Assembly: GCF_003254525.1 (NCBI RefSeq) | Contig: NZ_QFYS01000002.1 | Location: 62,001 to 126,000 of the forward strand | Direction: 5' to 3' | DNA: 64,000 nucleotides | DNA from: Phenylobacterium kunshanense | GTDB taxonomy: Bacteria > Pseudomonadota > Alphaproteobacteria > Caulobacterales > Caulobacteraceae | In this document: piece after piece, positions 1-64,000 of the stretch | Layout: every line of letters begins with the position of its first letter | How positions within the stretch are numbered: position 1 is the stretch's first letter | The notes under the pieces: generated by a model | Databases searched by the model: none | Told to the model about the DNA's origin: nothing | The model's input: only the letters and a program-made list of their open reading frames with translations | Made by a program: the position numbers and the translations under genes

Positions 1-1461
<1,461 letters not shown>

Positions 1462-1552
1462 GGCGGAGTACGAGCTGTGATCATGGGGCGGCTGCAGCGA
1501 TGCGGCCGCCCTTTTCGTTGGCGGCGCACGCCCCCGGGCTTACCCTGGCCGC

Positions 1553-2221
1553 ATGAAGATCGTCACCCTCGTCGCCGCCCTCACCGCCTTCGGGCTTACC
1601 GGGACCGCGGCCGCCCAGGACCCCGTCGGCGACTGGATCGGCAAGGTCGTCACGCCGGGCGGGATCGAACTGACCCTTGCCGCGCACATCCGCAAGGCCC
1701 CCGACGGACGGCTGGAGGGCTACGCCGAGAGCCCCGACCAGTCGACCGTCGCCCTGGCCATGGCCGACGTGACGGCCGAGGACGGCGCGCTCAGTTTCGA
1801 GATGCCGCTGGTGCGGGCGAAGTTCGCGGGCAGATGGGACGACGGCGCCTGGGTGGGCGCGCTCACCCAGAACGGCGCGGACATGCCTCTACGGCTGACG
1901 CCGGGGCTTCCACCGGCGCGGCCGGTCGTCTCGGGCCTGGACGGCGCCTGGGCCGGTGTCATCGCGGCGCCCCAGGGCGAACTGCGCATCCAGCTCGATG
2001 TGAAGACCGACGCCGCAGGGACCCTGGCGCTGTTCCGGAGCCCAGACCAGAGCCCCTTGCCGCTGGTGGCCCAGCTCTCCCGCAAAGCCGAGAACGTCAC
2101 CTTCGAGCTGCGTGGCATCGGCGAGTTCGAGGGGGCGTTGTCGGCCGACGGCGGGACGTTGGACGGCCGGTGGCGCCAGGGCGGCGCCGTCCTGCCGCTG
2201 ACGCTCCGGAAGGGCGGCTGA
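1553..2221 (+). CDS. Secreted protein with two tandem ~95-residue repeats, function unknown
   Basis: The 222-residue product starts with a clear signal peptide (MKIVTLVAALTAFGLTGTAAAQ), so the mature protein should be periplasmic. It consists of two related repeats, about residues 24-118 and 130-221. Each has a GxWxG start, a conserved SPDQS segment, and a closing G-W/R-x-x-G-x-x-LPLxL strand pattern. The pattern resembles the small beta domain found in front of some alpha/beta hydrolases, but no hydrolase domain or catalytic motif is present. It lies between ftsH and folP on the same strand. The function is not known, and the domain comparison is from memory. Confidence 0.8.
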   Translation: MKIVTLVAALTAFGLTGTAAAQDPVGDWIGKVVTPGGIELTLAAHIRKAPDGRLEGYAESPDQSTVALAMADVTAEDGALSFEMPLVRAKFAGRWDDGAWVGALTQNGADMPLRLTPGLPPARPVVSGLDGAWAGVIAAPQGELRIQLDVKTDAAGTLALFRSPDQSPLPLVAQLSRKAENVTFELRGIGEFEGALSADGGTLDGRWRQGGAVLPLTLRKGG

Positions 2222-2240
2222 TCCCGCGCCAGGCGCCGCC

Positions 2241-3077
2241 ATGAGCATTTCCCGCCAGATCGACCGGCCCCGGGTCATGGGGATCGTGAACGCCACCCCC
2301 GACAGCTTCTCGGACGGCGGCCGGTTCCTCGCGCCCGCGGCGGCCCTGGACCACGCGCGCCGCCTGATCGCGGAAGGGGCCGACATCCTGGACCTGGGCG
2401 CGGAGTCCACCCGGCCGGGCGCCGACCCCGTCCCGGCCGAGGTGGAGATCGAACGCCTGGTCCCTCTCGTCGCCGCGATCCGCGCGGAGAGCGACGTGGC
2501 CATTTCGGTGGACACCATGAAGCCGCAGGTGGCCCGCGCCACGATGGCCGCCGGCGCCACCATCTGGAACGACGTCACCGCTTTGAACCATGCGCCTGAA
2601 AGCCAAGCCGTCGCCGCCGAGCTGGGCTGCGACGTCGTGCTGATGCACATGCAGGGCGAACCTCGCACCATGCAGCACGAGCCTCGCTACGACGATGTGC
2701 TTGGCGAGGTGACCGCATTCCTGGAGGCGCGGGCCGAGGCGGCCATGGGTGCGGGAGTCTCCCGCGACCGCATCTGGCTGGATCCGGGCATCGGCTTCGG
2801 CAAGCACATGCTGGAACACAACCTTCCCCTGCTGGCCGGCCTGGACCGGATCGCGGCGCTGGGTTTCCCGGTCCTCCTGGGCGCCAGCCGCAAACGCTTC
2901 ATTGGCGCCCTCAGCGGCGACGCGCCGCCCGATCGGCGTCTTGGAGGCTCCATCGCGGCCGCCCTGGCCGGCGCCGAAGCCGGTGTGGCCGCCGTGCGCG
3001 TGCATGACGTGGCCGAGACCGTCCAGGCGCTCGCGGTCTGGGCCGCGATCCGCGGGGCGCGGCCCACCGCGCCCTGA
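2241..3077 (+). CDS. folP: Dihydropteroate synthase
   Basis: FolP condenses 6-hydroxymethyl-dihydropterin diphosphate with p-aminobenzoate to give dihydropteroate in folate synthesis; it is the sulfonamide target. The 278-residue length is normal for the family. Diagnostic blocks appear in order: GIVNATPDSFSDGG near the N-terminus, LDLGAESTRPGAD, the WNDVTAL segment, VLMHMQGEPRTMQ, DPGIGFGKHMLEHN, GASRKRFIG, and the C-terminal VRVHDVAET. The ATG lies 19 bases after the stop of the upstream secreted-protein gene, so co-transcription is likely. Confidence 0.96.
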   Translation: MSISRQIDRPRVMGIVNATPDSFSDGGRFLAPAAALDHARRLIAEGADILDLGAESTRPGADPVPAEVEIERLVPLVAAIRAESDVAISVDTMKPQVARATMAAGATIWNDVTALNHAPESQAVAAELGCDVVLMHMQGEPRTMQHEPRYDDVLGEVTAFLEARAEAAMGAGVSRDRIWLDPGIGFGKHMLEHNLPLLAGLDRIAALGFPVLLGASRKRFIGALSGDAPPDRRLGGSIAAALAGAEAGVAAVRVHDVAETVQALAVWAAIRGARPTAP

Positions 3078-3086
3078 TCCACGCCG

Positions 3087-3302
3087 TCAGGCGATGATGT
3101 CGGGGTTCAGGAAGTCCTCGATCCTGGCCATCTCGTCCTTGAGCGCCAGCTTCTTGCGCTTCAGCCGGCCGATGACGATCAGGTCCGGCACGGAGACCGA
3201 GGTCAGGGCGTTGATGGCGGCGTCCAGGTCAGCGTGGTCCTGCCGCAGATCGGCAAGACGCGCCTCGAGAGCTTCCTCGGTGAAAGTCGAATAGTCGATC
3301 AT
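3087..3302 (-). CDS. DUF465 (YdcH-like) small protein
   Basis: This 71-residue acidic and basic helical protein fits DUF465, recognised by a central LKRKKLALKDEMARIE-type helix. Molecular function is unknown for the family. It is the last gene of a minus-strand group (ubiX, TIGR02444 protein, this gene). A second DUF465 protein is encoded on the opposite strand at 4495-4668, upstream of ubiX. The gene ends 9 bases from the convergent folP gene. Confidence 0.85.
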   Translation of the reverse strand: MIDYSTFTEEALEARLADLRQDHADLDAAINALTSVSVPDLIVIGRLKRKKLALKDEMARIEDFLNPDIIA

Positions 3303-3314
3303 GGGCAGGCCATC

Positions 3315-3758
3315 CTAACCGAGCGCCGCGGCCAGTTGAGCCAGGGCGTCGGCCGGAGCCGGAGTCCCCCAGGCCGCCGAGGCCGCCATCAGCGCGTCCA
3401 GCGCGTGCGCCCCGGACTGTCGGCGGGTCAGGCCCTCCAGCGTCTCCAGCAACAGCCGCTCGGCGGCGAGCTCCACAGCCTTCACGTCCTCGCGGAACGA
3501 CAGGCGCGCATCGTCGTCGACGGGCGGCAGCGGCGCCTTCAGGGTCCGGCGCACTTGGCGCAGGGGGACCAGCGCCGCCTGGTCCCAGGCGCGCGCGGCC
3601 TCCGCGGCGCGCGACAGCAAGGCGGAATCCTTGGTCTCGGCATGGACCGCCCACAACAGCAGGGAGACGTTCTGGCCATGCTCGTCCTGCAACTTCAGGC
3701 AGGCCTCGGGCACGCCCGGCCGCGCATAAGCCTCCAGCGCCCATTCCCAGATCGCCAC
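3315..3758 (-). CDS. TIGR02444-family protein (DUF2390)
   Basis: The 147-residue protein begins with the family signature WEWALEAYARPGV followed by ACLKLQDEHGQNV and LLLWAVHAE. Function is unknown. The start is GTG at 3758, one base after the ubiX stop, so translation is probably coupled to ubiX. The C-terminus is Ala-rich. The assignment rests on the strong N-terminal motif. Confidence 0.85.
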   Translation of the reverse strand: MAIWEWALEAYARPGVPEACLKLQDEHGQNVSLLLWAVHAETKDSALLSRAAEAARAWDQAALVPLRQVRRTLKAPLPPVDDDARLSFREDVKAVELAAERLLLETLEGLTRRQSGAHALDALMAASAAWGTPAPADALAQLAAALG

Positions 3759-3759
3759 G

Positions 3760-4368
3760 TCAGCCTTCGCCCTTCAACGTCGTCCCAAGAGACGGGATGT
3801 CCTCGCCCCAGCGTTTAACCGGCGCCCATGACAGTCCGAAGAGGTCGAGCGCCCGGCCGACCGACTGGTCCACCATCTCCTCAAGGCTCTGCGGCCGGGC
3901 GTAGAAGGCCGGCATCGGCGGCGCGATCACGGCGCCCATCTCCGCGAGCCGCACCATGGTGCGCAGGTGGCCGAGGTGCAGGGGGCTCTCGCGCACCATC
4001 AGCACCAGCGGACGGCGCTCCTTCAGGGTCACGTCGGCGGCGCGGGTCAGGAGGGAAGCGGTCACGCCGGTAGCGATCTCGCTCATCGTCCGCACGGAAC
4101 AGGGCGCGACGATCATCCCAAGCGTCTGGAAGGAGCCGGACGAGATCGAGGCGCCGATGTCGCCCGCCTTGTGAACCACATCGGCGCGGGCCTGGACGTC
4201 GGCGACCGACAGCGCCGTCTCCTGGCTGAGCGTCAGGACAGACGCCCGGCTCATCACCAGGTGGCTCTCCACGCTCAGGTCGCGGCACGCGTCGAGCGCA
4301 CGCAGGCCATAGGCGATCCCGGACGCGCCCGAGACGCCGACGATGAGCCGCGGCCTGTCTCCTGCCAT
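3760..4368 (-). CDS. ubiX: UbiX-family flavin prenyltransferase
   Basis: UbiX prenylates FMN to make prenyl-FMN, the cofactor of the UbiD decarboxylase in ubiquinone synthesis. The 202-residue length fits. Seen motifs are the N-terminal VGVSGASGIAYGLRAL, the central SGSFQTLGMIVAPCSVRTMSEIATG, and PLVLMVRESPLHLGHLRTM with VIAPPMPAFYARP. It is the first gene of the minus-strand trio. The COQ9-family gene at 5525, another ubiquinone-linked family, lies about 1.2 kb away. Confidence 0.95.
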   Translation of the reverse strand: MAGDRPRLIVGVSGASGIAYGLRALDACRDLSVESHLVMSRASVLTLSQETALSVADVQARADVVHKAGDIGASISSGSFQTLGMIVAPCSVRTMSEIATGVTASLLTRAADVTLKERRPLVLMVRESPLHLGHLRTMVRLAEMGAVIAPPMPAFYARPQSLEEMVDQSVGRALDLFGLSWAPVKRWGEDIPSLGTTLKGEG

Positions 4369-4494
4369 CAGACGCCCCCAACAATCCCCGTGGCCATGCG
4401 GTTCGCGAGCCAGGGTGCAAACATATGTGATCTGACAGCCGCGGGAAGCGGGTGTTCACTGATATGTCGTCAAAACGAGAGGAGGCTCTTCGCC

Positions 4495-4668
4495 ATGGCG
4501 CTAGATGCCCGGATCCGCGAGCTCGGATCCCGCCACCAGTCCCTGGAACAGGCCATCCAGGACGAGATGCGCAGGCCCTACGCCGATGACCTCAAGCTCC
4601 GAGCGCTGAAGCGACAGAAGCTCAAGCTCAAGGAAGAGATCGAAGCCCTTCGCGAAAAGCTGCACTGA
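4495..4668 (+). CDS. Small DUF465 (YdcH-like) protein, 57 aa
   Basis: A short gene with a good ribosome-binding site (AGAGGAGG at about 4477-4484) before ATG 4495. The 57-residue product carries the DUF465 helix LRALKRQKLKLKEEIEALRE and is a shorter paralogue of the 71-residue protein at 3087-3302. It transcribes away from ubiX and ends at a strong bidirectional hairpin. The frame is open much further upstream, but that part is antisense to ubiX and the RBS marks the true start. Confidence 0.85.
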   Translation: MALDARIRELGSRHQSLEQAIQDEMRRPYADDLKLRALKRQKLKLKEEIEALREKLH

Positions 4669-4673
4669 CAAGG

Positions 4674-4702
4674 ACGCCCTCCCCGCCATGGGGAGGGCGT
4701 TT
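4674..4702. terminator. Bidirectional intrinsic terminator between convergent genes
   Basis: A perfect 11-bp inverted repeat (ACGCCCTCCCC / GGGGAGGGCGT) with a 5-base loop is followed by a short T run. It sits between the DUF465 gene (+) and trcR (-), which converge here. It is the clearest terminator-like hairpin in the window. Confidence 0.85.
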
Positions 4703-4707
4703 CGCAT

Positions 4708-5385
4708 TCAGTCCTCGTCGCCCTCGTCGCCGAACTCTTCGGCGTAGGCGTTTTCCTGCGGCTCGACGGCTTCGGAGTCCTCGTACTGGCCGACTTCCGA
4801 GGCCGGGCGCAGGGTCGCGCCCTCGGGATCGACGACGCCGCGGCGCGCGTCGTCCTTGGCCTTCTTGTCAGCCGCCTTCCTGACCACCGCGTCCAGTTCG
4901 AGCTGGGTGGCGAGGCCGAGGGTCACTGGATCGACCGGCTTGATATTGGCCGAGTTCCAGTGCTGGCGGTTGCGCACCTGGTCGATGGTGGCCTTGGTGG
5001 TGCCCAGCAGGCGGGCCACCTGGCTGTCCGGCACTTCCGGGTGGTTGCGCAGGAACCAGGCGATGGCGTCCGGGCGATCCTGGCGGCGCGACACGGGCGT
5101 GTAGCGCGGGCCCTTCTTCACCGGCTTGAGCAGCTCGGCGTGCCGGCTCTTCTGGGCCTTCATGCGGTAGCTGGCGTTCTTCTCGGCCGCGTCAAGCTCT
5201 TCGCGGTTGAGCTGTCCGTTGGCGATCGGGTCGGCGCCGCGAATGTCGCGCGCCACCTCGCCGTCGGCGATGCCCTTCACCTCGAGCGGGTGCAGGCCGC
5301 AGAAGTCCGCGATCTGGTCGAAGGTGAGCGAGGTGTTGTCGACCAGCCAGACAGCGGTCGCCTTGGGCATCAGGATCTGGGTCAT
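4708..5385 (-). CDS. trcR: TrcR-family cell-cycle transcriptional regulator (DUF1013)
   Basis: The 225-residue protein starts at MTQILMPKATAVWLVDNTSL. It contains DQIADFCGLHPLEVKGIADGE in the N-terminal part and a second helix-turn-helix-like segment, VARLLGTTKATIDQVRNR, in the middle. The family is alphaproteobacterial and is named cell cycle transcriptional regulator TrcR in databases. The C-terminal 30 residues are strongly acidic. The frame is open upstream of 5385, but that stretch is antisense to the COQ9 gene and the family start fits 5385. A GC-rich hairpin lies in its leader. Confidence 0.88.
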   Translation of the reverse strand: MTQILMPKATAVWLVDNTSLTFDQIADFCGLHPLEVKGIADGEVARDIRGADPIANGQLNREELDAAEKNASYRMKAQKSRHAELLKPVKKGPRYTPVSRRQDRPDAIAWFLRNHPEVPDSQVARLLGTTKATIDQVRNRQHWNSANIKPVDPVTLGLATQLELDAVVRKAADKKAKDDARRGVVDPEGATLRPASEVGQYEDSEAVEPQENAYAEEFGDEGDED

Positions 5386-5420
5386 GTTCTTGCCTCTGGG
5401 GCGTGGTCCGGAAACGAAGG

Positions 5421-5442
5421 CGCCCGGCCTTTCGGCCGGGCG
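5421..5442 (-). promoter_or_regulatory. Leader hairpin upstream of trcR (GAAA tetraloop)
   Basis: A perfect 9-bp inverted repeat (CGCCCGGCC / GGCCGGGCG) with a 4-base loop ends 35 bases before the trcR start codon. On the trcR-sense strand the loop reads GAAA, a stable GNRA tetraloop. No other minus-strand gene ends here, so it is either in the trcR 5' UTR or in its promoter. Role unknown. Confidence 0.6.
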
Positions 5443-5524
5443 GTGAGGATTTCCATATAGGCCTGTTACGCGCGACTGGAAACGGGATTGTTGCCGTAGG
5501 GCGTCCGCCGGTAAGCTGGAAGCC

Positions 5525-6181
5525 ATGACCACACCCGCGCAGGAATGGGCCGAGAAGGCCGAGCAGCAGCTTCTGGACGAGGCGCTGAAGCTCGTGCCCG
5601 CCCATGGCTGGACGTGGCGCATGACCAAGCTGGCGGGCAAGGCCGTGGGCATGTCCGACGGCGAGACTGAGCTCCTGGTCCCGCACGGACCCGCCGACCT
5701 CGCCGCCCTGCTCTCCCGCCGCCACGACGACCGTGCGCTTGCGGCCCTGGCCGACGTGCACGCCTCGAACCTGAAGATCCGCGAGCGCATTCGCCGGGCC
5801 GTCGAAGCCCGCCTGGACGCCGCCGCGCAGGACGAGCCGGCCACCCGCCGCTGGACCGGCTATCTGGCCCTGCCCCAGAACCTGGCCCTGGGCGCACGTC
5901 TCGCCTGGGAAAGCGCCGACGGCCTCTGGCGCTGGGCCGGCGACACGGCCACCGACGAGAACCACTACTCCAAGCGCCTGATCCTGGGCGGGATCCTGCA
6001 GGCGGCGACCGCCGTGCGGATCGCATCGGGCCGACAGGCCGCGCTGGAGTTCGTGGACCGACGGATCGACAACGTCATGGCCTTCGAGTCGTGGAAGGCG
6101 AAGACCAGGTTCCGGCCTCAGACCTGGCTGGCCGCCACCGCCCATGGCCTGGGTCAGGCGCGCTACGGGCGCGGGACCTAG
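5525..6181 (+). CDS. COQ9-family protein
   Basis: The 218-residue protein matches the COQ9 family, which supports ubiquinone synthesis by binding lipid and partner enzymes; related bacterial proteins are of less certain role. Diagnostic features are the TetR-like N-terminal helical part (LDEALKLVPAHGWTW, LAGKAVGMSDG), the central NLKIRERIRRAVEARL helix, and the C-terminal segment with AWESADGLWRWAGD and DENHYSKRLILGGIL. Its last 4 bases overlap the 3' end of purK on the other strand. Confidence 0.9.
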   Translation: MTTPAQEWAEKAEQQLLDEALKLVPAHGWTWRMTKLAGKAVGMSDGETELLVPHGPADLAALLSRRHDDRALAALADVHASNLKIRERIRRAVEARLDAAAQDEPATRRWTGYLALPQNLALGARLAWESADGLWRWAGDTATDENHYSKRLILGGILQAATAVRIASGRQAALEFVDRRIDNVMAFESWKAKTRFRPQTWLAATAHGLGQARYGRGT

Positions 6182-7257
6182 AGCGGCTTCACCTTGTTGA
6201 CGTGGCCCATCTTGCGGCCAGTCTTGGCTGCGCGCTTGCCATAGAGGTGGATGCGCGTCTCGGGCTCGTGCGCCAGCTTGGCCCACGTCTCCACCTCGTC
6301 GCCCAATAGGTTCAGCATTTCGACCCGGGCCCGCGCCGCCGTCGGGCCCAGCGGCCAGCCCGCCACAGCCCGGATATGCTGCTCGAACTGGTCGACCTCG
6401 CAGCCGTCCTGAGTCCAGTGGCCGCTGTTGTGCACCCGCGGCGCGATCTCGTTCACCAGCAGTTGGCCGTCCTTCATCTCGAACAGCTCGATGCCGATGA
6501 CGCCTACGTAGTTCAGGCCGTCGAGGACCCGCAGGGCGATCTTCTCGGCCTGCAGCGCCGTTTCCGCGCTGACCTGGGCCGGCGCGAGGCTGCGGCGCAG
6601 CACGCCATGCTCGTGGTGGTTCTCAGCCAGCGGGTAGACCGCCGTCGCCCCATCGCGGCCGCGGGCGGCGATGATGGACAGCTCGCGCACGTACTCGGCC
6701 GGCGCCTCCAGGATCACGGGAACGCCGCCCAGCGCTTCAAAGGTGGCGGCCGCGTCGGCGACATGCTCGACCCACCGCTGACCCTTGCCGTCGTAGCCCT
6801 CGCGCCGGGTCTTCATCAGCAGGGGCGCGCCCATCTCCTGGGCGGCCGCCACAGCTTCGTCGGCGCTGTCGGCCGATGCAAAGGCCACGGTCGGCGCGCC
6901 GCTGGCGTTCAGGAACTGCTTCTCGGCCACGCGGTCCTGCGCCACCGACAGGGCGTCGGGGCCCGGCGCCACGACCGCGCCCATGGCCTCCAGCTTCAGC
7001 ACAGAGGCGGCGGGGACGTTCTCGAATTCATAGGTGATGACCTGGGCGACGGAGACGAGGTCGGCCAGGGCCGCGTCGTCGTCGTAGGCCGCCACGATCG
7101 TCCGGGCCGCGACCCGACCTGCCGGCGAGTCGGCGTCACGCTCCAGCACGGCCACGTCGAAGCCGAGCCGAGCCGCCGCCAGGGCCAGCATGCGGCCAAG
7201 CTGCCCCCCTCCCAGGATGCCGATGGTGGAGCCGGGCGGTAGCGGAAGGGTCGGCAT
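6178..7257 (-). CDS. purK: 5-(carboxyamino)imidazole ribonucleotide synthase
   Basis: PurK carboxylates aminoimidazole ribonucleotide with ATP and bicarbonate in purine synthesis. It has the normal length (359 residues) and an ATP-grasp fold: N-terminal GSTIGILGGGQLGRMLA, the LLMKTRREGYDGKGQ segment, and the C-terminal LLVNEIAPRVHNSGHWT block. It lies 11 bases downstream of purE and is presumably co-transcribed. The two enzymes act in sequence. Confidence 0.97.
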   Translation of the reverse strand: MPTLPLPPGSTIGILGGGQLGRMLALAAARLGFDVAVLERDADSPAGRVAARTIVAAYDDDAALADLVSVAQVITYEFENVPAASVLKLEAMGAVVAPGPDALSVAQDRVAEKQFLNASGAPTVAFASADSADEAVAAAQEMGAPLLMKTRREGYDGKGQRWVEHVADAAATFEALGGVPVILEAPAEYVRELSIIAARGRDGATAVYPLAENHHEHGVLRRSLAPAQVSAETALQAEKIALRVLDGLNYVGVIGIELFEMKDGQLLVNEIAPRVHNSGHWTQDGCEVDQFEQHIRAVAGWPLGPTAARARVEMLNLLGDEVETWAKLAHEPETRIHLYGKRAAKTGRKMGHVNKVKPL

Positions 7258-7268
7258 GGGTCTCTTAC

Positions 7269-7748
7269 CTACTCGACCGCCTCGGAGACGCTGGCGGTCT
7301 GCTGCGCGGCGAAGGCGGCCACCCGATCGGCGAGGCCCGCGTCCGAAAGCGCCAGGATGCGGGCGGCCATCAGGCCGGCGTTCTTCGCGCCCGCCTCCCC
7401 GATGGCGAGCGTCCCGACCGGGATACCGCCGGGCATCTGGACGATCGAGAGCAGGCTGTCCATGCCCTTGAGCGCCCGCGACTCGACTGGCACCCCCAGA
7501 ACGGGCAGGTCGGTGAGCGAGGCGGTCATGCCCGGCAGGTGGGCCGCGCCCCCGGCGCCGGCGATGATCACCTTGAACCCGGCCGCCTTGGCGCCCCTGG
7601 CGAACTCGTACATCCGCTCGGGCGTTCGGTGGGCCGAGACCACCTTGGCCTCGTAGGCGACGCCAAGCGCATCCAGCGCCTCGGCGGCGTGGCGCAGGAC
7701 GGGCCAGTCCGACCGGCTGCCCATGATGATGGCGACGGGCGCGCTCAT
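7269..7748 (-). CDS. purE: N5-carboxyaminoimidazole ribonucleotide mutase
   Basis: PurE moves the carboxyl group of N5-CAIR to C4 of the imidazole ring. The 159-residue protein has the family core: [11 protein letters not shown] at the N-terminus, [24 protein letters not shown], and [18 protein letters not shown] followed by [14 protein letters not shown]. It is the first gene of a purE-purK operon reading away from a GGDEF gene. Confidence 0.97.
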
Positions 7749-7820
7749 GCGTACTGGATTCCTGCCTGTTCCCGGAAGGGCGCGGAGTATAGGCGCCGGT
7801 TTTGCAGGTACAACTCAGGA

Positions 7821-7840
7821 CGGTTAGATTCTCTTAACCG
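7821..7840. promoter_or_regulatory. Dyad CGGTTA-N8-TAACCG between purE and the GGDEF gene
   Basis: A perfect 6-bp inverted repeat with an 8-base spacer sits in an AT-rich stretch of the divergent purE/GGDEF intergenic region. The position suits an operator for either gene. The half-sites resemble TTAACC, which occurs in CtrA-type sites, but the spacing does not fit TTAA-N7-TTAA. The regulator is unknown. Confidence 0.4.
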
Positions 7841-7877
7841 CGGTAGCGTCGAATAATTTAACCTTTGCAGGAAGCCC

Positions 7878-8573
7878 ATGAAGGTCACCGGCGCCCGCAC
7901 CGAACCACTGTCCGCGCCGCGCCGCCGCGCCGGGGCCGCGCAGGCGGGCACGTCCATCTCCGCGCCGACCCGCGTGGACAGCGCGGCATTCCTGGGGATC
8001 TCGCGCGCCGAGATGACGCCCGCCGTCCAGCAGGCGATCGAGACCCTGTTGTCCGAGCTGGACGCCCTGCGGAACGAGGTGGCCCAGCTCAAGGGCCGCC
8101 TGGCGCGCGCCGAGGACCTGGCCGACCGCGACGCCCTTACCCCTTTGCTCAACCGACGCGCCTTCGTGCGGGAGCTGGGCAGGATCAGCGCGATGGGCGA
8201 CCGCTACGGTACGCCGGCGAGCCTCGTCTATTTCGACCTCGACGGCTTCAAGGCCATCAACGACCGCGAGGGCCATGCCGCCGGGGACGCGGCGCTCAAG
8301 GCCGTGGCCGAACGCCTGGTCGCCAACGTCCGCGAGGCCGACGTGGTGGCGCGCATGGGCGGCGACGAATTCGCCGTGATCCTGATGCACACCGATGGAG
8401 CGACCGCCCGTGCAAAGGCCGCGACGCTCGCCCAGGCCATCGCGGCCCCGCCGCATGGCGTCGCCTGCTCCTGGGGTGTCCGCGAGATCAGCGCCGACAG
8501 CGACGCCGAGACGCTGCTGGCGTCGGCCGACCAGGCGATGTTCGCCGCCAAGCGGGATCGCAGAACGGGCTGA
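7878..8573 (+). CDS. GGDEF-domain diguanylate cyclase with inhibitory site
   Basis: This 231-residue cytosolic protein should make cyclic di-GMP from two GTP. After a disordered Arg/Ala-rich stretch of about 45 residues, a coiled coil (about 50-82) leads into the GGDEF domain. That domain begins with DRDALTPLLNRRAF and has the metal/substrate segment YFDLDGFKAINDREGH. The catalytic GGDEF is intact at 161-165. An RxxD inhibitory site (READ, 152-155) sits exactly 5 residues ahead, the canonical I-site spacing, so product inhibition is expected. No sensory domain or membrane segment is present; the coiled coil probably drives dimerisation. Confidence 0.93.
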   Translation: MKVTGARTEPLSAPRRRAGAAQAGTSISAPTRVDSAAFLGISRAEMTPAVQQAIETLLSELDALRNEVAQLKGRLARAEDLADRDALTPLLNRRAFVRELGRISAMGDRYGTPASLVYFDLDGFKAINDREGHAAGDAALKAVAERLVANVREADVVARMGGDEFAVILMHTDGATARAKAATLAQAIAAPPHGVACSWGVREISADSDAETLLASADQAMFAAKRDRRTG

Positions 8574-8577
8574 CCCC

Positions 8578-8814
8578 CTATCCCCGTGCGGCTTTGACCC
8601 TGGGGTGGTCCCGCCACGCGGGCAGCGTGGCCATATAGGCCAACGTCGCCTGTTCGGCCGCCTCACGCGGACCGCCTCTCTCGCGCAGCTGCCAGTCCAC
8701 CATCCGGGCGAAACGGGTTTCGAAGTCCTGCAGGGCCCCCGTCTCATCGACGCAATACTGGCAATAGGGGCCAGTTTCGATGGGCATGCCGCAGCTCTCG
8801 CACTTGTGGGCCAT
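8578..8814 (-). CDS. Zinc-ribbon protein, 78 aa
   Basis: The short protein opens with HKCESCGMPIETGPYCQYC, two CxxC pairs that form a zinc ribbon like the putative zf-ribbon_2 domain. A helical tail follows (FARMVDWQLRER, then an Ala-rich helix). Function unknown. The start at 8814 places the first cysteine pair at the N-terminus, as is usual. It is transcribed divergently from thiD and converges with the GGDEF gene, with only 4 bases between the two stops. Confidence 0.75.
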   Translation of the reverse strand: MAHKCESCGMPIETGPYCQYCVDETGALQDFETRFARMVDWQLRERGGPREAAEQATLAYMATLPAWRDHPRVKAARG

Positions 8815-8952
8815 GGGTCGGGTCTCTCCATCTTGAATGTCTGGACGCGGCGAGCGGCGAAGACCTGCGGATCCATGCGCCCAAGCTCGCCGGTTGGGGA
8901 TCGTTCGTAAATCCCGATGCAATCGCGCGCGCCGCGGGCTACCCCATGGGCC

Positions 8953-9753
8953 ATGCAGACCCTCGGCAGAGTCCTGATCATCGCCGGTTCCGACAGCGGC
9001 GGCGGCGCCGGGGTCCAGGCCGACATCAAGACCGTCACGGCGCTGGGCGGCTATGCGGCCACGGCCATCACCGCGATCACGGTCCAGAACACCCTGGGCG
9101 TCACGGCCGTCCACCCGATCCCGCTGGACATCGTCGCGGCCCAGGCGCGCGCGGTGCTCTCGGACATCGGGGCCGACATCATCAAGACCGGCATGCTGGG
9201 CGATGCGCCCACAGTGGAGCTCGTGGCCGACCTGATCGCCGAGGCGGGAGTTCCCGCCGTGGTGGATCCGGTGATGGTGGCCAAGGGCGGCGCTTCCCTG
9301 CTGGCGGACGCGGCGATTGTCGCCCTCCGTAAGCGGCTGGTCCCCCTGGCGTCGCTGCTGACGCCAAACGCGCCCGAAGCCGCCGCGCTCACGGGCCTGG
9401 CGGTGGAGACTACCGACGACCTGCGACGGGCCGGCGAGGCCCTGCTGGCCATGGGCGCGAAGGCCGTGCTGATGAAGGGCGGCCACATCTCTGGCGAGCG
9501 GGTCGTCGACGTCCTCATGACCCCCGAGGGCGAAACGGCCTTCGAAGGCGAGCGGATCGAGAGCCGCCACACGCACGGCACCGGCTGCACCCTCGCCTCG
9601 GCCTGCGCCACGGGCCTGGCCCAGGGCCTGCCGCTGGCCGTCGCCGTGGCCCGCGCCTGGGACTATGTGCACGAGGCCATGCTGCGGGCGCCGGGCCTCG
9701 GCGCCGGCCACGGCCCCCTCGATCACGGGTGGCCACTCAGGGGGCGCGCATGA
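8953..9753 (+). CDS. thiD: Bifunctional hydroxymethylpyrimidine/phosphomethylpyrimidine kinase
   Basis: ThiD phosphorylates HMP and then HMP-P for thiamine synthesis. The ribokinase-fold enzyme shows IIAGSDSGGGAGVQADIKT near the N-terminus, KTGMLGD, VDPVMVAKGGA, LLTPNAPEAAAL, LMKGGH, and the anion-hole THGTGCTLASA. I chose ATG 8953 (266 residues) because it places the IIAGSDS strand at the usual distance; an in-frame ATG at 8917 would add 12 residues. Its stop overlaps the next gene in ATGA. Confidence 0.94.
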   Translation: MQTLGRVLIIAGSDSGGGAGVQADIKTVTALGGYAATAITAITVQNTLGVTAVHPIPLDIVAAQARAVLSDIGADIIKTGMLGDAPTVELVADLIAEAGVPAVVDPVMVAKGGASLLADAAIVALRKRLVPLASLLTPNAPEAAALTGLAVETTDDLRRAGEALLAMGAKAVLMKGGHISGERVVDVLMTPEGETAFEGERIESRHTHGTGCTLASACATGLAQGLPLAVAVARAWDYVHEAMLRAPGLGAGHGPLDHGWPLRGRA

Positions 9754-10328
9754 AGCACGCCGAGGAGTTCGAGGCGATCCTGCGATCGTCGACGCCGCTG
9801 ATGCGGGTGATGCGGACCCTGCGCGACCTGGACCTGCCCGACTGGCTGCTGTTCTCGGGCGCGGTCTACCAGCGGGTGCTGAACCATCTGGGCGGCCGCG
9901 ACCTGGACTACGGCATCAAGGACTACGACGTCGGCTACTTCGACGCCTCCGACATCTCCTACGAGGCCGAGGACGTGGTCATCCGGCGGGTCGCGGCGGC
10001 GTTCGAACCGCCGCTGCGCGAGATGGTGGAGGTTCGCAACCAGGCCCGCGTGCATGTCTGGTTCGAGGGAAAGTTCGGTGAGCCCTACCCGCCGCTTTCC
10101 TGCTCGGCCGAGGCGCCGGCCCGCTTCGTCAGCCCGATGTTCGCCATCGGGGCCCGGCTCGAGCGGGACGACAGCCTGACGATCGTCGCCCCGTTCGGAC
10201 TGGAGGACCTCTTCGACCGGGTCCTCCGCCCCAATCCCAACCGGCCCGCGGAGCGGAATTTTGCCGGTATCGCCGCCCGCGCCAAGGCGCGCTGGCCCGA
10301 GATCGAAGTCGTCGATCAGCGCCGGTAG
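9750..10328 (+). CDS. Nucleotidyltransferase-family protein (DUF925)
   Basis: The 192-residue protein fits the DUF925 nucleotidyltransferase group. Its key segments are the LFSGAVYQRVLNHL helix and the acidic site GGRDLDYGIKDYDVGYFD, whose Asp pairs resemble the metal-binding residues of the fold. Later segments FGLEDLFDRVLRPNP and the Lys/Arg-rich KARWPEIEVV tail are also typical. Substrate unknown. ATG 9750 overlaps the thiD stop (ATGA), indicating translational coupling. It converges with the GNAT gene and overlaps it by 13 bases. Confidence 0.85.
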   Translation: MKHAEEFEAILRSSTPLMRVMRTLRDLDLPDWLLFSGAVYQRVLNHLGGRDLDYGIKDYDVGYFDASDISYEAEDVVIRRVAAAFEPPLREMVEVRNQARVHVWFEGKFGEPYPPLSCSAEAPARFVSPMFAIGARLERDDSLTIVAPFGLEDLFDRVLRPNPNRPAERNFAGIAARAKARWPEIEVVDQRR

Positions 10329-10762
10329 ACGTCCGGATCCCGGATCTCCATCCAGTTCTCGGCGTTGGTGAGACCGGTGAAGCCGAACTGCCGATAGAGC
10401 CCATGCGCGTCCCGGGTCGCCAGGTGCAGGCGGCGGAACCCCTGCAGGTCGGGGTGCCCCTGGAGATAGGCCATCAGCCGTTTGCCAAGGCCCTGTGCGC
10501 GGAAGGCTTCGTCCACGAAGACGTCGCAGACCCAGCCGAACGTCGCCCGGTCCGTCACCACCCTCGCCATCGCAGCCATCGAACCGTCCGGCGCATAGAC
10601 GCCGGCGACAAGGCTGTTCGCGCAGGCACGCGAGAAGGTCTCGAAGGGAATGCCCTCGGCCCAGTAGCTCTCCTGCGAGATCCAGCGATGCGCGCGGGCA
10701 AGGTCGAAGCGGGCCGGATCGTCGCTGAGGACGAAGCTGCAGTCATTGATCTCATGGGCCAT
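10316..10762 (-). CDS. GNAT-family N-acetyltransferase
   Basis: The 148-residue protein has the GNAT acetyl-CoA site: a beta strand GWVCDVFVDEAFRAQGLGKRL with the R-x-Q-G-L-G-K loop (motif A), and the late GLYRQFGF strand (motif B). The N-terminal part (HRWISQESYWAEGIPFETF) resembles a common family of small GNATs. The acceptor cannot be told from sequence. It is transcribed divergently from the PhzF gene. Confidence 0.9.
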   Translation of the reverse strand: MAHEINDCSFVLSDDPARFDLARAHRWISQESYWAEGIPFETFSRACANSLVAGVYAPDGSMAAMARVVTDRATFGWVCDVFVDEAFRAQGLGKRLMAYLQGHPDLQGFRRLHLATRDAHGLYRQFGFTGLTNAENWMEIRDPDVYRR

Positions 10763-10858
10763 CGTTGAGCCTCCCTCGGTCCGCCGCGCGGGAACTGGCC
10801 CTTGCCGCTCACGCCCTGGCGGCGCAAGTCCGCCTGCCCGAATTCAAGGAGGCCACTC

Positions 10859-11677
10859 ATGCGCCAGTGGACCGTCGACGCCTTCGCCGCCCGCCCCTTC
10901 CGCGGTAACCCCGCCTGTGTGGTGGAGCCTTTCGACGCCTGGCCGGCGGATGCCTGGATGCAGGCCCTGGCGGCCGAGAACAACCAGGCCGAGACCGCCT
11001 TCCTGCGCCGCACGGGCGATCCGGCCTCGTTCGACCTGCGCTGGTTCACGCCTTTGCTGGAGGTGCCGCTCTGCGGCCACGCCACCCTCGCCTCGGCCCA
11101 CGTCCTGTTCGCAGAACTCGACCTTCCCGCCGAGGCCGTGCGCTTCCAGACTCAATCCGGCGAGCTGATCGTGCGCCGGACGACCGATGGCTACGAAATG
11201 GACTTTCCCGCCCAGCCGCCGGTCCGCACCGAGGTTCCCGCCGGCCTCGCGGAAGCGCTGGGGGCAGAACCCGCCGAGGTTTGGGCCTCTACCTATCTCG
11301 TTGCGCTGTTTGACGACGAGGTCACTGTTCGCGGTCTGAAGCCCGACGTCGCCGCGCTGAACCTCATATCCGGCAAGGCGACGGGCGGACGCGGCAACGT
11401 GGGCGTCGCGGCCATGGCGCGCGCCGGGGCGGCGCATGACGTGGTCGACCGGTTCTTCGCCCCGGGTTCCGGCATCCCGGAGGACCCGGCGACGGGGTCC
11501 CTCCACTGCATCCTGGCGCCGCTCTACGCCGACAAGCTCGGCCGCCGCACGGTGCGGTTCCACCAGGCCTATCCGGGCCGGGGCGGCGACCTGGAGTGCG
11601 AGCACCTGGGCGACCGCGTGCTCATCCGCGGAAGCGCCGCCACGGTGATCGAGAGCCGCCTGCGACTTGTCCCCTGA
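10859..11677 (+). CDS. PhzF-family isomerase/epimerase
   Basis: The 272-residue protein has the two-lobed PhzF/DapF-like fold. Visible are [17 protein letters not shown] at the N-terminus, [10 protein letters not shown] with the likely catalytic Glu, [19 protein letters not shown], and the second-lobe [20 protein letters not shown]. The substrate of this housekeeping relative of phenazine PhzF is unknown. ATG 10859 is preceded by AAGGAGG at ideal spacing; the in-frame upstream ATG lacks such a site. Confidence 0.92.
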
Positions 11678-11685
11678 ACGCGGAA

Positions 11686-11713
11686 CGCCCCCGAAGCGAG
11701 AGCTCCGGGGGCG
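11686..11713. terminator. Bidirectional hairpin terminator
   Basis: CGCCCCCG / CGGGGGCG plus AGC / GCT around a GAGA loop, with one mismatch, lies between the convergent PhzF gene and the 11742-12140 gene. There is no strong T tract, so it may only block or stabilise the transcript ends. Confidence 0.6.
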
Positions 11714-11741
11714 CGCTGCTGGTCACGTCTGGCGTCAGGCC

Positions 11742-12140
11742 TCAGCGGCGATAGCCGTAGCCATAGCCGTACTGGCGATCCCGCAGTTCGCGCGAGAGCC
11801 GGCTTTCCAGACCGTCGAGCCTGCGGTCGAGGTCCGAGCGTTCCCAGCTCGTGAGGCCGTTGTAGCGGTAGCGGGCCTCCAGTCGCGCGATGTCGCGGGC
11901 CTGGTCGTGCAGCCGGGAGGCCTCCTGGCGGGTGAGGTCACCGCGCCGGAAGCCCACGTCGATCATGCGGTCGATGTGGGCCTGCCGCTGGTTGATGTGA
12001 TTGCGTTCCCAGCGCTGCTCATAGCGGCCATCGCGGTCGTACCGGTCGGCGCCGCCATAGGGTTGGGCGGTCGCCGCGCCGCCGACGGCGGTCAGGGCCG
12101 TGGCGGCGGCCAGGGCGGTGAAAAGCGTCTTCTTCATCAT
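11742..12140 (-). CDS. Small secreted Arg/Asp/Tyr-rich protein
   Basis: A signal peptide (MMKKTLFTALAAATALTAVGGAATAQ) precedes about 105 highly charged helical residues. The core, with INQRQAHIDRMIDVGFRRGD and LTRQEASRLHDQARDIARLE, resembles periplasmic helical-hairpin proteins that are common in Caulobacterales. It ends in a Gly-Tyr repeat (YGYGYGYRR). Start 12140 follows CGGAGGACCG. Function unknown. An in-frame upstream start is possible but would place 26 unrelated residues before the signal peptide. Confidence 0.8.
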   Translation of the reverse strand: MMKKTLFTALAAATALTAVGGAATAQPYGGADRYDRDGRYEQRWERNHINQRQAHIDRMIDVGFRRGDLTRQEASRLHDQARDIARLEARYRYNGLTSWERSDLDRRLDGLESRLSRELRDRQYGYGYGYRR

Positions 12141-12250
12141 CGGTCCTCCGATCCAGGGGTCGGCCGGGGAGCCGGCCTTCAATGGACTTGAGGAAACCAC
12201 GCGGCGTCTGACGGGCATCTGAGCCCGTCGTTGGCTGGGGTTCAGCTACA

Positions 12251-12274
12251 TGACGCCCCTGTCATTGGGCGGCG

Positions 12275-12277
<3 letters not shown>
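12251..12277 (-). terminator. Hairpin overlapping the histidine kinase stop codon
   Basis: TGACGCC / GGCGTCA (7 bp, plus possible inner GC pairs) overlaps the kinase stop codon at 12275-12277. No T tract follows, so terminator function is uncertain. Confidence 0.35.
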
Positions 12278-14185
<1,908 letters not shown>

Positions 14186-14307
14186 GCCCCCGAGCGATAG
14201 GGGAAGAGTGCTAACGCTTCGCTTCCACCGCAGGATGTGCACGCGGAGGTTACATTAAAACTGTGGTTTCGGCGCCACGCTACAACCGGTCGCAGCAGAA
14301 AATATGG

Positions 14308-14362
14308 TTAACAACACTTCAATGGATTGCGCGCACGTAAACCTTGCATTTACCTTAACCAT
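14308..14362 (+). promoter_or_regulatory. AT-rich promoter region with a TTAACCAT motif
   Basis: The divergent interval between the histidine kinase and the 111-aa gene (14186-14389) is clearly richer in A/T than its surroundings. It contains TTAAC-N6-TCAA near 14308, one mismatch from TTAA-N7-TTAA, and TTAACCAT at 14355-14362. TTAACCAT-type sequences are known CtrA half-sites in Caulobacter. The assignment to CtrA is inference only. Confidence 0.35.
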
Positions 14363-14389
14363 GTCGGGTAACTCAGGGGTGTAGCCCAA

Positions 14390-14725
14390 ATGGAAAAAGT
14401 GTTCGTGGCCCAGCGCGTGGCCAAGAAGCTGTTCGCGACCGAGTCGGCCGTGGACGGCGCGCTTGTCGAAGCTGCCGAGCTGATGAGCGAAATGCTCAAG
14501 GCCCGTCAGGACGTGAATACCTCGCTGGTCTTCGCCGACGACGTCCAGGTGAAGATGATGGAGGCCATGAAGGCCCTCAGCGAAGCGCGGACCGCCATGG
14601 TCGGCGTGCACAACGAGCTGAACGAAGCGAAGCTTCGCCTCGGCATCCGCACCAAGATGGACGCCATGGACAAGCCCGCCGAAGGCGCGGCCCGTGAGCA
14701 GACGACGATGCGGAAGGCCGTCTAG
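14390..14725 (+). CDS. Small helical protein, 111 aa, function unknown
   Basis: The 111-residue protein is almost wholly helical: FVAQRVAKKLFATESAVDGA, then AELMSEMLKARQDVN, then MMEAMKALSEARTAMVGVHN. There is no signal peptide or membrane segment. I do not recognise the family. It is monocistronic-looking, with a private AT-rich promoter region and a hairpin after its end. A cell-cycle or motility link is possible from the TTAACCAT motif but unproven. Confidence 0.7.
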   Translation: MEKVFVAQRVAKKLFATESAVDGALVEAAELMSEMLKARQDVNTSLVFADDVQVKMMEAMKALSEARTAMVGVHNELNEAKLRLGIRTKMDAMDKPAEGAAREQTTMRKAV

Positions 14726-14775
14726 TCGACTTTCTGTCGGCTACTCGACCGATCGTTGCGATAGATTAACTGGTT

Positions 14776-14804
14776 AGGCGCCTCTAATCTGATTAGGGGC
14801 GCTT
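14776..14804 (+). promoter_or_regulatory. 13-bp hairpin masking the RBS of the 14809 gene
   Basis: The two arms 14776-14788 and 14792-14804 form a 13-bp stem with two G-U pairs and a 3-base loop. The only Shine-Dalgarno-like sequence for ATG 14809 (AGGGGCG) lies inside the 3' arm, 4 bases before the start codon. It may terminate transcription of the 111-aa gene, block translation of read-through mRNA, or act as a DNA operator. Confidence 0.55.
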
Positions 14805-14808
14805 AATC

Positions 14809-15258
14809 ATGCCAGACATACCCATCCGGTTCTTGATCAACAGCCTCTCCGTCCTGGGAGCGCTGTTCGCCCTTTGGAAGGGAAGCCAGGCCGAGCGACT
14901 GGCCGCGCTGGTCGTGATCGCGAACGTGGCGGTGGGCCAGCTCGACACCTTCCTGGGCGCGTCCGGCGACAGCGTGCTTCGCCTGGTCAATGACGGCATG
15001 ACGGCGCTGGTGCTCCTTGGGATCACCGTGCGCTATGGCGCCCTCTGGATGGGCGGGGTGATGCTCTTCTACGCCGCGCAGTTCGCCATGCACTCGTACT
15101 ATCTGGTGACCGACCGGCCGACGGGCGACTACCTCAACGCCCTGATCAACAACGTCAATTTCATCGGCATCAACCTGTGCCTGATCATCGGCGCCGCAGT
15201 GGCGTGGCGCCGCCGGGTGCGCACCGCGCGCCGCGCAGCTGAAGCGGCCGCGGCCTGA
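14809..15258 (+). CDS. Four-helix membrane protein, first of a paralogous pair
   Basis: The 149-residue protein is largely hydrophobic with about four membrane helices. Key segments shared with the next gene are LWKGSQAERLAAL, NDGMTALVLLGITVRYGALW, FYAAQFAMHSYYLV and LNALINNVNFIG. It ends in an Arg/Ala-rich cytosolic tail. No known transporter or enzyme motif is recognised. Start 14809 is fixed by alignment to the paralogue. The RBS lies within a strong hairpin. Confidence 0.78.
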   Translation: MPDIPIRFLINSLSVLGALFALWKGSQAERLAALVVIANVAVGQLDTFLGASGDSVLRLVNDGMTALVLLGITVRYGALWMGGVMLFYAAQFAMHSYYLVTDRPTGDYLNALINNVNFIGINLCLIIGAAVAWRRRVRTARRAAEAAAA

Positions 15259-15289
15259 TCTGGCTCCCCAGTTCCGGCCTCCCACACTC

Positions 15290-15727
15290 ATGCCCACCTC
15301 GCTCCTGGTCCTGGCCTTGACGGCAGCCTCCGCCGTCGCCCTCGGCTTTGCGTTCTGGAAGGGAGGGCCTGCGGAGCGATGGGCGGCCGCCTGCGTCGCC
15401 GTGAACATGCTGGCCGCCATTCTGCTGGTGGAAGCGCTTGGCGGCGTGGACGGCATGATCCGCTTCGCCAACGATGGGCTTACCGCCCTGGCCCTGCTGG
15501 CGGTCACCGTCCGCTACGCCGCCCCGTGGATGATCGGCGTCATGTTCTTCTACGCCGTCCAGTTTGCGATGCACGCCTACTACATGGTCATGGGCCGCGA
15601 CGACTCCGACTATCTGCACGCCCTCATCAACAACGTCGACTTCGCGGGCGTGATCGCCTGCCTCGTCGTGGGCACGGCGGTGGCCTGGCGAGGTCGGACG
15701 AAGGTCGCCCAGCCCTCCGCGACGTAG
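15290..15727 (+). CDS. Four-helix membrane protein, second of a paralogous pair
   Basis: This 145-residue protein is a tandem paralogue of the preceding gene, 31 bases downstream. Conserved positions include FWKGGPAERWAA, NDGLTALALLAVTVRYAAPW, FYAVQFAMHAYYMV, and LHALINNVDFAGV followed by a basic loop. The two probably arose by local duplication and may form a heteromer; this is inference. No function is known to me. Confidence 0.78.
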   Translation: MPTSLLVLALTAASAVALGFAFWKGGPAERWAAACVAVNMLAAILLVEALGGVDGMIRFANDGLTALALLAVTVRYAAPWMIGVMFFYAVQFAMHAYYMVMGRDDSDYLHALINNVDFAGVIACLVVGTAVAWRGRTKVAQPSAT

Positions 15728-15800
15728 CGCCGCTGTCGCCCCTTCCAGAAAACTTTCGCTTGCGCTGAAGCTGGAACGCTGGCTTTTGGCCGGCGGGCCA

Positions 15801-15839
15801 CGCCCCCCCAACGGGGCGCTGCCCATCTGCAAGGATGGG
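15801..15839 (+). ncRNA. Structured serC leader (candidate serC RNA motif)
   Basis: Two hairpins lie between the upstream gene and serC. The first pairs CGCCCC (15801-15806) with GGGGCG (15813-15818). The second pairs CCCATC (15822-15827) with GATGGG (15834-15839) around a 6-base loop, and its 3' arm contains part of the serC Shine-Dalgarno sequence (GGGAGA). A serC RNA motif upstream of alphaproteobacterial serC has been described; whether this sequence matches its covariance model was not tested. Confidence 0.5.
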
Positions 15840-15849
15840 AGACATCGCT

Positions 15850-17034
15850 ATGACTACCCCCGCTACCCTCAATGGGGCGAAGCCGGCCATGCGCCCGGCG
15901 CGACCCGAATTCTCTTCCGGCCCGTGCGCCAAGCGCCCCGGATGGACCCCCGAAAATCTCAGCAACGCCGTCCTCGGCCGCTCGCACCGCTCCAAGCTGG
16001 GCAAGGCGCGCCTGAAGGAAGCGATCGACCGCACCCGCGAGGTGCTGCAGGTCCCCGACGACTTCCTCGTCGGCATCGTCGCCGGTTCCGACACCGGCGC
16101 GGTAGAAATGGCCCTGTGGTCAATGCTGGGCCCCAAGCCCGTGCAGCTGCTGGCCTTCGAGAGCTTCGGCAAGGACTGGGTGACCGACGTCACCAAGCAG
16201 CTGAAGATTCCCGCCGAGGTGCTGGATGCGCCCTACGGCAAGCTTCCCGACCTGACCAAGGTCCGCAAGGACGCCGACCTGGTCTTCACCTGGAACGGCA
16301 CCACCTCGGGCGTGCGCGTCCCGAATGCCGACTTCATCGCCGCCGACCGCGAGGGCATCACGATCTGCGACGCCACCAGCGCGGCCTTCGCGCAGGACCT
16401 CGACTGGACCAAGCTCGATGTCGTGACCTTCTCCTGGCAGAAGGCCCTCGGCGGCGAGGGCGGCCATGGCGTCCTGGTCCTGGGCCCCCGCGCCGTTGAG
16501 CGGCTCGAGAGCTACACGCCGGCCTGGCCGATGCCGAAGCTGTTCCGCATGACCAAGGCCGGCAAGCTCAATCGCGAGATCTTCGACGGCGCGACCATCA
16601 ACACGCCCTCGATGCTCTGCGTGGAGGACGCCATCGACGCCCTGAAGTGGGCCGAGGGCATCGGCGGCCTGACCGAGATGCAGCGCCGCGCGGACGCCAA
16701 TCTCGCGATCCTCGCCGACTGGGTCGCCAAGACCCCGTGGGTCGAGTTCCTGGCCGAAGACCCCGCCGCCCGCTCGAACACTTCGGTCTGCCTCAAAGTG
16801 GTCGATCCGCGCGTCACTGGCCTCGCCGACGACGCCCAGGCCGACTTCGCGAAGAAGCTGGCCTCGCTGCTGGAGAAGGAAGGCGTGGCCCTCGACATCG
16901 GCGGCTACCGCGACGCCCCTCCGGGCCTGCGCATCTGGTGCGGCGCGACCGTTGAGACCTCCGATCTCGACGCCCTGACGCCCTGGCTCGACTGGGCCTT
17001 CGCGTCCGTCGCCGCCGACCTCGCCGCCGCCTAG
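15850..17034 (+). CDS. serC: Phosphoserine aminotransferase
   Basis: SerC transfers an amino group from glutamate to 3-phosphohydroxypyruvate in serine synthesis. The 394-residue length fits the alphaproteobacterial type. Seen are [20 protein letters not shown] at the N-terminus, [29 protein letters not shown], and the PLP-lysine segment [20 protein letters not shown]. Start 15850 follows GGGAGA; an in-frame ATG at 15835 would fall inside the leader hairpin. It is followed by serA, the preceding enzyme of the pathway. Confidence 0.95.
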
Positions 17035-17064
17035 GCGCGCGCTCCTTCGCATCATCGACATCGC

Positions 17065-17087
17065 CCCTCCCGGCCGGGCCGGGAGGG
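17065..17087 (+). terminator. GC-rich hairpin between serC and serA
   Basis: CCCTCCCGG / CCGGGAGGG (9 bp, 5-base loop, extendable) stands 22 bases before the serA start. There is no T tract, so it may attenuate or stabilise the serC mRNA end rather than fully terminate. Confidence 0.4.
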
Positions 17088-17109
17088 CGCCTATCTCGGG
17101 AGATTCCCC

Positions 17110-18684
17110 ATGCCCCGCGTTCTCATCGCCGATAGCCTCAGCCCCGCCGCCGTCGACATCTTCCGCCAGCGCGGGATCGACGTGGACATCAAGACCGGCC
17201 TTTCGAAGGAAGATCTGATCGCCGTCATCGGCGACTACGACGGCCTCGTCGTCCGCTCGGACACCAAGCCCAACAAGGACGTCATCGCCGCCGCCAAGAA
17301 CCTCAAGGTGATCGGCCGCGCCGGCATCGGCGTCGACAACATCGACATCCCCGCGGCCACCGCCGCCGGCGTGGTGGTGATGAACACCCCTTTCGGCAAC
17401 TCGATCACCACCGCCGAGCACGCCATCGCGATGATGTTCGCCCTGGCCCGCCAGCTCCCCGCCGCCGACGCCTCCACCCAGGCCGGAAAGTGGGAGAAGA
17501 ACCGGTTCATGGGCGTCGAGCTCTACGCCAAGACCCTCGGCCTGATCGGCGCCGGCAACATCGGCGGCATCGTCGCCGACCGGGCGCTGGGCCTGAAGAT
17601 GAAGGTCGTCGCCTACGACCCGTTCCTCTCGGAAGAACGCGCCGTGGAGATGGGCGTCGAGAAGGTCGAGCTCGAGGAGCTGCTCGCCCGCGCCGACATC
17701 ATCACCCTGCACACCCCGCTGACCGACAAGACCCGCAACATCCTGTCGGCCGAGAACCTGGCCAAGACCAAGAAGGGCGTGATGATCGTCAACTGCGCCC
17801 GTGGCGGCCTGGTGGACGAGGTGGCCCTGCGCGCCGGCCTCGAAAGCGGCCACATCGGCGCGGCGGGCTTCGACGTCTTCTCGGTCGAGCCAGCCAAGGA
17901 GAACGTGCTGTTCGGCGCCCCGAACTTCGTGGCCACGCCGCACCTCGGCGCCTCGACCAACGAGGCGCAGGAGAACGTCGCCCTGCAGGTCGCAGAGCAG
18001 ATCAGCGACTACCTGCTGACCGGCGCCGTCACCAACGCCCTCAACAGCCCCTCGGTCACCGCTGAGGAAGCGCCGCGCCTCAAGCCCTACGTGGCCGTGG
18101 CCGAGAAGCTGGGCGCCCTGGCCGGCCAGATGGTCGACTTCGGCATCAAGGCCGTGGACATCGCCTTCGAGGGCGAGGTCGCGAAGCTGAACGTCAAGCC
18201 GCTGAGCGCCGCCGCCCTGGCCGGCGTGCTGCGGCCGATGCTGGCCGAGATCAACATGGTCTCGGCCCCGGCGGTGGCGAAGGAGCGCGGCATCGTCGTC
18301 TCCGAGAGCCGCCAGGAGGACTCGCCCGTCTACGAGAGCCTCGTGCGCATCACGGTCACCACCGAGAAGGGCAAGCGCTCGTTCGCCGGCTCGGTGATCG
18401 CCGGCGGGCCGCGGATCGTGGAGGTCAAGGGCATGGACCTCGACGCCCCGTTCCTGCCGCGCATGCTGTACGTGAACAACCTGGACAAGCCGGGCTTCAT
18501 CGGCGCCCTGGGCGGCATGTTGGGCGAGGCGGGCGTGAACATCGCCACCTTCAATCTCGGCCGGATCGACGCCGGCGACGACGCCATCGCCCTGGTGGGC
18601 GTGGACCAGGCGCCGGACGACAAGCTGCTGGCCAAGATCCAGGCCCTGCCCCACGTCAAGGAAGTGCGGGCGCTCCGGTTCTGA
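17110..18684 (+). CDS. serA: D-3-phosphoglycerate dehydrogenase
   Basis: SerA oxidises 3-phosphoglycerate with NAD+ as the first step of serine synthesis. At 524 residues it is the long form, with an intervening domain and a C-terminal ACT domain. Motifs are RAGIGVDNIDIPAATAAG, the Rossmann GLIGAGNIGGIVADRALG, MIVNCARGGLVDE with the active-site Arg, and TPHLGASTNEAQENVALQ with the catalytic His. The ACT part includes MLYVNNLDKPGFIGALG, so serine feedback control is plausible. Confidence 0.97.
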   Translation: MPRVLIADSLSPAAVDIFRQRGIDVDIKTGLSKEDLIAVIGDYDGLVVRSDTKPNKDVIAAAKNLKVIGRAGIGVDNIDIPAATAAGVVVMNTPFGNSITTAEHAIAMMFALARQLPAADASTQAGKWEKNRFMGVELYAKTLGLIGAGNIGGIVADRALGLKMKVVAYDPFLSEERAVEMGVEKVELEELLARADIITLHTPLTDKTRNILSAENLAKTKKGVMIVNCARGGLVDEVALRAGLESGHIGAAGFDVFSVEPAKENVLFGAPNFVATPHLGASTNEAQENVALQVAEQISDYLLTGAVTNALNSPSVTAEEAPRLKPYVAVAEKLGALAGQMVDFGIKAVDIAFEGEVAKLNVKPLSAAALAGVLRPMLAEINMVSAPAVAKERGIVVSESRQEDSPVYESLVRITVTTEKGKRSFAGSVIAGGPRIVEVKGMDLDAPFLPRMLYVNNLDKPGFIGALGGMLGEAGVNIATFNLGRIDAGDDAIALVGVDQAPDDKLLAKIQALPHVKEVRALRF

Positions 18685-18749
18685 CCGACTGGCCCCTTTG
18701 CCGGCCCGGCTTCGGACCCTACCTCTGGGTTCGGAGCCGGGAGGGGCGC

Positions 18750-19487
18750 ATGAAGATCGTCGGCAGCTACGTCAGTCCGTATGTCCGCAAGGTCCTGGCC
18801 TGCCTGAATCTCAAGGGTCTGGCCTACGAGATCGACCCGATCACGCCCTTCTTCGGCGGCGACGACTTTGAACGGATCAGTCCGCTGCGCCGCATCCCCG
18901 TGCTGCTCGACGGGGACTTCGCGCTCTGCGACTCCTCGGTGATCTGCCAGTACCTTGAGGAGGCCTACCTCGGCCATCCGCTGTTCCCCGCCGACCCGAA
19001 GGACCGCGCCTGGGCGCGCTGGCTGGAGGAGTTCGCCGACACCCGCATGGGCGACGTCTTCATCTGGGGCCTGTTCTACCAGAAGGCTGTCCACCCCGTG
19101 GTCTGGGGCGAGCCGGGCGACGCCGCCCGCGTCGAGAAAACCCTCATCGAGGACGCCCCCAGGGTGCTGGACTATCTGGAGGGCCAGCTTCCCGGAGAAG
19201 GGTTCCTGTTCGGCGACATCGGCCTTGCCGACATCTCCATCGCCAGCTTTTTCCGCAATGCGGCCTACGCCGGCTTCGCGATCGACCCTGTCCGCTGGCC
19301 GAAGACCGCCGCCCACGTGGAGCGCACGCTGGGCCACGCCTGCCTCGCCGACCTGCTGCCGTTCGAGGACGCCCAGCGCAGCGTGGCGCCCGCCGGCCGC
19401 CGTGCGGCCCTGCAGGCGCTGGGCGCGCCACTGGTCGCGGAAAGCCTCGGCACGCGCGACCCGCGCAAGGGCGTGATGACCCTCTAG
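18750..19487 (+). CDS. Glutathione S-transferase family protein
   Basis: The 245-residue protein has a thioredoxin-like N-terminal domain (KIVGSYVSPYVRKVLACLNL, RRIPVLLDGDFALCDSSVI with the cis-Pro and the ES/SS-type glutathione contact) and an all-helical C-terminal domain (FGDIGLADISIASFFRNA). Tyr or Ser near residue 9 would be the activating residue. Substrate unknown. It follows serA after about 65 bases and has its own RBS (GGGAGGGG). Confidence 0.92.
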   Translation: MKIVGSYVSPYVRKVLACLNLKGLAYEIDPITPFFGGDDFERISPLRRIPVLLDGDFALCDSSVICQYLEEAYLGHPLFPADPKDRAWARWLEEFADTRMGDVFIWGLFYQKAVHPVVWGEPGDAARVEKTLIEDAPRVLDYLEGQLPGEGFLFGDIGLADISIASFFRNAAYAGFAIDPVRWPKTAAHVERTLGHACLADLLPFEDAQRSVAPAGRRAALQALGAPLVAESLGTRDPRKGVMTL

Positions 19488-19747
19488 CCGCCGCTGAGTG
19501 CGCCGAAGATTAGCAATTCGGCTGCGTTACTGAGCGGTACGTCCACATGCTTGGCCTCCGTGTCACCGACGAAGATCCGCATGTGCCGGCGGATGCGGTC
19601 CTGCTCGTCCACGACCCGGAATTTCAGCCCCGGATAGCGACGATCCAGGTCGTCCAGGATCGCCGCCACCGTGGCGCCCTCGGCCTCCACCCGCGTCGCG
19701 CCGTCGGTGTAGGCGATGAGCTGCGAGGGGATCGAGACCCGGATCAT
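19484..19747 (-). CDS. MoaD/ThiS-family sulfur-carrier-like protein
   Basis: The 87-residue protein has the ubiquitin-like fold of MoaD/ThiS: PSQLIAYTDGATRVEAEG, ILDDLDRRYPGL, HMRIFVGDTEAK, and the C-terminal IFGALSGG with the terminal Gly-Gly that is adenylated and thiocarboxylated in true carriers. Its start codon overlaps the stop of the BNR-repeat gene (ATGA). It is therefore an operon partner of that gene rather than of molybdopterin genes, none of which are nearby. It converges with the GST gene and overlaps it by 4 bases. Confidence 0.88.
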   Translation of the reverse strand: MIRVSIPSQLIAYTDGATRVEAEGATVAAILDDLDRRYPGLKFRVVDEQDRIRRHMRIFVGDTEAKHVDVPLSNAAELLIFGALSGG

Positions 19748-20865
19748 CCCGCCGGGACCGCCGTCACCGAATAGATCTCGGGCAGGTGGGCGGCGATCTG
19801 GCGCCAGCTCTCGCCCTCATCGCCGCTCATCCAGATCTCGCCGCCCGTGGTGCCGAGGTAGAGACCTATGGGATCGGCCGCATCGCCGCAGAACGCCTGT
19901 CGCTTGACGGTGAACCAGCCCTGCTCGGCCGGGAAGCCACGATCCTGCCGCGTCCAGGAGGCGCCGCCGTCGCGGGTCCGATAGGCGGCCGGCCGCCCGC
20001 CGGGACTGACCCGCGGCCAGACCTCGGTCCCGTCCATGGGCCAGACCCAGGCTGTCTCGCGATCCCGGGCGTGGGGGATGATGGTGAAGCCGATGTCGCC
20101 GATGTCCCTCGGCATCGCCTCGCCGATCCGCTCCCAGCGTTCGCCGGGCCGGTCCAGGCGGTAGATCCCGCAGTGGTTCTGCTGCCAGATGCGGTCGGGA
20201 TCCGTGGGGGCTAGCGCGATGAAGTGACTGTCCTGGCCGAATTCCGGATAGGGGTCCGGCAGGAAGTCGCAGCGGACATTCTGGTTCAGCGGCCGCCAGG
20301 TCGCGCCCTGGTCGGTGGTCTCCAGAACCCCGGCCGAGCAGGTGGCCAGGTACATGTGCCGGGCGTCGCGGGGATCGACGACCACCTGGTTCAGGATCGC
20401 CCCGTCCGGCGTGCCGGCCTCGGGCGGGAACCAGTCCAGCACCTGCGGATGCTCGTTCAGCCCGGCGACCCCCTCCCAGATGTCGCCGCCGTCGGCGCTG
20501 CGGAACAGGGCCGGCGGCGAGGTTCCGGCCCACCAGACACCGGGCTCGTCGGCATGGCCCGGCTCGAGCCAGAACGAATGGTCCACCGCCCGGCCGTGCG
20601 GGTCGCCCTTGGGGAACGCCGGCGGCCGGCTGGCCTCGGCCCAGGTCTTCCCGCCGTCGGTCGAGCGCAGGATGGTCGGCCCCAGGTGGCCGGTGGAGGC
20701 GGCCATCAGCATCGTGCGGCCGTCGCGCGGGTCGCGGACGAAATGGTTGATGATCTGGCCCAGGAACAGCGGTCCCTCGAGCGACCAGCGGCCCCGCCCG
20801 GCGTCGCTCGTGTGGATCCAGGCGCCCTTGCGGGTGCCCACCAGCAGTTGAATGGCATGCGTCAT
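19744..20865 (-). CDS. BNR/Asp-box beta-propeller protein (sialidase-like)
   Basis: The 373-residue protein contains several Asp-box repeats (STDGGKTW, SADGGDIW, TTDQGATW, TRDGGASW, SGDEGESW), the hallmark of sialidase-like and WD40/YVTN propellers. No signal peptide is visible (MTHAIQLLVGTRKGAWIH), so it is probably cytosolic. Sialidase activity cannot be inferred. Start 20865 is chosen over 20886 because the AACC-GAG RBS complement and the family start fit. It overlaps the MoaD-like gene by 4 bases. Confidence 0.85.
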   Translation of the reverse strand: MTHAIQLLVGTRKGAWIHTSDAGRGRWSLEGPLFLGQIINHFVRDPRDGRTMLMAASTGHLGPTILRSTDGGKTWAEASRPPAFPKGDPHGRAVDHSFWLEPGHADEPGVWWAGTSPPALFRSADGGDIWEGVAGLNEHPQVLDWFPPEAGTPDGAILNQVVVDPRDARHMYLATCSAGVLETTDQGATWRPLNQNVRCDFLPDPYPEFGQDSHFIALAPTDPDRIWQQNHCGIYRLDRPGERWERIGEAMPRDIGDIGFTIIPHARDRETAWVWPMDGTEVWPRVSPGGRPAAYRTRDGGASWTRQDRGFPAEQGWFTVKRQAFCGDAADPIGLYLGTTGGEIWMSGDEGESWRQIAAHLPEIYSVTAVPAG

Positions 20866-20925
20866 CTCGGAACCTCCGACTCCCAAGGACGCCCGGGGGG
20901 AGCCTAGCCCGACAACCGGTCGCCG

Positions 20926-21202
20926 TCAGCTTCGCCGATCCTGGGCGCCGTGCCAGATGCGAACGATTTCGACGGTCTCCGGGCGGATCCGGTAGACGAT
21001 GACGTAGGGCCAGATCAGGCTGATCTCCCGGGTCCCGGACACCAGCCCAGGTCTCCCACGTTCGGGAAGGTGCTCAAGGGCGTCGCAGGCGGCGATGATC
21101 TGGATGGCGACCCGGGACGCCGCCGCCGGATTCTGATCTCCGATGTAGGCGCGGATTTTCGATTAGGTCCGCCAGCGCCGCGGGTGAGAAGACTACGGGC
21201 AT
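20926..21202 (-). pseudogene. RelE/ParE-family toxin gene with +1 frameshift
   Basis: Read on the minus strand, the first 15 codons give MPVVFSPAALADLIE. After one extra A in the AAAA run (plus-strand TTTT at 21156-21159) the next frame continues for 76 codons to TGA. That part begins IRAYIGDQNPAAASRVAIQI and ends with IWPYVIVYRI and VEIVRIWHGAQDR, textbook ParE features. The length of 277 bases is one more than 92 codons. Removing one A restores a 91-residue ParE-like toxin. It overlaps the antitoxin gene by 10 bases. It could be a real inactivation or a sequencing error in a homopolymer. Confidence 0.8.
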
Positions 21203-21366
21203 TCCGGCGGGGCGGTTTCCTTGTCCGTACCCCAGGAGAGGAGCCAGCGCCGTACCTTCTCGTAGGAGACGCCACGCCCCCGATCGAGAGTCTCTAGGCC
21301 CTTCTCCACGGCGCTGACGAAGGCCGCTGCGTCCTCGGCTTCGGGCTTGGGGGTTGGCTCGGACAT
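21193..21366 (-). CDS. Putative antitoxin of the ParE-type pair
   Basis: The 57-residue product (EDAAAFVSAVEKGLETLDRG, then VSYEKVRRWLLSWGT) resembles short antitoxins that accompany RelE/ParE toxins. It ends inside the start of the toxin gene, the usual overlap. Translation may instead start at GTG 21381, which has a better Shine-Dalgarno (GAGGAG) and would add 5 residues. Either way the gene begins 11-26 bases after the dnaE2 stop, so it may be transcribed with the SOS cassette. Confidence 0.7.
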   Translation of the reverse strand: MSEPTPKPEAEDAAAFVSAVEKGLETLDRGRGVSYEKVRRWLLSWGTDKETAPPECP

Positions 21367-21392
21367 TCCGAAATCTAACACGATCAAGCTCC

Positions 21393-24300
21393 TCAGTGGA
21401 AATCCCGGCTGCGGATGAGGCGGCCGGTCACCCGGTTGTGCGCCGCCACTGGAGCCTCGTCTTCGCGCAGTTCGGACAGCCGGTGCGACAGGTCGGTGAA
21501 GCGTTCGGCCACCACATGGATCACCTCGCCCTCCTTCTGCACCTGGCCGTGGACGACCAGGAACGAGGCGCCCATCACCAGCCGCCGGTTGGCCTCGAAG
21601 GCATCGCGCCAGACGACGAGGTTGGCGATACCGGTCTCGTCCTCCAGGGTCAGGAACACCACCCCCTTGGCGGTGCCCGGCCGCTGGCGGACCAGCACCA
21701 GCCCGCCCACGGAGAGGCGGCGGCGATCGCGCGCCGTCTTCAGCGCCGCGCAGGGGACCGCGCCCATCCGCGCCAGGTCTTCCCGGAAGAAATCCATGGG
21801 ATGAGCCTTCAGTGACAGGCTGGTGGTCCGGTAGTCCTCGGCCACGCCTTGCGAGGCGGTCATGAATGGCAGCGGGACCTGGGTCTCCTTCAGGTTCTGC
21901 CGGAGCAGCAGGGGCGCGTTCCGCTCGGCGTCCCATTCGCCGGCCAGCCCTTTCACCGCCCACAGCGCCTCGCGCCGCGAAAGGCCCAGGCTGCGGAAGG
22001 CGTCGGCCTCGGCCAGGAGCTCCAGCGACCGGCGCGACAGCCGGCCCCGGCGGGCGAAGTCCTCGACGCTGCGCGCCCCCATCTCGCGCGCCTTCACCAG
22101 CGCCTCGCCGTCCGCCTGCTTCAGGCCCTTGATCTGCCGCAGGCCCAGGCGGACGGGCCGCAGCCGCTCCCGCGGATCGTCCTTTTCCTCGAGCGTGCAG
22201 TCCCAGTCGCTGAACATCACGTCGGGCGGCCGGACCTCCACTCCGTGCTCGCGCGCGTCCCGGACCAGCTGGGCGGGCTGGTAGAAGCCCATCGGCTGGC
22301 TGTTGAGCAGGCCCACACAGAAGGCGTCGGGGTGATGCTTCTTCACCCAGGCCGAGGCGTAGACCAGCAGGGCGAAGCTGATGGCGTGGCTCTCGGGGAA
22401 GCCGTACGAGCCGAAGCCCTCGATCTGCTTGAAGCACCGTTCGGCGAAGTCGCGGTCGTAGCCGCGCCGCACCATCCCCTCCACGAACTTCACGCCGTAT
22501 TCGCCCACCGTGCCAAGGTTGCGGAAGGTGGCCATGGAGCGCCGCAGGCCGTCGGCGTCGTCGTCCGAGAACTCGGCGCCCACGATGGCCACCCGCATGG
22601 CCTGTTCCTGGAACAGCGGCACGCCCAGGGTCTTGCCCAGGATCGACTTCATCTCGTCCTGCGGGAAATCGGGGCCCGGCTTGGGGTAGGTCACCGGCTC
22701 GATCCCGTCGCGGCGCTTCAGGTAGGGGTGGACCATGTCGCCCTGGATCGGGCCCGGCCGCACGATCGCCACCTCGATGACCAGGTCATAGAACTTCCGC
22801 GGCTTCAGCCGGGGCAGCATCGACATCTGCGCCCGACTCTCCACCTGGAACACGCCGACGGAGTCGGCGTGGCAGAGCATCTCGTAGACCTCCGGGTCCT
22901 CCTGGGGCAGGTCGGCGATGTCGACGACCCGCCGGCCAGCGATCGGCGGCAAGAGGGCGAAGCTCTTGCGCAGGGCGCTCAGCATGCCCAGCGCCAGCAC
23001 GTCGACCTTCATCAGTCCCAGGGCATCGATGTCGTCCTTGTCCCACTCGATAAAGGTGCGCTCGGCCATGGCCGCGTTGCCGATGGGGACGGTCTCGTCC
23101 AGGCGACGCTTGGTCAGCACATAGCCGCCCACGTGCTGCGACAGGTGGCGCGGGAAGCCCAGCAGCTCCTGCGCCAGGGCCGTGGCCCGGCGGATCTCCG
23201 GCGCGGTGGGATCGAGGCCGCACTGGCGTATGTGCTCGTCCGGCACGCCGTCGCCGTAACTGCCCCAGACCGTGCCGGCCAAGGCGGCGGTGATGTCCTC
23301 GGTCAGGCCCAGCGCCTTGCCCACCTGGCGGATCGCCATGCGCGGCCGATAGTGGATCACCGTCGCCACGATCGCCGCCCGCTCCCGGCCATAGCGGCGG
23401 TAGACGTACTGCATCACCTCCTCGCGCCGCTCGTGCTCGAAGTCGACGTCGATGTCGGGCGGCTCGCCGCGTTTCTCCGAGATGAACCGCGAGAACAGCA
23501 GGTCCTGGTCCGGCTTGGTGGGGTCCACCGCCGTGATCCCCAGGCAGAAGCAGACGCAGGAGTTGGCCGCCGAGCCGCGCCCCTGGCAGAGAATTTTCTG
23601 CTCCCGCGCCCAATGGACGATGTCGTGGACGGTGAGGAAGTAGTTCGGGAAATCCAGCTTCTCGATCAGGTCCAGCTCGTGGGCGACCAGCCCGCGGACC
23701 TTCTCGGGCACGCCGTTCGGATAGCGCCACTCCGCGCCGGCCCAGGTCAGGTCCCGCAGGTGCTGGATGGCGGTCTTGCCCGGTGGCACGGGCTCGTCGG
23801 GGTATTCGTAGCGGAGCTGGCCCAGGTCGAAGTCGATCCGCCCGGCGATCTCGGCGCCCCGTTCCACCGCGCCCGGGAACCTCGCGAACAGGCGGGCCAT
23901 CTCGGCCGGGGACTTCAGGTGGCGTTCGGCGTTGGCCGCGAGGCGCAGGCCCGCCTCGTGGATTGTGCAGCCTTCGCGGATGCAGGTCAGCACGTCCTGC
24001 AGCGGCCGGCGTTCGGGGCCGTGGTAGAGCACGTCGTTCACCGCGGTCAGCGGCGCGCCCGACGCCTGCGCCAGGGCCGCGAGGCGCGAGAGCCGGTCGA
24101 GGTCGCGGGGGCCATAGCGCCGCGCCGCCGCCAGCCAGACATCTGGCAATTCCCGCGCGATCCGGGCCAAGTCGGCCTCAAAGCCTGCGTCCAGTCGCTC
24201 GGGCGGGACCACCAGCACGAGCTGTCCCTCGGCGTGGTCCAGGTAGTCGCGCCAGCGCAGCTCGCAGCCGCCCTTCTCCGCCCGTCTTTGGCCCAGGGTC

Positions 24301-24596
24301 AGAAGTCGCGTCAGCCGCCCATAGGCCTCCCGGTCGGACGGATAGACCAGCAGGCTGGGCGTGCCGTCAGCGAAGTCCAGGCGGCAGCCGGTCAGCGCCC
24401 GCACGATCACGCCCTGGTCTTCCAGGTCGCGCATCTGCCGCCAGGCGCGCACCGCCCCGGCCAGGCTGTTGCGGTCGCAGATCCCGATCGCCTCCAGCCC
24501 CAGCGCCGCCGCGCCGGTCACCAGCTCGTGGGGGTGCGAGGCGCCCTGCAGGAACGAGAAGTTCGAGGCCGCCTGCAGCTCGGCGTACCGGGTCAC
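21393..24596 (-). CDS. dnaE2: Error-prone DNA polymerase DnaE2
   Basis: DnaE2 is the second alpha subunit of the C family and does translesion synthesis with ImuA/ImuB. The 1067-residue product shows the PHP domain start ([21 protein letters not shown]), the palm motif [20 protein letters not shown], and the [18 protein letters not shown] and [15 protein letters not shown] segments. A C-terminal OB-fold region follows. The start is GTG 24596: it overlaps the upstream VOC stop (GTGA), and the family N-terminus begins there. The frame is open further upstream only in antisense or other-frame sequence. Confidence 0.96.
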
Positions 24597-24997
24597 GTGA
24601 GGTCCGTGAACGGGTTCCAGGCCACCTCCCAGAGATTGCCTTCGGGATCGGCGAAATAGCCGGAATAGCCGCCCCAGAAGACGTCCTGCGGCTGCTTCGT
24701 CGCCGTGGCGCCGGCAGCCAGGGCCTGGGCGAAGACGCGGTCCACTTCCTCCTTCGACGGGGCGTTGTGCGAAAGGACAACCCCCTGGAAGCCGGAGCCT
24801 CCGGCCGTCACCTGGGCGTCCTCGGCCTGGGCCTCGCGCGGGAAGAGGCCAAGCCAGGTCCCTTCCAGGGCGAACATCACCATGTCGTCGCCGGGCGTGT
24901 AGTTGTGCGTCGGGAAGCCGAGGCCGTCGCGATAGAAGGCGATCATCCGAGGCAGGTCGCGGGCGCCCAGGGTGATCAGGCTGATCTTGGGTTTCAT
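24593..24997 (-). CDS. VOC-family (glyoxalase/bleomycin-resistance fold) protein
   Basis: The 134-residue protein has two beta-alpha-beta-beta-beta units: [20 protein letters not shown] with [15 protein letters not shown], and [20 protein letters not shown] with [19 protein letters not shown]. The conserved Glu in the last motif is a typical metal ligand. Substrate unknown. It lies between imuB (8-base gap) and dnaE2 (4-base overlap), so it should be part of the SOS transcript. I know the standard cassette as imuA-imuB-dnaE2, without such a gene. Confidence 0.9.
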
Positions 24998-25005
24998 CTG
25001 AACTC

Positions 25006-26556
25006 CTATCCGAACAGGCCGTGCAGCCACCATTTCGGCGGGGCTGCGGGATCGCCGTAGAGGCCGGCGCGGAAAACCCAGAACCGCGCGCCGTCCTGGT
25101 CCTCCACCCGGTAGTAGTCGCGCACATGGACGACCGAGACCTCCTCGATCCCGCGCCGCCACCATTCCTCGCCGATCCGTTCGGGCCCCTCGGCCCGGCG
25201 CACCTGGTGTGTCCGGCCCCGCCAGCGGAACTGGCGGGGCGGGTCGTCGGGGGTGAGGGCCATCACCTGCTCCAGCGGTTCCGGCCGGCGGAACAGGCGT
25301 ACGGGCCGCGGCGCTTCGGGATTCCAGGTCCGGGCCTCCTCCTTCGACCCGCCCAGCGGAGGTTCGGCGCGGACCGAGCGCTCGGGCACATGGCTTTCGA
25401 CGGGGACGGCGCGCCAGACCCGGGTCGGTCCCAGGCGGTTGGCCAACCGGTCGACCAGGGCCGCCAGCCCCTCCTCGGCCGCCGCCGCGTCGCCCCCGGC
25501 GATCCGCCCCTGGCGGCCCGAGACCGCCTCCACCGCATAGGCGGCGATGGTCACCGACTCGACGCCGAAGCCGGGATCGACGGTCTCCAGCTTCGGCTGG
25601 AACAGACGCGCGATGCGACGGGCCTCGCGCCCGGCCAGCGACAGGCCGACCGCCAGGCTGGGCGCCTTGCCGTCCACCCGGTGGAAGGCGATCTCGAACC
25701 GCCGCGCCCCCCGACCCTCGGCCTCCAGGCGGGCGCAGAGTTTAGCCACCACGTCCTCGGTGACCCGCGCCATGTCCTCGGGCGCGCTGATCGGCTCGAA
25801 GAAGGCGAGGCGCGCGACGTAGGGCGTCGGCGGGCGGCGGAAGGCCAGGGCCTCGGGCATGCGGCCCAGGGCCTGGTCCAGCCGCATGAGCGTCGCCGCT
25901 CCGAACCGCCGGCCCAGGGGCGCGCGGGGGATATCCATGAGCTGCTCCAGCCGGCGCAGGCCCAGCCGCTCGATCTGGGCGGCGGCGTCGGGGTCCAACC
26001 GCAGGGCGGCCGGCGGCAGGGGCTTCAGCAGGGCGGCCTGCCCGTTCGGCGGAGCGATGGTCCCGTCCCGCCCATGGTGCGCCAGGGCCCAGGCGGCGCC
26101 CGGCGTGTCGGCGATCGTCAGGCGGAACAGCAGGCCATTGGCGAGGAGCCGCACGCGCAGGTCGGCCATAAGTTCGGCCTCGCCGCCCCACAGGTGCGCC
26201 ACGCCGCTGATGTCGAGGAAGAGGCCATCGGGCGGGTCCGCCGCCACCGCCGGGGAGAAGCGCACGCACCAGTGGACCAGCTCGGTCAACGCCGCCGCGT
26301 CCGCCTCGGGTTCGGCGTCGGCGGTCGCCAGCTCCGGAACCAGGGCCGCGGCGTCGGTCGCCTTCTGCCCGACCCGAAGCCCCAGACGCGCCGCCTCCGG
26401 GCTCACCGCTGACAGCCGCCGGACCTGGCGCACCGTTTCGATCAGGGCGAACGGGGCCTCAGGCGGCGTGTCGGTCTGGGGCCCGTTCGCGTTCGCTCGC
26501 CGGCGCCAGTTCGCGATCGCCCACAGGGGCGACCAGGCGCAGAGGATGCGCGACAT
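25006..26556 (-). CDS. imuB: ImuB, Y-family polymerase-like translesion factor
   Basis: ImuB is a catalytically inactive Y-family relative that links ImuA and DnaE2 to the beta clamp. The 516-residue protein starts [19 protein letters not shown]. It has the palm remnant [20 protein letters not shown], HhH-like [20 protein letters not shown], and a long Pro/Arg-rich C-terminal part ending in [21 protein letters not shown]. Start 26556 matches the family; upstream codons in frame lie within imuA. It overlaps imuA by 98 bases. Confidence 0.95.
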
Positions 26557-27262
26557 CGCCTGCCTCCCATGAATAGGCCCCCTGGGCCTCCAGGATCCAT
26601 GCGCCGGGCCGCCCGCCCCGACAGCGTTCCAGCGCCACCTCGAACCGGGGCGCGCCCAGGCCGAACGTCCCCTCTGCCGGCTCGGACGGCGCCGAGGCCA
26701 CGCGCCAGCGGGTGGCGGCCACCGACCCCGCGGCCTCCTTGCGGCCCGCCCCGCCATAGGGCCGCCGCTTCAGCACGAAGGCCGTGCCGCCGTGCCGCTC
26801 GCAAGCCAGCTGCAGCCGCCGGCCGGCGGTGAGGTCCACCGCCTCCACCTCGCCGAACACCGCCGAGACGCCGACCGTCCCCAGGGCGTCCTCCATCACC
26901 GACAGCGCCTCGGCCTCGTCGCGGGCGCAGACCTGGATCAGGCGTCCTGACGGAAAGCCAAGGCCGGCGAGCCCCGGCGCCCACAGGTCGTCCCGCCGCA
27001 ACACCCAGACCGCCTCGCCCCGCCGGGCCAGCGGCGCCGCCGCCAGCGCCGCGAAGGCCGCCGGCGCAGCCGAGGTCTCGGCCTCGATCCCGCCCGCCGT
27101 CACCTCATGCCAGCGCCCCAGTGGCAGGCCGCCGCCGGGCAGCCGCGCGTCGATCTCGGCGCTGCCGAACGGCAGCACGCCAGCCTCCGCCCGCCCCGCA
27201 CTCTCAAGGGCGGCGATCTTCGCCCGCATGACGGCGAGCCGCCTGCCGCGAAAATCGGACAT
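26459..27262 (-). CDS. imuA: ImuA, SOS-induced mutagenesis protein
   Basis: The 267-residue protein is the RecA/SulA-like partner of the ImuB-DnaE2 mutasome. It begins RGRRLAVMRAKIAALESAGR and has LPFGSAEIDARLPGGGLPLG, then WVLRRDDLWAPGLAGLGF and LKRRPYGGAGRKEAAGS. The C-terminal 30 residues are charged and unrelated to the core. ATG 27262 is 18 bases from a perfect LexA box, so this is the first gene of the cassette. Confidence 0.93.
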   Translation of the reverse strand: MSDFRGRRLAVMRAKIAALESAGRAEAGVLPFGSAEIDARLPGGGLPLGRWHEVTAGGIEAETSAAPAAFAALAAAPLARRGEAVWVLRRDDLWAPGLAGLGFPSGRLIQVCARDEAEALSVMEDALGTVGVSAVFGEVEAVDLTAGRRLQLACERHGGTAFVLKRRPYGGAGRKEAAGSVAATRWRVASAPSEPAEGTFGLGAPRFEVALERCRGGRPGAWILEAQGAYSWEAGDVAHPLRLVAPVGDRELAPASERERAPDRHAA

Positions 27263-27280
27263 GGCTTTGGGACTCCTTTT

Positions 27281-27295
27281 GTTCCAGTTTTGTTC
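27281..27295. promoter_or_regulatory. LexA (SOS) box GTTC-N7-GTTC
   Basis: The exact alphaproteobacterial LexA motif GTTC-N7-GTTC lies in the 70-base gap upstream of imuA, with its nearest edge 18 bases from the start codon. This is direct sequence evidence for SOS control of imuA-imuB-VOC-dnaE2. Confidence 0.92.
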
Positions 27296-27332
27296 TGGAA
27301 CTCCCGAGCCCTGGAGTCAAGGCCGGGAATCG

Positions 27333-29516
27333 CTATCCGGGCGGGCCGCCGCCACCGCCGAAGTCGAAGCCCGGGTCGCGCGCCTTGCCGCCGCCGAAGG
27401 TATAGGTGAAGCCGACGAAGACGCCGCGATGCCGCGCCTTGTAATGCTCCACATCCCTGAACGCGGGCGTGTCGATGATCCGCTTGAACTCCAGCGTGCC
27501 GAGCAGGTCCTGGGCGGTGACCAGGAAGGACAGCTGGTCGCTCACCTTGCGCCGATAGCCCAGGTTCAGCGCACCCTGCGGCTGCACATAGCCCTGCGGC
27601 GTCAGGCGCTTGCCGTTCAGGAAGCCGTTCACCTGCAGGAAGTCCCTGTCGGTGACCTGCCAGCTCAGGTTCGCCCGACCCGAGGCCGTGAAGGCGTCGC
27701 GCTGGCGGCTGCCGAAGCCCAGGCCCGCCGCGTCGATCTGGGTCCAGCCGACGTTGCCGCTGATGTTGTACGAGAGCTGCGGGAAGAGCTTGCCGTTGGC
27801 GACCACCTCCGCCCCTGCGCTGCGGCTTTCGCCAATATTGGCCTGGGTGACAAGGAACACCCCGTCGCCGATGTCGCGGGTGACATTGTTCACCGCGTCC
27901 CGGATGTCCCGATAATAGAAGGTGGCCTGATAGATCGCCCCGTTCTTCCGGTACTGATAGCCCAGCTCGAAGGAGTCGGTCTGCTGCGGCTTCAGGTCGG
28001 GGTTGCCGGACGAGAAGTTCTGCTGATCCTGGTAGCGGCGGAAGGGGTTGTAGTCCGTCGGCTGGGGCCGCTGGATCCGGCGACTGTAGCTGGCGGTCAG
28101 CTTCTGCGCCTCGGTGAGCTCGTAGTTCAGGTGCAGTGACGGATAGACGCTGACGTCGTCGTTCCTGGCCGTGATCGCCTGGGTCACACTGTTGATGTCG
28201 ATGGTCACCGCCTCGAGCCGCAGGCCGGCCAGGGCTGTCAGCTTGCCGAACGGGCGCTCGTAGGTGCCGTACAGCGCGTGGACCTGCTGGTCGAACCTGT
28301 AGCTGTTTGACAGTTGAGCGTTGGGGGTCGCCGTCGCTTCGTTCGGGCCCCGGACGCCCAGGGTGTCGTAGTCGTTGTCGTCGGCGTCGAGGCTGTAGCC
28401 CAGCTTGAGCTTATGCCCCTCACCCATGGGCCGCGTGTATTCGACCTTGGCCGTGGTCTTCCAGAACAGGTTCACCTGGTCCTGGGCCTCGTAGAACCCT
28501 GGGCCGGCCGGGATCCGGTCGACATAGGCGGAGTCCCGCTCAAAGGCCGTCCTGTTGCGCTCGCGGCCGAGGTCGATGTCGAGCTGGTGGTCGTCGCCGA
28601 AGACGTGGCGGTAGCGCAGGGTCCCGGCCAGGGTCGGCCGCTCCTGGCTGGCGCTGCCCAACCGGTCGTAGCCGCGCGTCACGATCCCGGCGCCCGAGAC
28701 CTGGTCGAAAGCCTCGAAGCTGCGGTCGGCGAAGTCGACGTTGGTGTAGCGCAGCTCCAGCGAGACCCGGTCGTCGTCGGTGATGTCGTAGTCCAGGCCC
28801 CCGCGGAGGTTCTGCACGTTCACCCGCCCCCGGCCCGTGCCCTGCTGCAGGCTGCGGATCGTCCCGCCCGCCGGGTCCGTCGCCTCCCGCTCGCGCGTAT
28901 AGGTCTGCTTGATGGAGTCGTGGCGCAGGCTGGCGTCGCCCGACAGGGTCAGCTTGCCATCGCGGTACGAGGCGCTGACGCCGCCGTTCTGGCGCCCTTG
29001 CGAGCCGACGTTGGCCCGCACCGAGCCGTTCGCGCCGGCCTTTCGGGTCTTCTTGGTCACCAGGTTGATGATCCCGCCGCTGCCGTTGGGGTCGAAGGCG
29101 GCCGAGGGGTTGGTGATCACCTCCACGCGGTCGATCTGGTCCGCAGGCAGGTTCTGCAGCGCCTGGGCGCGGGTGTCCCCCTGGAACATGCCCGAGGGCT
29201 TGCCGTCGATCAGGATGGTGACGTTGGTGTCGCCGCGCAGCGCCACATTGCCCTGCACGTCCACCTCCAGCGACGGCACATTGCGCAGGGCGTCGCTGAT
29301 CGAGCCGGCGCTGGTCTGCAGATCGTTGGCGACGCTGTAGCTCTGGCGGTCGATGGAGGTCCGCACCGGCGGCGGCGCTCCCTCGATTCTCACTTCACCC
29401 ACGGTGGGCGGCGCGGCTTGCCCCTTGGCGGCAGGCGCGGCCGACGGCTGGGCCATGGCGCAGGTCGCGGAGATCGCCGTGGCCGCGGTCGCCAGCCAGA
29501 TGGTACGCTTGAGCAA
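27333..29516 (-). CDS. TonB-dependent outer-membrane receptor
   Basis: A signal peptide (LKRTIWLATAATAISATCAMAQ) is followed by a plug domain with SDALRNVPSLEVDVQGNVAL, NVTILIDGKPSGMFQGD and the conserved IDRVEVITNPSAAFDPNGSG. The rest of the 727 residues is a beta barrel of the OMP_b-brl_3 type, rich in aromatic/polar alternation. It ends FVGFTYTFGGG plus a Gly/Pro tail instead of a terminal aromatic. Ligand unknown. It is divergent from a carboxylesterase gene, with an AT-rich region between. Confidence 0.93.
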   Translation of the reverse strand: MLKRTIWLATAATAISATCAMAQPSAAPAAKGQAAPPTVGEVRIEGAPPPVRTSIDRQSYSVANDLQTSAGSISDALRNVPSLEVDVQGNVALRGDTNVTILIDGKPSGMFQGDTRAQALQNLPADQIDRVEVITNPSAAFDPNGSGGIINLVTKKTRKAGANGSVRANVGSQGRQNGGVSASYRDGKLTLSGDASLRHDSIKQTYTREREATDPAGGTIRSLQQGTGRGRVNVQNLRGGLDYDITDDDRVSLELRYTNVDFADRSFEAFDQVSGAGIVTRGYDRLGSASQERPTLAGTLRYRHVFGDDHQLDIDLGRERNRTAFERDSAYVDRIPAGPGFYEAQDQVNLFWKTTAKVEYTRPMGEGHKLKLGYSLDADDNDYDTLGVRGPNEATATPNAQLSNSYRFDQQVHALYGTYERPFGKLTALAGLRLEAVTIDINSVTQAITARNDDVSVYPSLHLNYELTEAQKLTASYSRRIQRPQPTDYNPFRRYQDQQNFSSGNPDLKPQQTDSFELGYQYRKNGAIYQATFYYRDIRDAVNNVTRDIGDGVFLVTQANIGESRSAGAEVVANGKLFPQLSYNISGNVGWTQIDAAGLGFGSRQRDAFTASGRANLSWQVTDRDFLQVNGFLNGKRLTPQGYVQPQGALNLGYRRKVSDQLSFLVTAQDLLGTLEFKRIIDTPAFRDVEHYKARHRGVFVGFTYTFGGGKARDPGFDFGGGGGPPG

Positions 29517-29654
29517 AGAACGATCCCCAAATCAGTTCTTGGATTACATTTGTAAATATCAACTATTGGGCGCAGCGGAAGCCGTCAAGCGTCATAGTTG
29601 AGAAGCGCGAAAAGGGCCGGCAATCCCGGCCGAAACATGGCGGAGGCATCGGGA

Positions 29655-31184
29655 ATGCGACGGACGGCGGTTTGGGCGCGATGGAGCTTGGGCCTATCGG
29701 CGCTGTTGCTGTCGGCCGGCGCCGCGCTCGCCCAGGCGCCGGTCACCGTGAGGGTCGAGACAGGCCTGCTCGCCGGCGAGGCCACGGACCGCGCGAATAT
29801 CTTCCGCAACATCCCGTTCGCGGCCGCACCAGTCGGCGATCTGCGCTGGGCGCCGCCGAGGCCGGCGCCGAAGTGGGCCGGCGCGCGCGACGCCACCAAG
29901 GCCGGCCCGTCCTGCCCGCAGGTGATGAACGCCGACGGCTCGCCCAACCTCGGCAGCGCGAACGGCCCGACGTCCGAGGATTGCCTGCAGCTCAACGTCT
30001 TCGCGCCCAAGGGAGCCAAGGCCGCGCCGGTCATGGTCTGGCTGCACGGCGGCGGACACCGCACCGGCGCAGGCTGGATCTACGACGGCCAGAACTTCGC
30101 GCGGGACGGGGTGGTGCTGGTGGCGATCAACTACCGCCTGGGCGCCCTGGGCTACTTCGCCCATCCGGCCCTGACAAAGGCCGCGGGCCGCGAGCCCACG
30201 GGCAACTTCGGCCTGATGGACCAGATCGCGGCGCTGAAGTGGGTGCAGCGGAATATCCGCGCCTTCGGCGGCGATCCGAAGAATGTCACCGTCTTCGGCG
30301 AGAGCGCGGGCGGCGTCAGCACCCTGGCGCTGCTGGCGACCCCGGCCGCCAAGGGCCTCTACCACAAGGCCATCGTCCAGAGTGGCGTCGGCTGGTTCGA
30401 GCCCGTGAGACTGGCGCAGAAGGAGACCCAGGGCCTCGCGGCGTTGGAGAAGGCCGGCGTCGCCCGCTCCGCCACGGCCGCGGATCTGCGCGCTCTGCCG
30501 GTCGAGACGCTGGTCGGGCTGGAAGGCGAGCCGCAGCCCTTCGTCGACGGCCGGCTGATGAAGCAGACCGCCACCCAGGCCCTGGCCCGCGGCGCCTTCG
30601 CCGACGTGCCGCTGATCATCGGGGCCAACTCGGGCGAGGATTCGCTGCTGGGCTTCCGGCCGCTGGGCGCCCAGGCCGCCGCCCTCGTGCCGCCGGCGGT
30701 GAAACCGTACTACGCCGATGAGGCCGCGAAGGGCGACGACACCCTGGCCCGCGCCGTCTTCACCGACCGCGTCTTCGTCGCTCCCGCCCGCTGGGTCGCG
30801 GCGGCCGCATCCGGCGGCAAGCCGGCCTGGCTCTATCATTTCTCCTACGTCGGCTCCCGGTTCCGGCCGATGCTGACCCGCGCCGCCCATGCAGCCGAGA
30901 TCCAGTACGTGTTCGAATACTGGGGTCGCCGCACGCCAATCAGCGCGGTCAGCGCCGACGACAGGGCGATGGCGGGCCTGATGCACGCCTGCTGGGTCGC
31001 CTTCGCCAAGGCCGGGGCGCCGACCTGCGGGACGGAAGCCTGGCCGGCCTACGATCCCAAGGCCGATATCCTCATGGAGTTCGGCTCGCCCGGCGGCCTC
31101 CGCGCCAACTTCCGCAAACCCCAGCTCGACGCCCAGCAGGCTCAGGCCCTGCCGACGCTTGGCCTGGAAAAGACTCCGAACTGA
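29655..31184 (+). CDS. Secreted type-B carboxylesterase
   Basis: The 509-residue protein has a signal peptide (MRRTAVWARWSLGLSALLLS, cleavage near AQA) and a type-B esterase fold. Seen are FRNIPFAAAPVGDLRWAPPR, EDCLQLNVFAP, the oxyanion-hole MVWLHGGGHRTGA, and the nucleophile elbow VFGESAGGVSTLALL. It hydrolyses esters in the periplasm or outside; substrate unknown. ATG 29655 is chosen for GGAGG at 8 bases. A paralogue lies at 47887-49380. Confidence 0.92.
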   Translation: MRRTAVWARWSLGLSALLLSAGAALAQAPVTVRVETGLLAGEATDRANIFRNIPFAAAPVGDLRWAPPRPAPKWAGARDATKAGPSCPQVMNADGSPNLGSANGPTSEDCLQLNVFAPKGAKAAPVMVWLHGGGHRTGAGWIYDGQNFARDGVVLVAINYRLGALGYFAHPALTKAAGREPTGNFGLMDQIAALKWVQRNIRAFGGDPKNVTVFGESAGGVSTLALLATPAAKGLYHKAIVQSGVGWFEPVRLAQKETQGLAALEKAGVARSATAADLRALPVETLVGLEGEPQPFVDGRLMKQTATQALARGAFADVPLIIGANSGEDSLLGFRPLGAQAAALVPPAVKPYYADEAAKGDDTLARAVFTDRVFVAPARWVAAAASGGKPAWLYHFSYVGSRFRPMLTRAAHAAEIQYVFEYWGRRTPISAVSADDRAMAGLMHACWVAFAKAGAPTCGTEAWPAYDPKADILMEFGSPGGLRANFRKPQLDAQQAQALPTLGLEKTPN

Positions 31185-31226
31185 CTCGGCCGTGGGGCGT
31201 TCGAGTCCGGAATCCGGAGTCTCCCC

Positions 31227-32096
31227 ATGGCTACTCGTCCGACCTGGCAGGGCTATCTGCGCCTCTCGCTCGTGAGCTGCCCCGTGGCGCTCTACACCGC
31301 CACCTCGCGCACCAGCGACGTCAGCTTCAACATGCTCCACAAGGAGACGATGAACCGGATCCGCATGATCCCCACGGATCCGGAGACCGGCCCCGTCGAC
31401 CGCGCCGACATCGTCAAGGGCTACGAGATCGAGAAGGGCCACTACGTCGTCGTCACGGACGAGGAGATCAAGAACGTCCGGCTGGAGACGACCCGCACCC
31501 TGGACATCGAACGGTTCGTGGACGAGGCCGACATCGACCGCCTCTACTGGAACGACCCCTACTACCTTGCGCCTGACGGCGACATGGCGGTGGAAGCCTT
31601 CACGGTCATCCGCCAGGCGATGGAGAAGGCCGGCAAGGTCGCCCTCGGCCGCCTGGTGATGCACCAGCGCGAACGGCTGATGGCGCTGGAGCCGCGCGAC
31701 CGGGGCATCGTGGCCTACACCCTGCGCTCCAACCGCGAGGTGCGCGACGCGGGCGAGGTGTTCGACAGCATCCCGGCCCACAAGCCTCCGGCCGCCATGG
31801 TCGACATCGCCGCCAGGATCATCGAGCAGCAGGAAGGCCCCTTCGACCCCAGCCAGTTCAACGACCGCTACGAGGACGCCCTGCGCGCGCTGATCCGCGA
31901 GAAGGAGAAGGGCCACGGCGTCAAGAAGGTCGAGGAGCCTCGCGAAGCCGAGGTCATCGATCTGATGGAGGCCCTGAAGCGCAGCCTCGGCGGTGGCGAG
32001 CGACGCCGGGCGGCCGCGCGGACATCCACCCGCGCGGCGAGGCCCGCCGCGAAGAAGCCCGCCGGCAGGAAGGCGCCGACGAAGAAGCGCGCGTGA
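31227..32096 (+). CDS. ku: Ku protein (non-homologous end joining)
   Basis: Bacterial Ku homodimers bind DNA ends and recruit LigD. The 289-residue protein has the core start RPTWQGYLRLSLVSCPVALY, then VKGYEIEKGHYVVVTDEEI and PYYLAPDGD. The C-terminal tail of about 40 residues is Lys/Arg/Ala-rich (ARPAAKKPAGRKAPTKKRA), a DNA-binding extension known in some bacterial Ku proteins. ligD lies about 12 kb downstream on the same strand, so both NHEJ parts are in this window. Confidence 0.96.
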   Translation: MATRPTWQGYLRLSLVSCPVALYTATSRTSDVSFNMLHKETMNRIRMIPTDPETGPVDRADIVKGYEIEKGHYVVVTDEEIKNVRLETTRTLDIERFVDEADIDRLYWNDPYYLAPDGDMAVEAFTVIRQAMEKAGKVALGRLVMHQRERLMALEPRDRGIVAYTLRSNREVRDAGEVFDSIPAHKPPAAMVDIAARIIEQQEGPFDPSQFNDRYEDALRALIREKEKGHGVKKVEEPREAEVIDLMEALKRSLGGGERRRAAARTSTRAARPAAKKPAGRKAPTKKRA

Positions 32097-32100
32097 ACGC

Positions 32101-33072
32101 CTACAGCCGTCCCATCTGCTCCAGCAGGCGGGCCCCGCCGACGATGGCCGGATAGGGATGCGCCACGAGGAAGGTCGGGATCGTCTGCACGTAGTCGCTG
32201 AGGCGTCCCTTGGCCTCGAAGCGGGCGCGGAAGGGCCCGGCGGCGAGGCGCTCGGCGATACGCGGCGCGATGCCGCCCGACACGTAGACGCCGCCGCGCG
32301 CGCCATAGGTCAGGGCCAGGTCGCCCGCCACCGAACCCAGGATGGCCCCGAACCGGTCCAGGGTCGCGGCCGCCAACGGGTCGCCCACCAAGCCTTCCTT
32401 GGTGACTGCCATCTCGTCGGCCAGTTCCGGCGCCTTGCCCGCCTGCTCGGCGAGGCAGACGTAGAGGTCGTATAGCCCCTGCCCGGACAGGAGCCGTTCG
32501 ATCGATACGCGGCCGTAACGCTCGCGCAGGCGCGCCCAGACCGCGACCTCCACCTCGTCGGTGGGCGCGAAGGCGGCGTGGCCGCCCTCGGCCGAGATCG
32601 GGACGTCCCCGCGGGGGCTGCGCGCCAGGGCGGCGACGCCGAAGCCGGTGCCAGCCCCCAGGGCCACGATCGGGCAGTCATGGGCGCCCCGCCCAAGGTT
32701 CGGTCCCAGCGCCCGCAGGTCCGCGCCGTCGAACAGGGGGCATGCCACGGCCTGCGCGGCGAAATCATTGATCAGCCGCACGGCCTCGAAGCCGAACTCC
32801 GAGATCAGGTCGCCCTCCGAGACGCGCCAGTCCAGGTTGGTGAACTCAATCTCCCCGTCGACCACCGGCCCCGCGACCGCGATGACCGCGCGGGGCGGCC
32901 GCTTCCGGCCCATGGTGGCCTGAAGGTACTCGGCGATGACGGCCGCCAGGCTGGGGTAGTCACGGCTGGAGAACGACCGGGGGTGACGGATATGTCCCTG
33001 CGGGTCGACCAGGGCGAGCCGGGCGTTGGTGCCCCCCACGTCGCCGACGAGACCTGTCCACTGGATGCCCAT
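32101..33072 (-). CDS. glk: Glucokinase
   Basis: Glk phosphorylates glucose with ATP to feed the Entner-Doudoroff pathway. The 323-residue protein starts IQWTGLVGDVGGTNARLALV (phosphate loop). It has FTNLDWRVSEGDLI, the catalytic INDFAAQA region, ALGAGTGFGVAAL, and EGGHAAFAPTDEVE. It is the last gene of pgl-edd-glk; its ATG overlaps the edd stop by one base. Confidence 0.95.
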   Translation of the reverse strand: MGIQWTGLVGDVGGTNARLALVDPQGHIRHPRSFSSRDYPSLAAVIAEYLQATMGRKRPPRAVIAVAGPVVDGEIEFTNLDWRVSEGDLISEFGFEAVRLINDFAAQAVACPLFDGADLRALGPNLGRGAHDCPIVALGAGTGFGVAALARSPRGDVPISAEGGHAAFAPTDEVEVAVWARLRERYGRVSIERLLSGQGLYDLYVCLAEQAGKAPELADEMAVTKEGLVGDPLAAATLDRFGAILGSVAGDLALTYGARGGVYVSGGIAPRIAERLAAGPFRARFEAKGRLSDYVQTIPTFLVAHPYPAIVGGARLLEQMGRL

Positions 33073-34883
33073 CAGGCCACCTCGAACAGCGAGCAGGCGC
33101 CTGCGTCGGCCGGGCCTGCGGCCCGCCGCATCCAGCCGAACAGCTCGCGGCCATACCCGGGCGTGGACGCTGGACGGGCGGCTCGGGGCCGAGCCATCAG
33201 CTCGCGCGGGTCGACCCGGATGTCGAGCGTCCCGGCCTCGGCGTCGAGTCGGATGACATCGCCGTCGCGGACATAGGCCAGCGGGCCGCCGACCGCGGCC
33301 TCGGCCGTCATGTGGATGGCGGCGGGCACCTTGCCGCTGGCGCCCGACATCCGGCCGTCGGTCACGAGGGCGACCTTGAAGCCCTTGTCCTGCTGGACGC
33401 CCAGGGCGGGGGTCAGGGAGTGGAGCTCGGGCATGCCGTTGGCCTGCGGCCCCTGGAACCGGACCACGGCGACGAAGTCGCGGTTCAGTTCGCCGCGCTT
33501 GTGGGCCGCCAGCAGCTCGTCCTGATCATCGAAGACCAGCGCGGGCGCCTCGACGATGCGGTGCTCGGGCTTCACGGCCGAAGTCTTGATGACGCCGCGT
33601 CCCAGCGGTCCAGAGAGCATCCGTATGCCACCTTCGGCCTGAAACGGATCGTCCACCGGGCGCAGGATCTCGCGGTCCAGGCTGGCCGCCGGCCCCTCGC
33701 GCCAGACGAGACGGTCGCCGTCGAGGAAGGGCTCCTGCTGGTAGCGGCGCAGGCCCGTTCCGGCGACCGTCTGCACATCGGCATGGGCGAGGCCCGCGTC
33801 GAGGAGCTGGCGGGTGACGAAGGCCATGCCGCCCGCCGCGTGGAAAGCGTTCACGTCCTCCGAGCCGTTCGGATAGACTCGCGCGATCAGCGGCGTGACG
33901 CGGCTGAGATCGTTGAAGTCCTCCCAGGTCACGAGCACGCCGGCGGCGCGGGCCATGGCCAGGATGTGCAGGGTGTGGTTCGTCGAGCCGCCGGTGGCCA
34001 GCAGGCCGGCCATGGCGTTCACCAGGCTCTTCTCGTCGATCACCGCCGCGAAGGGGGCGTAGTCGTTCCCACCGTCGCGAATCTCGATGGCGCGCTTGGC
34101 CGCGGCGGCGGTGAGGGCGTCGCGCAGGGGCGTGTTGGGCGAGACGAAGGCCGCGCCGGGCAGGTGCAGGCCGGTCATCTCCATCATCATCTGGTTGGAA
34201 TTGGCGGTGCCGTAGAAGGTGCAGGTGCCCGGCCCGTGGTAGCTCTTCATCTCGCTGTCGAGCAGCTCCTCGCGGGTAACCTTGCCCTCGGCGTAGAGAG
34301 CGCGGGTGCGGGCCTTCTCGGCGTTGGAGATCCCCGAGGTCATCGGGCCGCCTGGGACGAAGATGGTCGGCAGGTGCCCGAAGGCGGCCGCGCCGATGAA
34401 GAGCCCCGGCACGATCTTGTCGCAGATGCCCAGCATCAGGGCCGCGTCGAAGGCGTCATGGGTCAGGGCGATGGCCGTGCTCATCGCGATCACGTCGCGG
34501 GAGAACAGCGACAGCTCCATCCCGGGTCGCCCTTGCGTGACGCCGTCGCACATCGCCGGCACGCCGCCGGCGTACTGAGCTGTGCCGCCGACCTCGCGCG
34601 CGGCCTTGCGCAGGATGTCCGGGAACCGCTCGTACGGCTGGTGGGCCGAGAGCATGTCGTTGTAGGCCGAGACGATCGCGACGTTGGGGGCGGTCGGGTC
34701 CCGCATCCGCTGCTTGTCGCCGTCGGGCTGGGCCGCGAAGGCATGGGCCCAGTTGGCGCAGGACAGCTTGCCGCGCCCTGGACCTGCTTGGCGCGCGGAC
34801 TCCATCCGGGCCAGGTAGTCGGCGCGCGCCTCACGGCTTCGCTCCACGATCCGCTGGGTGACCTCGGCGGTGACGGGATGCAT
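33072..34883 (-). CDS. edd: Phosphogluconate dehydratase
   Basis: Edd dehydrates 6-phosphogluconate to KDPG, the key Entner-Doudoroff step. The 603-residue Fe-S dehydratase shows [40 protein letters not shown] with a cluster Cys, [14 protein letters not shown] with another, [20 protein letters not shown], and the C-terminal [20 protein letters not shown]. It lies 4 bases after pgl and runs into glk. No eda aldolase is seen in the window. Confidence 0.96.
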
Positions 34884-34887
34884 CGGA

Positions 34888-35550
34888 TCAACCTCCGTCC
34901 GGCGTCCAGAGAATCCGGACCGGAACCTTCGACTGCCCGAGCAGCCGGGCGACGGGAAGGTCCGCGCCCGCCAGCGCCTGCTCGATGACCGCGCGCTTAG
35001 CCTCCCCGGCGATCAGAAGGAAGATGGCGCGCGCATCGAGCAACGCCCGGAGCGTCAGGGTGATCCGCGCGACAGGCGGCTTGCCGAGGCCGGCCGGAAC
35101 GGACCGGAGCATGTCCTTGGTGGCGAGGCCGTCCTGCAGGCCGGGATCGCCGGGGATCAGGGAGGCGATGTGTCCATCCTCGCCCATCCCCAGCATCACC
35201 GCGTCGAAGGGCGCGAGGGCGGTCAGCGCCTCGACCGCCGGCGGGGGCCACAGCGGCAGAAGGTGAGCCTTGGCGGCGCGCGCCTGGAACAGCCGTTCGC
35301 GCACCTGCCGGGCGTTGGAGGCTGGATCGGCCTCATCCACGCAACGCTCGTCCGACAGGGTGACCACGACCCGGGACCAGTCGACTGCGTCCGAGGCGGC
35401 CAACCGGTCGAAGACGGGGCCCGGCGAGCGCCCGCCCGTCGCCACCAGCGCCGCGCGGCCGCGCATCCTCAGCGCTTCCGCGAGCTGCGCTACGATCCCA
35501 TGGGCGGCCGCGTCGGCCAGGGCGCCGGCGTTGGGGTAGGTCTCGATCAT
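34888..35550 (-). CDS. pgl: 6-phosphogluconolactonase
   Basis: Pgl hydrolyses 6-phosphogluconolactone, the product of Zwf. The 220-residue DevB-type enzyme shows [54 protein letters not shown], and [19 protein letters not shown]. It is the first gene of pgl-edd-glk here. zwf, its usual upstream partner, is about 5.3 kb away on the same strand, separated by three opposite-strand genes. Confidence 0.95.
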
Positions 35551-35698
35551 GCCGCCTTCCTAACGCACGCGAAGCCGGCAGGGCGCCGGGGAAGCTCACT
35601 TTTCGCCGTGACGCATGGAACCTGCGCGCCGCCCGGACGTCCTAGCCATGGATGTCAGGGCCGCTGCGATCCTCCTGGACAGCGGCGAGGAGTTCCCG

Positions 35699-36748
35699 AT
35701 GCGTATCGCTCAGGTCGCGCCGCTGTACGAAGCCGTGCCGCCGCGCCTCTACGGCGGGACCGAGCGGGTGGTGGCCCACCTGACGGACGCCCTCGTCGCC
35801 CTGGGTCACGACGTCACCCTCTTCAGCAGCGCCGACGCCCGGACGACGGCGCGACTGGCGGCCGTCCGCGATCAGGCGATCCGGCTGGACCCGGCTCCGC
35901 TCAAGTCGGATCTCGCGGCCCACCTGACCCTGCTCGCCGAAGTCCGCGCGCGCGCCGACGCGTTCGACGTGATCCACTTCCACACGGACATGCTCCAGTT
36001 CCCGATGTTCGAGACGATGGCCGGGCAGACGCTGACCACCCTGCACGGGCGCCTGGACCTGAAGGACCTGCCGGACGTCTATGCGCGCTGGCCGCAGTTT
36101 CCGCTGGTCTCGATCAGTGACGACCAGCGGCGGCCGCTGCCCTTCGCGAACTGGGCGGCGACGGTGCACCATGGTTTGCCTACCGATCTCTACGGCTACA
36201 GCGCGGCCGGCCAGGGCTATCTCGCCTTTCTGGGACGGATCTCGCCCGAGAAGCGCCCCGACCGCGCGATCGCGATCGCCAAGGCGGTCGGCCGGCCGCT
36301 GCGCATCGCCGCCAAGGTCGACAACGCAGACCGGGCCTATTTCGAGGACCGGATCGCTCCGCTGCTGGACCACCCCCTGGTGCGCTACATCGGCGAAATC
36401 GGCGACGTCGAGAAATCGGTCTTCCTCGGCGGCGCCGACGCGCTGCTGTTCCCCATCGACTGGCCCGAGCCCTTCGGCCTGGTGATGATCGAAGCCATGG
36501 CCTGCGGCACGCCCGTGATCGCCTGGGACAATGGTTCCGCGTCCGAGGTGGTCGAGCACGGTCTCACCGGGTTCCTGGTCCGATCCGAAGCCGAGGCTTG
36601 CGCGGCCGTGGAACGCCTTCCCGAGCTGGACCGCGCGGCGATCCGCGCCCGCTTCGAGGAACGCTTCTCCGCCTTGGCCATGGCCCGGCGCTACCTGGAG
36701 ATCTACGATCGCCTCCCCCAGGCCCGCCCCCTGACGGAGGCCGCCTGA
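35699..36748 (+). CDS. GT4-family glycosyltransferase
   Basis: The 349-residue GT-B enzyme starts MRIAQVAPLYEAVPPRLYGG and has FDVIHFHTDMLQFPMFE, the linker FLGRISPEKRPDRAIAIA, and the donor-site LFPIDWPEPFGLVMIEAMAC with the conserved E-x7-E. Sugar and acceptor are unknown, but the next two genes act on alpha-glucans. Start 35699 has GAGGAG just upstream; the frame is open earlier without a good RBS. Confidence 0.92.
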   Translation: MRIAQVAPLYEAVPPRLYGGTERVVAHLTDALVALGHDVTLFSSADARTTARLAAVRDQAIRLDPAPLKSDLAAHLTLLAEVRARADAFDVIHFHTDMLQFPMFETMAGQTLTTLHGRLDLKDLPDVYARWPQFPLVSISDDQRRPLPFANWAATVHHGLPTDLYGYSAAGQGYLAFLGRISPEKRPDRAIAIAKAVGRPLRIAAKVDNADRAYFEDRIAPLLDHPLVRYIGEIGDVEKSVFLGGADALLFPIDWPEPFGLVMIEAMACGTPVIAWDNGSASEVVEHGLTGFLVRSEAEACAAVERLPELDRAAIRARFEERFSALAMARRYLEIYDRLPQARPLTEAA

Positions 36749-36761
36749 CGACGAACCCGCG

Positions 36762-38915
36762 ATGAACGACCTGGCGCCGTCCCACACCACCCCTGTCGAA
36801 TGGGGAGAGATCGAGGAACCACGGGTTCCCCAGCGGCTCTACGCGCTCAAGGACCGGGACACGTTCATCGTCGCCGACAGCCACGGCGACATCGCCGGCG
36901 CGGCCGATGGCCTGTTCCACGACGACACCCGCATCCTCTCGCGCTGGGAGGTCACCTTGGCCGACCGATCGCCGACCCTGCTCTCGGGGGCGGTCAGCCA
37001 GGACAACGTCTACTTCACCTCCCACGGACTGAACCGGGCGATCCCGGCGCCGGCAGGCCCGGCCGGACCGCCGGGCGTGGTGCACATCGAGCGCAAGCGC
37101 TTTCTCTGGGATGAGCGGCTCTACGAGCGCATTCGGCTGACGAACTATGCGTCCGACCCTATCGCCCTGCCGGTGGTGATCAGGTTCGACGCCGACTTCC
37201 GCGACATGTTCGAGGTCCGGGGCGCCAGGCGACGCCAGCGCGGCCGGCTGCATCCGCCCGAGGTGGGCGAGCAGGTCGTCCGCTTCGCCTACGACGGCCT
37301 CGACGACGTCGGACGGAGCAGCATGGTGGCGTTCTCGGAGCCGCCCACGAAGCTCTCGGCGCGGGAGGCCCTGTTCGAGGTTGCGCTGCCCGTGGACGGA
37401 CGGCGCGAGGTGTTCGTCGAGGTCGGGGCCGCTCAGGCCGATCCCCCCTGCCGGGCGCGCTTTCGAGCCGCCGCCGCCCGGGCGCGGTTCGCCATGCGGG
37501 CGCGTCGACGGCAGGGCGCCAGGATCTCGACGAACGGGCGCCTGTTCAACGCCTGGATCGACAAGTCCAGCGCGGATATCGCCCTACTCACAACGTCTAT
37601 GCGTACCGGTCCGTATCCCTATGCCGGCATCCCATGGTTCTCGACGGCCTTCGGTCGCGACGGCATCCTGACGGCGTGGCAAATCCTCTGGGTCGACCCC
37701 GGCCTCGCACGCGGCGTGCTGTCGTATCTGGCCGATCACCAGGCGCGCGAGAGTTCGGCCTTCCGCGACGCCGATCCCGGCAAGATCATGCATGAGACCC
37801 GTCGGGGCGAGATGGCGGCCCTCGGCGAGGTGCCCTTCGGCCGCTACTACGGCGGCGTCGACACCACTCCCCTGTTCGTCGCCCTGGCCGGGGCCTACGC
37901 GGAGCGGACCGGCGACTACGACCAGATCGATCGCTGGTGGCCTGCGTTGGAGCGGGCGGCGCGATGGATCGCCGCCAAGGCCGACGAACACCCCCTTGGG
38001 CTCGTCTCGTACGCCCGCGCCATGGATGGCGGGCTCGCCAACCAGGGCTGGAAGGACTCTGGCGATTCCATCTTCCACGCCGATGGGCGGTTCCCGGACG
38101 GACCCGTCGCCCTGGTCGAGGTCCAGGGCTACGCCTACGCGGCCTACCGCAGCATGGCCGCCCTCACCGCCCGTCGCGGCGACTGCGACGCCGCCGAGTC
38201 CTGGAGCGCGCGCGCGGCGGCGATCCGCACTGTGGTGGAGGAACGCTTCTGGATGCCCGAGGAGGAATTCTACGGCATCGCCCTCGATGGCCGGAACGAG
38301 CTGTGCCGGGTCGTGGCGTCCAACCCCGGCCACCTGCTCTTCACGGGCCTGCCCCGCGGGGACCGGGCGGCGAAGGTGACGGAGCGGCTGTTCTCGGCGG
38401 ACTTCCACTCGGGGTGGGGGCTGCGGACGCTGGCGATGGATCAGCCACGGTTCAACCCCATGTCCTATCACAATGGATCTGTCTGGCCGCACGACACGGC
38501 GCTGAGCGCGCTGGGGATGTCGTACTACGGCGACCGCGAAGGTGTCGGCAGGCTGGTCTCGGGGCTGTTCGAGGCTGCGACCCAGTTCGAGATGCGGCTG
38601 CCCGAGCTGTTCTGCGGTTTCCCCCGGCGAGCTGGCGAGCCCCCCGTGGCCTACCCGGTGGCCTGCCTGCCCCAGGCCTGGGCCGCGGGGTCGGTGTTCA
38701 TGATGCTTCAGGCCGGACTCGGCCTGTCGATCGATGGCGAGGCGGCCGAGGTGGAGATCCGCGACCCCAGCCTTCCAGCGGGCATCGATCGCCTCAGCGT
38801 GATGGGCCTGCAGGTGGGAGACGGATCGATCGACCTCGCCTTCGAGCGGCAGGGCGCGCGCATCGCCGTGCATTCGAACAGCCGCGGGCCCCGCCTGCGG
38901 GTCCGCTACACCTAG
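36762..38915 (+). CDS. Glycogen-debranching-type (amylo-alpha-1,6-glucosidase) protein
   Basis: The 717-residue protein has an N-terminal glycogen-debranching domain (LYALKDRDTFIVADSHGDIA, DGLFHDDTRILSRWE). A C-terminal (alpha/alpha)6 amylo-1,6-glucosidase-like barrel follows, with PWFSTAFGRDGILTAWQILW, GGVDTTPLFVALAGAY, GWKDSGDSIFHADG and MSYHNGSVWPHDTALSALGM. Acidic residues in GRDG and KDSGDS are candidate catalysts. It is 13 bases after the GT4 gene. Confidence 0.9.
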   Translation: MNDLAPSHTTPVEWGEIEEPRVPQRLYALKDRDTFIVADSHGDIAGAADGLFHDDTRILSRWEVTLADRSPTLLSGAVSQDNVYFTSHGLNRAIPAPAGPAGPPGVVHIERKRFLWDERLYERIRLTNYASDPIALPVVIRFDADFRDMFEVRGARRRQRGRLHPPEVGEQVVRFAYDGLDDVGRSSMVAFSEPPTKLSAREALFEVALPVDGRREVFVEVGAAQADPPCRARFRAAAARARFAMRARRRQGARISTNGRLFNAWIDKSSADIALLTTSMRTGPYPYAGIPWFSTAFGRDGILTAWQILWVDPGLARGVLSYLADHQARESSAFRDADPGKIMHETRRGEMAALGEVPFGRYYGGVDTTPLFVALAGAYAERTGDYDQIDRWWPALERAARWIAAKADEHPLGLVSYARAMDGGLANQGWKDSGDSIFHADGRFPDGPVALVEVQGYAYAAYRSMAALTARRGDCDAAESWSARAAAIRTVVEERFWMPEEEFYGIALDGRNELCRVVASNPGHLLFTGLPRGDRAAKVTERLFSADFHSGWGLRTLAMDQPRFNPMSYHNGSVWPHDTALSALGMSYYGDREGVGRLVSGLFEAATQFEMRLPELFCGFPRRAGEPPVAYPVACLPQAWAAGSVFMMLQAGLGLSIDGEAAEVEIRDPSLPAGIDRLSVMGLQVGDGSIDLAFERQGARIAVHSNSRGPRLRVRYT

Positions 38916-38931
38916 GCAGGAGAGCCCATCC

Positions 38932-40824
38932 TTGAATTCCACGGTGGACCTGTTCCCGATCGGCAACTGCGCGGCCAGCGCGCTCATCGACCGGTCGGGG
39001 CGGTACGTCTGGGCCTGCGTGCCGCGGGTGGATGGCGACCCCTTCTTCTCGGCCTTGTTGGGCGGAGACCCCGAAGCGCCAAAGGCCCAGGGTCTGTGGG
39101 CGATCGAGGTGGAAGGGACGACTGAGATCCTCCAGGCCTACGTCCGCAACACTGCGATCCTGCGCACGGAGATCCGGAACGCCGACGGGACGGCCGTGGA
39201 GATCCTCGACTTCTGCCCGCGCTATCGTCACCACGCCCGGCAATACCGTCCGCTCGCCTTCGTGCGGATGGTGCGTCCCCTCGCAGGGGCGCCGCGGATC
39301 CGGATCCGGCTGAAACCGACCATGAACTACGGCGAGCGGCCCTGCTACCGAACCGCCGGGTCGAACCATATCCGCTACGTCGGCGAGATCGCGACACTTC
39401 GACTGACCACTGATGCGCCGGTGGGCCACATCCTGGACGAGCGCGCCTTCCGCCTGGAAGAGCCGATCGGGCTGTTCCTCGGGCCCGACGAGCCGCTCGA
39501 CGGCGATGTGCCGAGCGTGACGACCCGCATGCTGCGCGAGACCACCGCGTACTGGCAGGGCTGGGTGCGCACCCTGTCGGTGCCCCTCGAGTGGCAGGCC
39601 GCCGTAATCCGGGCGGCCATCACGCTGAAGCTGTGCGCGCACGAGGAGACCGGCGCCATTGTCGCGGCCCTCACGACCTCGATCCCGGAGCATGCGGCCG
39701 ACGACGGAGCGGGCCGCAACTGGGACTACCGCTACTGTTGGCTGCGCGACGCCTACTATGTGGTCCAGGCGCTGAACCGGCTCGGCGCAGCCGACATGCT
39801 GGAGAACTACCTCGGCTACCTGCGCAACCTCGTGGACCAGGCCAACCGGGGCGACATGTCGGCGACCCCGCGCGCGGAACCCCACGCCCAGCCCGAGCTG
39901 CCCGGCATCTGCGGCGCGGTCGCGCCGAACGGCAAGGCCGGCCACGTGCAGCCGGTCTACGGGGTGGGCCTTGAGCCGGTGCTCACCGAGTGGATCGCAC
40001 CGCACCTGCCCGGCTATCGCGGCATCGGGCCCGTTCGGATCGGCAACCAGGCGCATGAACATCTGCAGCATGACGTCTACGGCCAGATCATCCTGTCCAC
40101 GGTCCAGGCGTTCTTCGACGAGCGATTGCTTCGGCCGGCGACCGTGGAGGACTTCTGCGCCCTGGAGCCGATAGCCGCGCGGGCATTCGAGCTGCACGAC
40201 CAGCCCGATGCGAGTCTTTGGGAGTTCCGCGGCCGGGAGGCGGTGCACACCTACTCGTCGGTCATGTGCTGGGCCGCCTGCGACCGGCTGGGCAACGCCG
40301 CGGCGAAGCTGGGGCTCGCCGACCGCGCCGACTTCTGGAACGCCCGCGCCGCCCAGGTGCGCGCAACCATCGAGGCGCGCGCCTGGAACGAGGCCGAGGG
40401 CCGGTTCGCGGCCACCTTCGAGGGCGACGAGCTGGACGCCTCGCTCCTCCAATTGGTCGACGTCCGCTTCGTGCCGCCCGACGACCCGCGGATGCAGGCG
40501 ACCATGGCGGCCGTGGAGCACGGACTTCGCCGTGGGCCCTACATGCTGCGCTACGCCATCCCCGATGACTTTGGCCTGCCCAAGACGGCGTTCAACTTCT
40601 GCACCTTCTGGCTGATCGAGGCGATGCACCTGTCGGGCCGCACAGCCGAGGCGCGGGCGCTGTTCGAGGAGATGCTGGGCCGGCGGACCGCGGCGGGCCT
40701 GCTGTCGGAAGACATCGCTCTCGATGGCCAGGAGCTGTGGGGCAATTATCCCCAGACCTACTCCCTCGTCGGCCTGATCAACTGCGCCATGCTGTTGTCC
40801 AAGCCCTGGACGAGCGTGCGTTAG
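38932..40824 (+). CDS. Glycoside hydrolase family 15 protein
   Basis: GH15 enzymes are glucoamylases, glucodextranases or trehalases. The 630-residue protein begins at TTG 38932, with AGGAGAG 7 bases before it. Features are LFPIGNCAASALIDRSGRYV, the N-terminal beta-sandwich, and the barrel segment GAIVAALTTSIPEH with NWDYRYCWLRDAYYVVQAL. HLPGYRGIGPVRIGNQAHEH follows, and AGLLSEDIALDGQELWGNYP near the C-terminus carries the usual Glu. With otsBA next door, a trehalase or glucoamylase role is plausible but undecided. It overlaps nothing and converges with zwf. Confidence 0.92.
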   Translation: MNSTVDLFPIGNCAASALIDRSGRYVWACVPRVDGDPFFSALLGGDPEAPKAQGLWAIEVEGTTEILQAYVRNTAILRTEIRNADGTAVEILDFCPRYRHHARQYRPLAFVRMVRPLAGAPRIRIRLKPTMNYGERPCYRTAGSNHIRYVGEIATLRLTTDAPVGHILDERAFRLEEPIGLFLGPDEPLDGDVPSVTTRMLRETTAYWQGWVRTLSVPLEWQAAVIRAAITLKLCAHEETGAIVAALTTSIPEHAADDGAGRNWDYRYCWLRDAYYVVQALNRLGAADMLENYLGYLRNLVDQANRGDMSATPRAEPHAQPELPGICGAVAPNGKAGHVQPVYGVGLEPVLTEWIAPHLPGYRGIGPVRIGNQAHEHLQHDVYGQIILSTVQAFFDERLLRPATVEDFCALEPIAARAFELHDQPDASLWEFRGREAVHTYSSVMCWAACDRLGNAAAKLGLADRADFWNARAAQVRATIEARAWNEAEGRFAATFEGDELDASLLQLVDVRFVPPDDPRMQATMAAVEHGLRRGPYMLRYAIPDDFGLPKTAFNFCTFWLIEAMHLSGRTAEARALFEEMLGRRTAAGLLSEDIALDGQELWGNYPQTYSLVGLINCAMLLSKPWTSVR

Positions 40825-40828
40825 CGCC

Positions 40829-42286
40829 TCAGTCCGACCAGGCCTTGCCGAAGCGTTCGATCAGGGCGAAGGCCCCGGCCGGCCCCCAGCTTCCGGCCGC
40901 GTAGGGTTTGGGCTGGATATTGGCCTCGGCCCAGGCGTCGGCGACGCCGTCGACCCATCGCCAGGCCTCCTCCACCTCGTCGCGGCGGACGAACAGGGTG
41001 GCGTCGCCGTTGATCACGTCCAGCAGCAGGCGCTCGTAGGCGATCCGCCGGCGCCCGCCCTTGCCCTCGTAGGCGCCCAGCAGCGACAGGGACAGCGGCA
41101 GCGACTGGAGGCGCATGCCCCCAGAGCTCAGGCCCGGCGCCTTGTTCATCAGGGTGAGCTTGATGTCCTCGTCCGGCTGCAGGTCGATGACCAGGCGGTT
41201 GGGCGACAGGTCGTGGATCGAGGCCTGGCCGAAGATGGAGTGCGGCACCGGCTTGAACTGGATCGAGATCGAGGTCCGCTTCTCAGGGAGGCGTTTGCCG
41301 GTGCGAAGGAAGAACGGCACGCCGGCCCAGCGCCAGTTGTCGATGTCGGCGCGCAGGGCGACGAAGGTCTCGGTGCCGCTCTTCTGGCCGCGCTCGGCCT
41401 CATAGCCCTCCACCGACTTACCGCCCACGACGCCCGGCGTGTACTGGCCGCGGATCGACTTCTCCGCCGCATCGACGCGGGTGAAGCGGCGCAGCGAGCG
41501 CAGCACCTTCACCTTCTCGTTGCGCACCGAGTCCGGCTCCATGTCGGCCGGCGGCTCCATGGCCACCAGGCAGAGGAGCTGCAGCATGTGGTTCTGCAGC
41601 ATGTCCCGCAGGGCGCCGTATTCGTCGTAGTAGGGCCAGCGGGCGCCGACCCCCTCCGTCTCGGCCACCGTGATCTGGACGTGGTCGATGGACAGGCTGT
41701 TCCACAGCGGCTCGAACAGGGTGTTGGCGAACCTGAGCGCGATCAGGTTCTGGACCGTCTCCTTGCCCAGGTAGTGGTCGATGCGGAACACTTGGCTCTC
41801 GTCGAACACCTCGCTCAGCACGCCATTGATGTGTCGCGAGGTGGCGAGATCCCGGCCGATCGGCTTCTCCAGCACGATCCGGGACTCGGGCGTGGCGAGG
41901 CCGGCCGCCGCCAGCGACACGCAGATCTTCTCGAACAGGCTGGGCGAGACGGCGAGGAAGAAGAATGGCCGCGTCGCCTCACCGAGGCCGGCCTTCAGCG
42001 CCTGGGCTCCCTCGGGCGTGGTGGCGTCGGCGCCGACGTAGGCGATGCGCGCGGAAAAGCGGGCCCAGATGGCTTCGTCCAGGCCTTCGGGGCGGTCGCT
42101 GAGGATCTTGTGTACCACCTCGAGGAACGCCTCGCGGGTCAGCTCGCCGCGGGCTGTGGCGACGATCCGGAATCCGTCCGGCAGGAATCCGTCGGCGTCC
42201 AGGAAGTACAACGACGGCAGCAGCATGCGCCGCGCCAGGTCGCCGGTGGCGCCGAAGAGCACGATGGCGTCGGCTTCGACGGGCAT
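40829..42286 (-). CDS. zwf: Glucose-6-phosphate dehydrogenase
   Basis: Zwf makes 6-phosphogluconolactone from glucose-6-phosphate, the entry to the Entner-Doudoroff route. The 485-residue protein has the Rossmann start DAIVLFGATGDLARRMLLPS, the active-site FRIDHYLGKETVQNLIALRF, RWAGVPFFLRTGKRL, and a typical C-terminal end. Start 42286 follows AGGAAGGA and fits the family; earlier in-frame ATGs overlap the otsB leader. It is separated from pgl-edd-glk by plus-strand genes. Confidence 0.96.
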   Translation of the reverse strand: MPVEADAIVLFGATGDLARRMLLPSLYFLDADGFLPDGFRIVATARGELTREAFLEVVHKILSDRPEGLDEAIWARFSARIAYVGADATTPEGAQALKAGLGEATRPFFFLAVSPSLFEKICVSLAAAGLATPESRIVLEKPIGRDLATSRHINGVLSEVFDESQVFRIDHYLGKETVQNLIALRFANTLFEPLWNSLSIDHVQITVAETEGVGARWPYYDEYGALRDMLQNHMLQLLCLVAMEPPADMEPDSVRNEKVKVLRSLRRFTRVDAAEKSIRGQYTPGVVGGKSVEGYEAERGQKSGTETFVALRADIDNWRWAGVPFFLRTGKRLPEKRTSISIQFKPVPHSIFGQASIHDLSPNRLVIDLQPDEDIKLTLMNKAPGLSSGGMRLQSLPLSLSLLGAYEGKGGRRRIAYERLLLDVINGDATLFVRRDEVEEAWRWVDGVADAWAEANIQPKPYAAGSWGPAGAFALIERFGKAWSD

Positions 42287-42430
42287 GGATGGTCCTTCCT
42301 CTGCGGAGGCCGGAGACCACCGCGCGCCGCCCGGCGGGTCAAGGGGCGAGGCTGCATTTCCGCGCAGCGCGCGTTCGTTGGATCGATCGAGGCCCATCCG
42401 CGTTTAGGTTGCACCTCGGGTGGGAGTTCC

Positions 42431-43180
42431 ATGACGCTCGACGCGATCGCCCTCGGCCTGCCTGCGCCCAAGCCCCTGCGGCTGGCGGGCTCGGCCCTGT
42501 TCCTCGATCTGGACGGCACGTTGGCGCCGATCGCCGCGCGGCCGCAGGACGTGCGTCCCGACGCGCGCCGCACGCGGCTGCTCGAGCGGCTGGCCGAAGG
42601 ATTGGACGGACGTCTCGCCGTCATCACCGGGCGCACCCTGGAGGACGTCGACCGCATTCTTGAGGGGCGCATCGCCTGCGTCGCCGCCGTCCACGGTCTC
42701 GTCCGCCGCGACGCCGATGGCGGCCTGCACTTGCCGCCTGAACACCCGGGACTGGCGCACGCCATCGAGGCGCTGCGTGCGTTTGCGGCGGGGGATCCAG
42801 GCGTCATTGTCGAGGAAAAAGGCCCCAGCGTCGCCCTCCACTACCGGCTGGCGCCCGGCCGCGCCGCGCAAGCCCAGGCTCTCGCACGTCGGCTCGCCGG
42901 CGAGACCGGTCTCACCCTGCAGGAAGGCGACATGGTGGAAGAGCTGCGTCCGCCGGGCGCGGCCAAGGGCGACGGCATTCGCGATTTCATGGCCACCGAC
43001 CGGTTCCAGGGCGCGCGGCCGATCTTCGCCGGTGACGATGCGACCGACGAACACGGCTTCGCCGAAGTCGCCCGTCTCGGCGGGTACGGCGTGCTGGTCG
43101 GCCGCCCGCGGTCCACCGCGGCGCTCTACGGCCTGAGCGGCGTCGAGGACGTGCTGGACTGGCTGGAGGCCGCCCGATGA
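42431..43180 (+). CDS. otsB: Trehalose-6-phosphate phosphatase
   Basis: OtsB dephosphorylates trehalose-6-phosphate. The 249-residue HAD enzyme has motif [58 protein letters not shown] (motif III Lys region), and [16 protein letters not shown] (motif IV). Start 42431 fits; the frame is open upstream only as sequence antisense to zwf. Its stop overlaps the otsA start (ATGA). Confidence 0.95.
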
Positions 43181-44571
43181 GCCGGCTGATCGTCGTCTCC
43201 AACCGGGTGAACCCGCCCAGCGGCGAGGGCGAGGAAAGCGTCGGCGGCTTGGCCATGGCGCTGGCGGCCGCGTTGAAGCAGAGCTCCGGGATCTGGTTCG
43301 GCTGGAGCGGCCAGACCACGCCCGAATTCACCGGTCACCTGCGGATCGAGACCGTGGGCGGCGTGACCGCCGCCACCGTCGATCTGGAGGACCAGGACCT
43401 CGACGAATACTACAACGGCTACGCCAACAAGACCCTGTGGCCGTTGTTCCACTACCGGACCGACCTGGCGGCCTTCGATCGGGCCTACGATGCCGGCTAC
43501 CGGCGGGTGAACGCCCGCTTCGCCGAGACCCTGCGCCCCCTGATCCGCCCGGACGACCTGATCTGGGTCCACGACTACCATCTGATCCCCCTGGCTCGGG
43601 AGCTCAGGGCGCTGGGGGTGAAGAACCGGATCGGCTTCTTCCTGCACGTGCCCTGGCCGGCGCATCAGGTGATGATCAACCTGCCCCGCCATCGCCAGCT
43701 CGTGGAGGCGGTGTTCGACTACGACCTCGTGGGTTTCCACACCCCGGAGTACCAGCAGGCCTTCGAGGACTATGTGCTGAACGAGGCCGATGGGCTGGTC
43801 GCCGCCCCGGGCCGCCTGAAGGCGTTTGGCCGGACGGTGGAGGTCGGCGCGTTCCCGATCGGCATCGATGCCGACGACTTCGCCCGGCTGGTGAAGAGCC
43901 CGCGGGCCCACCGGATGCGCGACCTGATGACGGCGTGCACCGTGTTCCGCCACCTGATCGTCGGCGTCGACCGGCTGGACTATTCCAAGGGACTGGAGGA
44001 GCGGTTCCTGGGCTTCGAACGGTTCCTGACAGACAATCCCGACCTGCGGCGCGAGGTGCTGATGCTGCAGATCGCGCCCGTGAGCCGCGAGGCGGTGGAG
44101 GCCTACCAGGAAATCCGCGGCCGGCTGGACGCCCTCTCGGGCCGCATCAACGGCGAGTTCTCCGACGTGGACTGGGCCCCGTTCCGCTATGTGAACAAGA
44201 ACTACCGCCGCGACGAACTGGCCGGGATCTACGGCGCGGCGCGGGTCGGGCTGGTGACTCCCCTGCGCGACGGCATGAACCTGGTGGCCAAGGAATTCGT
44301 GGCCGCCCAGAATCCCGACGACCCCGGCGTCCTGGTCCTGTCGCGCTTCGCCGGCGCCGCGGGCCAGATGCCCGACGCCCTGCTGGTCAACCCGCACAGC
44401 GCCGAGGAGGTAGCCGACGCCCTGCGCCGCGCCCTGGCGATGGAGAAGCCCGAGCGGATCCGGCGCTGGCGGGCGCTCTTCGAGTCGGTGCAGCGGGAGG
44501 ACGTCACCGCCTGGCGGAACGCCTTCGTGGCCGCCCTGGCCGGCGACGCGGCGCTCCAGGCCGCGGTCTGA
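43177..44571 (+). CDS. otsA: Trehalose-6-phosphate synthase
   Basis: OtsA joins UDP-glucose and glucose-6-phosphate. The 464-residue GT20 enzyme has [20 protein letters not shown] with the G-G donor loop, [67 protein letters not shown], and [18 protein letters not shown]. Order otsB-otsA with a 4-base overlap shows coupling. Its stop shares one base with the ligD start. Confidence 0.97.
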
Positions 44572-47195
44572 TGGGCGCTCCCCAAAGGGCCGATTCCCTG
44601 TCCCGATACCGGTCGATGCGGGACTTCTCGAAGACCGCGGAGCCTGCCGGGGCGGACCGTACGCAAGCGTCCAACCGGCTGCGGTTCGTGGTCCAGAAGC
44701 ACGCCGCGACGCGCCTCCACTACGACTTCCGCCTGGAGCTTGACGGCGTGTTCCTCTCGTGGGCGGTGACCCGCGGACCGTCCCTGGACCCCAGCGACCG
44801 GCGGCTGGCCGTGCAGACCGAGGACCACCCGCTCGACTACGGCGACTTCGAGGGGACGATCCCCAAGGGGCAGTATGGCGGCGGCACGGTGATGCTGTGG
44901 GACCGCGGCTACTGGGAGCCGGAGGGCGATCCCCACGCCATGCTGAAGAAGGGGGACCTGAAGTTCACTCTGGACGGCGAGCGGATGAAGGGCTCGTGGG
45001 TGCTGGTGCGGATGAAGCGCCGCGCGGGGGAAAAGCGCGACAACTGGCTGCTCATCAAGCACCACGACGGCTGGGCTGTGGAGGATCGCGGCGAACGCCT
45101 GGTGGAGGGCGAGACGACGTCGGTGGCCTCGGCCCGACCCATGGAGGACATCGCCGCCGGCCGCGGCAAGGGGCCGTCGAAGTTCATGACCGGCAAAGGC
45201 CGCACATCCTCCAAGGGCGTCTGGCAGTCGAAGCCGCGCGAGGATCCCGAGCCCCGCGTCGCGCCGAAGGCGAAGCGGCCGACGGTGACGGCGCCCTCCG
45301 CCCTGCCCGGCTTCGTCCCGCCCCAGCTCGCCACCTCCGTGGACCGGCCGCCGCAGGGCGAGGGTTGGGCGCACGAGATCAAGTTCGACGGATACCGTCT
45401 CCAGCTTCGCGTCCTGGAGGGCAAGGCGAGCCTCAAGACCCGCAAGGGCCTGGACTGGACGGCCCGGTTCCAGGCCATCGCCCGCGACGCCGCCGCCCTG
45501 CCCGACGGGCTGTACGACGGCGAGGCCTGCGCGCTCGACGCCGCGGGCTCGCCCGACTTTCCCGCCCTGCAGGCGGCGCTTTCGGAAGGCCGGACGGATG
45601 ACCTGATCTACTTCCTCTTTGACGCCCTGTTCCTGGACGGAGAGGACCTCCGCGGCCTGCCCCTCGCCGAGCGCAAGGCGCGGCTGGCGGCCGTGATGAA
45701 GAGAGCCGGCCGGAAGCTGGAGCGGCGGATCCGCTACGTCGACCACTTCGAGACCGCCGGCGACGCGGTGCTGCAGTCTGCCTGCCGCCTCTCCCTGGAA
45801 GGGATCGTCTCCAAGCGCATGGACGCGCCCTACCGGTCGGACCGCACAAACAGCTGGCTGAAGTCGAAGTGCCGCGCGGGGCACGAGGTGGTGATCGGCG
45901 GCTGGACGGGCGGGGCCGGCCAGCTCCGCTCCCTGCTGGTGGGCGTAAACCGGGACGGCAAGCTGCTTTACGCCGGCCGCGTGGGGACGGGCTTCGGCCG
46001 CGACACGGTCGCCCGCGTTCTACCGCGCCTTCGCCAGGTCCGGGCGGACCGAAACCCCTTCTCCGGTCCCGGCGCGCCCCGCGGGGGTGAGGGCGTGCAC
46101 TGGACGCGACCGGAGCTCGTCGCCGAGATCGAGTTCGCAGGCTTCACCGGCTCTGGCATGGTGCGGCAGGGCGCGTTCAAGGGACTTCGGGAAGACAAGC
46201 CCGCGCGCGAGGTGGAGGCCGAGACGCCGCAACCCGTGAACAAGGCAGAGCTGGCCACGCCGAAGCCGGCCCGCGGCGCCCCGACGGGGGCCGGGAACAA
46301 CGTGGTCATGGGCGTCACCCTGTCGAGCCCCGACAAGGCGCTCTGGCCCGACGACGGCCGGGGCGGCGCAATCACCAAGCTGGACCTCGCCCGCTACCTC
46401 GAGGCGGTCGCCGACTGGATGCTGCCCCACCTCAAGGGCCGCCCCTGCTCGATCATCCGCACCCCCGAGGGCATCCAAGGCGAACGCTTCTTCCAGCGTC
46501 ACCTCGGCAAGGGATCCTCGGCCCTGGTCTCCGCGGTCGAGATCGCGGGCGAGGACAAGCCCTACCTCCAGGTGGACAGGGTCGAGGCGCTGGCCGCCCT
46601 GGCCCAGATCGGGGCCACCGAGTTCCACCCCTGGAACTGCCGGCCGTTCGAGCCGGAGGTCCCGGGCCGTCTCGTGTTCGACCTCGACCCTGACGAGGCC
46701 ATTCCGTTCGACCGGGTCATCGAGGCCGCGAAAGAGGTGAAGGCGCGTCTGGAGGCTCTGGGCCTCGTCGCATTCTGCAAGACCACCGGCGGCAAGGGGC
46801 TGCACGTGGTCACGCCGCTGTTGGGCGGGAAGGGGCAGGCGGACTGGCCCGCCGCCAAGGCCTTCGCTCGGGGGGTCTGCGCTGCCATCGCCGCCGACGC
46901 GCCCGACCGCTACACGGTCAACATGGCCAAGGCGAAGCGCAAAGGGCTGATTTTCCTTGATTATCTGCGCAACGACCGCATGGCCACGGCGGTCGCGCCC
47001 CTGTCTCCCCGCGCGCGCCAGTTGGCGACCGTGTCGTTCCCGCTGACCTGGGGCCAGGTGAAGCCAGGCCTTGATCCCAAGGCCTGGACGATCCGCACTG
47101 TCCCGGCGCTCCTGAAAAAGTCCAGGGCCTGGGCGGACTACGATGAGGCCGAACGGCCCCTCACCGACGCGATCGGAAAGCTGAAACGCGGCTGA
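44571..47195 (+). CDS. ligD: DNA ligase D (PE-LIG-POL)
   Basis: LigD seals and processes double-strand breaks with Ku. The 874-residue protein has the 3'-phosphoesterase domain first (H44, H50 and D52 in [17 protein letters not shown]). The ATP-dependent ligase domain follows, with nucleotidyl Lys about 271 ([11 protein letters not shown]), ending near [15 protein letters not shown]. Last is the AEP primase/polymerase domain with [15 protein letters not shown] (Asp about 704 and 706) and [14 protein letters not shown]. This order is the common proteobacterial one. It starts at the otsA stop (TGATG), so it appears to be the third gene of an otsBA-ligD operon. Confidence 0.97.
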
Positions 47196-47331
47196 CAGCG
47201 CAGCTTGCGTCAAGTCGCCGCAGCAAAGCCGCCCCCAATTCACCAATGAGAAAGCGATGGCCTGTAGGGAAAGGCTGAGTTCACACGCGTATTGACCAGG
47301 TCCTGGCGAGCAGCAGCCGGAGTTTCACAAG

Positions 47332-47793
47332 ATGTCCCTTCCCGCCGAAATCTCCGCTGGCCGCGAACTGATCGTGGTCGAGATCGCAGGCCAGCGGTTC
47401 GCGATCGACATCATGTCGGTGCGCGAGATCCGTGGCTGGACGGCCTCCACCCGCCTGCCGCATGCGCCGGGCCACGTGCTGGGGATGATCAACCTTCGCG
47501 GCCAGGTGCTGCCGGTGATCGACTTCGGCGCCCGCCTCGGCCTCGCCGGCAGCGAGCCGAACGCTGCCTCCGTGGTCATCGTGGCCGAGATCGAGGACCG
47601 CCTCGTGGGCCTGCTGGTCGACGCGGTCTGCGACATCCTCACCCTCCAGGCCGGCATGCTGCAGGCGACCCCGGACGTGGGATCGGCCGAGGTGCGCACC
47701 TTTGTCCGCGGCGTGATCACGGTGGACGACTCCATCGTCACCCTGCTGGCGCTGGACGCGGTGATCCCCGAGGACGAGATCCTGGCCGCCTGA
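47332..47793 (+). CDS. cheW: CheW-domain protein
   Basis: CheW couples chemoreceptors to the CheA kinase. The 153-residue protein is a single CheW fold: LIVVEIAGQRFAIDIMSVRE, LPHAPGHVLGMINLRGQVLP, VIDFGARLGL, and the C-terminal GLLVDAVCDILTL. No cheA, receptor or other chemotaxis gene is nearby, so it is an orphan; it may serve a remote cluster. It has its own promoter region (47196-47331). Confidence 0.92.
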   Translation: MSLPAEISAGRELIVVEIAGQRFAIDIMSVREIRGWTASTRLPHAPGHVLGMINLRGQVLPVIDFGARLGLAGSEPNAASVVIVAEIEDRLVGLLVDAVCDILTLQAGMLQATPDVGSAEVRTFVRGVITVDDSIVTLLALDAVIPEDEILAA

Positions 47794-47886
47794 CGGGTTC
47801 AGGGTCGCTCGCCGCCCCCCGACACAATCGCGCAACAGGCGGGCGCTAGGCACACCGGAAATTCGAAAAGAATATCCGGGGGAAAC

Positions 47887-49380
47887 ATGCTCTTTCGCGC
47901 TCTGGCGGCCGGCGCTCTCGCGCTGTCGTTGGCCGTCCTGCCCGCCGCCGCCCAGGCGCCTGCGGACGCCTTCGCGTCCGACGTGACCCAGGTGGTCAAG
48001 GTCCGCGACGGCGCGCTCAGGGGAACCGTCAGGGACGCGGTGGCCTATCACCTCGGCGTCCCCTACGCCGCCCCGCCGGTCGGCGACCTCCGGTGGCGGC
48101 CGACGGCCGCGCCCGCGCCCTGGACCGGTGAGCGCGACGCCTCGAAGCCCGGCGCAAGCTGCCAGGCCAGCGAGGACTGCCTGTTCCTCAATGTCGTGCG
48201 ACCGGCCAACGCCAGGCCTGGCGCGAAGCTGCCGGTGATGGTCTGGATCCACGGCGGCGCCTACGTCATCGGGACCAGCATGGGCGCCTTCGGCGGCGAC
48301 ACCGAGGGGACGAACTTCGCGCGGCAGGGGATCGTCCACGTCAGCCTGAACTACCGCCTCGGCCGCGCCGGGTGGTTCGCCCATCCGGCGCTGACCAAGG
48401 AGGGGGCTACCGGCAACTACGGCATGATGGACCAGGTCGCGGCCCTGAAGTGGGTTCAGGCCAACATCGCCGCGTTTGGGGGCGACCCCAAGAACGTCAC
48501 CATCTACGGCGAGAGCGCCGGCGGCATCTCGGTGCTGTACCTGATGCTGTATCCGGAGGCGAAAGGCCTGTTCCACAAGGCGATCGGCCAGAGCGCCTTC
48601 GCCCGCCACAACCCCACGCCGCTCAAGACCGCCGAGGCGGCGGGATCCAAGGCCGCCGAGGCCGCGGGCGTCACGGGCGACGGCCCCGAGGCGGCTGCGG
48701 CGCTCCGGAAAATTCCCCTGTCGGCCATGCCCTATTCAGGCAGCTTCGTGGGTCGCGCCGGTCCGATCCTGGACGGGACCTGGATCGCCGGCGGCGTCGC
48801 CCAGGGCTTCGCGGCAGGGCGCCAGGCCAAGGTTCCGCTGATGATCGGCGGCAACTCCAACGAGGCGAGTCTCGTGCGGCCCCAGCCGGCGCAGCTCGAC
48901 GCCCTGCCCGAGGACCGCAAGGCCGCGGTGCTGAAGGTGTTCGATCCGCAAGAGACCGGTGACCGGGCCCGGGTCGTCAACGATCTCGTCACCGTCCAGA
49001 TGATCACCGAGCCCGACCGCAACGCGGCCCGGCTGCACACCCGGGCCGGCCAGCGGGCATATCTCTACTATTTCAGCCACGTCCCGGCGGCGCAGAAGGC
49101 GTCGCAACCCTATGGCGCCCGCCATACCGACGAGATCCGCTTCGTCTTCGGCGCCCCAGCCGCGAAGTTCGACGCCGCCGATAAGGCGCTGTCCGACGCC
49201 ATGACCACCTTCTGGGCCAACTTCGCGAAGACTGGAGCGCCGGGGGCAGCCGGCGGCGTGACCTGGCCGAGGTTCGACCTCGCCCGGGAACCGCAGGTCG
49301 AGTTCGCCGACGGTCAGGTCGCGGTGCGTGAGCAGTTCCTGAAGGACTGGCGCGACGTGGTCGAGACCGCGGCGCGGTAG
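47887..49380 (+). CDS. Secreted type-B carboxylesterase, second copy
   Basis: The 497-residue protein has a signal peptide (MLFRALAAGALALSLAVLPA) and the same fold as the 29655-31184 esterase. Matching blocks are YAAPPVGDLRWRPTAAP, EDCLFLNVVRP, VMVWIHGGAYVIGT, and the nucleophile elbow IYGESAGGISVLYLM. The sequences differ enough that this is an old paralogue rather than a recent duplicate. Ligand unknown. Confidence 0.92.
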   Translation: MLFRALAAGALALSLAVLPAAAQAPADAFASDVTQVVKVRDGALRGTVRDAVAYHLGVPYAAPPVGDLRWRPTAAPAPWTGERDASKPGASCQASEDCLFLNVVRPANARPGAKLPVMVWIHGGAYVIGTSMGAFGGDTEGTNFARQGIVHVSLNYRLGRAGWFAHPALTKEGATGNYGMMDQVAALKWVQANIAAFGGDPKNVTIYGESAGGISVLYLMLYPEAKGLFHKAIGQSAFARHNPTPLKTAEAAGSKAAEAAGVTGDGPEAAAALRKIPLSAMPYSGSFVGRAGPILDGTWIAGGVAQGFAAGRQAKVPLMIGGNSNEASLVRPQPAQLDALPEDRKAAVLKVFDPQETGDRARVVNDLVTVQMITEPDRNAARLHTRAGQRAYLYYFSHVPAAQKASQPYGARHTDEIRFVFGAPAAKFDAADKALSDAMTTFWANFAKTGAPGAAGGVTWPRFDLAREPQVEFADGQVAVREQFLKDWRDVVETAAR

Positions 49381-49388
49381 CTGGCCGC

Positions 49389-50204
49389 TCAGCACGCCGG
49401 CGTAGGGCTCACCCGGCGGATCGTCACCTGCTCGTTCACCGAAGCGCCCGGGGCTTCCTCGATGCGGCGCTGGGTCAGGGCGATCACCCGGCCGTCGCGC
49501 ACCGAGAGGGTGGCTTCGGTGGTGAAATCCTGCCGAATGCCGGTGTTGCGGCCGACGGCGGCGCGCACGATCCGCACCGTGCAGCCGGGCTTCAGTTCCT
49601 TGACATCCGACAGCGCCCGGCCCGGCGGCGTGCGACGATCGTCCGTCACCTCGGACATGCCCACCGGCACCGCGCCCTTGGGCTCCATGATCGCCAGCAG
49701 GCGCACGTCGCCCAGCACCATGTCCTGGGCCGCGTACATTGGCGCCTGACCGAAACGCTGGTGATACGTCAGCCGGATCGGGTCGTTCGCCGGCAGGGCC
49801 GCGTCCACCGCCTTGAGCACCCCGACCTTGAACGCCTCCCAGTTTGACAGGCCAACAAGGGCGCCATCGGCCCGGAGCTGGAAGTCCAGCGGGATACCGA
49901 TCAGCGCCTTGAGCGCCCTCTCCATGGCCGGACCCGAGGTGTCTGTCAGGCTCGCCTCGCGCAGGGTGTAGCGCAGCTTCAACCCGTCGCTCTCAACGCC
50001 AAGCACCTCCAGGTCGAACACCTGGGTGTTCGACTGGTGGGCCGAACCGTCGGCGTTGGTCTCGGCGTATTTCGACTCGCTGCGATAGCGATACAGGTCG
50101 CCGACTGCGTCGGGCCGCGTACGGACCTCCACGGCGGCCCGCATCTGCGCCGCCGCCGGCGAGGCGACGGCGACGAGAGCGAGCGCCAGGAGGCCGGATC
50201 GCAT
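49389..50204 (-). CDS. Secreted protein of unknown function
   Basis: The 271-residue protein has a signal peptide (MRSGLLALALVAVASPAAAQ) and then a soluble beta-rich domain with no motif I recognise. It contains YRYRSESKYAETNADGSAH and a C-terminal VTIRRVSPTPAC, with one terminal Cys. It is last in a minus-strand group with the acyl-CoA dehydrogenase and enoyl-CoA hydratase genes, one base after the hydratase, so co-transcription is likely, but no link to lipid metabolism is visible. Confidence 0.75.
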   Translation of the reverse strand: MRSGLLALALVAVASPAAAQMRAAVEVRTRPDAVGDLYRYRSESKYAETNADGSAHQSNTQVFDLEVLGVESDGLKLRYTLREASLTDTSGPAMERALKALIGIPLDFQLRADGALVGLSNWEAFKVGVLKAVDAALPANDPIRLTYHQRFGQAPMYAAQDMVLGDVRLLAIMEPKGAVPVGMSEVTDDRRTPPGRALSDVKELKPGCTVRIVRAAVGRNTGIRQDFTTEATLSVRDGRVIALTQRRIEEAPGASVNEQVTIRRVSPTPAC

Positions 50205-50205
50205 C

Positions 50206-50988
50206 CTATCTGCCCTGGAACGCGCCGGGCCGGCGCTCAGCCACCGACCGGACGCCCTCGGCGAAGTCCTCGGTGGCGCGCAGGATCGTCTGCTCCTCGT
50301 GCTCGATCTTGGTCTGGGCGCGCACGTCGGCCGCGAGCTGGGCCCGCAGGGTCTTGCGGGTCGAGACCACCGCCAGCGGGGCGTTTTCGGCGATCTCCTT
50401 CGCCAGCCGCAGGGCCGCGCCGCGCAGCTCCTCGGCCGGGACCAGTTCGTCCACGAGGCCCCAGGCCAGGCCTTCCTCCGCCTTGATGCGGCGGCCGGTG
50501 AGGAACATCAGGCTGGCGCGTTGCTGGCCCACGACGCGGGGAAGCGTGTGGGTCAGGCCGAAGCCGGGGTGGAACGCCAGCTTCACGAAGTTGGCCACGA
50601 ACCGGGCTTCGGGCGCCGCGACGCGGAAGTCGGCGACCATGGCCAGGCCCAGGCCCGCGCCCACGGCCGCGCCCTGCACCGCCGCGATGATCGGCTTCTG
50701 GATCGAGAACAGCCGCACCGCCTGGTCGTACAGATCGCCCACGCCGCCCATGCCCGACGCCACCTTGTCGGTGGGCGAGGAAAAGTCGGCGCCGCCCGAA
50801 AAGGTCCGGCCCTCGGACTGGATGACGATGGTCCGCACCGCGTTGGCCGCGTCGGCCGCCTCCATGGCCTCGGCCAGGTCGGCCATGAACTCCACCGAGA
50901 CGAAGTTGTGCGGCGGACGGTCCAGGGTGACCACGGCCACGTGTCCGTCCAGCGCGACCTTCACATGGTCGCCGTAAGCTTGCTTCAT
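50206..50988 (-). CDS. Enoyl-CoA hydratase/isomerase family protein
   Basis: The 260-residue crotonase-fold protein has VAVVTLDRPPHNFVSVEFMA, the oxyanion-hole loop EGRTFSGGADFSS, and the second loop KPIIAAVQGAAVGAGLGLAM. FHPGFGLTHTLPRVVG follows. Catalytic acids of classic hydratases are not obvious, so another crotonase-type reaction is possible. Start 50988 overlaps the upstream stop (ATGA). Confidence 0.9.
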   Translation of the reverse strand: MKQAYGDHVKVALDGHVAVVTLDRPPHNFVSVEFMADLAEAMEAADAANAVRTIVIQSEGRTFSGGADFSSPTDKVASGMGGVGDLYDQAVRLFSIQKPIIAAVQGAAVGAGLGLAMVADFRVAAPEARFVANFVKLAFHPGFGLTHTLPRVVGQQRASLMFLTGRRIKAEEGLAWGLVDELVPAEELRGAALRLAKEIAENAPLAVVSTRKTLRAQLAADVRAQTKIEHEEQTILRATEDFAEGVRSVAERRPGAFQGR

Positions 50989-52151
50989 CGTCTCGTCCCC
51001 AACAGGTTTCGGGCCACGACCCACTTATGGACCTCGGTCGGGCCATCGTAGATCCGCATCGTCCGCAGCTTCGCCTGCATGAGCTGCAGCGGTAGTTCCT
51101 TGGTCATACCCATGGCGCCGAAGGCCTGCATGGCCCGGTCCAGGGTCTCGTACGCCATCTCGGTGGCGAACCATTTGATCATGCTGATCTCGGAGCGCAC
51201 GTCACGCCCGTTGTCCAGCTTCCACGCGCAGTCGTAGGTCATCAGGCGCGCGGCGTGGATCTTGGTCGCCGCCTCGGCGACCCAGAACTGGATCGCCTGG
51301 CGCTCGCTCAGCGGCATCCCGAAGGTCTTCCGCTGCGGGGCGTACTCGATGACCATCTCCATGGCGCGCTGGGCCATGCCGATCGACCAGGCCGCCATCT
51401 GGATGCGCCGGGTGCCGAGGCGCGTCTGCATCGGCGCGAAGCCCTGGCCCTCCTGGCCGAGCAGCTTCCAGCCCTCGACCCGGCAGTCCTCCAGCGCCAC
51501 CTCATAGGTGTACTGCCCGCCCAGCATGGGGATGCGGCGCAGGACGTTGAAGCCGGGCGTGCCCTTGTCGACCAGGAAGGCGCTGATGCCGCCCCGGGCG
51601 CCCTTCTCGACGTCGGTTACCGCCATCAGGATCGTGAAGTCGGCGTCGGCCGCCCGGGTGATCCAGATTTTCCGGCCGTTGATGATCCAGTCGTCGCCGT
51701 CGCGTACGGCGCGGGTGGTCATGGCGGCCGGGTCGGAACCGGCGCCCGGCTCGGAAATGCCGATGGCCGACGTAGTCTTACCGGCGACGTAGGGCGCCAG
51801 GTACGCCACCCGCTGCCGCTCGTTCACTGTCTGCATCAGCATCCGCAGGTTCGGACTGTCGGGCGGCAGGGTGTAGGGCGTCACGCAACGCCCGATCTCC
51901 TCCTCCACCCCGACCATGGCCACCATGGGCAGGTCCGAGCCGCCCACGTCCTCGGGCGCGTCCAGGCCGAACAGGCCCAGCTCGTGCGCCTTGGCGTCCA
52001 GGCGCGCCTGCGTCTCGGCGTCAAGATAGAGACCCTTACCTTCGGCCTCGCGGGCCATCACCCCGGCTTCCAGCGGCATCAGTTCGTCGCGGACGAAGTT
52101 GGCCACCAGGTCGCGGAGCATCCGGTGCTCTTCGGCGAGCTCGAAGTCCAT
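50985..52151 (-). CDS. Acyl-CoA dehydrogenase
   Basis: The 388-residue flavoprotein should oxidise an acyl-CoA to the enoyl-CoA used by the next gene's product. N-terminal FELAEEHRMLRDLVANFVRD, middle IGISEPGAGSDPAAMTTRA and GDDWIINGRKIWITRA, and C-terminal AFGAMGMTKELPLQLMQAKL with RIYDGPTEVHKWVVARNLLG are all typical. Start 52151 follows GGGGAA. It is the first gene of the minus arm next to the IclR regulator. Confidence 0.94.
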   Translation of the reverse strand: MDFELAEEHRMLRDLVANFVRDELMPLEAGVMAREAEGKGLYLDAETQARLDAKAHELGLFGLDAPEDVGGSDLPMVAMVGVEEEIGRCVTPYTLPPDSPNLRMLMQTVNERQRVAYLAPYVAGKTTSAIGISEPGAGSDPAAMTTRAVRDGDDWIINGRKIWITRAADADFTILMAVTDVEKGARGGISAFLVDKGTPGFNVLRRIPMLGGQYTYEVALEDCRVEGWKLLGQEGQGFAPMQTRLGTRRIQMAAWSIGMAQRAMEMVIEYAPQRKTFGMPLSERQAIQFWVAEAATKIHAARLMTYDCAWKLDNGRDVRSEISMIKWFATEMAYETLDRAMQAFGAMGMTKELPLQLMQAKLRTMRIYDGPTEVHKWVVARNLLGTRR

Positions 52152-52229
52152 GGCGTTTCCCCGTGTCGTTGCGGCCATTGAACAGGCCCGCGCGAACGGA
52201 TACTAGGCCTTGCGGAAATCGCCCATATA

Positions 52230-52265
52230 TGGATCGTATTTCCACATATGTGGATGATTTCTCCA
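52230..52265. promoter_or_regulatory. Paired IclR-type operators, TGGA-N7-TCCA twice
   Basis: TGGATCGTATTTCCA (52230-52244) and TGGATGATTTCTCCA (52251-52265) are two inverted repeats with half-sites TGGA/TCCA, 21 bases centre to centre (two helical turns). Between them, TCCACATATGTGGA (52241-52254) is a perfect palindrome. IclR-family operators of the form TGGAAATNATTTCCA are known in E. coli. The location between the divergent arms suits autoregulation and control of the acyl-CoA genes. Confidence 0.7.
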
Positions 52266-52288
52266 CGGACAGAGCTGGCGAGGGTATT

Positions 52289-53029
52289 TTGGCCGAGGAC
52301 GCGGTCAAATCGGCGAAGCGGGCGCTGGAGATCCTGGAGCTGTTCAGCCGCCATCGCCGGCCGCTGGCCCTCAAGGAGGTGCTGGAGGAGCTCGGCTATC
52401 CCACCTCCAGCGGCTCGGCGCTGATGAAGTCTCTCGTGGCCCTCGGGTACCTCGACTACGACCGCGAACGACGCACCTATTTTCCGACCATGCGGATCGC
52501 CGCCCTGGGCGCCTGGGTTCCCACGGCGCTGTTCGGCGACGGCCCGCTACTGCCGGCGCTCGAGGACCTGCACCGGCGCCTCGACGAGACCGTGGTCCTG
52601 GCGGTGCAGAGCGACCTGCACGCCCAGTACGTGCACCTGATCCACTCCGCCGACGCACTGCAGTTCCGAGCCCCGCCCGGCACCCGACGCCCGCTGGCCC
52701 GCTCCGGACTCGGCCTGGTCCTACTTTCCGGTAAGACCGACGCGGAGATCGAGCGGCTGCGCCGGCGCATCAACGCTTCGGGCGACGGCGCCACCCAGAC
52801 TCGCGAGGAACTGATGGCGCGGGTCAACGAAGTGCGCGCTCGCGGCTATGCCTTCTCCAGGAACAGTATCTCGCCCGGGCTCGGCATCATCGGCGCGGCC
52901 CTGCCCAAGGGGCCGTTCGGCCGCATGTTCGCGGTGGGAGTAGCCGGTCGGGTGGAACGGCTGGAAGCCAAGAAGGACATCATCGTGGAAGAGCTGCAGG
53001 CCATGATCCTGCGGCTCGAGCACGCGTAA
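52289..53029 (+). CDS. IclR-family transcriptional regulator
   Basis: The 246-residue protein has an N-terminal winged helix (SAKRALEILELFSRH, LALKEVLEELGYPTSSGSAL) and a C-terminal IclR ligand domain (DETVVLAVQSDLHAQYVHLI, RPLARSGLGLVLLSG). An in-frame ATG at 52229 would add 20 residues, but those codons contain the operators and only 9 of 20 end in G/C, against 15 of 16 from TTG 52289 on. TTG 52289 also has GGCGAGG ahead. I prefer TTG. The CoA-transferase gene follows after 18 bases. Confidence 0.88.
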   Translation: MAEDAVKSAKRALEILELFSRHRRPLALKEVLEELGYPTSSGSALMKSLVALGYLDYDRERRTYFPTMRIAALGAWVPTALFGDGPLLPALEDLHRRLDETVVLAVQSDLHAQYVHLIHSADALQFRAPPGTRRPLARSGLGLVLLSGKTDAEIERLRRRINASGDGATQTREELMARVNEVRARGYAFSRNSISPGLGIIGAALPKGPFGRMFAVGVAGRVERLEAKKDIIVEELQAMILRLEHA

Positions 53030-53047
53030 CCAAGAGGGGAGAGACCG

Positions 53048-54277
53048 ATGGGCGCCAAGACCCACGCCAGCCAGACCCTGGCCGACAAGCCGACCGGACC
53101 GCTGAGCGGCGTCCGCATTCTGGACCTGACCAGCGTGGTCAACGGGGCCTATGGCGTCCAGATCCTGGCCGACCAGGGCGCCGACGTGATCAAGGTCGAG
53201 GACCCCGGCTCGGGCCGAGGCGAGGGCGGCGACATCATGCGCTGGGCCGGCCACCTGCCCGAGGGCGCGCCGAAGGGCATGGGCCCCATCTTCCTGACCA
53301 TCAACCGCAACAAGCGTTCGATCGTCCTCGACATGAAACAGGAGAGCGCCAAGCGCGCCCTGCGCCGGCTCATCAAGTCGTGCGACGTGATCGCCAGCTC
53401 GATCCGCTACGACGGCATGAAGCGCCTGGGCCTCTCCTACGAGGACGTCGCCGCCATCAAGCCGGACATCATCTTCGTCCACGCCGCCGGCTACGGCTCG
53501 GATGGGCCCTATGCGGGCGAGCCGGCCTACGACGACCTGATCCAGTCCGCCTCGGGCATGGCCGACATCCTGCCGCGCACCGACGGCAACCCGGTTCCCC
53601 GCATCCTGCCGACCCTGGTGGCCGACAAGGTCTCGGGCCTCTTCTTCTCCCAGGCGGTCACCGCCGCCCTCTTGCACAAGGCGCGCACCGGCGAGGGCCA
53701 GTTCGTCGAGGTGCCGATGTTCGAGTGCGTGACGAGCTTCCTGCTGGTCGAGCACCTCTACGACCACACCTTCGCCCCGCCGACCGGCCAGTGGGGCTAC
53801 CAGCGGGTGATCAACCCCAACCGCAAGCCGTTCGCCACCAAGGACGGCTACATCGGCCTCCTGCCCTACACCGACAGACAGTGGGACCAGTTCTTCGACG
53901 CCGCGGGGTACGGCGAGCAGGTGAAGAACGATCCGCGCTTCGCCGACTATTCCACCCGCGCCAAGCACACCAAGGAGCTCTACGGCCTGATCGAGCAGGC
54001 CGCCGCCACCAAGACGACCCAGGAGTGGCTGGATATCCTCAAGCCCCTGTCCATCCCGGTGGTGAAGACCAACGGCCTCGCCGACCTGGACGAGGACCCG
54101 CACCTGAAGGCCGTCGGCTTCTTCGAGACCTACGAGCACCCCGAGGTCGGGACCTACCGGCTGATGAAGCCGCCGGTGAAGTTCTCGAAATCCCCCGCCA
54201 ATATCCGCCGCCACCCGCCGAAGCTGGGCGAGCACACCGACGAGATCCTGGCCGAGTTCGGCGCCCACGAGGACTGA
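53048..54277 (+). CDS. Class III CoA-transferase (CaiB/BaiF family)
   Basis: The 409-residue protein has GVRILDLTSVVNGAYGVQIL, QGADVIKVEDPGSG, FLTINRNKRSIVLDMKQ, YAGEPAYDDLIQSASGMADI with the catalytic-type Asp, and EVPMFECVTSFLLVEHLYD. It should move CoA between carboxylic acids. Placed with the IclR regulator opposite the dehydrogenase and hydratase, it probably activates the substrate they then degrade. RBS AGGGGAGAG precedes ATG. Confidence 0.94.
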   Translation: MGAKTHASQTLADKPTGPLSGVRILDLTSVVNGAYGVQILADQGADVIKVEDPGSGRGEGGDIMRWAGHLPEGAPKGMGPIFLTINRNKRSIVLDMKQESAKRALRRLIKSCDVIASSIRYDGMKRLGLSYEDVAAIKPDIIFVHAAGYGSDGPYAGEPAYDDLIQSASGMADILPRTDGNPVPRILPTLVADKVSGLFFSQAVTAALLHKARTGEGQFVEVPMFECVTSFLLVEHLYDHTFAPPTGQWGYQRVINPNRKPFATKDGYIGLLPYTDRQWDQFFDAAGYGEQVKNDPRFADYSTRAKHTKELYGLIEQAAATKTTQEWLDILKPLSIPVVKTNGLADLDEDPHLKAVGFFETYEHPEVGTYRLMKPPVKFSKSPANIRRHPPKLGEHTDEILAEFGAHED

Positions 54278-54349
54278 GCCGATGCGCCTTGACGGGATCA
54301 CCTCCGAAAGGCTCCATCACCAGACGCCATTGTGGAGGACACGCGCGCC

Positions 54350-54601
54350 ATGATGTTCGTCCGGGGCATCTGGTTGGTCCTCACGCTTGGCGCATTCGCA
54401 GGCTTCATCTGGTCGCTTGGCCGCCTGCAGACCGTCCGCTTGGCCTTGCTTCATGAGGCGAAGCTCTACGGGACGGTCCGCGAAGGGGCGGCGAGCGGGG
54501 CGCAGACGCAGCGCAAGGCCGGCTGGCGCGCTGGCGTACTGGCCCTCTGTTGCTTTGCGGCCCTGGGTGGGCTGATCGGGCTGTCCCACCTCATCTTCTA
54601 G
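54350..54601 (+). CDS. Small membrane protein, 83 aa
   Basis: Two membrane helices (GIWLVLTLGAFAGFIWSLG and AGVLALCCFAALGGLIGLS) enclose a short polar, basic loop. No family is recognised. It follows GGAGG at about 10 bases. The next gene begins at the last base of its stop (TAGTG), so they may be coupled. Confidence 0.65.
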   Translation: MMFVRGIWLVLTLGAFAGFIWSLGRLQTVRLALLHEAKLYGTVREGAASGAQTQRKAGWRAGVLALCCFAALGGLIGLSHLIF

Positions 54602-55179
54602 TGGCGTTCGGCAAGGCAGAAACAAAGTTGCGGGTCGCGGTGGTCGGGACGTCCGGGTCGGGCAAGACCACCTTCGCCGGCGCGCTGGCGAAGGCGATGG
54701 GCGTGCGCCACATCGACCTCGACGCCGTCACCTGGCAGCCGGGCTGGATCGCGCTGCACGAGACCGACCCGCCGGAGTTCCTGCGACGGGCCGCGGCGCT
54801 GATGGGGGAGGACGCCTGGGTGAGCTGCGGCAACTACGTCACCTCCCGTCCGCCGCTGCTGGCGCGGGTCACCGACCTCGTCTGGCTGGACTATCCGCGG
54901 AGCCTCGTCATGTGGAGGGTGATCCGCCGCTCGTTCGGGCGGGCGGTCAGCGGGCGGGAGCTCTGGCCCGGCACCGGCAACCGCGAGGACTTCCGCCGCT
55001 GGCTCGACAAGGGGCACCCGATCCGCTGGGCCTGGGACACCTACCGGCGCCGGAAAATACAGTACGAAGGCCTGTTTGCTGATCCGGCCCTCGGCCACCT
55101 CCGGAAGCACCGGGTGACCCACCCCCGCCAGGCCGAGGCGCTGATGGCCGCGCTCTCGCGCCGCGCGGCGATTCCTTGA
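54601..55179 (+). CDS. P-loop NTPase/kinase-like protein (FlaR/adenylate-kinase type)
   Basis: The 192-residue protein has the Walker A motif VAVVGTSGSGKTTFAGALAK, HIDLDAVTWQPGW, and later YPRSLVMWRVIRRSFGR and HPIRWAWDTYRRRK. This matches small kinases annotated as DNA-topology-modulation or adenylate-kinase-like proteins; the substrate is unknown. GTG 54601 gives a one-base overlap with the upstream stop; an in-frame ATG at 54550 lies inside the membrane-protein gene. Confidence 0.82.
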   Translation: MAFGKAETKLRVAVVGTSGSGKTTFAGALAKAMGVRHIDLDAVTWQPGWIALHETDPPEFLRRAAALMGEDAWVSCGNYVTSRPPLLARVTDLVWLDYPRSLVMWRVIRRSFGRAVSGRELWPGTGNREDFRRWLDKGHPIRWAWDTYRRRKIQYEGLFADPALGHLRKHRVTHPRQAEALMAALSRRAAIP

Positions 55180-55204
55180 CCTGAGTTCTCCACAGGGGCA
55201 TAAG
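55176..55204 (+). promoter_or_regulatory. Candidate sigma70-type promoter for ffh
   Basis: TTGACC and CATAAG are separated by exactly 17 bases and overlap the stop of the upstream gene. ffh begins about 140 bases further on. The -35 matches consensus well, the -10 moderately. Confidence 0.45.
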
Positions 55205-55285
55205 CGCGCCCTTCCGGCGCCAACCTTGGTCAGCGCCCTCCACCGCCACGACCCCCATATGTTTATGGGACGAGGGCGGCGAGGC

Positions 55286-55313
55286 CCCCCGTCGACGTGA
55301 TCGTCCACGGGGG
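55286..55313 (+). promoter_or_regulatory. Leader hairpin upstream of ffh
   Basis: A 12-bp stem with one mismatch (CCCCCGTCGACG / CGTCCACGGGGG) and a 4-base loop lies 30 bases before the ffh start, within its probable 5' UTR. It does not look like SRP RNA, and no GGAAG-type loop is present. Role unknown. Confidence 0.45.
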
Positions 55314-55343
55314 TCGACTGCGTTTGGGGCTATAGAGGTTTCG

Positions 55344-56876
55344 ATGTTCGACGCGCTAACCGATCGGCTTACAGGGGTTTTCGACCGGCTCTCCGGTCGT
55401 GGCGTGCTGTCCGAGAAGGACGTCGACGAGGTGATGCGCGAGATCCGCGTCGCGCTCCTCGAAGCCGACGTGGCCCTGCCGGTCGTCCGCGACTTCATCG
55501 CCAAGGCCAAGGACGCCGCCACCGGCGAGGCGGTGATCCGCTCGGTCCGCCCGGCCGACCAGGTGGTGAAGATCACCTACGACGGCCTGGTCGAGATGCT
55601 GGGCGGCGAGGGCGAGCCCGAGAGCCTCAACCTCTCGCTCAACCCGCCGACCGTGATCCTGATGGCCGGCCTCCAGGGCTCGGGCAAGACCACGACCGCC
55701 GGCAAGCTGGCCCTGAAGCTGGTCAAGGACCGCAAGAAGGTCCTGCTGGCCTCGCTCGACACCCGCCGCCCGGCGGCCATGGAGCAGCTCGGCATGCTGG
55801 CCGAGCAGGCGGGCGCCAGCTTCCTGCCGATCGTCGCCGGCCAGTCGGCCCCCGACATCGCCCGCCGCGCCATGCAGGCGGCCAAGCTCCAGGGCTTCGA
55901 CGTCCTGATCCTCGACACCGCCGGCCGCACCACCATCGACGAAGCGATGATGAGCGAGGCGGCCGAGATCGCGAAGATCGCGACCCCGTCCGAGACCCTG
56001 CTGGTCGCCGACGCCCTCACCGGCCAGGACGCGGTCCGCACGGCCAAGGCCTTCCACGAGCGCCTGCCGCTGACCGGTCTCGTCCTCACCCGCGCCGACG
56101 GCGACGGCCGCGGCGGCGCCGCGCTGTCCATGCGCGCGGTCACCGGCCTGCCGATCAAGTTCCTCGGCGTCTCCGAGAAGATCGACGGCCTCGACGCCTT
56201 CGACGCCGCCCGCGTGGCCGGCCGCATCCTGGGGCGCGGCGACGTGGTGGCGCTGGTCGAGAAGGCCGCCCAGGAACTGGACATGGCCAAGGCGGAAGCC
56301 ACGGCCAGGAAGCTCGCCAAGGGCCAGTTCGACCTCGACATGATGGCCGACCAGCTCTCGCAGATGAAGCGCATGGGCGGCATGGAAGGCATGATGGGCC
56401 TGCTGCCCGGCGTGCAGAAGATGAAGCGGCAGATCGCCGAGAGCGGCCTGACCGACAAGACCTTCGACCGCCAGCTCGCGATCATCTCCTCGATGACCAA
56501 GGCGGAGCGCAAGAAGCCCGACATCCTGCAGGCCTCGCGCAAGCGCCGCATCGCCGCCGGCTCGGGCGTCGACGTGGCCGAGGTGAACCGCCTGCTGAAG
56601 CAGCACCGCCAGATGGCCGACACCTTCAAGGCGCTGAGCAAGAACGGCGGCAAGGGCCTGGCCCAGATGGCCCGGATGCTCGGCGCCGGCGGCCCCGACA
56701 TGGACCCGCAGAAGCTGGCCCAGCTCACGGGAGGCCAGGCGCCGACCCCGGAGCAGATGGAACAGATCGCCGGCAAGCTGAAGGGCCTCGCCGGCCCTGG
56801 CATGCCGAAACTACCCGGACTTCCCGGCCTTGGGGGCGGCGGACTGCCCCCGGGCTTCAACCCGTTCAAGAAATAG
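55344..56876 (+). CDS. ffh: Signal recognition particle protein Ffh
   Basis: Ffh binds 4.5S RNA and signal sequences and targets nascent membrane proteins to FtsY. The 510-residue protein has the N domain (FDALTDRLTGVFDRLSGRGV), the GTPase G1 LQGSGKTTTAGKLA, DTRRPAAMEQLGMLAEQ, DTAGRTTIDE, and TRADGDGRGGAALSM, and the Met-rich M domain (MMADQLSQMKRMGGMEGMMG) with LQASRKRRIAAGSG. A Pro/Gly tail ends the protein. It is followed by rpsP and rimM. Confidence 0.98.
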   Translation: MFDALTDRLTGVFDRLSGRGVLSEKDVDEVMREIRVALLEADVALPVVRDFIAKAKDAATGEAVIRSVRPADQVVKITYDGLVEMLGGEGEPESLNLSLNPPTVILMAGLQGSGKTTTAGKLALKLVKDRKKVLLASLDTRRPAAMEQLGMLAEQAGASFLPIVAGQSAPDIARRAMQAAKLQGFDVLILDTAGRTTIDEAMMSEAAEIAKIATPSETLLVADALTGQDAVRTAKAFHERLPLTGLVLTRADGDGRGGAALSMRAVTGLPIKFLGVSEKIDGLDAFDAARVAGRILGRGDVVALVEKAAQELDMAKAEATARKLAKGQFDLDMMADQLSQMKRMGGMEGMMGLLPGVQKMKRQIAESGLTDKTFDRQLAIISSMTKAERKKPDILQASRKRRIAAGSGVDVAEVNRLLKQHRQMADTFKALSKNGGKGLAQMARMLGAGGPDMDPQKLAQLTGGQAPTPEQMEQIAGKLKGLAGPGMPKLPGLPGLGGGGLPPGFNPFKK

Positions 56877-56900
56877 AACTAGACCAAGGACTTAACGACA

Positions 56901-57416
56901 ATGCTGAAGATCCGTCTCGCCCGTGGCGGCGCCAAGAAGCGCCCCTACTACTCGATCGTCGTCGCCGACAGCCACTCGCCCCGCGACGGCCGCTTCATCG
57001 AGAAGGTCGGCTCGTACAACCCGCTGCTCAAGAAGGACGACCCGAACCGCGTCGTCCTGAAGGTCGAGCGCATCCAGGAGTGGCTCAAGAAGGGCGCCCA
57101 GCCCACCGACCGCGTCGCCCGCGAACTCGGCAAGCTGGACCTCGTGAAGTGGGCCGCCGGCAACAACCCGAAGAAGGGCGAGCCGGGCCAGAAGGCCAAG
57201 GAGCGCGTGGAAGAGCGCGCCCAGCGCGAAGCCGACCGCAAGGCCGCCGAGGAAGCCGCCAAGGCTGAGGCCGCCGAGGCCGCCGCCGCCGCTGCCGCCG
57301 CCCCGGCCGTTGAAGAGGCTCCGGCCGAGGAAGCTGCTCCGGCCGCTGAGGAAGCCCCGGCCGCCGAAGCCGCCGCCGAGGAAGCTCCCGCCGCCGAAGG
57401 CGAAGCTCAGGCCTAA
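56901..57416 (+). CDS. rpsP: 30S ribosomal protein S16 with long Ala/Glu/Pro tail
   Basis: The first 80 or so residues are canonical S16 ([40 protein letters not shown]). The 171-residue product then carries about 85 extra residues: a charged helix ([20 protein letters not shown]) and an Ala/Glu/Pro low-complexity tail ([17 protein letters not shown]). Bacterial S16 is normally about 80-110 residues; long tails occur in alphaproteobacteria. It lies between ffh and rimM. Confidence 0.98.
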
Positions 57417-57427
57417 GGCGATCCTGG

Positions 57428-57937
57428 GTGAGCGACGATCTCATCCAGGTGGGCCGCGTCGCGGGCGCCTTCGGGGTCCGCGGCGAGGTCCGCATCACCA
57501 GCTTCACCGCGGACCCCGTGGCGTTGCTGGACTATCGCGATCTGAAGCGTGAGGACGGCGCGCCCGCCCTCACGCTGCTCGCCGGCCGCCCGGCCAAGGG
57601 CGGGATCGTCGCCCGCGCGAAGGAAATCGAGACCCGCGAACAGGCCGAGGCCTTGCGCGGCCTCAAGCTCTTCATTCCCCGCTCGACCCTGCCCGAGACG
57701 GATGACGAGGACGAGTTCTACGTCACCGACCTGATCGGCCTCGCCGTCGAGACGCCCGAGGGCGAGCCGCTGGGCGCCATCCGCTCGGTGCAGGACTTCG
57801 GCGCCGGCGACCTGCTCGAGATCCTGCCCCCCGAGGGCGGCGCGACCTGGTACCTGCCCTTCACGAAGGAAGCCGTCCCCGAGGTGCGCCTCGCCGCGGG
57901 CAAGGTGATCGGCGTGCGGCCTCAGGAAGTGGAATAG
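57428..57937 (+). CDS. rimM: 16S rRNA processing factor RimM
   Basis: RimM helps 30S head maturation and binds S19. The 169-residue protein has the N-terminal domain start IQVGRVAGAFGVRGEVRIT and a PRC-barrel C-terminal half (EFYVTDLIGLAVETPEGEPL, VQDFGAGDLLEILPPEGG, WYLPFTKEAVPEV). It starts at GTG 57428, 11 bases after rpsP. The usual next genes trmD and rplS are not here; the following gene is on the other strand. Confidence 0.95.
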   Translation: MSDDLIQVGRVAGAFGVRGEVRITSFTADPVALLDYRDLKREDGAPALTLLAGRPAKGGIVARAKEIETREQAEALRGLKLFIPRSTLPETDDEDEFYVTDLIGLAVETPEGEPLGAIRSVQDFGAGDLLEILPPEGGATWYLPFTKEAVPEVRLAAGKVIGVRPQEVE

Positions 57938-57946
57938 CCCTACCGG

Positions 57947-58573
57947 TCACTCCGGCGGCGTGCGCCCCGGGAAACCCGGCATCTGCCAGTGGAACAGAAT
58001 GGCCCCTGCGCGAACGGCGAAGGCGGCCAGGAATCCGGCCAGTCCGCTCACCATGGGCGGCAGGTCGAGGGCGTGCAGCCCCACGAACACCGACGCACCC
58101 AGCAAAGCCGGCGTCACATACAGCTCGCGCCGCAGCAGCACAGATGGCTCGTGCGCCAGGATGTCCCGGATCACCCCGCCGAAGGTGGCGGTCAGCACCC
58201 CCATCACCACGGCCGGCAGCGGCGGCACGCCGAGCGACGTCGCCTTCAGCGCCCCGAAGGCCGCATAGGCGGCCATCCCCAGCGCATCGAGCCAGAGCAG
58301 CAGCCGCTCGCCCCGTCGCCCCCAGCCCAGCAGCCACACCGCCCCAGCCGCCGCCAGACAGACGGCCAGGTACTCCCATCGGGCGATCCAGAACACCGGC
58401 GCGTCGATCAGAAGGTCGCGCAGCGTCCCGCCGCCGACCCCGGTCACCGCCGCAAAGAAGCCGAAGGTGATGATGTCGTGCTTGCGCCGCGCCGCGGCCA
58501 ACGCCCCCGAGGCGCCGAAGACCGCGATCGCCGCGTAGTCCAGAATGGTCAGGGCCTGGCCGAGGGCGTCCAT
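57947..58573 (-). CDS. TRIC-type cation channel family protein (UPF0126/YadS-like)
   Basis: The 208-residue membrane protein has the family's internal repeat of three helices plus GxxRD: FFAAVTGVGGGTLRDLLID in the first half and VVMGVLTATFGGVIRDILAH in the second, with a further terminal helix. Prokaryotic TRIC homologues are potassium-permeable channels; some members are annotated as glycine transporters. It converges with rimM. Confidence 0.9.
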   Translation of the reverse strand: MDALGQALTILDYAAIAVFGASGALAAARRKHDIITFGFFAAVTGVGGGTLRDLLIDAPVFWIARWEYLAVCLAAAGAVWLLGWGRRGERLLLWLDALGMAAYAAFGALKATSLGVPPLPAVVMGVLTATFGGVIRDILAHEPSVLLRRELYVTPALLGASVFVGLHALDLPPMVSGLAGFLAAFAVRAGAILFHWQMPGFPGRTPPE

Positions 58574-58623
58574 GGCCGCGTTGTGCGGCGACGCGGGCGG
58601 GGTGGCAAGCCGTGTGGGCGGCC

Positions 58624-59577
58624 TCAGACGGCTGCCGCTTCCTCCGCCGCGTACGTGAGGGACACGAACACGTCCTCCAGGTCGGGATCCTCGGTGGAGA
58701 TGTCCTTGATGTGCAGGCCGGCGGCGCGGATGGCCGCCAGCACCTGCTCCACGCTGGACTGGCCGGTCCGATAGCTGACGGAGAAGCCACCCGACTTCAG
58801 CAGCCGCGTCTCGAATCCCGGCAGCTCAGGGGTGGCGGTCAGCGGCTCCTCGGGCGTGACCAGCACGTTGCGCGTGTCCATCCTGGCGAGCAGCGTGGTC
58901 GTGGGCTCGCAGGCGACAACCAGACCCTTGTTGATGATGGCGATCTGGTCGCAGAGCTCCTGGGCCTCTTCCAGGTAGTGGGTCGTCAGCACGATGGTGA
59001 CGCCCTTGCGGTTCAGCTCCAGGACGTAGTTCCAGAGCTGGCGGCGCAGCTCGACGTCGACGCCGGCCGTAGGCTCGTCGAGGATCAGGACCGGCGGATT
59101 GTGGACCATGGCCTTGGCCACCATCAGCCGGCGCTTCATGCCGCCGGAGAGCTGGCGGACATAGGCCTTGGACTTGTCGGCGAGGCCCAGGGCGGCCAGC
59201 AGCTCGTCGGTGCGGCGCTCGCTCTTGGGCACGGCGTACATGCCCGCCGCCACCTCCAGCGCCTCGCGCGGGGTGAAGAAGGGGTCGGCGGCGATCTCCT
59301 GCGGCACCACCCCGATGGCGGCGCGGGCGTCGCGCGGCTCGCGGTCGATGTCCCGGCCCCAGATCTTCACTTCGCCCGAGGTCTTGCGGCAGAGACCGGC
59401 GAGGATGTTGATGAAGGTGGACTTGCCGGCGCCGTTCGGCCCCAGCAGGCCGAAGATCGAGCCGCGGGGGATGGCGAGGTCCAGGCCCTTCAGCGCCCGC
59501 ATCTCGGGCGTGGTCTTGGTGGCGGCGTAGGTCTTGATCAGGCCCTTGGCCTCGATGGCGAATTCCGGAAGATCCAT
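58624..59577 (-). CDS. ABC transporter ATP-binding protein without adjacent permease
   Basis: The 317-residue protein has Walker A LLGPNGAGKSTFINIL, Q-loop VVPQEIAADPFF, signature RQLSGGMKRRLMVAKAM, Walker B VLILDEPTAGVDVELR, and H-loop VLTTHYLEEAQELCDQ. The C-terminal 80 residues resemble the DrrA/CcmA-like extension of ABC-2 exporters. No membrane subunit is encoded next to it; the next minus-strand gene is the TRIC-type channel. Confidence 0.94.
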   Translation of the reverse strand: MDLPEFAIEAKGLIKTYAATKTTPEMRALKGLDLAIPRGSIFGLLGPNGAGKSTFINILAGLCRKTSGEVKIWGRDIDREPRDARAAIGVVPQEIAADPFFTPREALEVAAGMYAVPKSERRTDELLAALGLADKSKAYVRQLSGGMKRRLMVAKAMVHNPPVLILDEPTAGVDVELRRQLWNYVLELNRKGVTIVLTTHYLEEAQELCDQIAIINKGLVVACEPTTTLLARMDTRNVLVTPEEPLTATPELPGFETRLLKSGGFSVSYRTGQSSVEQVLAAIRAAGLHIKDISTEDPDLEDVFVSLTYAAEEAAAV

Positions 59578-59663
59578 GGGGTCCTGTCGTTGACGGGCTA
59601 AGGCCGCCTCGCATACCTAGGCGCGCTCCGCCTCCGCGCCAAGCGGGCGGAAAGAGGTTCACC

Positions 59664-59957
59664 ATGGCTACCAAAGTCCGCAAGAAGGCCGCCCAGGTCC
59701 AGCCCGAGCCGGCGCCCGCCAAGCCCGCGCTGACTCCCTCCCACGCGGCGCCCGAGACGATCTACGTCCATTCGGGCCGCATCGCCTGCGACGGCGTCGG
59801 CGGCGCCCTTGGCCATCCGCGCGTGTGGCTGGAGATGGGCGAGGCCGTCTTCGTCGAGTGCCCCTACTGCGACCGGCGCTTCGTGCTCTGCGAGGGCGAG
59901 GGCCGCGAGGACGAGGTGCTGGCCCCCGGCGTCTACGAAGGCCCGCACGGCCACTGA
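59664..59957 (+). CDS. zf-CHCC zinc-finger protein (NDUFS6-like)
   Basis: The 97-residue protein has a basic N-terminal leader and a CHCC zinc site: IACDGVGGALGHPRVWLEMG followed by ECPYCDRRFVL. This is the zf-CHCC family, whose eukaryotic relative NDUFS6 is a complex I subunit. A role in respiratory complex I is possible in alphaproteobacteria; no nuo genes are nearby. It is divergent from the ABC gene. Confidence 0.88.
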   Translation: MATKVRKKAAQVQPEPAPAKPALTPSHAAPETIYVHSGRIACDGVGGALGHPRVWLEMGEAVFVECPYCDRRFVLCEGEGREDEVLAPGVYEGPHGH

Positions 59958-60038
59958 CGGACGCCTCGCGGGGCGGGCTGGGATGGCCATGCGCCGCGCA
60001 TCGTCCTAAACCCGCCTCGAACGAGGGAGAACGTCACA

Positions 60039-60860
60039 GTGGCCGACGACTATCAGATGCCGACCGGGACCCTAATGAAGGGCAAGCGCGGGATCGTCAC
60101 CGGGGTCGCCAACCATCAGTCAATCGCCTGGGGCATCGCCAGCCAGCTCGCCGCCCAGGGCGCCGAGATGGCCTTCCTGCACCTGCCGGGCATGGAGCGC
60201 CGGGTGCAGCCCCTGGCCGAAAGCATCGGTGTGAAGGTTCTCGCGCCGGTGGACGTGACCGACGATGCGGCCATGGATACGGCCTTCGGCACGGTGAAGG
60301 AGGCGTTTGGCCAGATCGACTTCTTCGTCCACGCCATCGCCTTCGCCAACAAGGACGAGCTGAAGGGCAGCTTCGTCGACAACACCACCCGCGAGGGCTT
60401 CCTCCGGGCGATGAACATCTCGGCGTTCAGCTTCGTGGACTGCGCCCGGCGCGCGGCCGCCATGATGCCCGAGACCGGCGGCTCGATCCTGACCCTGACC
60501 TACATGGGCTCGGAGCGCGCGATCCCGAACTACAACACCATGGGCGTGGCCAAGGCCGCGCTGGAGGCCTCGGTCCGCTACGCGGCCCGCGACCTGGGGC
60601 CGAAGGGCATCCGGGTGAACGCTCTGTCGCCGGGCGCCATGAAGACCCTGTCGCTGGCGGGGATCTCCGGCGGCCGCGGCATGCTGGCCAAGGGTCGGTC
60701 GCTGTCGGCCATGAAGGAAGACACCGCCATGGAGGGGGTCGCCGGCGCGGCGCTGTGGCTGCTTTCGGACCTTGGCCTGTCCACCACGGGCGAGTGCGTC
60801 CACGTGGACGCCGGCTTCCACATCATGGGCTTCTCGGACGACGAGGGCGGCGAGGGCTGA
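60039..60860 (+). CDS. fabI: Enoyl-[acyl-carrier-protein] reductase (NADH)
   Basis: FabI reduces the enoyl-ACP in the last step of each fatty acid elongation cycle. The 273-residue SDR protein has the FabI-specific GVANHQSIAWGIASQLAAQG, VDVTDDAAMDTAFG, LTYMGSERAIPNYNTMGVAK with the Tyr-x6-Lys pair, and RVNALSPGAMKTLS. It starts at GTG 60039 behind GAGGGAGA. It converges with the TetR gene. Confidence 0.95.
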   Translation: MADDYQMPTGTLMKGKRGIVTGVANHQSIAWGIASQLAAQGAEMAFLHLPGMERRVQPLAESIGVKVLAPVDVTDDAAMDTAFGTVKEAFGQIDFFVHAIAFANKDELKGSFVDNTTREGFLRAMNISAFSFVDCARRAAAMMPETGGSILTLTYMGSERAIPNYNTMGVAKAALEASVRYAARDLGPKGIRVNALSPGAMKTLSLAGISGGRGMLAKGRSLSAMKEDTAMEGVAGAALWLLSDLGLSTTGECVHVDAGFHIMGFSDDEGGEG

Positions 60861-60863
60861 TCC

Positions 60864-61472
60864 CTACGGGGCGTAGGCTCGCATGAAGCGAGCCGCCGCC
60901 TCGGTGGCGATCCGTTCGATCGCCGGCGCGTCCAGGTTCCGCTCCACGCCCAGCAGGGCGGCGGTCTGGTACGAGCCCAGGACCATGCCGGCGAAAAACT
61001 CGGCCGCCTCCTGCGCATCGGGACACGCGAGCCGCCCGGCGCCGGTCTCGAGCGCGAGAAATTCGGCCAGCCGCCGACGGGTGGAGCGCGGACCCGCCTC
61101 GTAGATCGCGGCGGCCACCTCGGGCATCTCCAGTGCGCCCAGCATCGCCATCCGCATGAAGGCGGCGCTGCGAGGAGTCAGGATCGACCCCAGCATGCCC
61201 CGCGCGAAGTCGGCCAGCGCCTCAGCCGGGTGCTCGGCCGCATCCGGCGCCTCCAGCGAGGCGGTGATCTCGTGGACTCGACGGGCCGTCACCGCCCGCA
61301 TGAGGTCGGCTTTCGAGCCGTAGTGATTGTAGATCGTCTGCTTGGAGACGCAGGCGCGGCGGGCGATGTCTTCCATCGGCGCCGTCACCCCGCGCTCGGC
61401 CAGCACCTCGACGGCCGCATCCAGGATGGCTTCGTTCTTCGAGACGTCGATCTGCCCCGGCGCGCGCGCCAT
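60864..61472 (-). CDS. TetR-family transcriptional regulator
   Basis: The 202-residue protein has an N-terminal HTH (EAILDAAVEVLAERGVTAPM, VSKQTIYNHYGSKADLMRAV) and a helical TetR_C domain. It is the last gene of the emrA-emrB-tetR group, its ATG overlapping the MFS stop by one base, so it probably represses the efflux operon. Ligand unknown. Confidence 0.9.
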   Translation of the reverse strand: MARAPGQIDVSKNEAILDAAVEVLAERGVTAPMEDIARRACVSKQTIYNHYGSKADLMRAVTARRVHEITASLEAPDAAEHPAEALADFARGMLGSILTPRSAAFMRMAMLGALEMPEVAAAIYEAGPRSTRRRLAEFLALETGAGRLACPDAQEAAEFFAGMVLGSYQTAALLGVERNLDAPAIERIATEAAARFMRAYAP

Positions 61473-63109
61473 CAGTGGCCTCCCGCCGGCTTGGGCGCCG
61501 GACCGGCCTGGATCTTCACCGGCCGCGTGAAGAACGCCAGGCCCAGAGCCAGCCAGCAACCGATGGCCAGGAAGGCGAAGGCGTCGCCGAAGGCCAGCAC
61601 CGCCGCCTGCTTGTGCAGCATGCCACTCATGGCCTTTCGGGCGACGGCTTCCGGATCGGCCGTGCCGCCCGCCGTCATCATCTGGGTGAGACCGTCGAGC
61701 AGCGCCGCGCTGTTGGCGTTGGCCATGCTCGCTGCGCTGGCCAGCTCCATGTAGTGGACCGCCGTCTGGTGGCTGAGGATCGTCGTCAGCAGCGCGAGCC
61801 CCACGGCGCCGCCCACGTTGCGCGTCAGGTTGATCAGGCCCGAGGCGTCCTTCATCTGGGTGACGGGGAGCGAGGCCACGCTCATCTGCTGCGAGGCGAT
61901 CATGGCCAGCATCACGCCGAGGCCGCGCACCGCCTGCAGGGTGAAGAACTCCCAGAAGCCCCACTCGTCCGTCACGCGCGTGCCGAGCTGGATCGCCCAG
62001 GCGGCCATGGCGAAGCCCACCACCATGGAGATGCGCAAGTCCATCATCCGGACGATCCGGCCCGCGATCGGGGAGGAGACGAACATGGCGAGACCCGACA
62101 CCAGCATCGTGGTGCCCACCTCGGCCGAGGAAAATCCGCGGATCTGACCGAGGAAGATCGGCATCAGGAAGGTGCCGCCGAAGAGACTGATCCCCGTGAC
62201 GAAGGTCATCAGGATGCCCAGCGCGAAGTTCGGATCCCGGAAGGGCTTCAGGGACACGATCGGCTGCCAGTAGGCGAGCTGGCGCCAGATGAAGGCGACG
62301 CCCGTGATCACGGCCGTGACGGTCAACCACAGAATGAGGGTGTCCTCGAACCAGTTCTCGCTCGCCCCCTCCTCGAGGACGTACTGCATGGAGAGCAGGA
62401 ATACCGCCATGAGGATGAGGCCCCACCAGTCGATCCCCTTCGACAGGCTCGGGTCGCCCTTGTCGAAGTCGGCGTAGCGGCCGACGAGGAAGATCACCAG
62501 CACACCCACCGGGATGTTGATGAAGAACAGCCAGCGCCAGCTCAGCAGGTCGGTGAGATGTCCGCCGAGCGTTGGACCGATCGTCGAGGACAGCGTCACG
62601 ATCAGGCCCACGATGACGTTGGCGGTCACGCGGCGCTCGGGCGGGAAGACCGTCATGGCCGTGGCGAAGACCGGCGGGATCATCGCCCCCGCGAACAGGC
62701 CCTGAAGCGCACGGAAGCCGATCATGAGCGGCACGGAGGACGACAGTCCCACCGCCGCGGAGGTTATGACGAAGCCGATGACGGCGCCCACATAGACCGC
62801 GCGGGTGCCCCACATCTTGGTCAGGTAGGCGGTGAGCGGCATGATCACCACCTCGGCCAGGAGGTAGATGGTCTGCACCCAGCTGATCTCGTCGGCGGTG
62901 GCGCCAATGCCCGACTGGATCTGCACCAGCGAGCTGGCCACGATCTGAATGTCGAGCATGGCCATGAACTGGCCGATGACCATCCCGCCGAAGCCGAGGA
63001 AGACCTTGACCCAGTCCACATATGCGCCATCCGCCCCCAGCACGGCGGGCGGGGGCGCGGGCGGCGGCCGGGGCCGCTTGCCGCCGGAGGGAAGGACCGC
63101 GTCGGTCAC
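61472..63109 (-). CDS. DHA2-family drug efflux MFS transporter (EmrB-type)
   Basis: The 545-residue protein is a 14-helix MFS exporter of the EmrB/QacA type. It shows MIGQFMAMLDIQIVASSLVQ (motif D1 region), LTAYLTKMWGTRAVYVGAVI (motif A-like), FRALQGLFAGAMIPPVFATA and IGPTLGGHLTDLLSWRWLFF (motif C). The N-terminal 30 residues are Pro-rich and cytosolic. It forms an operon with the EmrA-like gene (4-base gap) and tetR. Confidence 0.93.
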   Translation of the reverse strand: MTDAVLPSGGKRPRPPPAPPPAVLGADGAYVDWVKVFLGFGGMVIGQFMAMLDIQIVASSLVQIQSGIGATADEISWVQTIYLLAEVVIMPLTAYLTKMWGTRAVYVGAVIGFVITSAAVGLSSSVPLMIGFRALQGLFAGAMIPPVFATAMTVFPPERRVTANVIVGLIVTLSSTIGPTLGGHLTDLLSWRWLFFINIPVGVLVIFLVGRYADFDKGDPSLSKGIDWWGLILMAVFLLSMQYVLEEGASENWFEDTLILWLTVTAVITGVAFIWRQLAYWQPIVSLKPFRDPNFALGILMTFVTGISLFGGTFLMPIFLGQIRGFSSAEVGTTMLVSGLAMFVSSPIAGRIVRMMDLRISMVVGFAMAAWAIQLGTRVTDEWGFWEFFTLQAVRGLGVMLAMIASQQMSVASLPVTQMKDASGLINLTRNVGGAVGLALLTTILSHQTAVHYMELASAASMANANSAALLDGLTQMMTAGGTADPEAVARKAMSGMLHKQAAVLAFGDAFAFLAIGCWLALGLAFFTRPVKIQAGPAPKPAGGH

Positions 63110-63113
63110 GGGA

Positions 63114-64000
63114 TCAGCGCTGCGCGCCCTGGCGGGCGAGGCGGGTCGCCGCGTCGGAAGCGCCGGACTCGGCGAACGAGGGCCCCGTGTCGCGGGTCAC
63201 ATCCACCTTCACCTTCAGCGACAGGCCAGGACGCAGGCCGCCAGCCAGCTTCTGGTCGCGATCGATGGCGATGCGGACCGGCAGGCGCTGGGTGATCTTG
63301 GTAAAGTTGCCGACCGCGTTCTCAACGGGGATCAGGGCGAACTCCGCCCCAGTGGCCGGCGCGAACGACGCCACCCGGCCACGGATGGCCTCGTCGCCGA
63401 AAGCGTCGGCGCGGATCTCCACCGGTTGCCCGATGCGAAGGCGCGCGACCTGGGTCTCCTTGAAATTGGCGACCACATAGGCCTGCTGCAGCGGGACCAG
63501 GCTCATCAGCGCGCCGCCGGGACGGACGTATTGCCCGACCCGCACGCTGCGGGCCCCGACCACACCCGCCGTCGGCGCGCGGATCTCGGTCCGGGAAAGA
63601 TCGATGCGGATCTGCTCGGCCGCCGCGCGCGCCGCCGCCGCCTGGGCCAGGCTCTGAGCCCGGGCGGAGCCCAGCGACTCCGCGACCCTACGCTCGGCCT
63701 CCAGGGCGGCCTGCGCCTGAGTGACGCCGGCGACAGCCTGCTCCTGCGTCGTGCGGGCGGTCTGGGCCCGCTGGGTGGAGACCCAGCCGGACTTCGCAAG
63801 CTGGCCATAGCGGTTCAGCTCGGACGTCGCCCACTTCGCCTGGGCTTCGGCGCTGGCCACCGCGGCGGCCCGCTGGGCGATCAGCGCCTGTTCCAGGCGG
63901 GCCTTGTCGTCCACAGCCGCGACCGCCGCCTCCAGGGCCTGGGCGCTGGCCTCGGCCTGGGCGAGCCGCGCCCGGATGGTGGCCGGATCGATGCGGACCA
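63114..64000 (-). CDS. HlyD/EmrA-family membrane fusion protein (5' end outside window)
   Basis: The frame is open to the window edge, so the N-terminal membrane anchor and first lipoyl half are missing. Visible are a long Ala/Gln/Glu coiled coil (QAEASAQALEAAVAAVDDKA onward), the second lipoyl half IDLSRTEIRAPTAGVVGARS, and the beta-barrel segment LVPLQQAYVVANFKETQVAR. These are typical of EmrA. It is the adaptor for the adjacent EmrB-type pump; an outer-membrane factor may lie beyond the window. Confidence 0.92.
   Translation of the reverse strand, partial: VRIDPATIRARLAQAEASAQALEAAVAAVDDKARLEQALIAQRAAAVASAEAQAKWATSELNRYGQLAKSGWVSTQRAQTARTTQEQAVAGVTQAQAALEAERRVAESLGSARAQSLAQAAAARAAAEQIRIDLSRTEIRAPTAGVVGARSVRVGQYVRPGGALMSLVPLQQAYVVANFKETQVARLRIGQPVEIRADAFGDEAIRGRVASFAPATGAEFALIPVENAVGNFTKITQRLPVRIAIDRDQKLAGGLRPGLSLKVKVDVTRDTGPSFAESGASDAATRLARQGAQR

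Follow-up and report, generated by a model that had tools for sequence, protein, structure and literature searches.

The question raised by this locus is what a very stable hairpin is doing directly against the start codon of a membrane-protein gene; namely, whether it acts as RNA to hold back translation, or whether it belongs to transcription, to message stability, to temperature sensing or to the binding of a DNA regulator. The locus lies in a stretch of 64,000 nucleotides from Phenylobacterium kunshanense (here, the window), and its features are collected in Table 1.

Identity and distribution of the locus

The gene that follows the hairpin stands 3' of a gene for a small helical protein, with a divergent hybrid histidine kinase beyond. 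From gene order, protein kind and family restriction, the kinase, the helical protein and the membrane protein appear to match hmrA, hmrB and hmrC of Caulobacter crescentus (CCNA_03326, CCNA_03325 and CCNA_03324; PMC11481889). As far as the available text of that paper describes it, hmrABC is arranged in the same way (a divergent hybrid kinase, then a small helical protein and a membrane protein with several helices) and occurs in Caulobacteraceae only; the window differs in having two hmrC copies. This answers the initial annotation, which gave the tandem proteins no known function. Its description of the two as paralogues holds (49% identity to each other), but the first, called a four-helix protein there, is predicted to have five helices (AlphaFold2, mean pLDDT 87). 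No Pfam or NCBIfam family scored above its cut-off in the hmrB homologue or in either hmrC homologue, and a comparison of the first hmrC homologue with the PDB by fold gave no match at E ≤ 0.001. The hmrB stop codon ends 83 nt before ATG 14809. The second hmrC copy (ATG 15290) starts 31 nt after the end of the first, has neither a hairpin nor an evident Shine–Dalgarno (SD) sequence, and is perhaps translated by coupling. Loci L058 and L011, as well as some relatives with smaller genomes, likewise have tandem hmrC copies.

In C. crescentus, the hmr pathway decides between motile and attached life, with HmrC as the proposed copper and temperature sensor upstream of HmrA, and HmrB as a proposed atypical phosphotransfer protein; according to the available text, the effect of HmrC and HmrA on holdfast and motility is shown for this species only (PMC11481889). 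The same text reports that hmrC alone among the hmr genes is consistently raised by copper and that the biofilm phenotype of hmr mutants depends on temperature, and it cites others for the action of UzcR at the hmrC promoter, which gives hmrC a regulation of its own, and for a rise of hmrC RNA in cold shock (PMC11481889).

A search with a single sequence found matches in 52 of 100 genomes, all within the 60 from the window's genus and none in the 40 from other families. An hmrC profile matched in 207 of the 249 family genomes, covering 19 of 22 genera; in an order-wide draw the count was 31 of 150, comprising 30 genomes of the window's family and 1 weak match from another. Relatives with names are Phenylobacterium, Caulobacter and other Caulobacteraceae, and the order hmrA, hmrB, hmrC, serC, serA is repeated in most loci with enough flank. 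By these searches, the hmr cluster appears to be restricted to Caulobacteraceae. A viral origin was considered and rejected, no viral contig having a relative.

Table 1 Features of the hmr locus in the window
Feature	Position	Strand	Basis and remarks
hmrA homologue, hybrid histidine kinase (HAMP, HisKA, HATPase, receiver)	12275..14242	−	Pfam; conserved neighbour; divergent from hmrB; PMC11481889 (available text)
hmrB homologue, 111-aa helical protein	14390..14725	+	Conserved neighbour; PMC11481889 (available text)
Conserved block TTGCGATAGATTAAC	14756..14770	+	Precedes the stem; TTGC-N6-TTAA, with TTAA unchanged in all 51 aligned sequences; single exact match in the genome
5' arm of hairpin	14771..14788	+	Pyrimidine-rich; fold, covariation
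Hairpin loop CUG	14789..14791	+	Fold; loops of relatives 3–8 nt, mostly 4
3' arm of hairpin	14792..14809	+	Carries SD-like UAGGGGC; pairs the A of the start codon
hmrC homologue, copy 1, 149 aa, five predicted helices	14809..15258	+	Structure prediction; PMC11481889 (available text)
hmrC homologue, tandem copy 2, 145 aa	15290..15727	+	Lacks such a hairpin

A hairpin at the hmrC start codon

Folding of 14770–14830 as RNA gives a stem of 18 pairs, 14771–14788 with 14792–14809, closed by a 3-nt loop (−27.8 kcal/mol, z = −4.2; as low in 0 of 200 shuffles). G–U pairs are among its pairs. The stem of 13 bp ending 4 bases before the ATG that was first described is present, but it is only the core: further pairs on the outside extend it as far as the A of ATG 14809, which forms the last pair. 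When the best stem abutting each ATG was scored on both strands of the window, ATG 14809 ranked first of 1,474 (score 38.5), and the runner-up, ATG 18750 (38.0), belongs to a separate hairpin ahead of the gene after serA. The stem core occurs once within the window. As the initial annotation had it, the stem holds the only SD-like sequence: the best such stretch, UAGGGGC, lies wholly within the 3' arm, with a duplex energy of −5.6 kcal/mol against the anti-SD sequence. An inverted-repeat search did not list the hairpin, probably because of its G–U pairs, and an Rfam scan of 2.5 kb gave it no match up to E = 5; only the serC leader reached its gathering score.

Conservation and covariation of the stem

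We inspected the upstream regions of 74 distinct rows and 40 further loci; 34 of the latter were scored with the 74, giving 108 rows. The six loci kept out of scoring had an ambiguous start or were not the main hmrC (a strong stem is seen in L158, L159, L167 and L178 and none in L156; the sixth is L172). Start codons of the second row set are those nearest to the profile start, some being GTG or TTG. If a hairpin is taken to be any stem that has 11 or more standard pairs and ends, on its 3' side, at −3 to +7 nt relative to the start codon, 102 of the 108 hmrC rows carry one (median −25.45 kcal/mol, range −17.6 to −32.5 kcal/mol), and the stems are nearly perfect. Lack of conservation of the stem, which by the initial annotation would have refuted the masking, is excluded. 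The hairpin is present in 13 genera, over protein identities that fall to about 30%, with nearly complete turnover of sequence: pairing is retained in stems as different as GCGCCTCTAAT/ATTAGGGGCGC, GCTGCACCCCTTAG/CTAAGGGGTGCAGC, GGGGCTCTTCTC/GAGAGGAGCCCC and ATCGCCCCCATGCT/GGCATGGGGGCGAT. An SD-like duplex of −4 kcal/mol or lower is found in 94 of the 102 hairpin rows, and the SD-like stretch lies at least 80% inside the 3' arm in 88 of them; it is poor in the Caulobacter rows L091–L094, L181, L182 and L185.

A qualifying stem is absent from L070, which is a second tandem copy, from L086, from L089 and L191 (one genome) and from L090; L086, L089 and L090 are perhaps one clade after loss of the element. 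In L165 a larger hairpin ends ahead of a TTG start, and L022/L084, at a contig end, has neither an ATG nor a hairpin at the expected start. A further 20 loci comprise Caulobacter paralogues, smaller-genome genera and one other-family locus; in 16 of the 20, the start region of the first copy, a zone wider than that of the ATG ranking and without a control of its own, holds a stem scoring at least 30 (not so in L208, L209, L211 and L213). In two of these 16, L206 and L221, the stem does not abut the start. An hmrB-like ORF is found in 16 of these 20 loci, and three tandem second copies among them have no strong stem, as in the window. Paralogous hmrB–hmrC modules with a hairpin at the hmrC start occur in Caulobacter-like genomes (L204, at G144:C1:3463300-3464300, L205 and L210).

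A covariance model of the element matched 97 of the 249 family genomes, spread over 4 genera, mostly at hmrC by position; it is adapted to stems of the Phenylobacterium and Caulobacter type and misses other genera. At least 2 of the 97 (G168 and G286) match outside hmrC, as do second matches in G172 and G177 (E = 0.004–0.06); these are likely to be chance, the G168 match being a terminator-like hairpin ahead of an unrelated ORF. Several further weak matches are the same palindrome on the opposite strand.

To count covariation, 51 of the 69 distinct sequences were aligned by sequence and not fitted to structure. The 18 sequences left out are mostly near-duplicates and include the stemless L086 and L089, so that the pairing percentages describe hairpin-bearing sequences. 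Compensatory changes occur at 13 of 15 pairs; 95.3% of pair cells hold, whereas shuffles give 75.1% and slid versions never more than 50.2%, and double-changed cells number 145, compared with 39.6 (sd 4.9) in shuffles. These counts are not numbers of independent events, since the rows are related; the replacement of entire stems from one genus to another carries more weight. The SD of hmrC is paired within this covarying structure.

Other roles for the hairpin

The alternative that fares best, although we consider it improbable, is an intrinsic terminator or attenuator that closes hmrB transcripts ahead of hmrC. The initial annotation had offered it, and the location between hmrB and hmrC, the T-runs of 4–6 that follow the stem in 8 of 102 rows and the paralogue L204, which resembles a full terminator ahead of a GTG, would all suit it. 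However, the other 94 rows have no such T-run, a terminator scan of 14300–15900 finds none (shuffles average 1.0), and neither start-codon contact nor an SD-bearing 3' arm is a feature of terminators. Slightly less probable again is a structure that stabilizes or processes the mRNA at the hmrC 5' end and leaves ribosomes not directly affected. Reading TTTAA(C/T) as the −10 would put the transcript start roughly where the core stem has its base, as this proposal would have it; it has no need, however, of constant start-codon contact or of an SD-like 3' arm.

An SD-like stretch in the 3' arm of a start-codon hairpin is the arrangement of the ROSE and fourU RNA thermometers. The hmrC hairpin shares this placement with them but is far more stable, with a nearly perfect stem and no predicted melting in the physiological range. 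Setting of the HmrC level by melting of the stem, the thermometer-like switch of the initial annotation, would agree with the sequestered SD and, from the available text of PMC11481889, with the temperature-dependent biofilm phenotype of hmr mutants, the proposed role of HmrC as a temperature sensor and the rise of hmrC RNA in cold shock. Against this, induction by cold has the wrong sign for melting, the stems are nearly perfect, in the energy range given above, and little opening is predicted: with folding at 10–60 °C, the SD opening of the window hairpin is put at 0.0003 for 30 °C and 0.0027 for 60 °C, and at 42 °C the opening is 0.0007 for the window and at most 0.010 in the ten hairpins tested. 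A larger run of 102 hairpins gave an opening of 0.20 in three (L042, L155 and L181) for the 5-mer chosen there. Since predicted opening is near or below 1% at 42 °C, passive melting is disfavoured and a thermometer seems very unlikely.

Equally hard to credit is the last of the initial suggestions, a DNA palindrome that serves as the operator of a dimeric regulator and overlaps the leader by chance: the inverted repeat is near-perfect, the conserved TTGC-N6-TTAA block adjoins it and UzcR control of hmrC means that a regulator binds nearby (PMC11481889, available text), but the nine inner pairs (459 cells) comprise 425 Watson–Crick, 31 wobble and only 3 A–C combinations, the 3' arm is the richer in G in 99 of 102 rows (poorer in 2), the loop varies from 3 to 8 nt, the hairpin keeps a fixed place by the start codon, and the letters of the half-sites differ wholly between genera with pairing retained. 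The excess of G–U over A–C and the G-rich 3' arm indicate RNA rather than a DNA operator.

A probable lock on hmrC translation

The reading that we favour, with a probability of roughly 0.6, is that the hairpin is a cis-acting RNA lock on hmrC translation, which perhaps silences read-through out of hmrB. The first proposal of a masked ribosome-binding site gains support from conservation, covariation, G–U pairs and strand asymmetry, and we infer that the hairpin blocks ribosomes. A transcript with both arms would have its SD-like stretch paired, together with the start codon's first base, so that translation of hmrC, and by coupling that of the second copy, would be held very low. A hairpin this stable would silence a gene that is reported to be costly to lose, and relief must therefore exist.

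We suggest that the lock acts on read-through RNA out of hmrB, and that the stress-induced promoter of hmrC itself would produce transcripts starting inside the hairpin, with too little of the 5' arm left to close it. Predicted SD opening at 30 °C is 0.000 for a 5' end at 14777, 0.083 at 14783 and 0.256 at 14792. The attraction of a read-through lock is that a shortened 5' end opens the SD, that hmrB lies directly upstream and that hmrC has its own stress promoter. Relief by a start inside the hairpin is nevertheless held with less confidence than the lock; alternatively, a helicase, an RNase or another factor may open the hairpin. The most specific version, with the −10 of the stress promoter in or at the 5' arm, hmrB–hmrC read-through RNA silent for HmrC, and translation of UzcR- or cold-induced transcripts, which begin within the stem, is a tentative one, to which we give well under even odds.

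A precedent for such logic exists in the IS10 transposase gene and in gene e of phage T4, in which a hairpin formed only in long transcripts hides the start site and the gene's own transcripts start inside it. The hmrC gene differs in that it is not a mobile element, and the internal start is here only proposed. A literature search on fold-back or read-through silencing found only loosely related papers.

The placement of a promoter differs among rows. Scored with a −10 matrix, many Phenylobacterium rows have their best hexamer (TCTAAT) within the 5' arm, most Caulobacter rows have theirs (TTTAAT) at the base of the stem, and in other rows it falls well upstream; in L171, from another genus, TATAAT overlaps the stem base. 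A consensus promoter search did not find a standard promoter. Support for the read-through idea is uneven among the rows for this reason. Because of this placement and the result of the consensus search, we consider the lock itself likely and are less sure how it opens. The main texts of open-licence papers yielded no published hmrC transcription start; start-site data sets have already been published for the model organism C. crescentus. The block that precedes the stem is a putative promoter or regulator site, the guess of a regulator resting on its one-turn spacing. Searched as a regulon motif, TTGCNATAGNTTAAC matches the genome exactly at one place; allowing up to two mismatches gives ten matches, compared with three for the reversed control. 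Ahead of hmrB, 14340–14390 holds TTAACCATG, which resembles a CtrA half-site.

If the read-through lock is true, the amount of HmrC would reflect nothing but firing of the stress promoter, a logic that the entire family would have preserved by compensatory evolution. HmrC is the proposed entry to a pathway in which copper and temperature bear on the balance between swimming and attached Caulobacter cells; the start-codon hairpin would be a layer of control absent from the published hmr model, and it could explain the uncoupling of hmrC from hmrB.

The locus is known, and the hairpin is unreported in the literature searched. In the available text of PMC11481889 no RNA hairpin is placed ahead of hmrC, both mentions of 'hairpin' referring to the HmrB protein, and no paper naming the hmrC hairpin was found among the main texts of the open-licence literature. 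What makes it unusual among leader hairpins that hide an SD is how stable it is, that it touches the start codon and how far its sequence has turned over.

Neighbouring RNA elements

The gene row contains two leader RNAs, the hmrC hairpin and the serC leader RNA (RF00517; 15791–15843, 58.7 bits), which lies ahead of serC at 15850 and recurs in relatives. The latter is likewise a conserved leader RNA, 1 kb downstream, and differs from the hmrC hairpin in sequence, position and gene. In L086, L089 and L090, hmrC loci without the hairpin, serC lies about 1 kb farther off. At 18700–18750, a strong stem stands right before ATG 18750, with a purine-rich AGGGG just outside the stem; the gene that starts there, after serA, is glutathione-S-transferase-like (named by eye).

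Follow-up and report, generated by a model that had tools for sequence, protein, structure and literature searches.

SOS regulons are usually viewed as sets of repair, polymerase, division-arrest and mobile-element genes. The closest described system to the locus reported here is the SOS mutagenesis cassette imuA-imuB-dnaE2 (imuABC), as found in, for example, Caulobacter crescentus (PMC1839093; PMC3901139). A second point of reference is SidA, a 29 aa, SOS-induced division inhibitor of Caulobacter (PMC4211646).

The cassette of interest lies in the window, the whole 64 kb stretch of Phenylobacterium kunshanense DNA that was analysed. It is like C. crescentus imuABC in its gene order, in its LexA control, and in having three intact mutasome genes. 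However, it differs in that an intact gene of the VOC superfamily lies between imuB and dnaE2. No papers linking VOC or glyoxalase genes with either imuB or LexA were found in the open-licence papers searched. The most probable reading of the VOC gene, set out below, is that it belongs recurrently to SOS regulons.

The imuA-imuB-VOC-dnaE2 cassette and its LexA box

Open reading frames, together with Pfam and NCBIfam matches, give the minus-strand order LexA box, imuA, imuB, VOC, dnaE2, in agreement with the original prediction for this DNA. The three mutasome genes—imuA, imuB and dnaE2—lie on one strand, in the gene order of imuABC. The features are as follows (all minus strand):

27281–27295: LexA box, 18 nt 5' of the imuA start codon; it reads GAACAAAACTGGAAC on the coding strand.
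26459–27262: imuA; open reading frame with an NCBIfam ImuA_translesion match (8.7e-13, under the curated cut-off) and an order kept in relatives.
25006–26556: imuB, Y-family polymerase-like, with IMS and DUF6504 domains (Pfam) and a conserved N terminus.
24998–25005: imuB–VOC gap of 8 nt with a GGAG ribosome-binding site, seen in the sequence; the layout is repeated in other VOC-bearing cassettes.
24593–24997: VOC-superfamily gene, 134 aa (Pfam Glyoxalase, 4.8e-18; AF2 pLDDT 91.8; dN/dS 0.17–0.24).
21393–24596: dnaE2 (imuC), error-prone polymerase with a GTG start seen in the sequence (Pfam; NCBIfam PRK05672, 1436 bits).

The original prediction placed all four genes within 8 bases of one another, by overlap or gap. 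This stands for (i) the imuB–VOC gap of 8 nt, in which the GGAG site comes straight after the imuB stop codon, and (ii) the 4 nt overlap between VOC and dnaE2, where the VOC stop and the dnaE2 GTG start share the predicted GTGA. It does not stand for imuA and imuB, which overlap by 98 nt (26459–26556); this overlap is supported by the position of the ImuB N terminus, since alignments begin at residue 1 in most relatives. Most relatives differ from the window here: their imuB runs directly into dnaE2, the two genes sharing ATGA.

The LexA box 5' of imuA, also part of the prediction, was recovered at 27281–27295. A box is kept within 250 bp in every readable imuA upstream region of Phenylobacterium (86/86), and lies at −32 to −37 from imuA in the VOC-bearing cases printed. 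Taken alone, the box pattern occurs in the 64 kb window at chance level (2 matches versus 1.26 expected). In the window's genome, the extended motif GAACAAAANNNGAAC is present at nine sites, versus zero for a reversed control. It is the conservation across imuA upstream regions and the nine-to-zero count of GAACAAAANNNGAAC, rather than the pattern count, that make the cassette's LexA box convincing. At least two of the other GAACAAAANNNGAAC sites precede what we take to be radical-SAM repair-type genes. Here and throughout, LexA boxes are motif matches.

Distribution and history of the VOC gene at the imuB–dnaE2 junction

A survey of imuB–dnaE2 intervals, proposed as a check in the original prediction, covered 100 Phenylobacterium genomes (many of the assemblies being metagenome bins), 91 of which contain dnaE2. 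Of these 91, 16 have a VOC gene between imuB and dnaE2, counting the window's own and including the isolate P. aquaticum; the gene is thus present at this position in relatives. It was seen in none of 58 cassettes with a readable imuB from other Caulobacteraceae genera. Where present, it starts 8–48 nt past the imuB stop codon, and nearly every case has an AG-rich ribosome site. The dnaE2 start is no more than 28 nt from the VOC end in 14 of the 16 cassettes (the remaining two have extra sequence there), and the 4 nt overlap recurs in four relatives. Median pairwise dN/dS is 0.17–0.24 for VOC, 0.35–0.40 for imuB and 0.24–0.27 for dnaE2. These values indicate that the junction VOC is intact and under purifying selection, which is stronger than that on imuB.

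The VOC-bearing cassettes are scattered on the dnaE2 tree (14 changes), clustering no more than in shuffles. This scatter requires many losses or transfers, and most species can do without the gene. In the VOC tree, 11 of the 16 junction VOCs fall into one clade, and a single origin within Phenylobacterium is compatible with the data (one-clade p-AU 0.32); 134 aa are too short for the tree to separate one origin from several within the genus. The history of the gene would combine one or more old captures with later losses, and perhaps some exchange between cassettes. One genome (G051) carries a deletion remnant of VOC at the junction, consisting of 12 residues joined to FNPFTGLA. By eye, G051 is the only such case among the empty junctions; the others hold palindromic repeats or nothing.

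Some candidate explanations were tried and rejected. Recombination around VOC as the cause of the scatter finds no echo in the imuB 3' and dnaE2 5' flanks of VOC-bearing cassettes, which are not unusually alike (P 0.08–0.49). As for a plasmid or a phage origin of the gene, plasmid homologues all have less than 60% identity, and there is one weak phage match.

Beyond the family, the imuB–dnaE2 junction of G578, a distantly related alphaproteobacterium, also holds a VOC gene, with 49% identity. The G578 cassette is diverged and has a LexA box of its own before imuA. Among the six genomes of its genus, the other five are without VOC at the junction. G578 apparently represents a second capture of VOC at the same junction.

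Several further observations concern the junction itself. Palindromic, REP-like dispersed repeats of about 115–310 bp fill it in several species (L113, L120, L128, L132, L145, L165, L166, L178). Three loci—L205 (G023), L247 (G163) and L260 (G187)—contain junction open reading frames that we take to be antisense cupin-like, GxxExxY-like and DUF559-like. One genome (G002; L122, L138) apparently has two imuB–dnaE2 cassettes, one with VOC and one without. In another (G032; L202), a second, divergent cassette has a gene for an AlkB-like 2OG-Fe(II) oxygenase (PF13532, E=1e-18) at its imuB–dnaE2 junction.

LexA-linked relatives and the candidate role of the VOC protein

The VOC family is common in bacteria without linkage to an SOS cassette. 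Some of its members have LexA boxes of their own. Among nine free-standing close orthologues in Phenylobacterium, which sit away from the cassette, five have a consensus box 35–64 bp 5' of their start (P=6e-10; the remainder of these loci predicts 0.04). Within 65 bp of the start, such a box is also found for 4 of 47 homologues from other alphaproteobacterial families (0.09 expected; P=3e-6), with the P values overstating the number of events because loci within one genus are non-independent. No box of this kind was found for six more distant paralogues, and no convincing gamma-, actino/Firmicutes- or cyanobacterial-type LexA boxes were found 5' of VOC genes in other phyla. The VOC tree needs 11 or more changes in SOS linkage.

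A further arrangement occurs in 16 Phenylobacterium genomes, in which a VOC paralogue is divergent, across a LexA box, from a ~30 aa sidA-like open reading frame and dnaE1 (L027, L029–L031, L312–L320, L324, L326, L327). We take this short frame upstream of dnaE1 to be SidA-like on the basis of size and context. Lying after a LexA box and 5' of dnaE1, it looks like Caulobacter SidA, and differs in having a divergent VOC paralogue as its neighbour. The LexA box between the two may serve the sidA-like frame only.

Five lines of evidence—position, tight spacing, the LexA box, purifying selection, and the recurrence of the VOC family at other LexA boxes—underlie the reading of VOC as a member of the SOS regulon, which it very probably is. 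Boxes are found both before the operon and before orthologues standing elsewhere. The predicted production of VOC together with the SOS mutagenesis operon is supported at the level of sequence by its occurrence in relatives, its spacing, its conservation, and the independent links of its family to LexA boxes. This support does not extend to the further prediction that the protein would be produced exclusively under DNA damage.

The original prediction also allowed that VOC could be a passenger, riding the operon at an insert-tolerant junction with no damage-related role. Such tolerance would account for the unrelated material at other imuB–dnaE2 junctions (repeats, various open reading frames, the AlkB-like gene), for the patchy distribution of VOC, and for the remnant in G051. 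It sits poorly with purifying selection exceeding that on imuB, with coupling-type spacing, with the boxes of free-standing orthologues (including those in other families), and with the apparent second capture in G578. We consider a passenger unlikely, and this option is now the weaker alternative, with patchiness still in its favour. Comparing the promoters that an odd operon member has elsewhere is a way to distinguish it from a passenger, and VOC is probably a genuine part of the Phenylobacterium damage response rather than a stowaway. That the protein works directly with ImuB/DnaE2, for example as an adaptor or as a lesion- or nucleotide-processing subunit, is very unlikely: some orthologues stand alone, apart from the cassette, members of the family are widespread in bacteria that show no such linkage, and most Phenylobacterium cassettes are without VOC. 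Such a partnership would nevertheless fit the placing of VOC between two mutasome genes, seen in two lineages far apart, its translational coupling to dnaE2, and the paralogue beside dnaE1 in 16 genomes. Distinctly unlikely, too, is the reading of this VOC subfamily as a recurrently recruited, so far unrecognised SOS effector of alphaproteobacteria that would take a direct part in translesion synthesis, its target being lesions, damaged nucleotides or the ImuB/DnaE2 complex; its repeated position next to DNA polymerase III alpha genes would then reflect a physical or metabolic partnership.

Membership of the VOC superfamily is indicated by the Pfam Glyoxalase match, by a confident AF2 model, and by Foldseek. 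The best PDB match of the model, 3bqx (TM 0.84–0.87, 29% identity), is a glyoxalase-related protein from Fulvimarina pelagi; this closest solved structure is a structural-genomics type entry with no stated function. Damaged nucleotides or alkylating toxins, named in the original prediction as what the protein could act on, are candidate targets. Where a function has been described for fold neighbours, it is mostly drug binding: the mitomycin/bleomycin-binding MRD, and the antibiotic-binding TnmS1 and TioX, outrank Escherichia coli glyoxalase I by fold. The mitomycin-binding MRD of Streptomyces (PDB 1kll, 2a4x) has the VOC fold in common with the window's protein (TM 0.78–0.82), and the Trp108 residues of the two proteins align. 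The two differ in sequence (about 21–23% identity) and in the SOS linkage of the window's VOC. In MRD, Trp108 takes part in drug stacking. Across 68 VOC homologues, Trp108 and Glu124 are invariant.

The label "metal-binding", attached to the protein in the original prediction, did not hold up. No histidine is invariant among the 68 homologues, the expected first metal-ligand position is hydrophobic, and Glu124, at the last ligand position, is the sole invariant residue at a metal position; the usual three-ligand metal site is thus not conserved. The same residues bear on whether VOC is an enzyme of the glyoxalase or FosA kind, performing the metal- or thiol-dependent removal of a damage-produced electrophile such as an aldehyde. 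The VOC fold and Pfam family, weak FosA-family profile matches and Glu124 point towards such an enzyme, but given the hydrophobic first-ligand position and lack of an invariant histidine we judge it very unlikely. With FosA glutathione transferases, the protein has the fold and the weak profile match in common; it differs in that scores are about ten times under the curated cut-offs, and in that the canonical metal histidines are not conserved.

The fold and the invariant Trp108 suggest that VOC may bind or detoxify a DNA-damaging small molecule. Likeness in fold to drug-binding proteins names no ligand, and FosA-like enzymes match too; we regard a role in ligand binding or detoxification as an evenly balanced call. 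The account that we put forward for the VOC gene as an SOS-regulon member is that (i) in some Phenylobacterium, the imuA-imuB-dnaE2 operon, which LexA controls, would have captured a functional SOS-regulon VOC gene, (ii) DNA damage would induce this gene together with the translesion mutasome, by co-transcription, and (iii), less certainly, its product would act as a small-molecule binder or detoxifier and not as a polymerase subunit, keeping down the amount of a DNA-damaging compound or of its by-products during lesion bypass by DnaE2. Taken as a whole—captured, co-induced, and binding or detoxifying a small molecule—this is the account towards which we lean slightly. A protein with a small-molecule-binding fold appears to have been repeatedly wired to LexA, in two lineages within a mutagenesis operon. 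Such wiring suggests that, in some bacteria, tolerance of damage goes together with clearance of the chemical that causes it or of its by-products, and the 134 aa protein, with P. aquaticum as a cultured host, offers a concrete gene in which to test this.

Toxin–antitoxin remains downstream of dnaE2

Two features follow dnaE2 in the window (both minus strand):

21193–21366: open 57 aa reading frame in the antitoxin position; single copy in the genome, with a 67% homologue after dnaE2 in the relative G013.
20926–21202: ParE-type toxin gene, frameshifted near its 5' end (about 21154–21160); the C-terminal piece matches PF05016 (3.1e-15).

The 57 aa frame has its ATG 26 nt past the dnaE2 stop, the position at which an antitoxin gene had been predicted; its position agrees, but its identity as an antitoxin gains no family match from Pfam or NCBIfam. 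With a ParE-family toxin split by a frameshift next to an open frame in the antitoxin position, "toxin-antitoxin remains" is a fair description of this DNA. The frameshift could be an assembly error. In G013 (L132), the same antitoxin-like frame and a ParE-type toxin gene are found directly after dnaE2, and here the toxin is cut by a nonsense codon. An intact ParE toxin, as in ParDE, is present at neither locus, and the lesions in these two cases, the only ones seen, differ: a frameshift in the window and a nonsense codon in G013.
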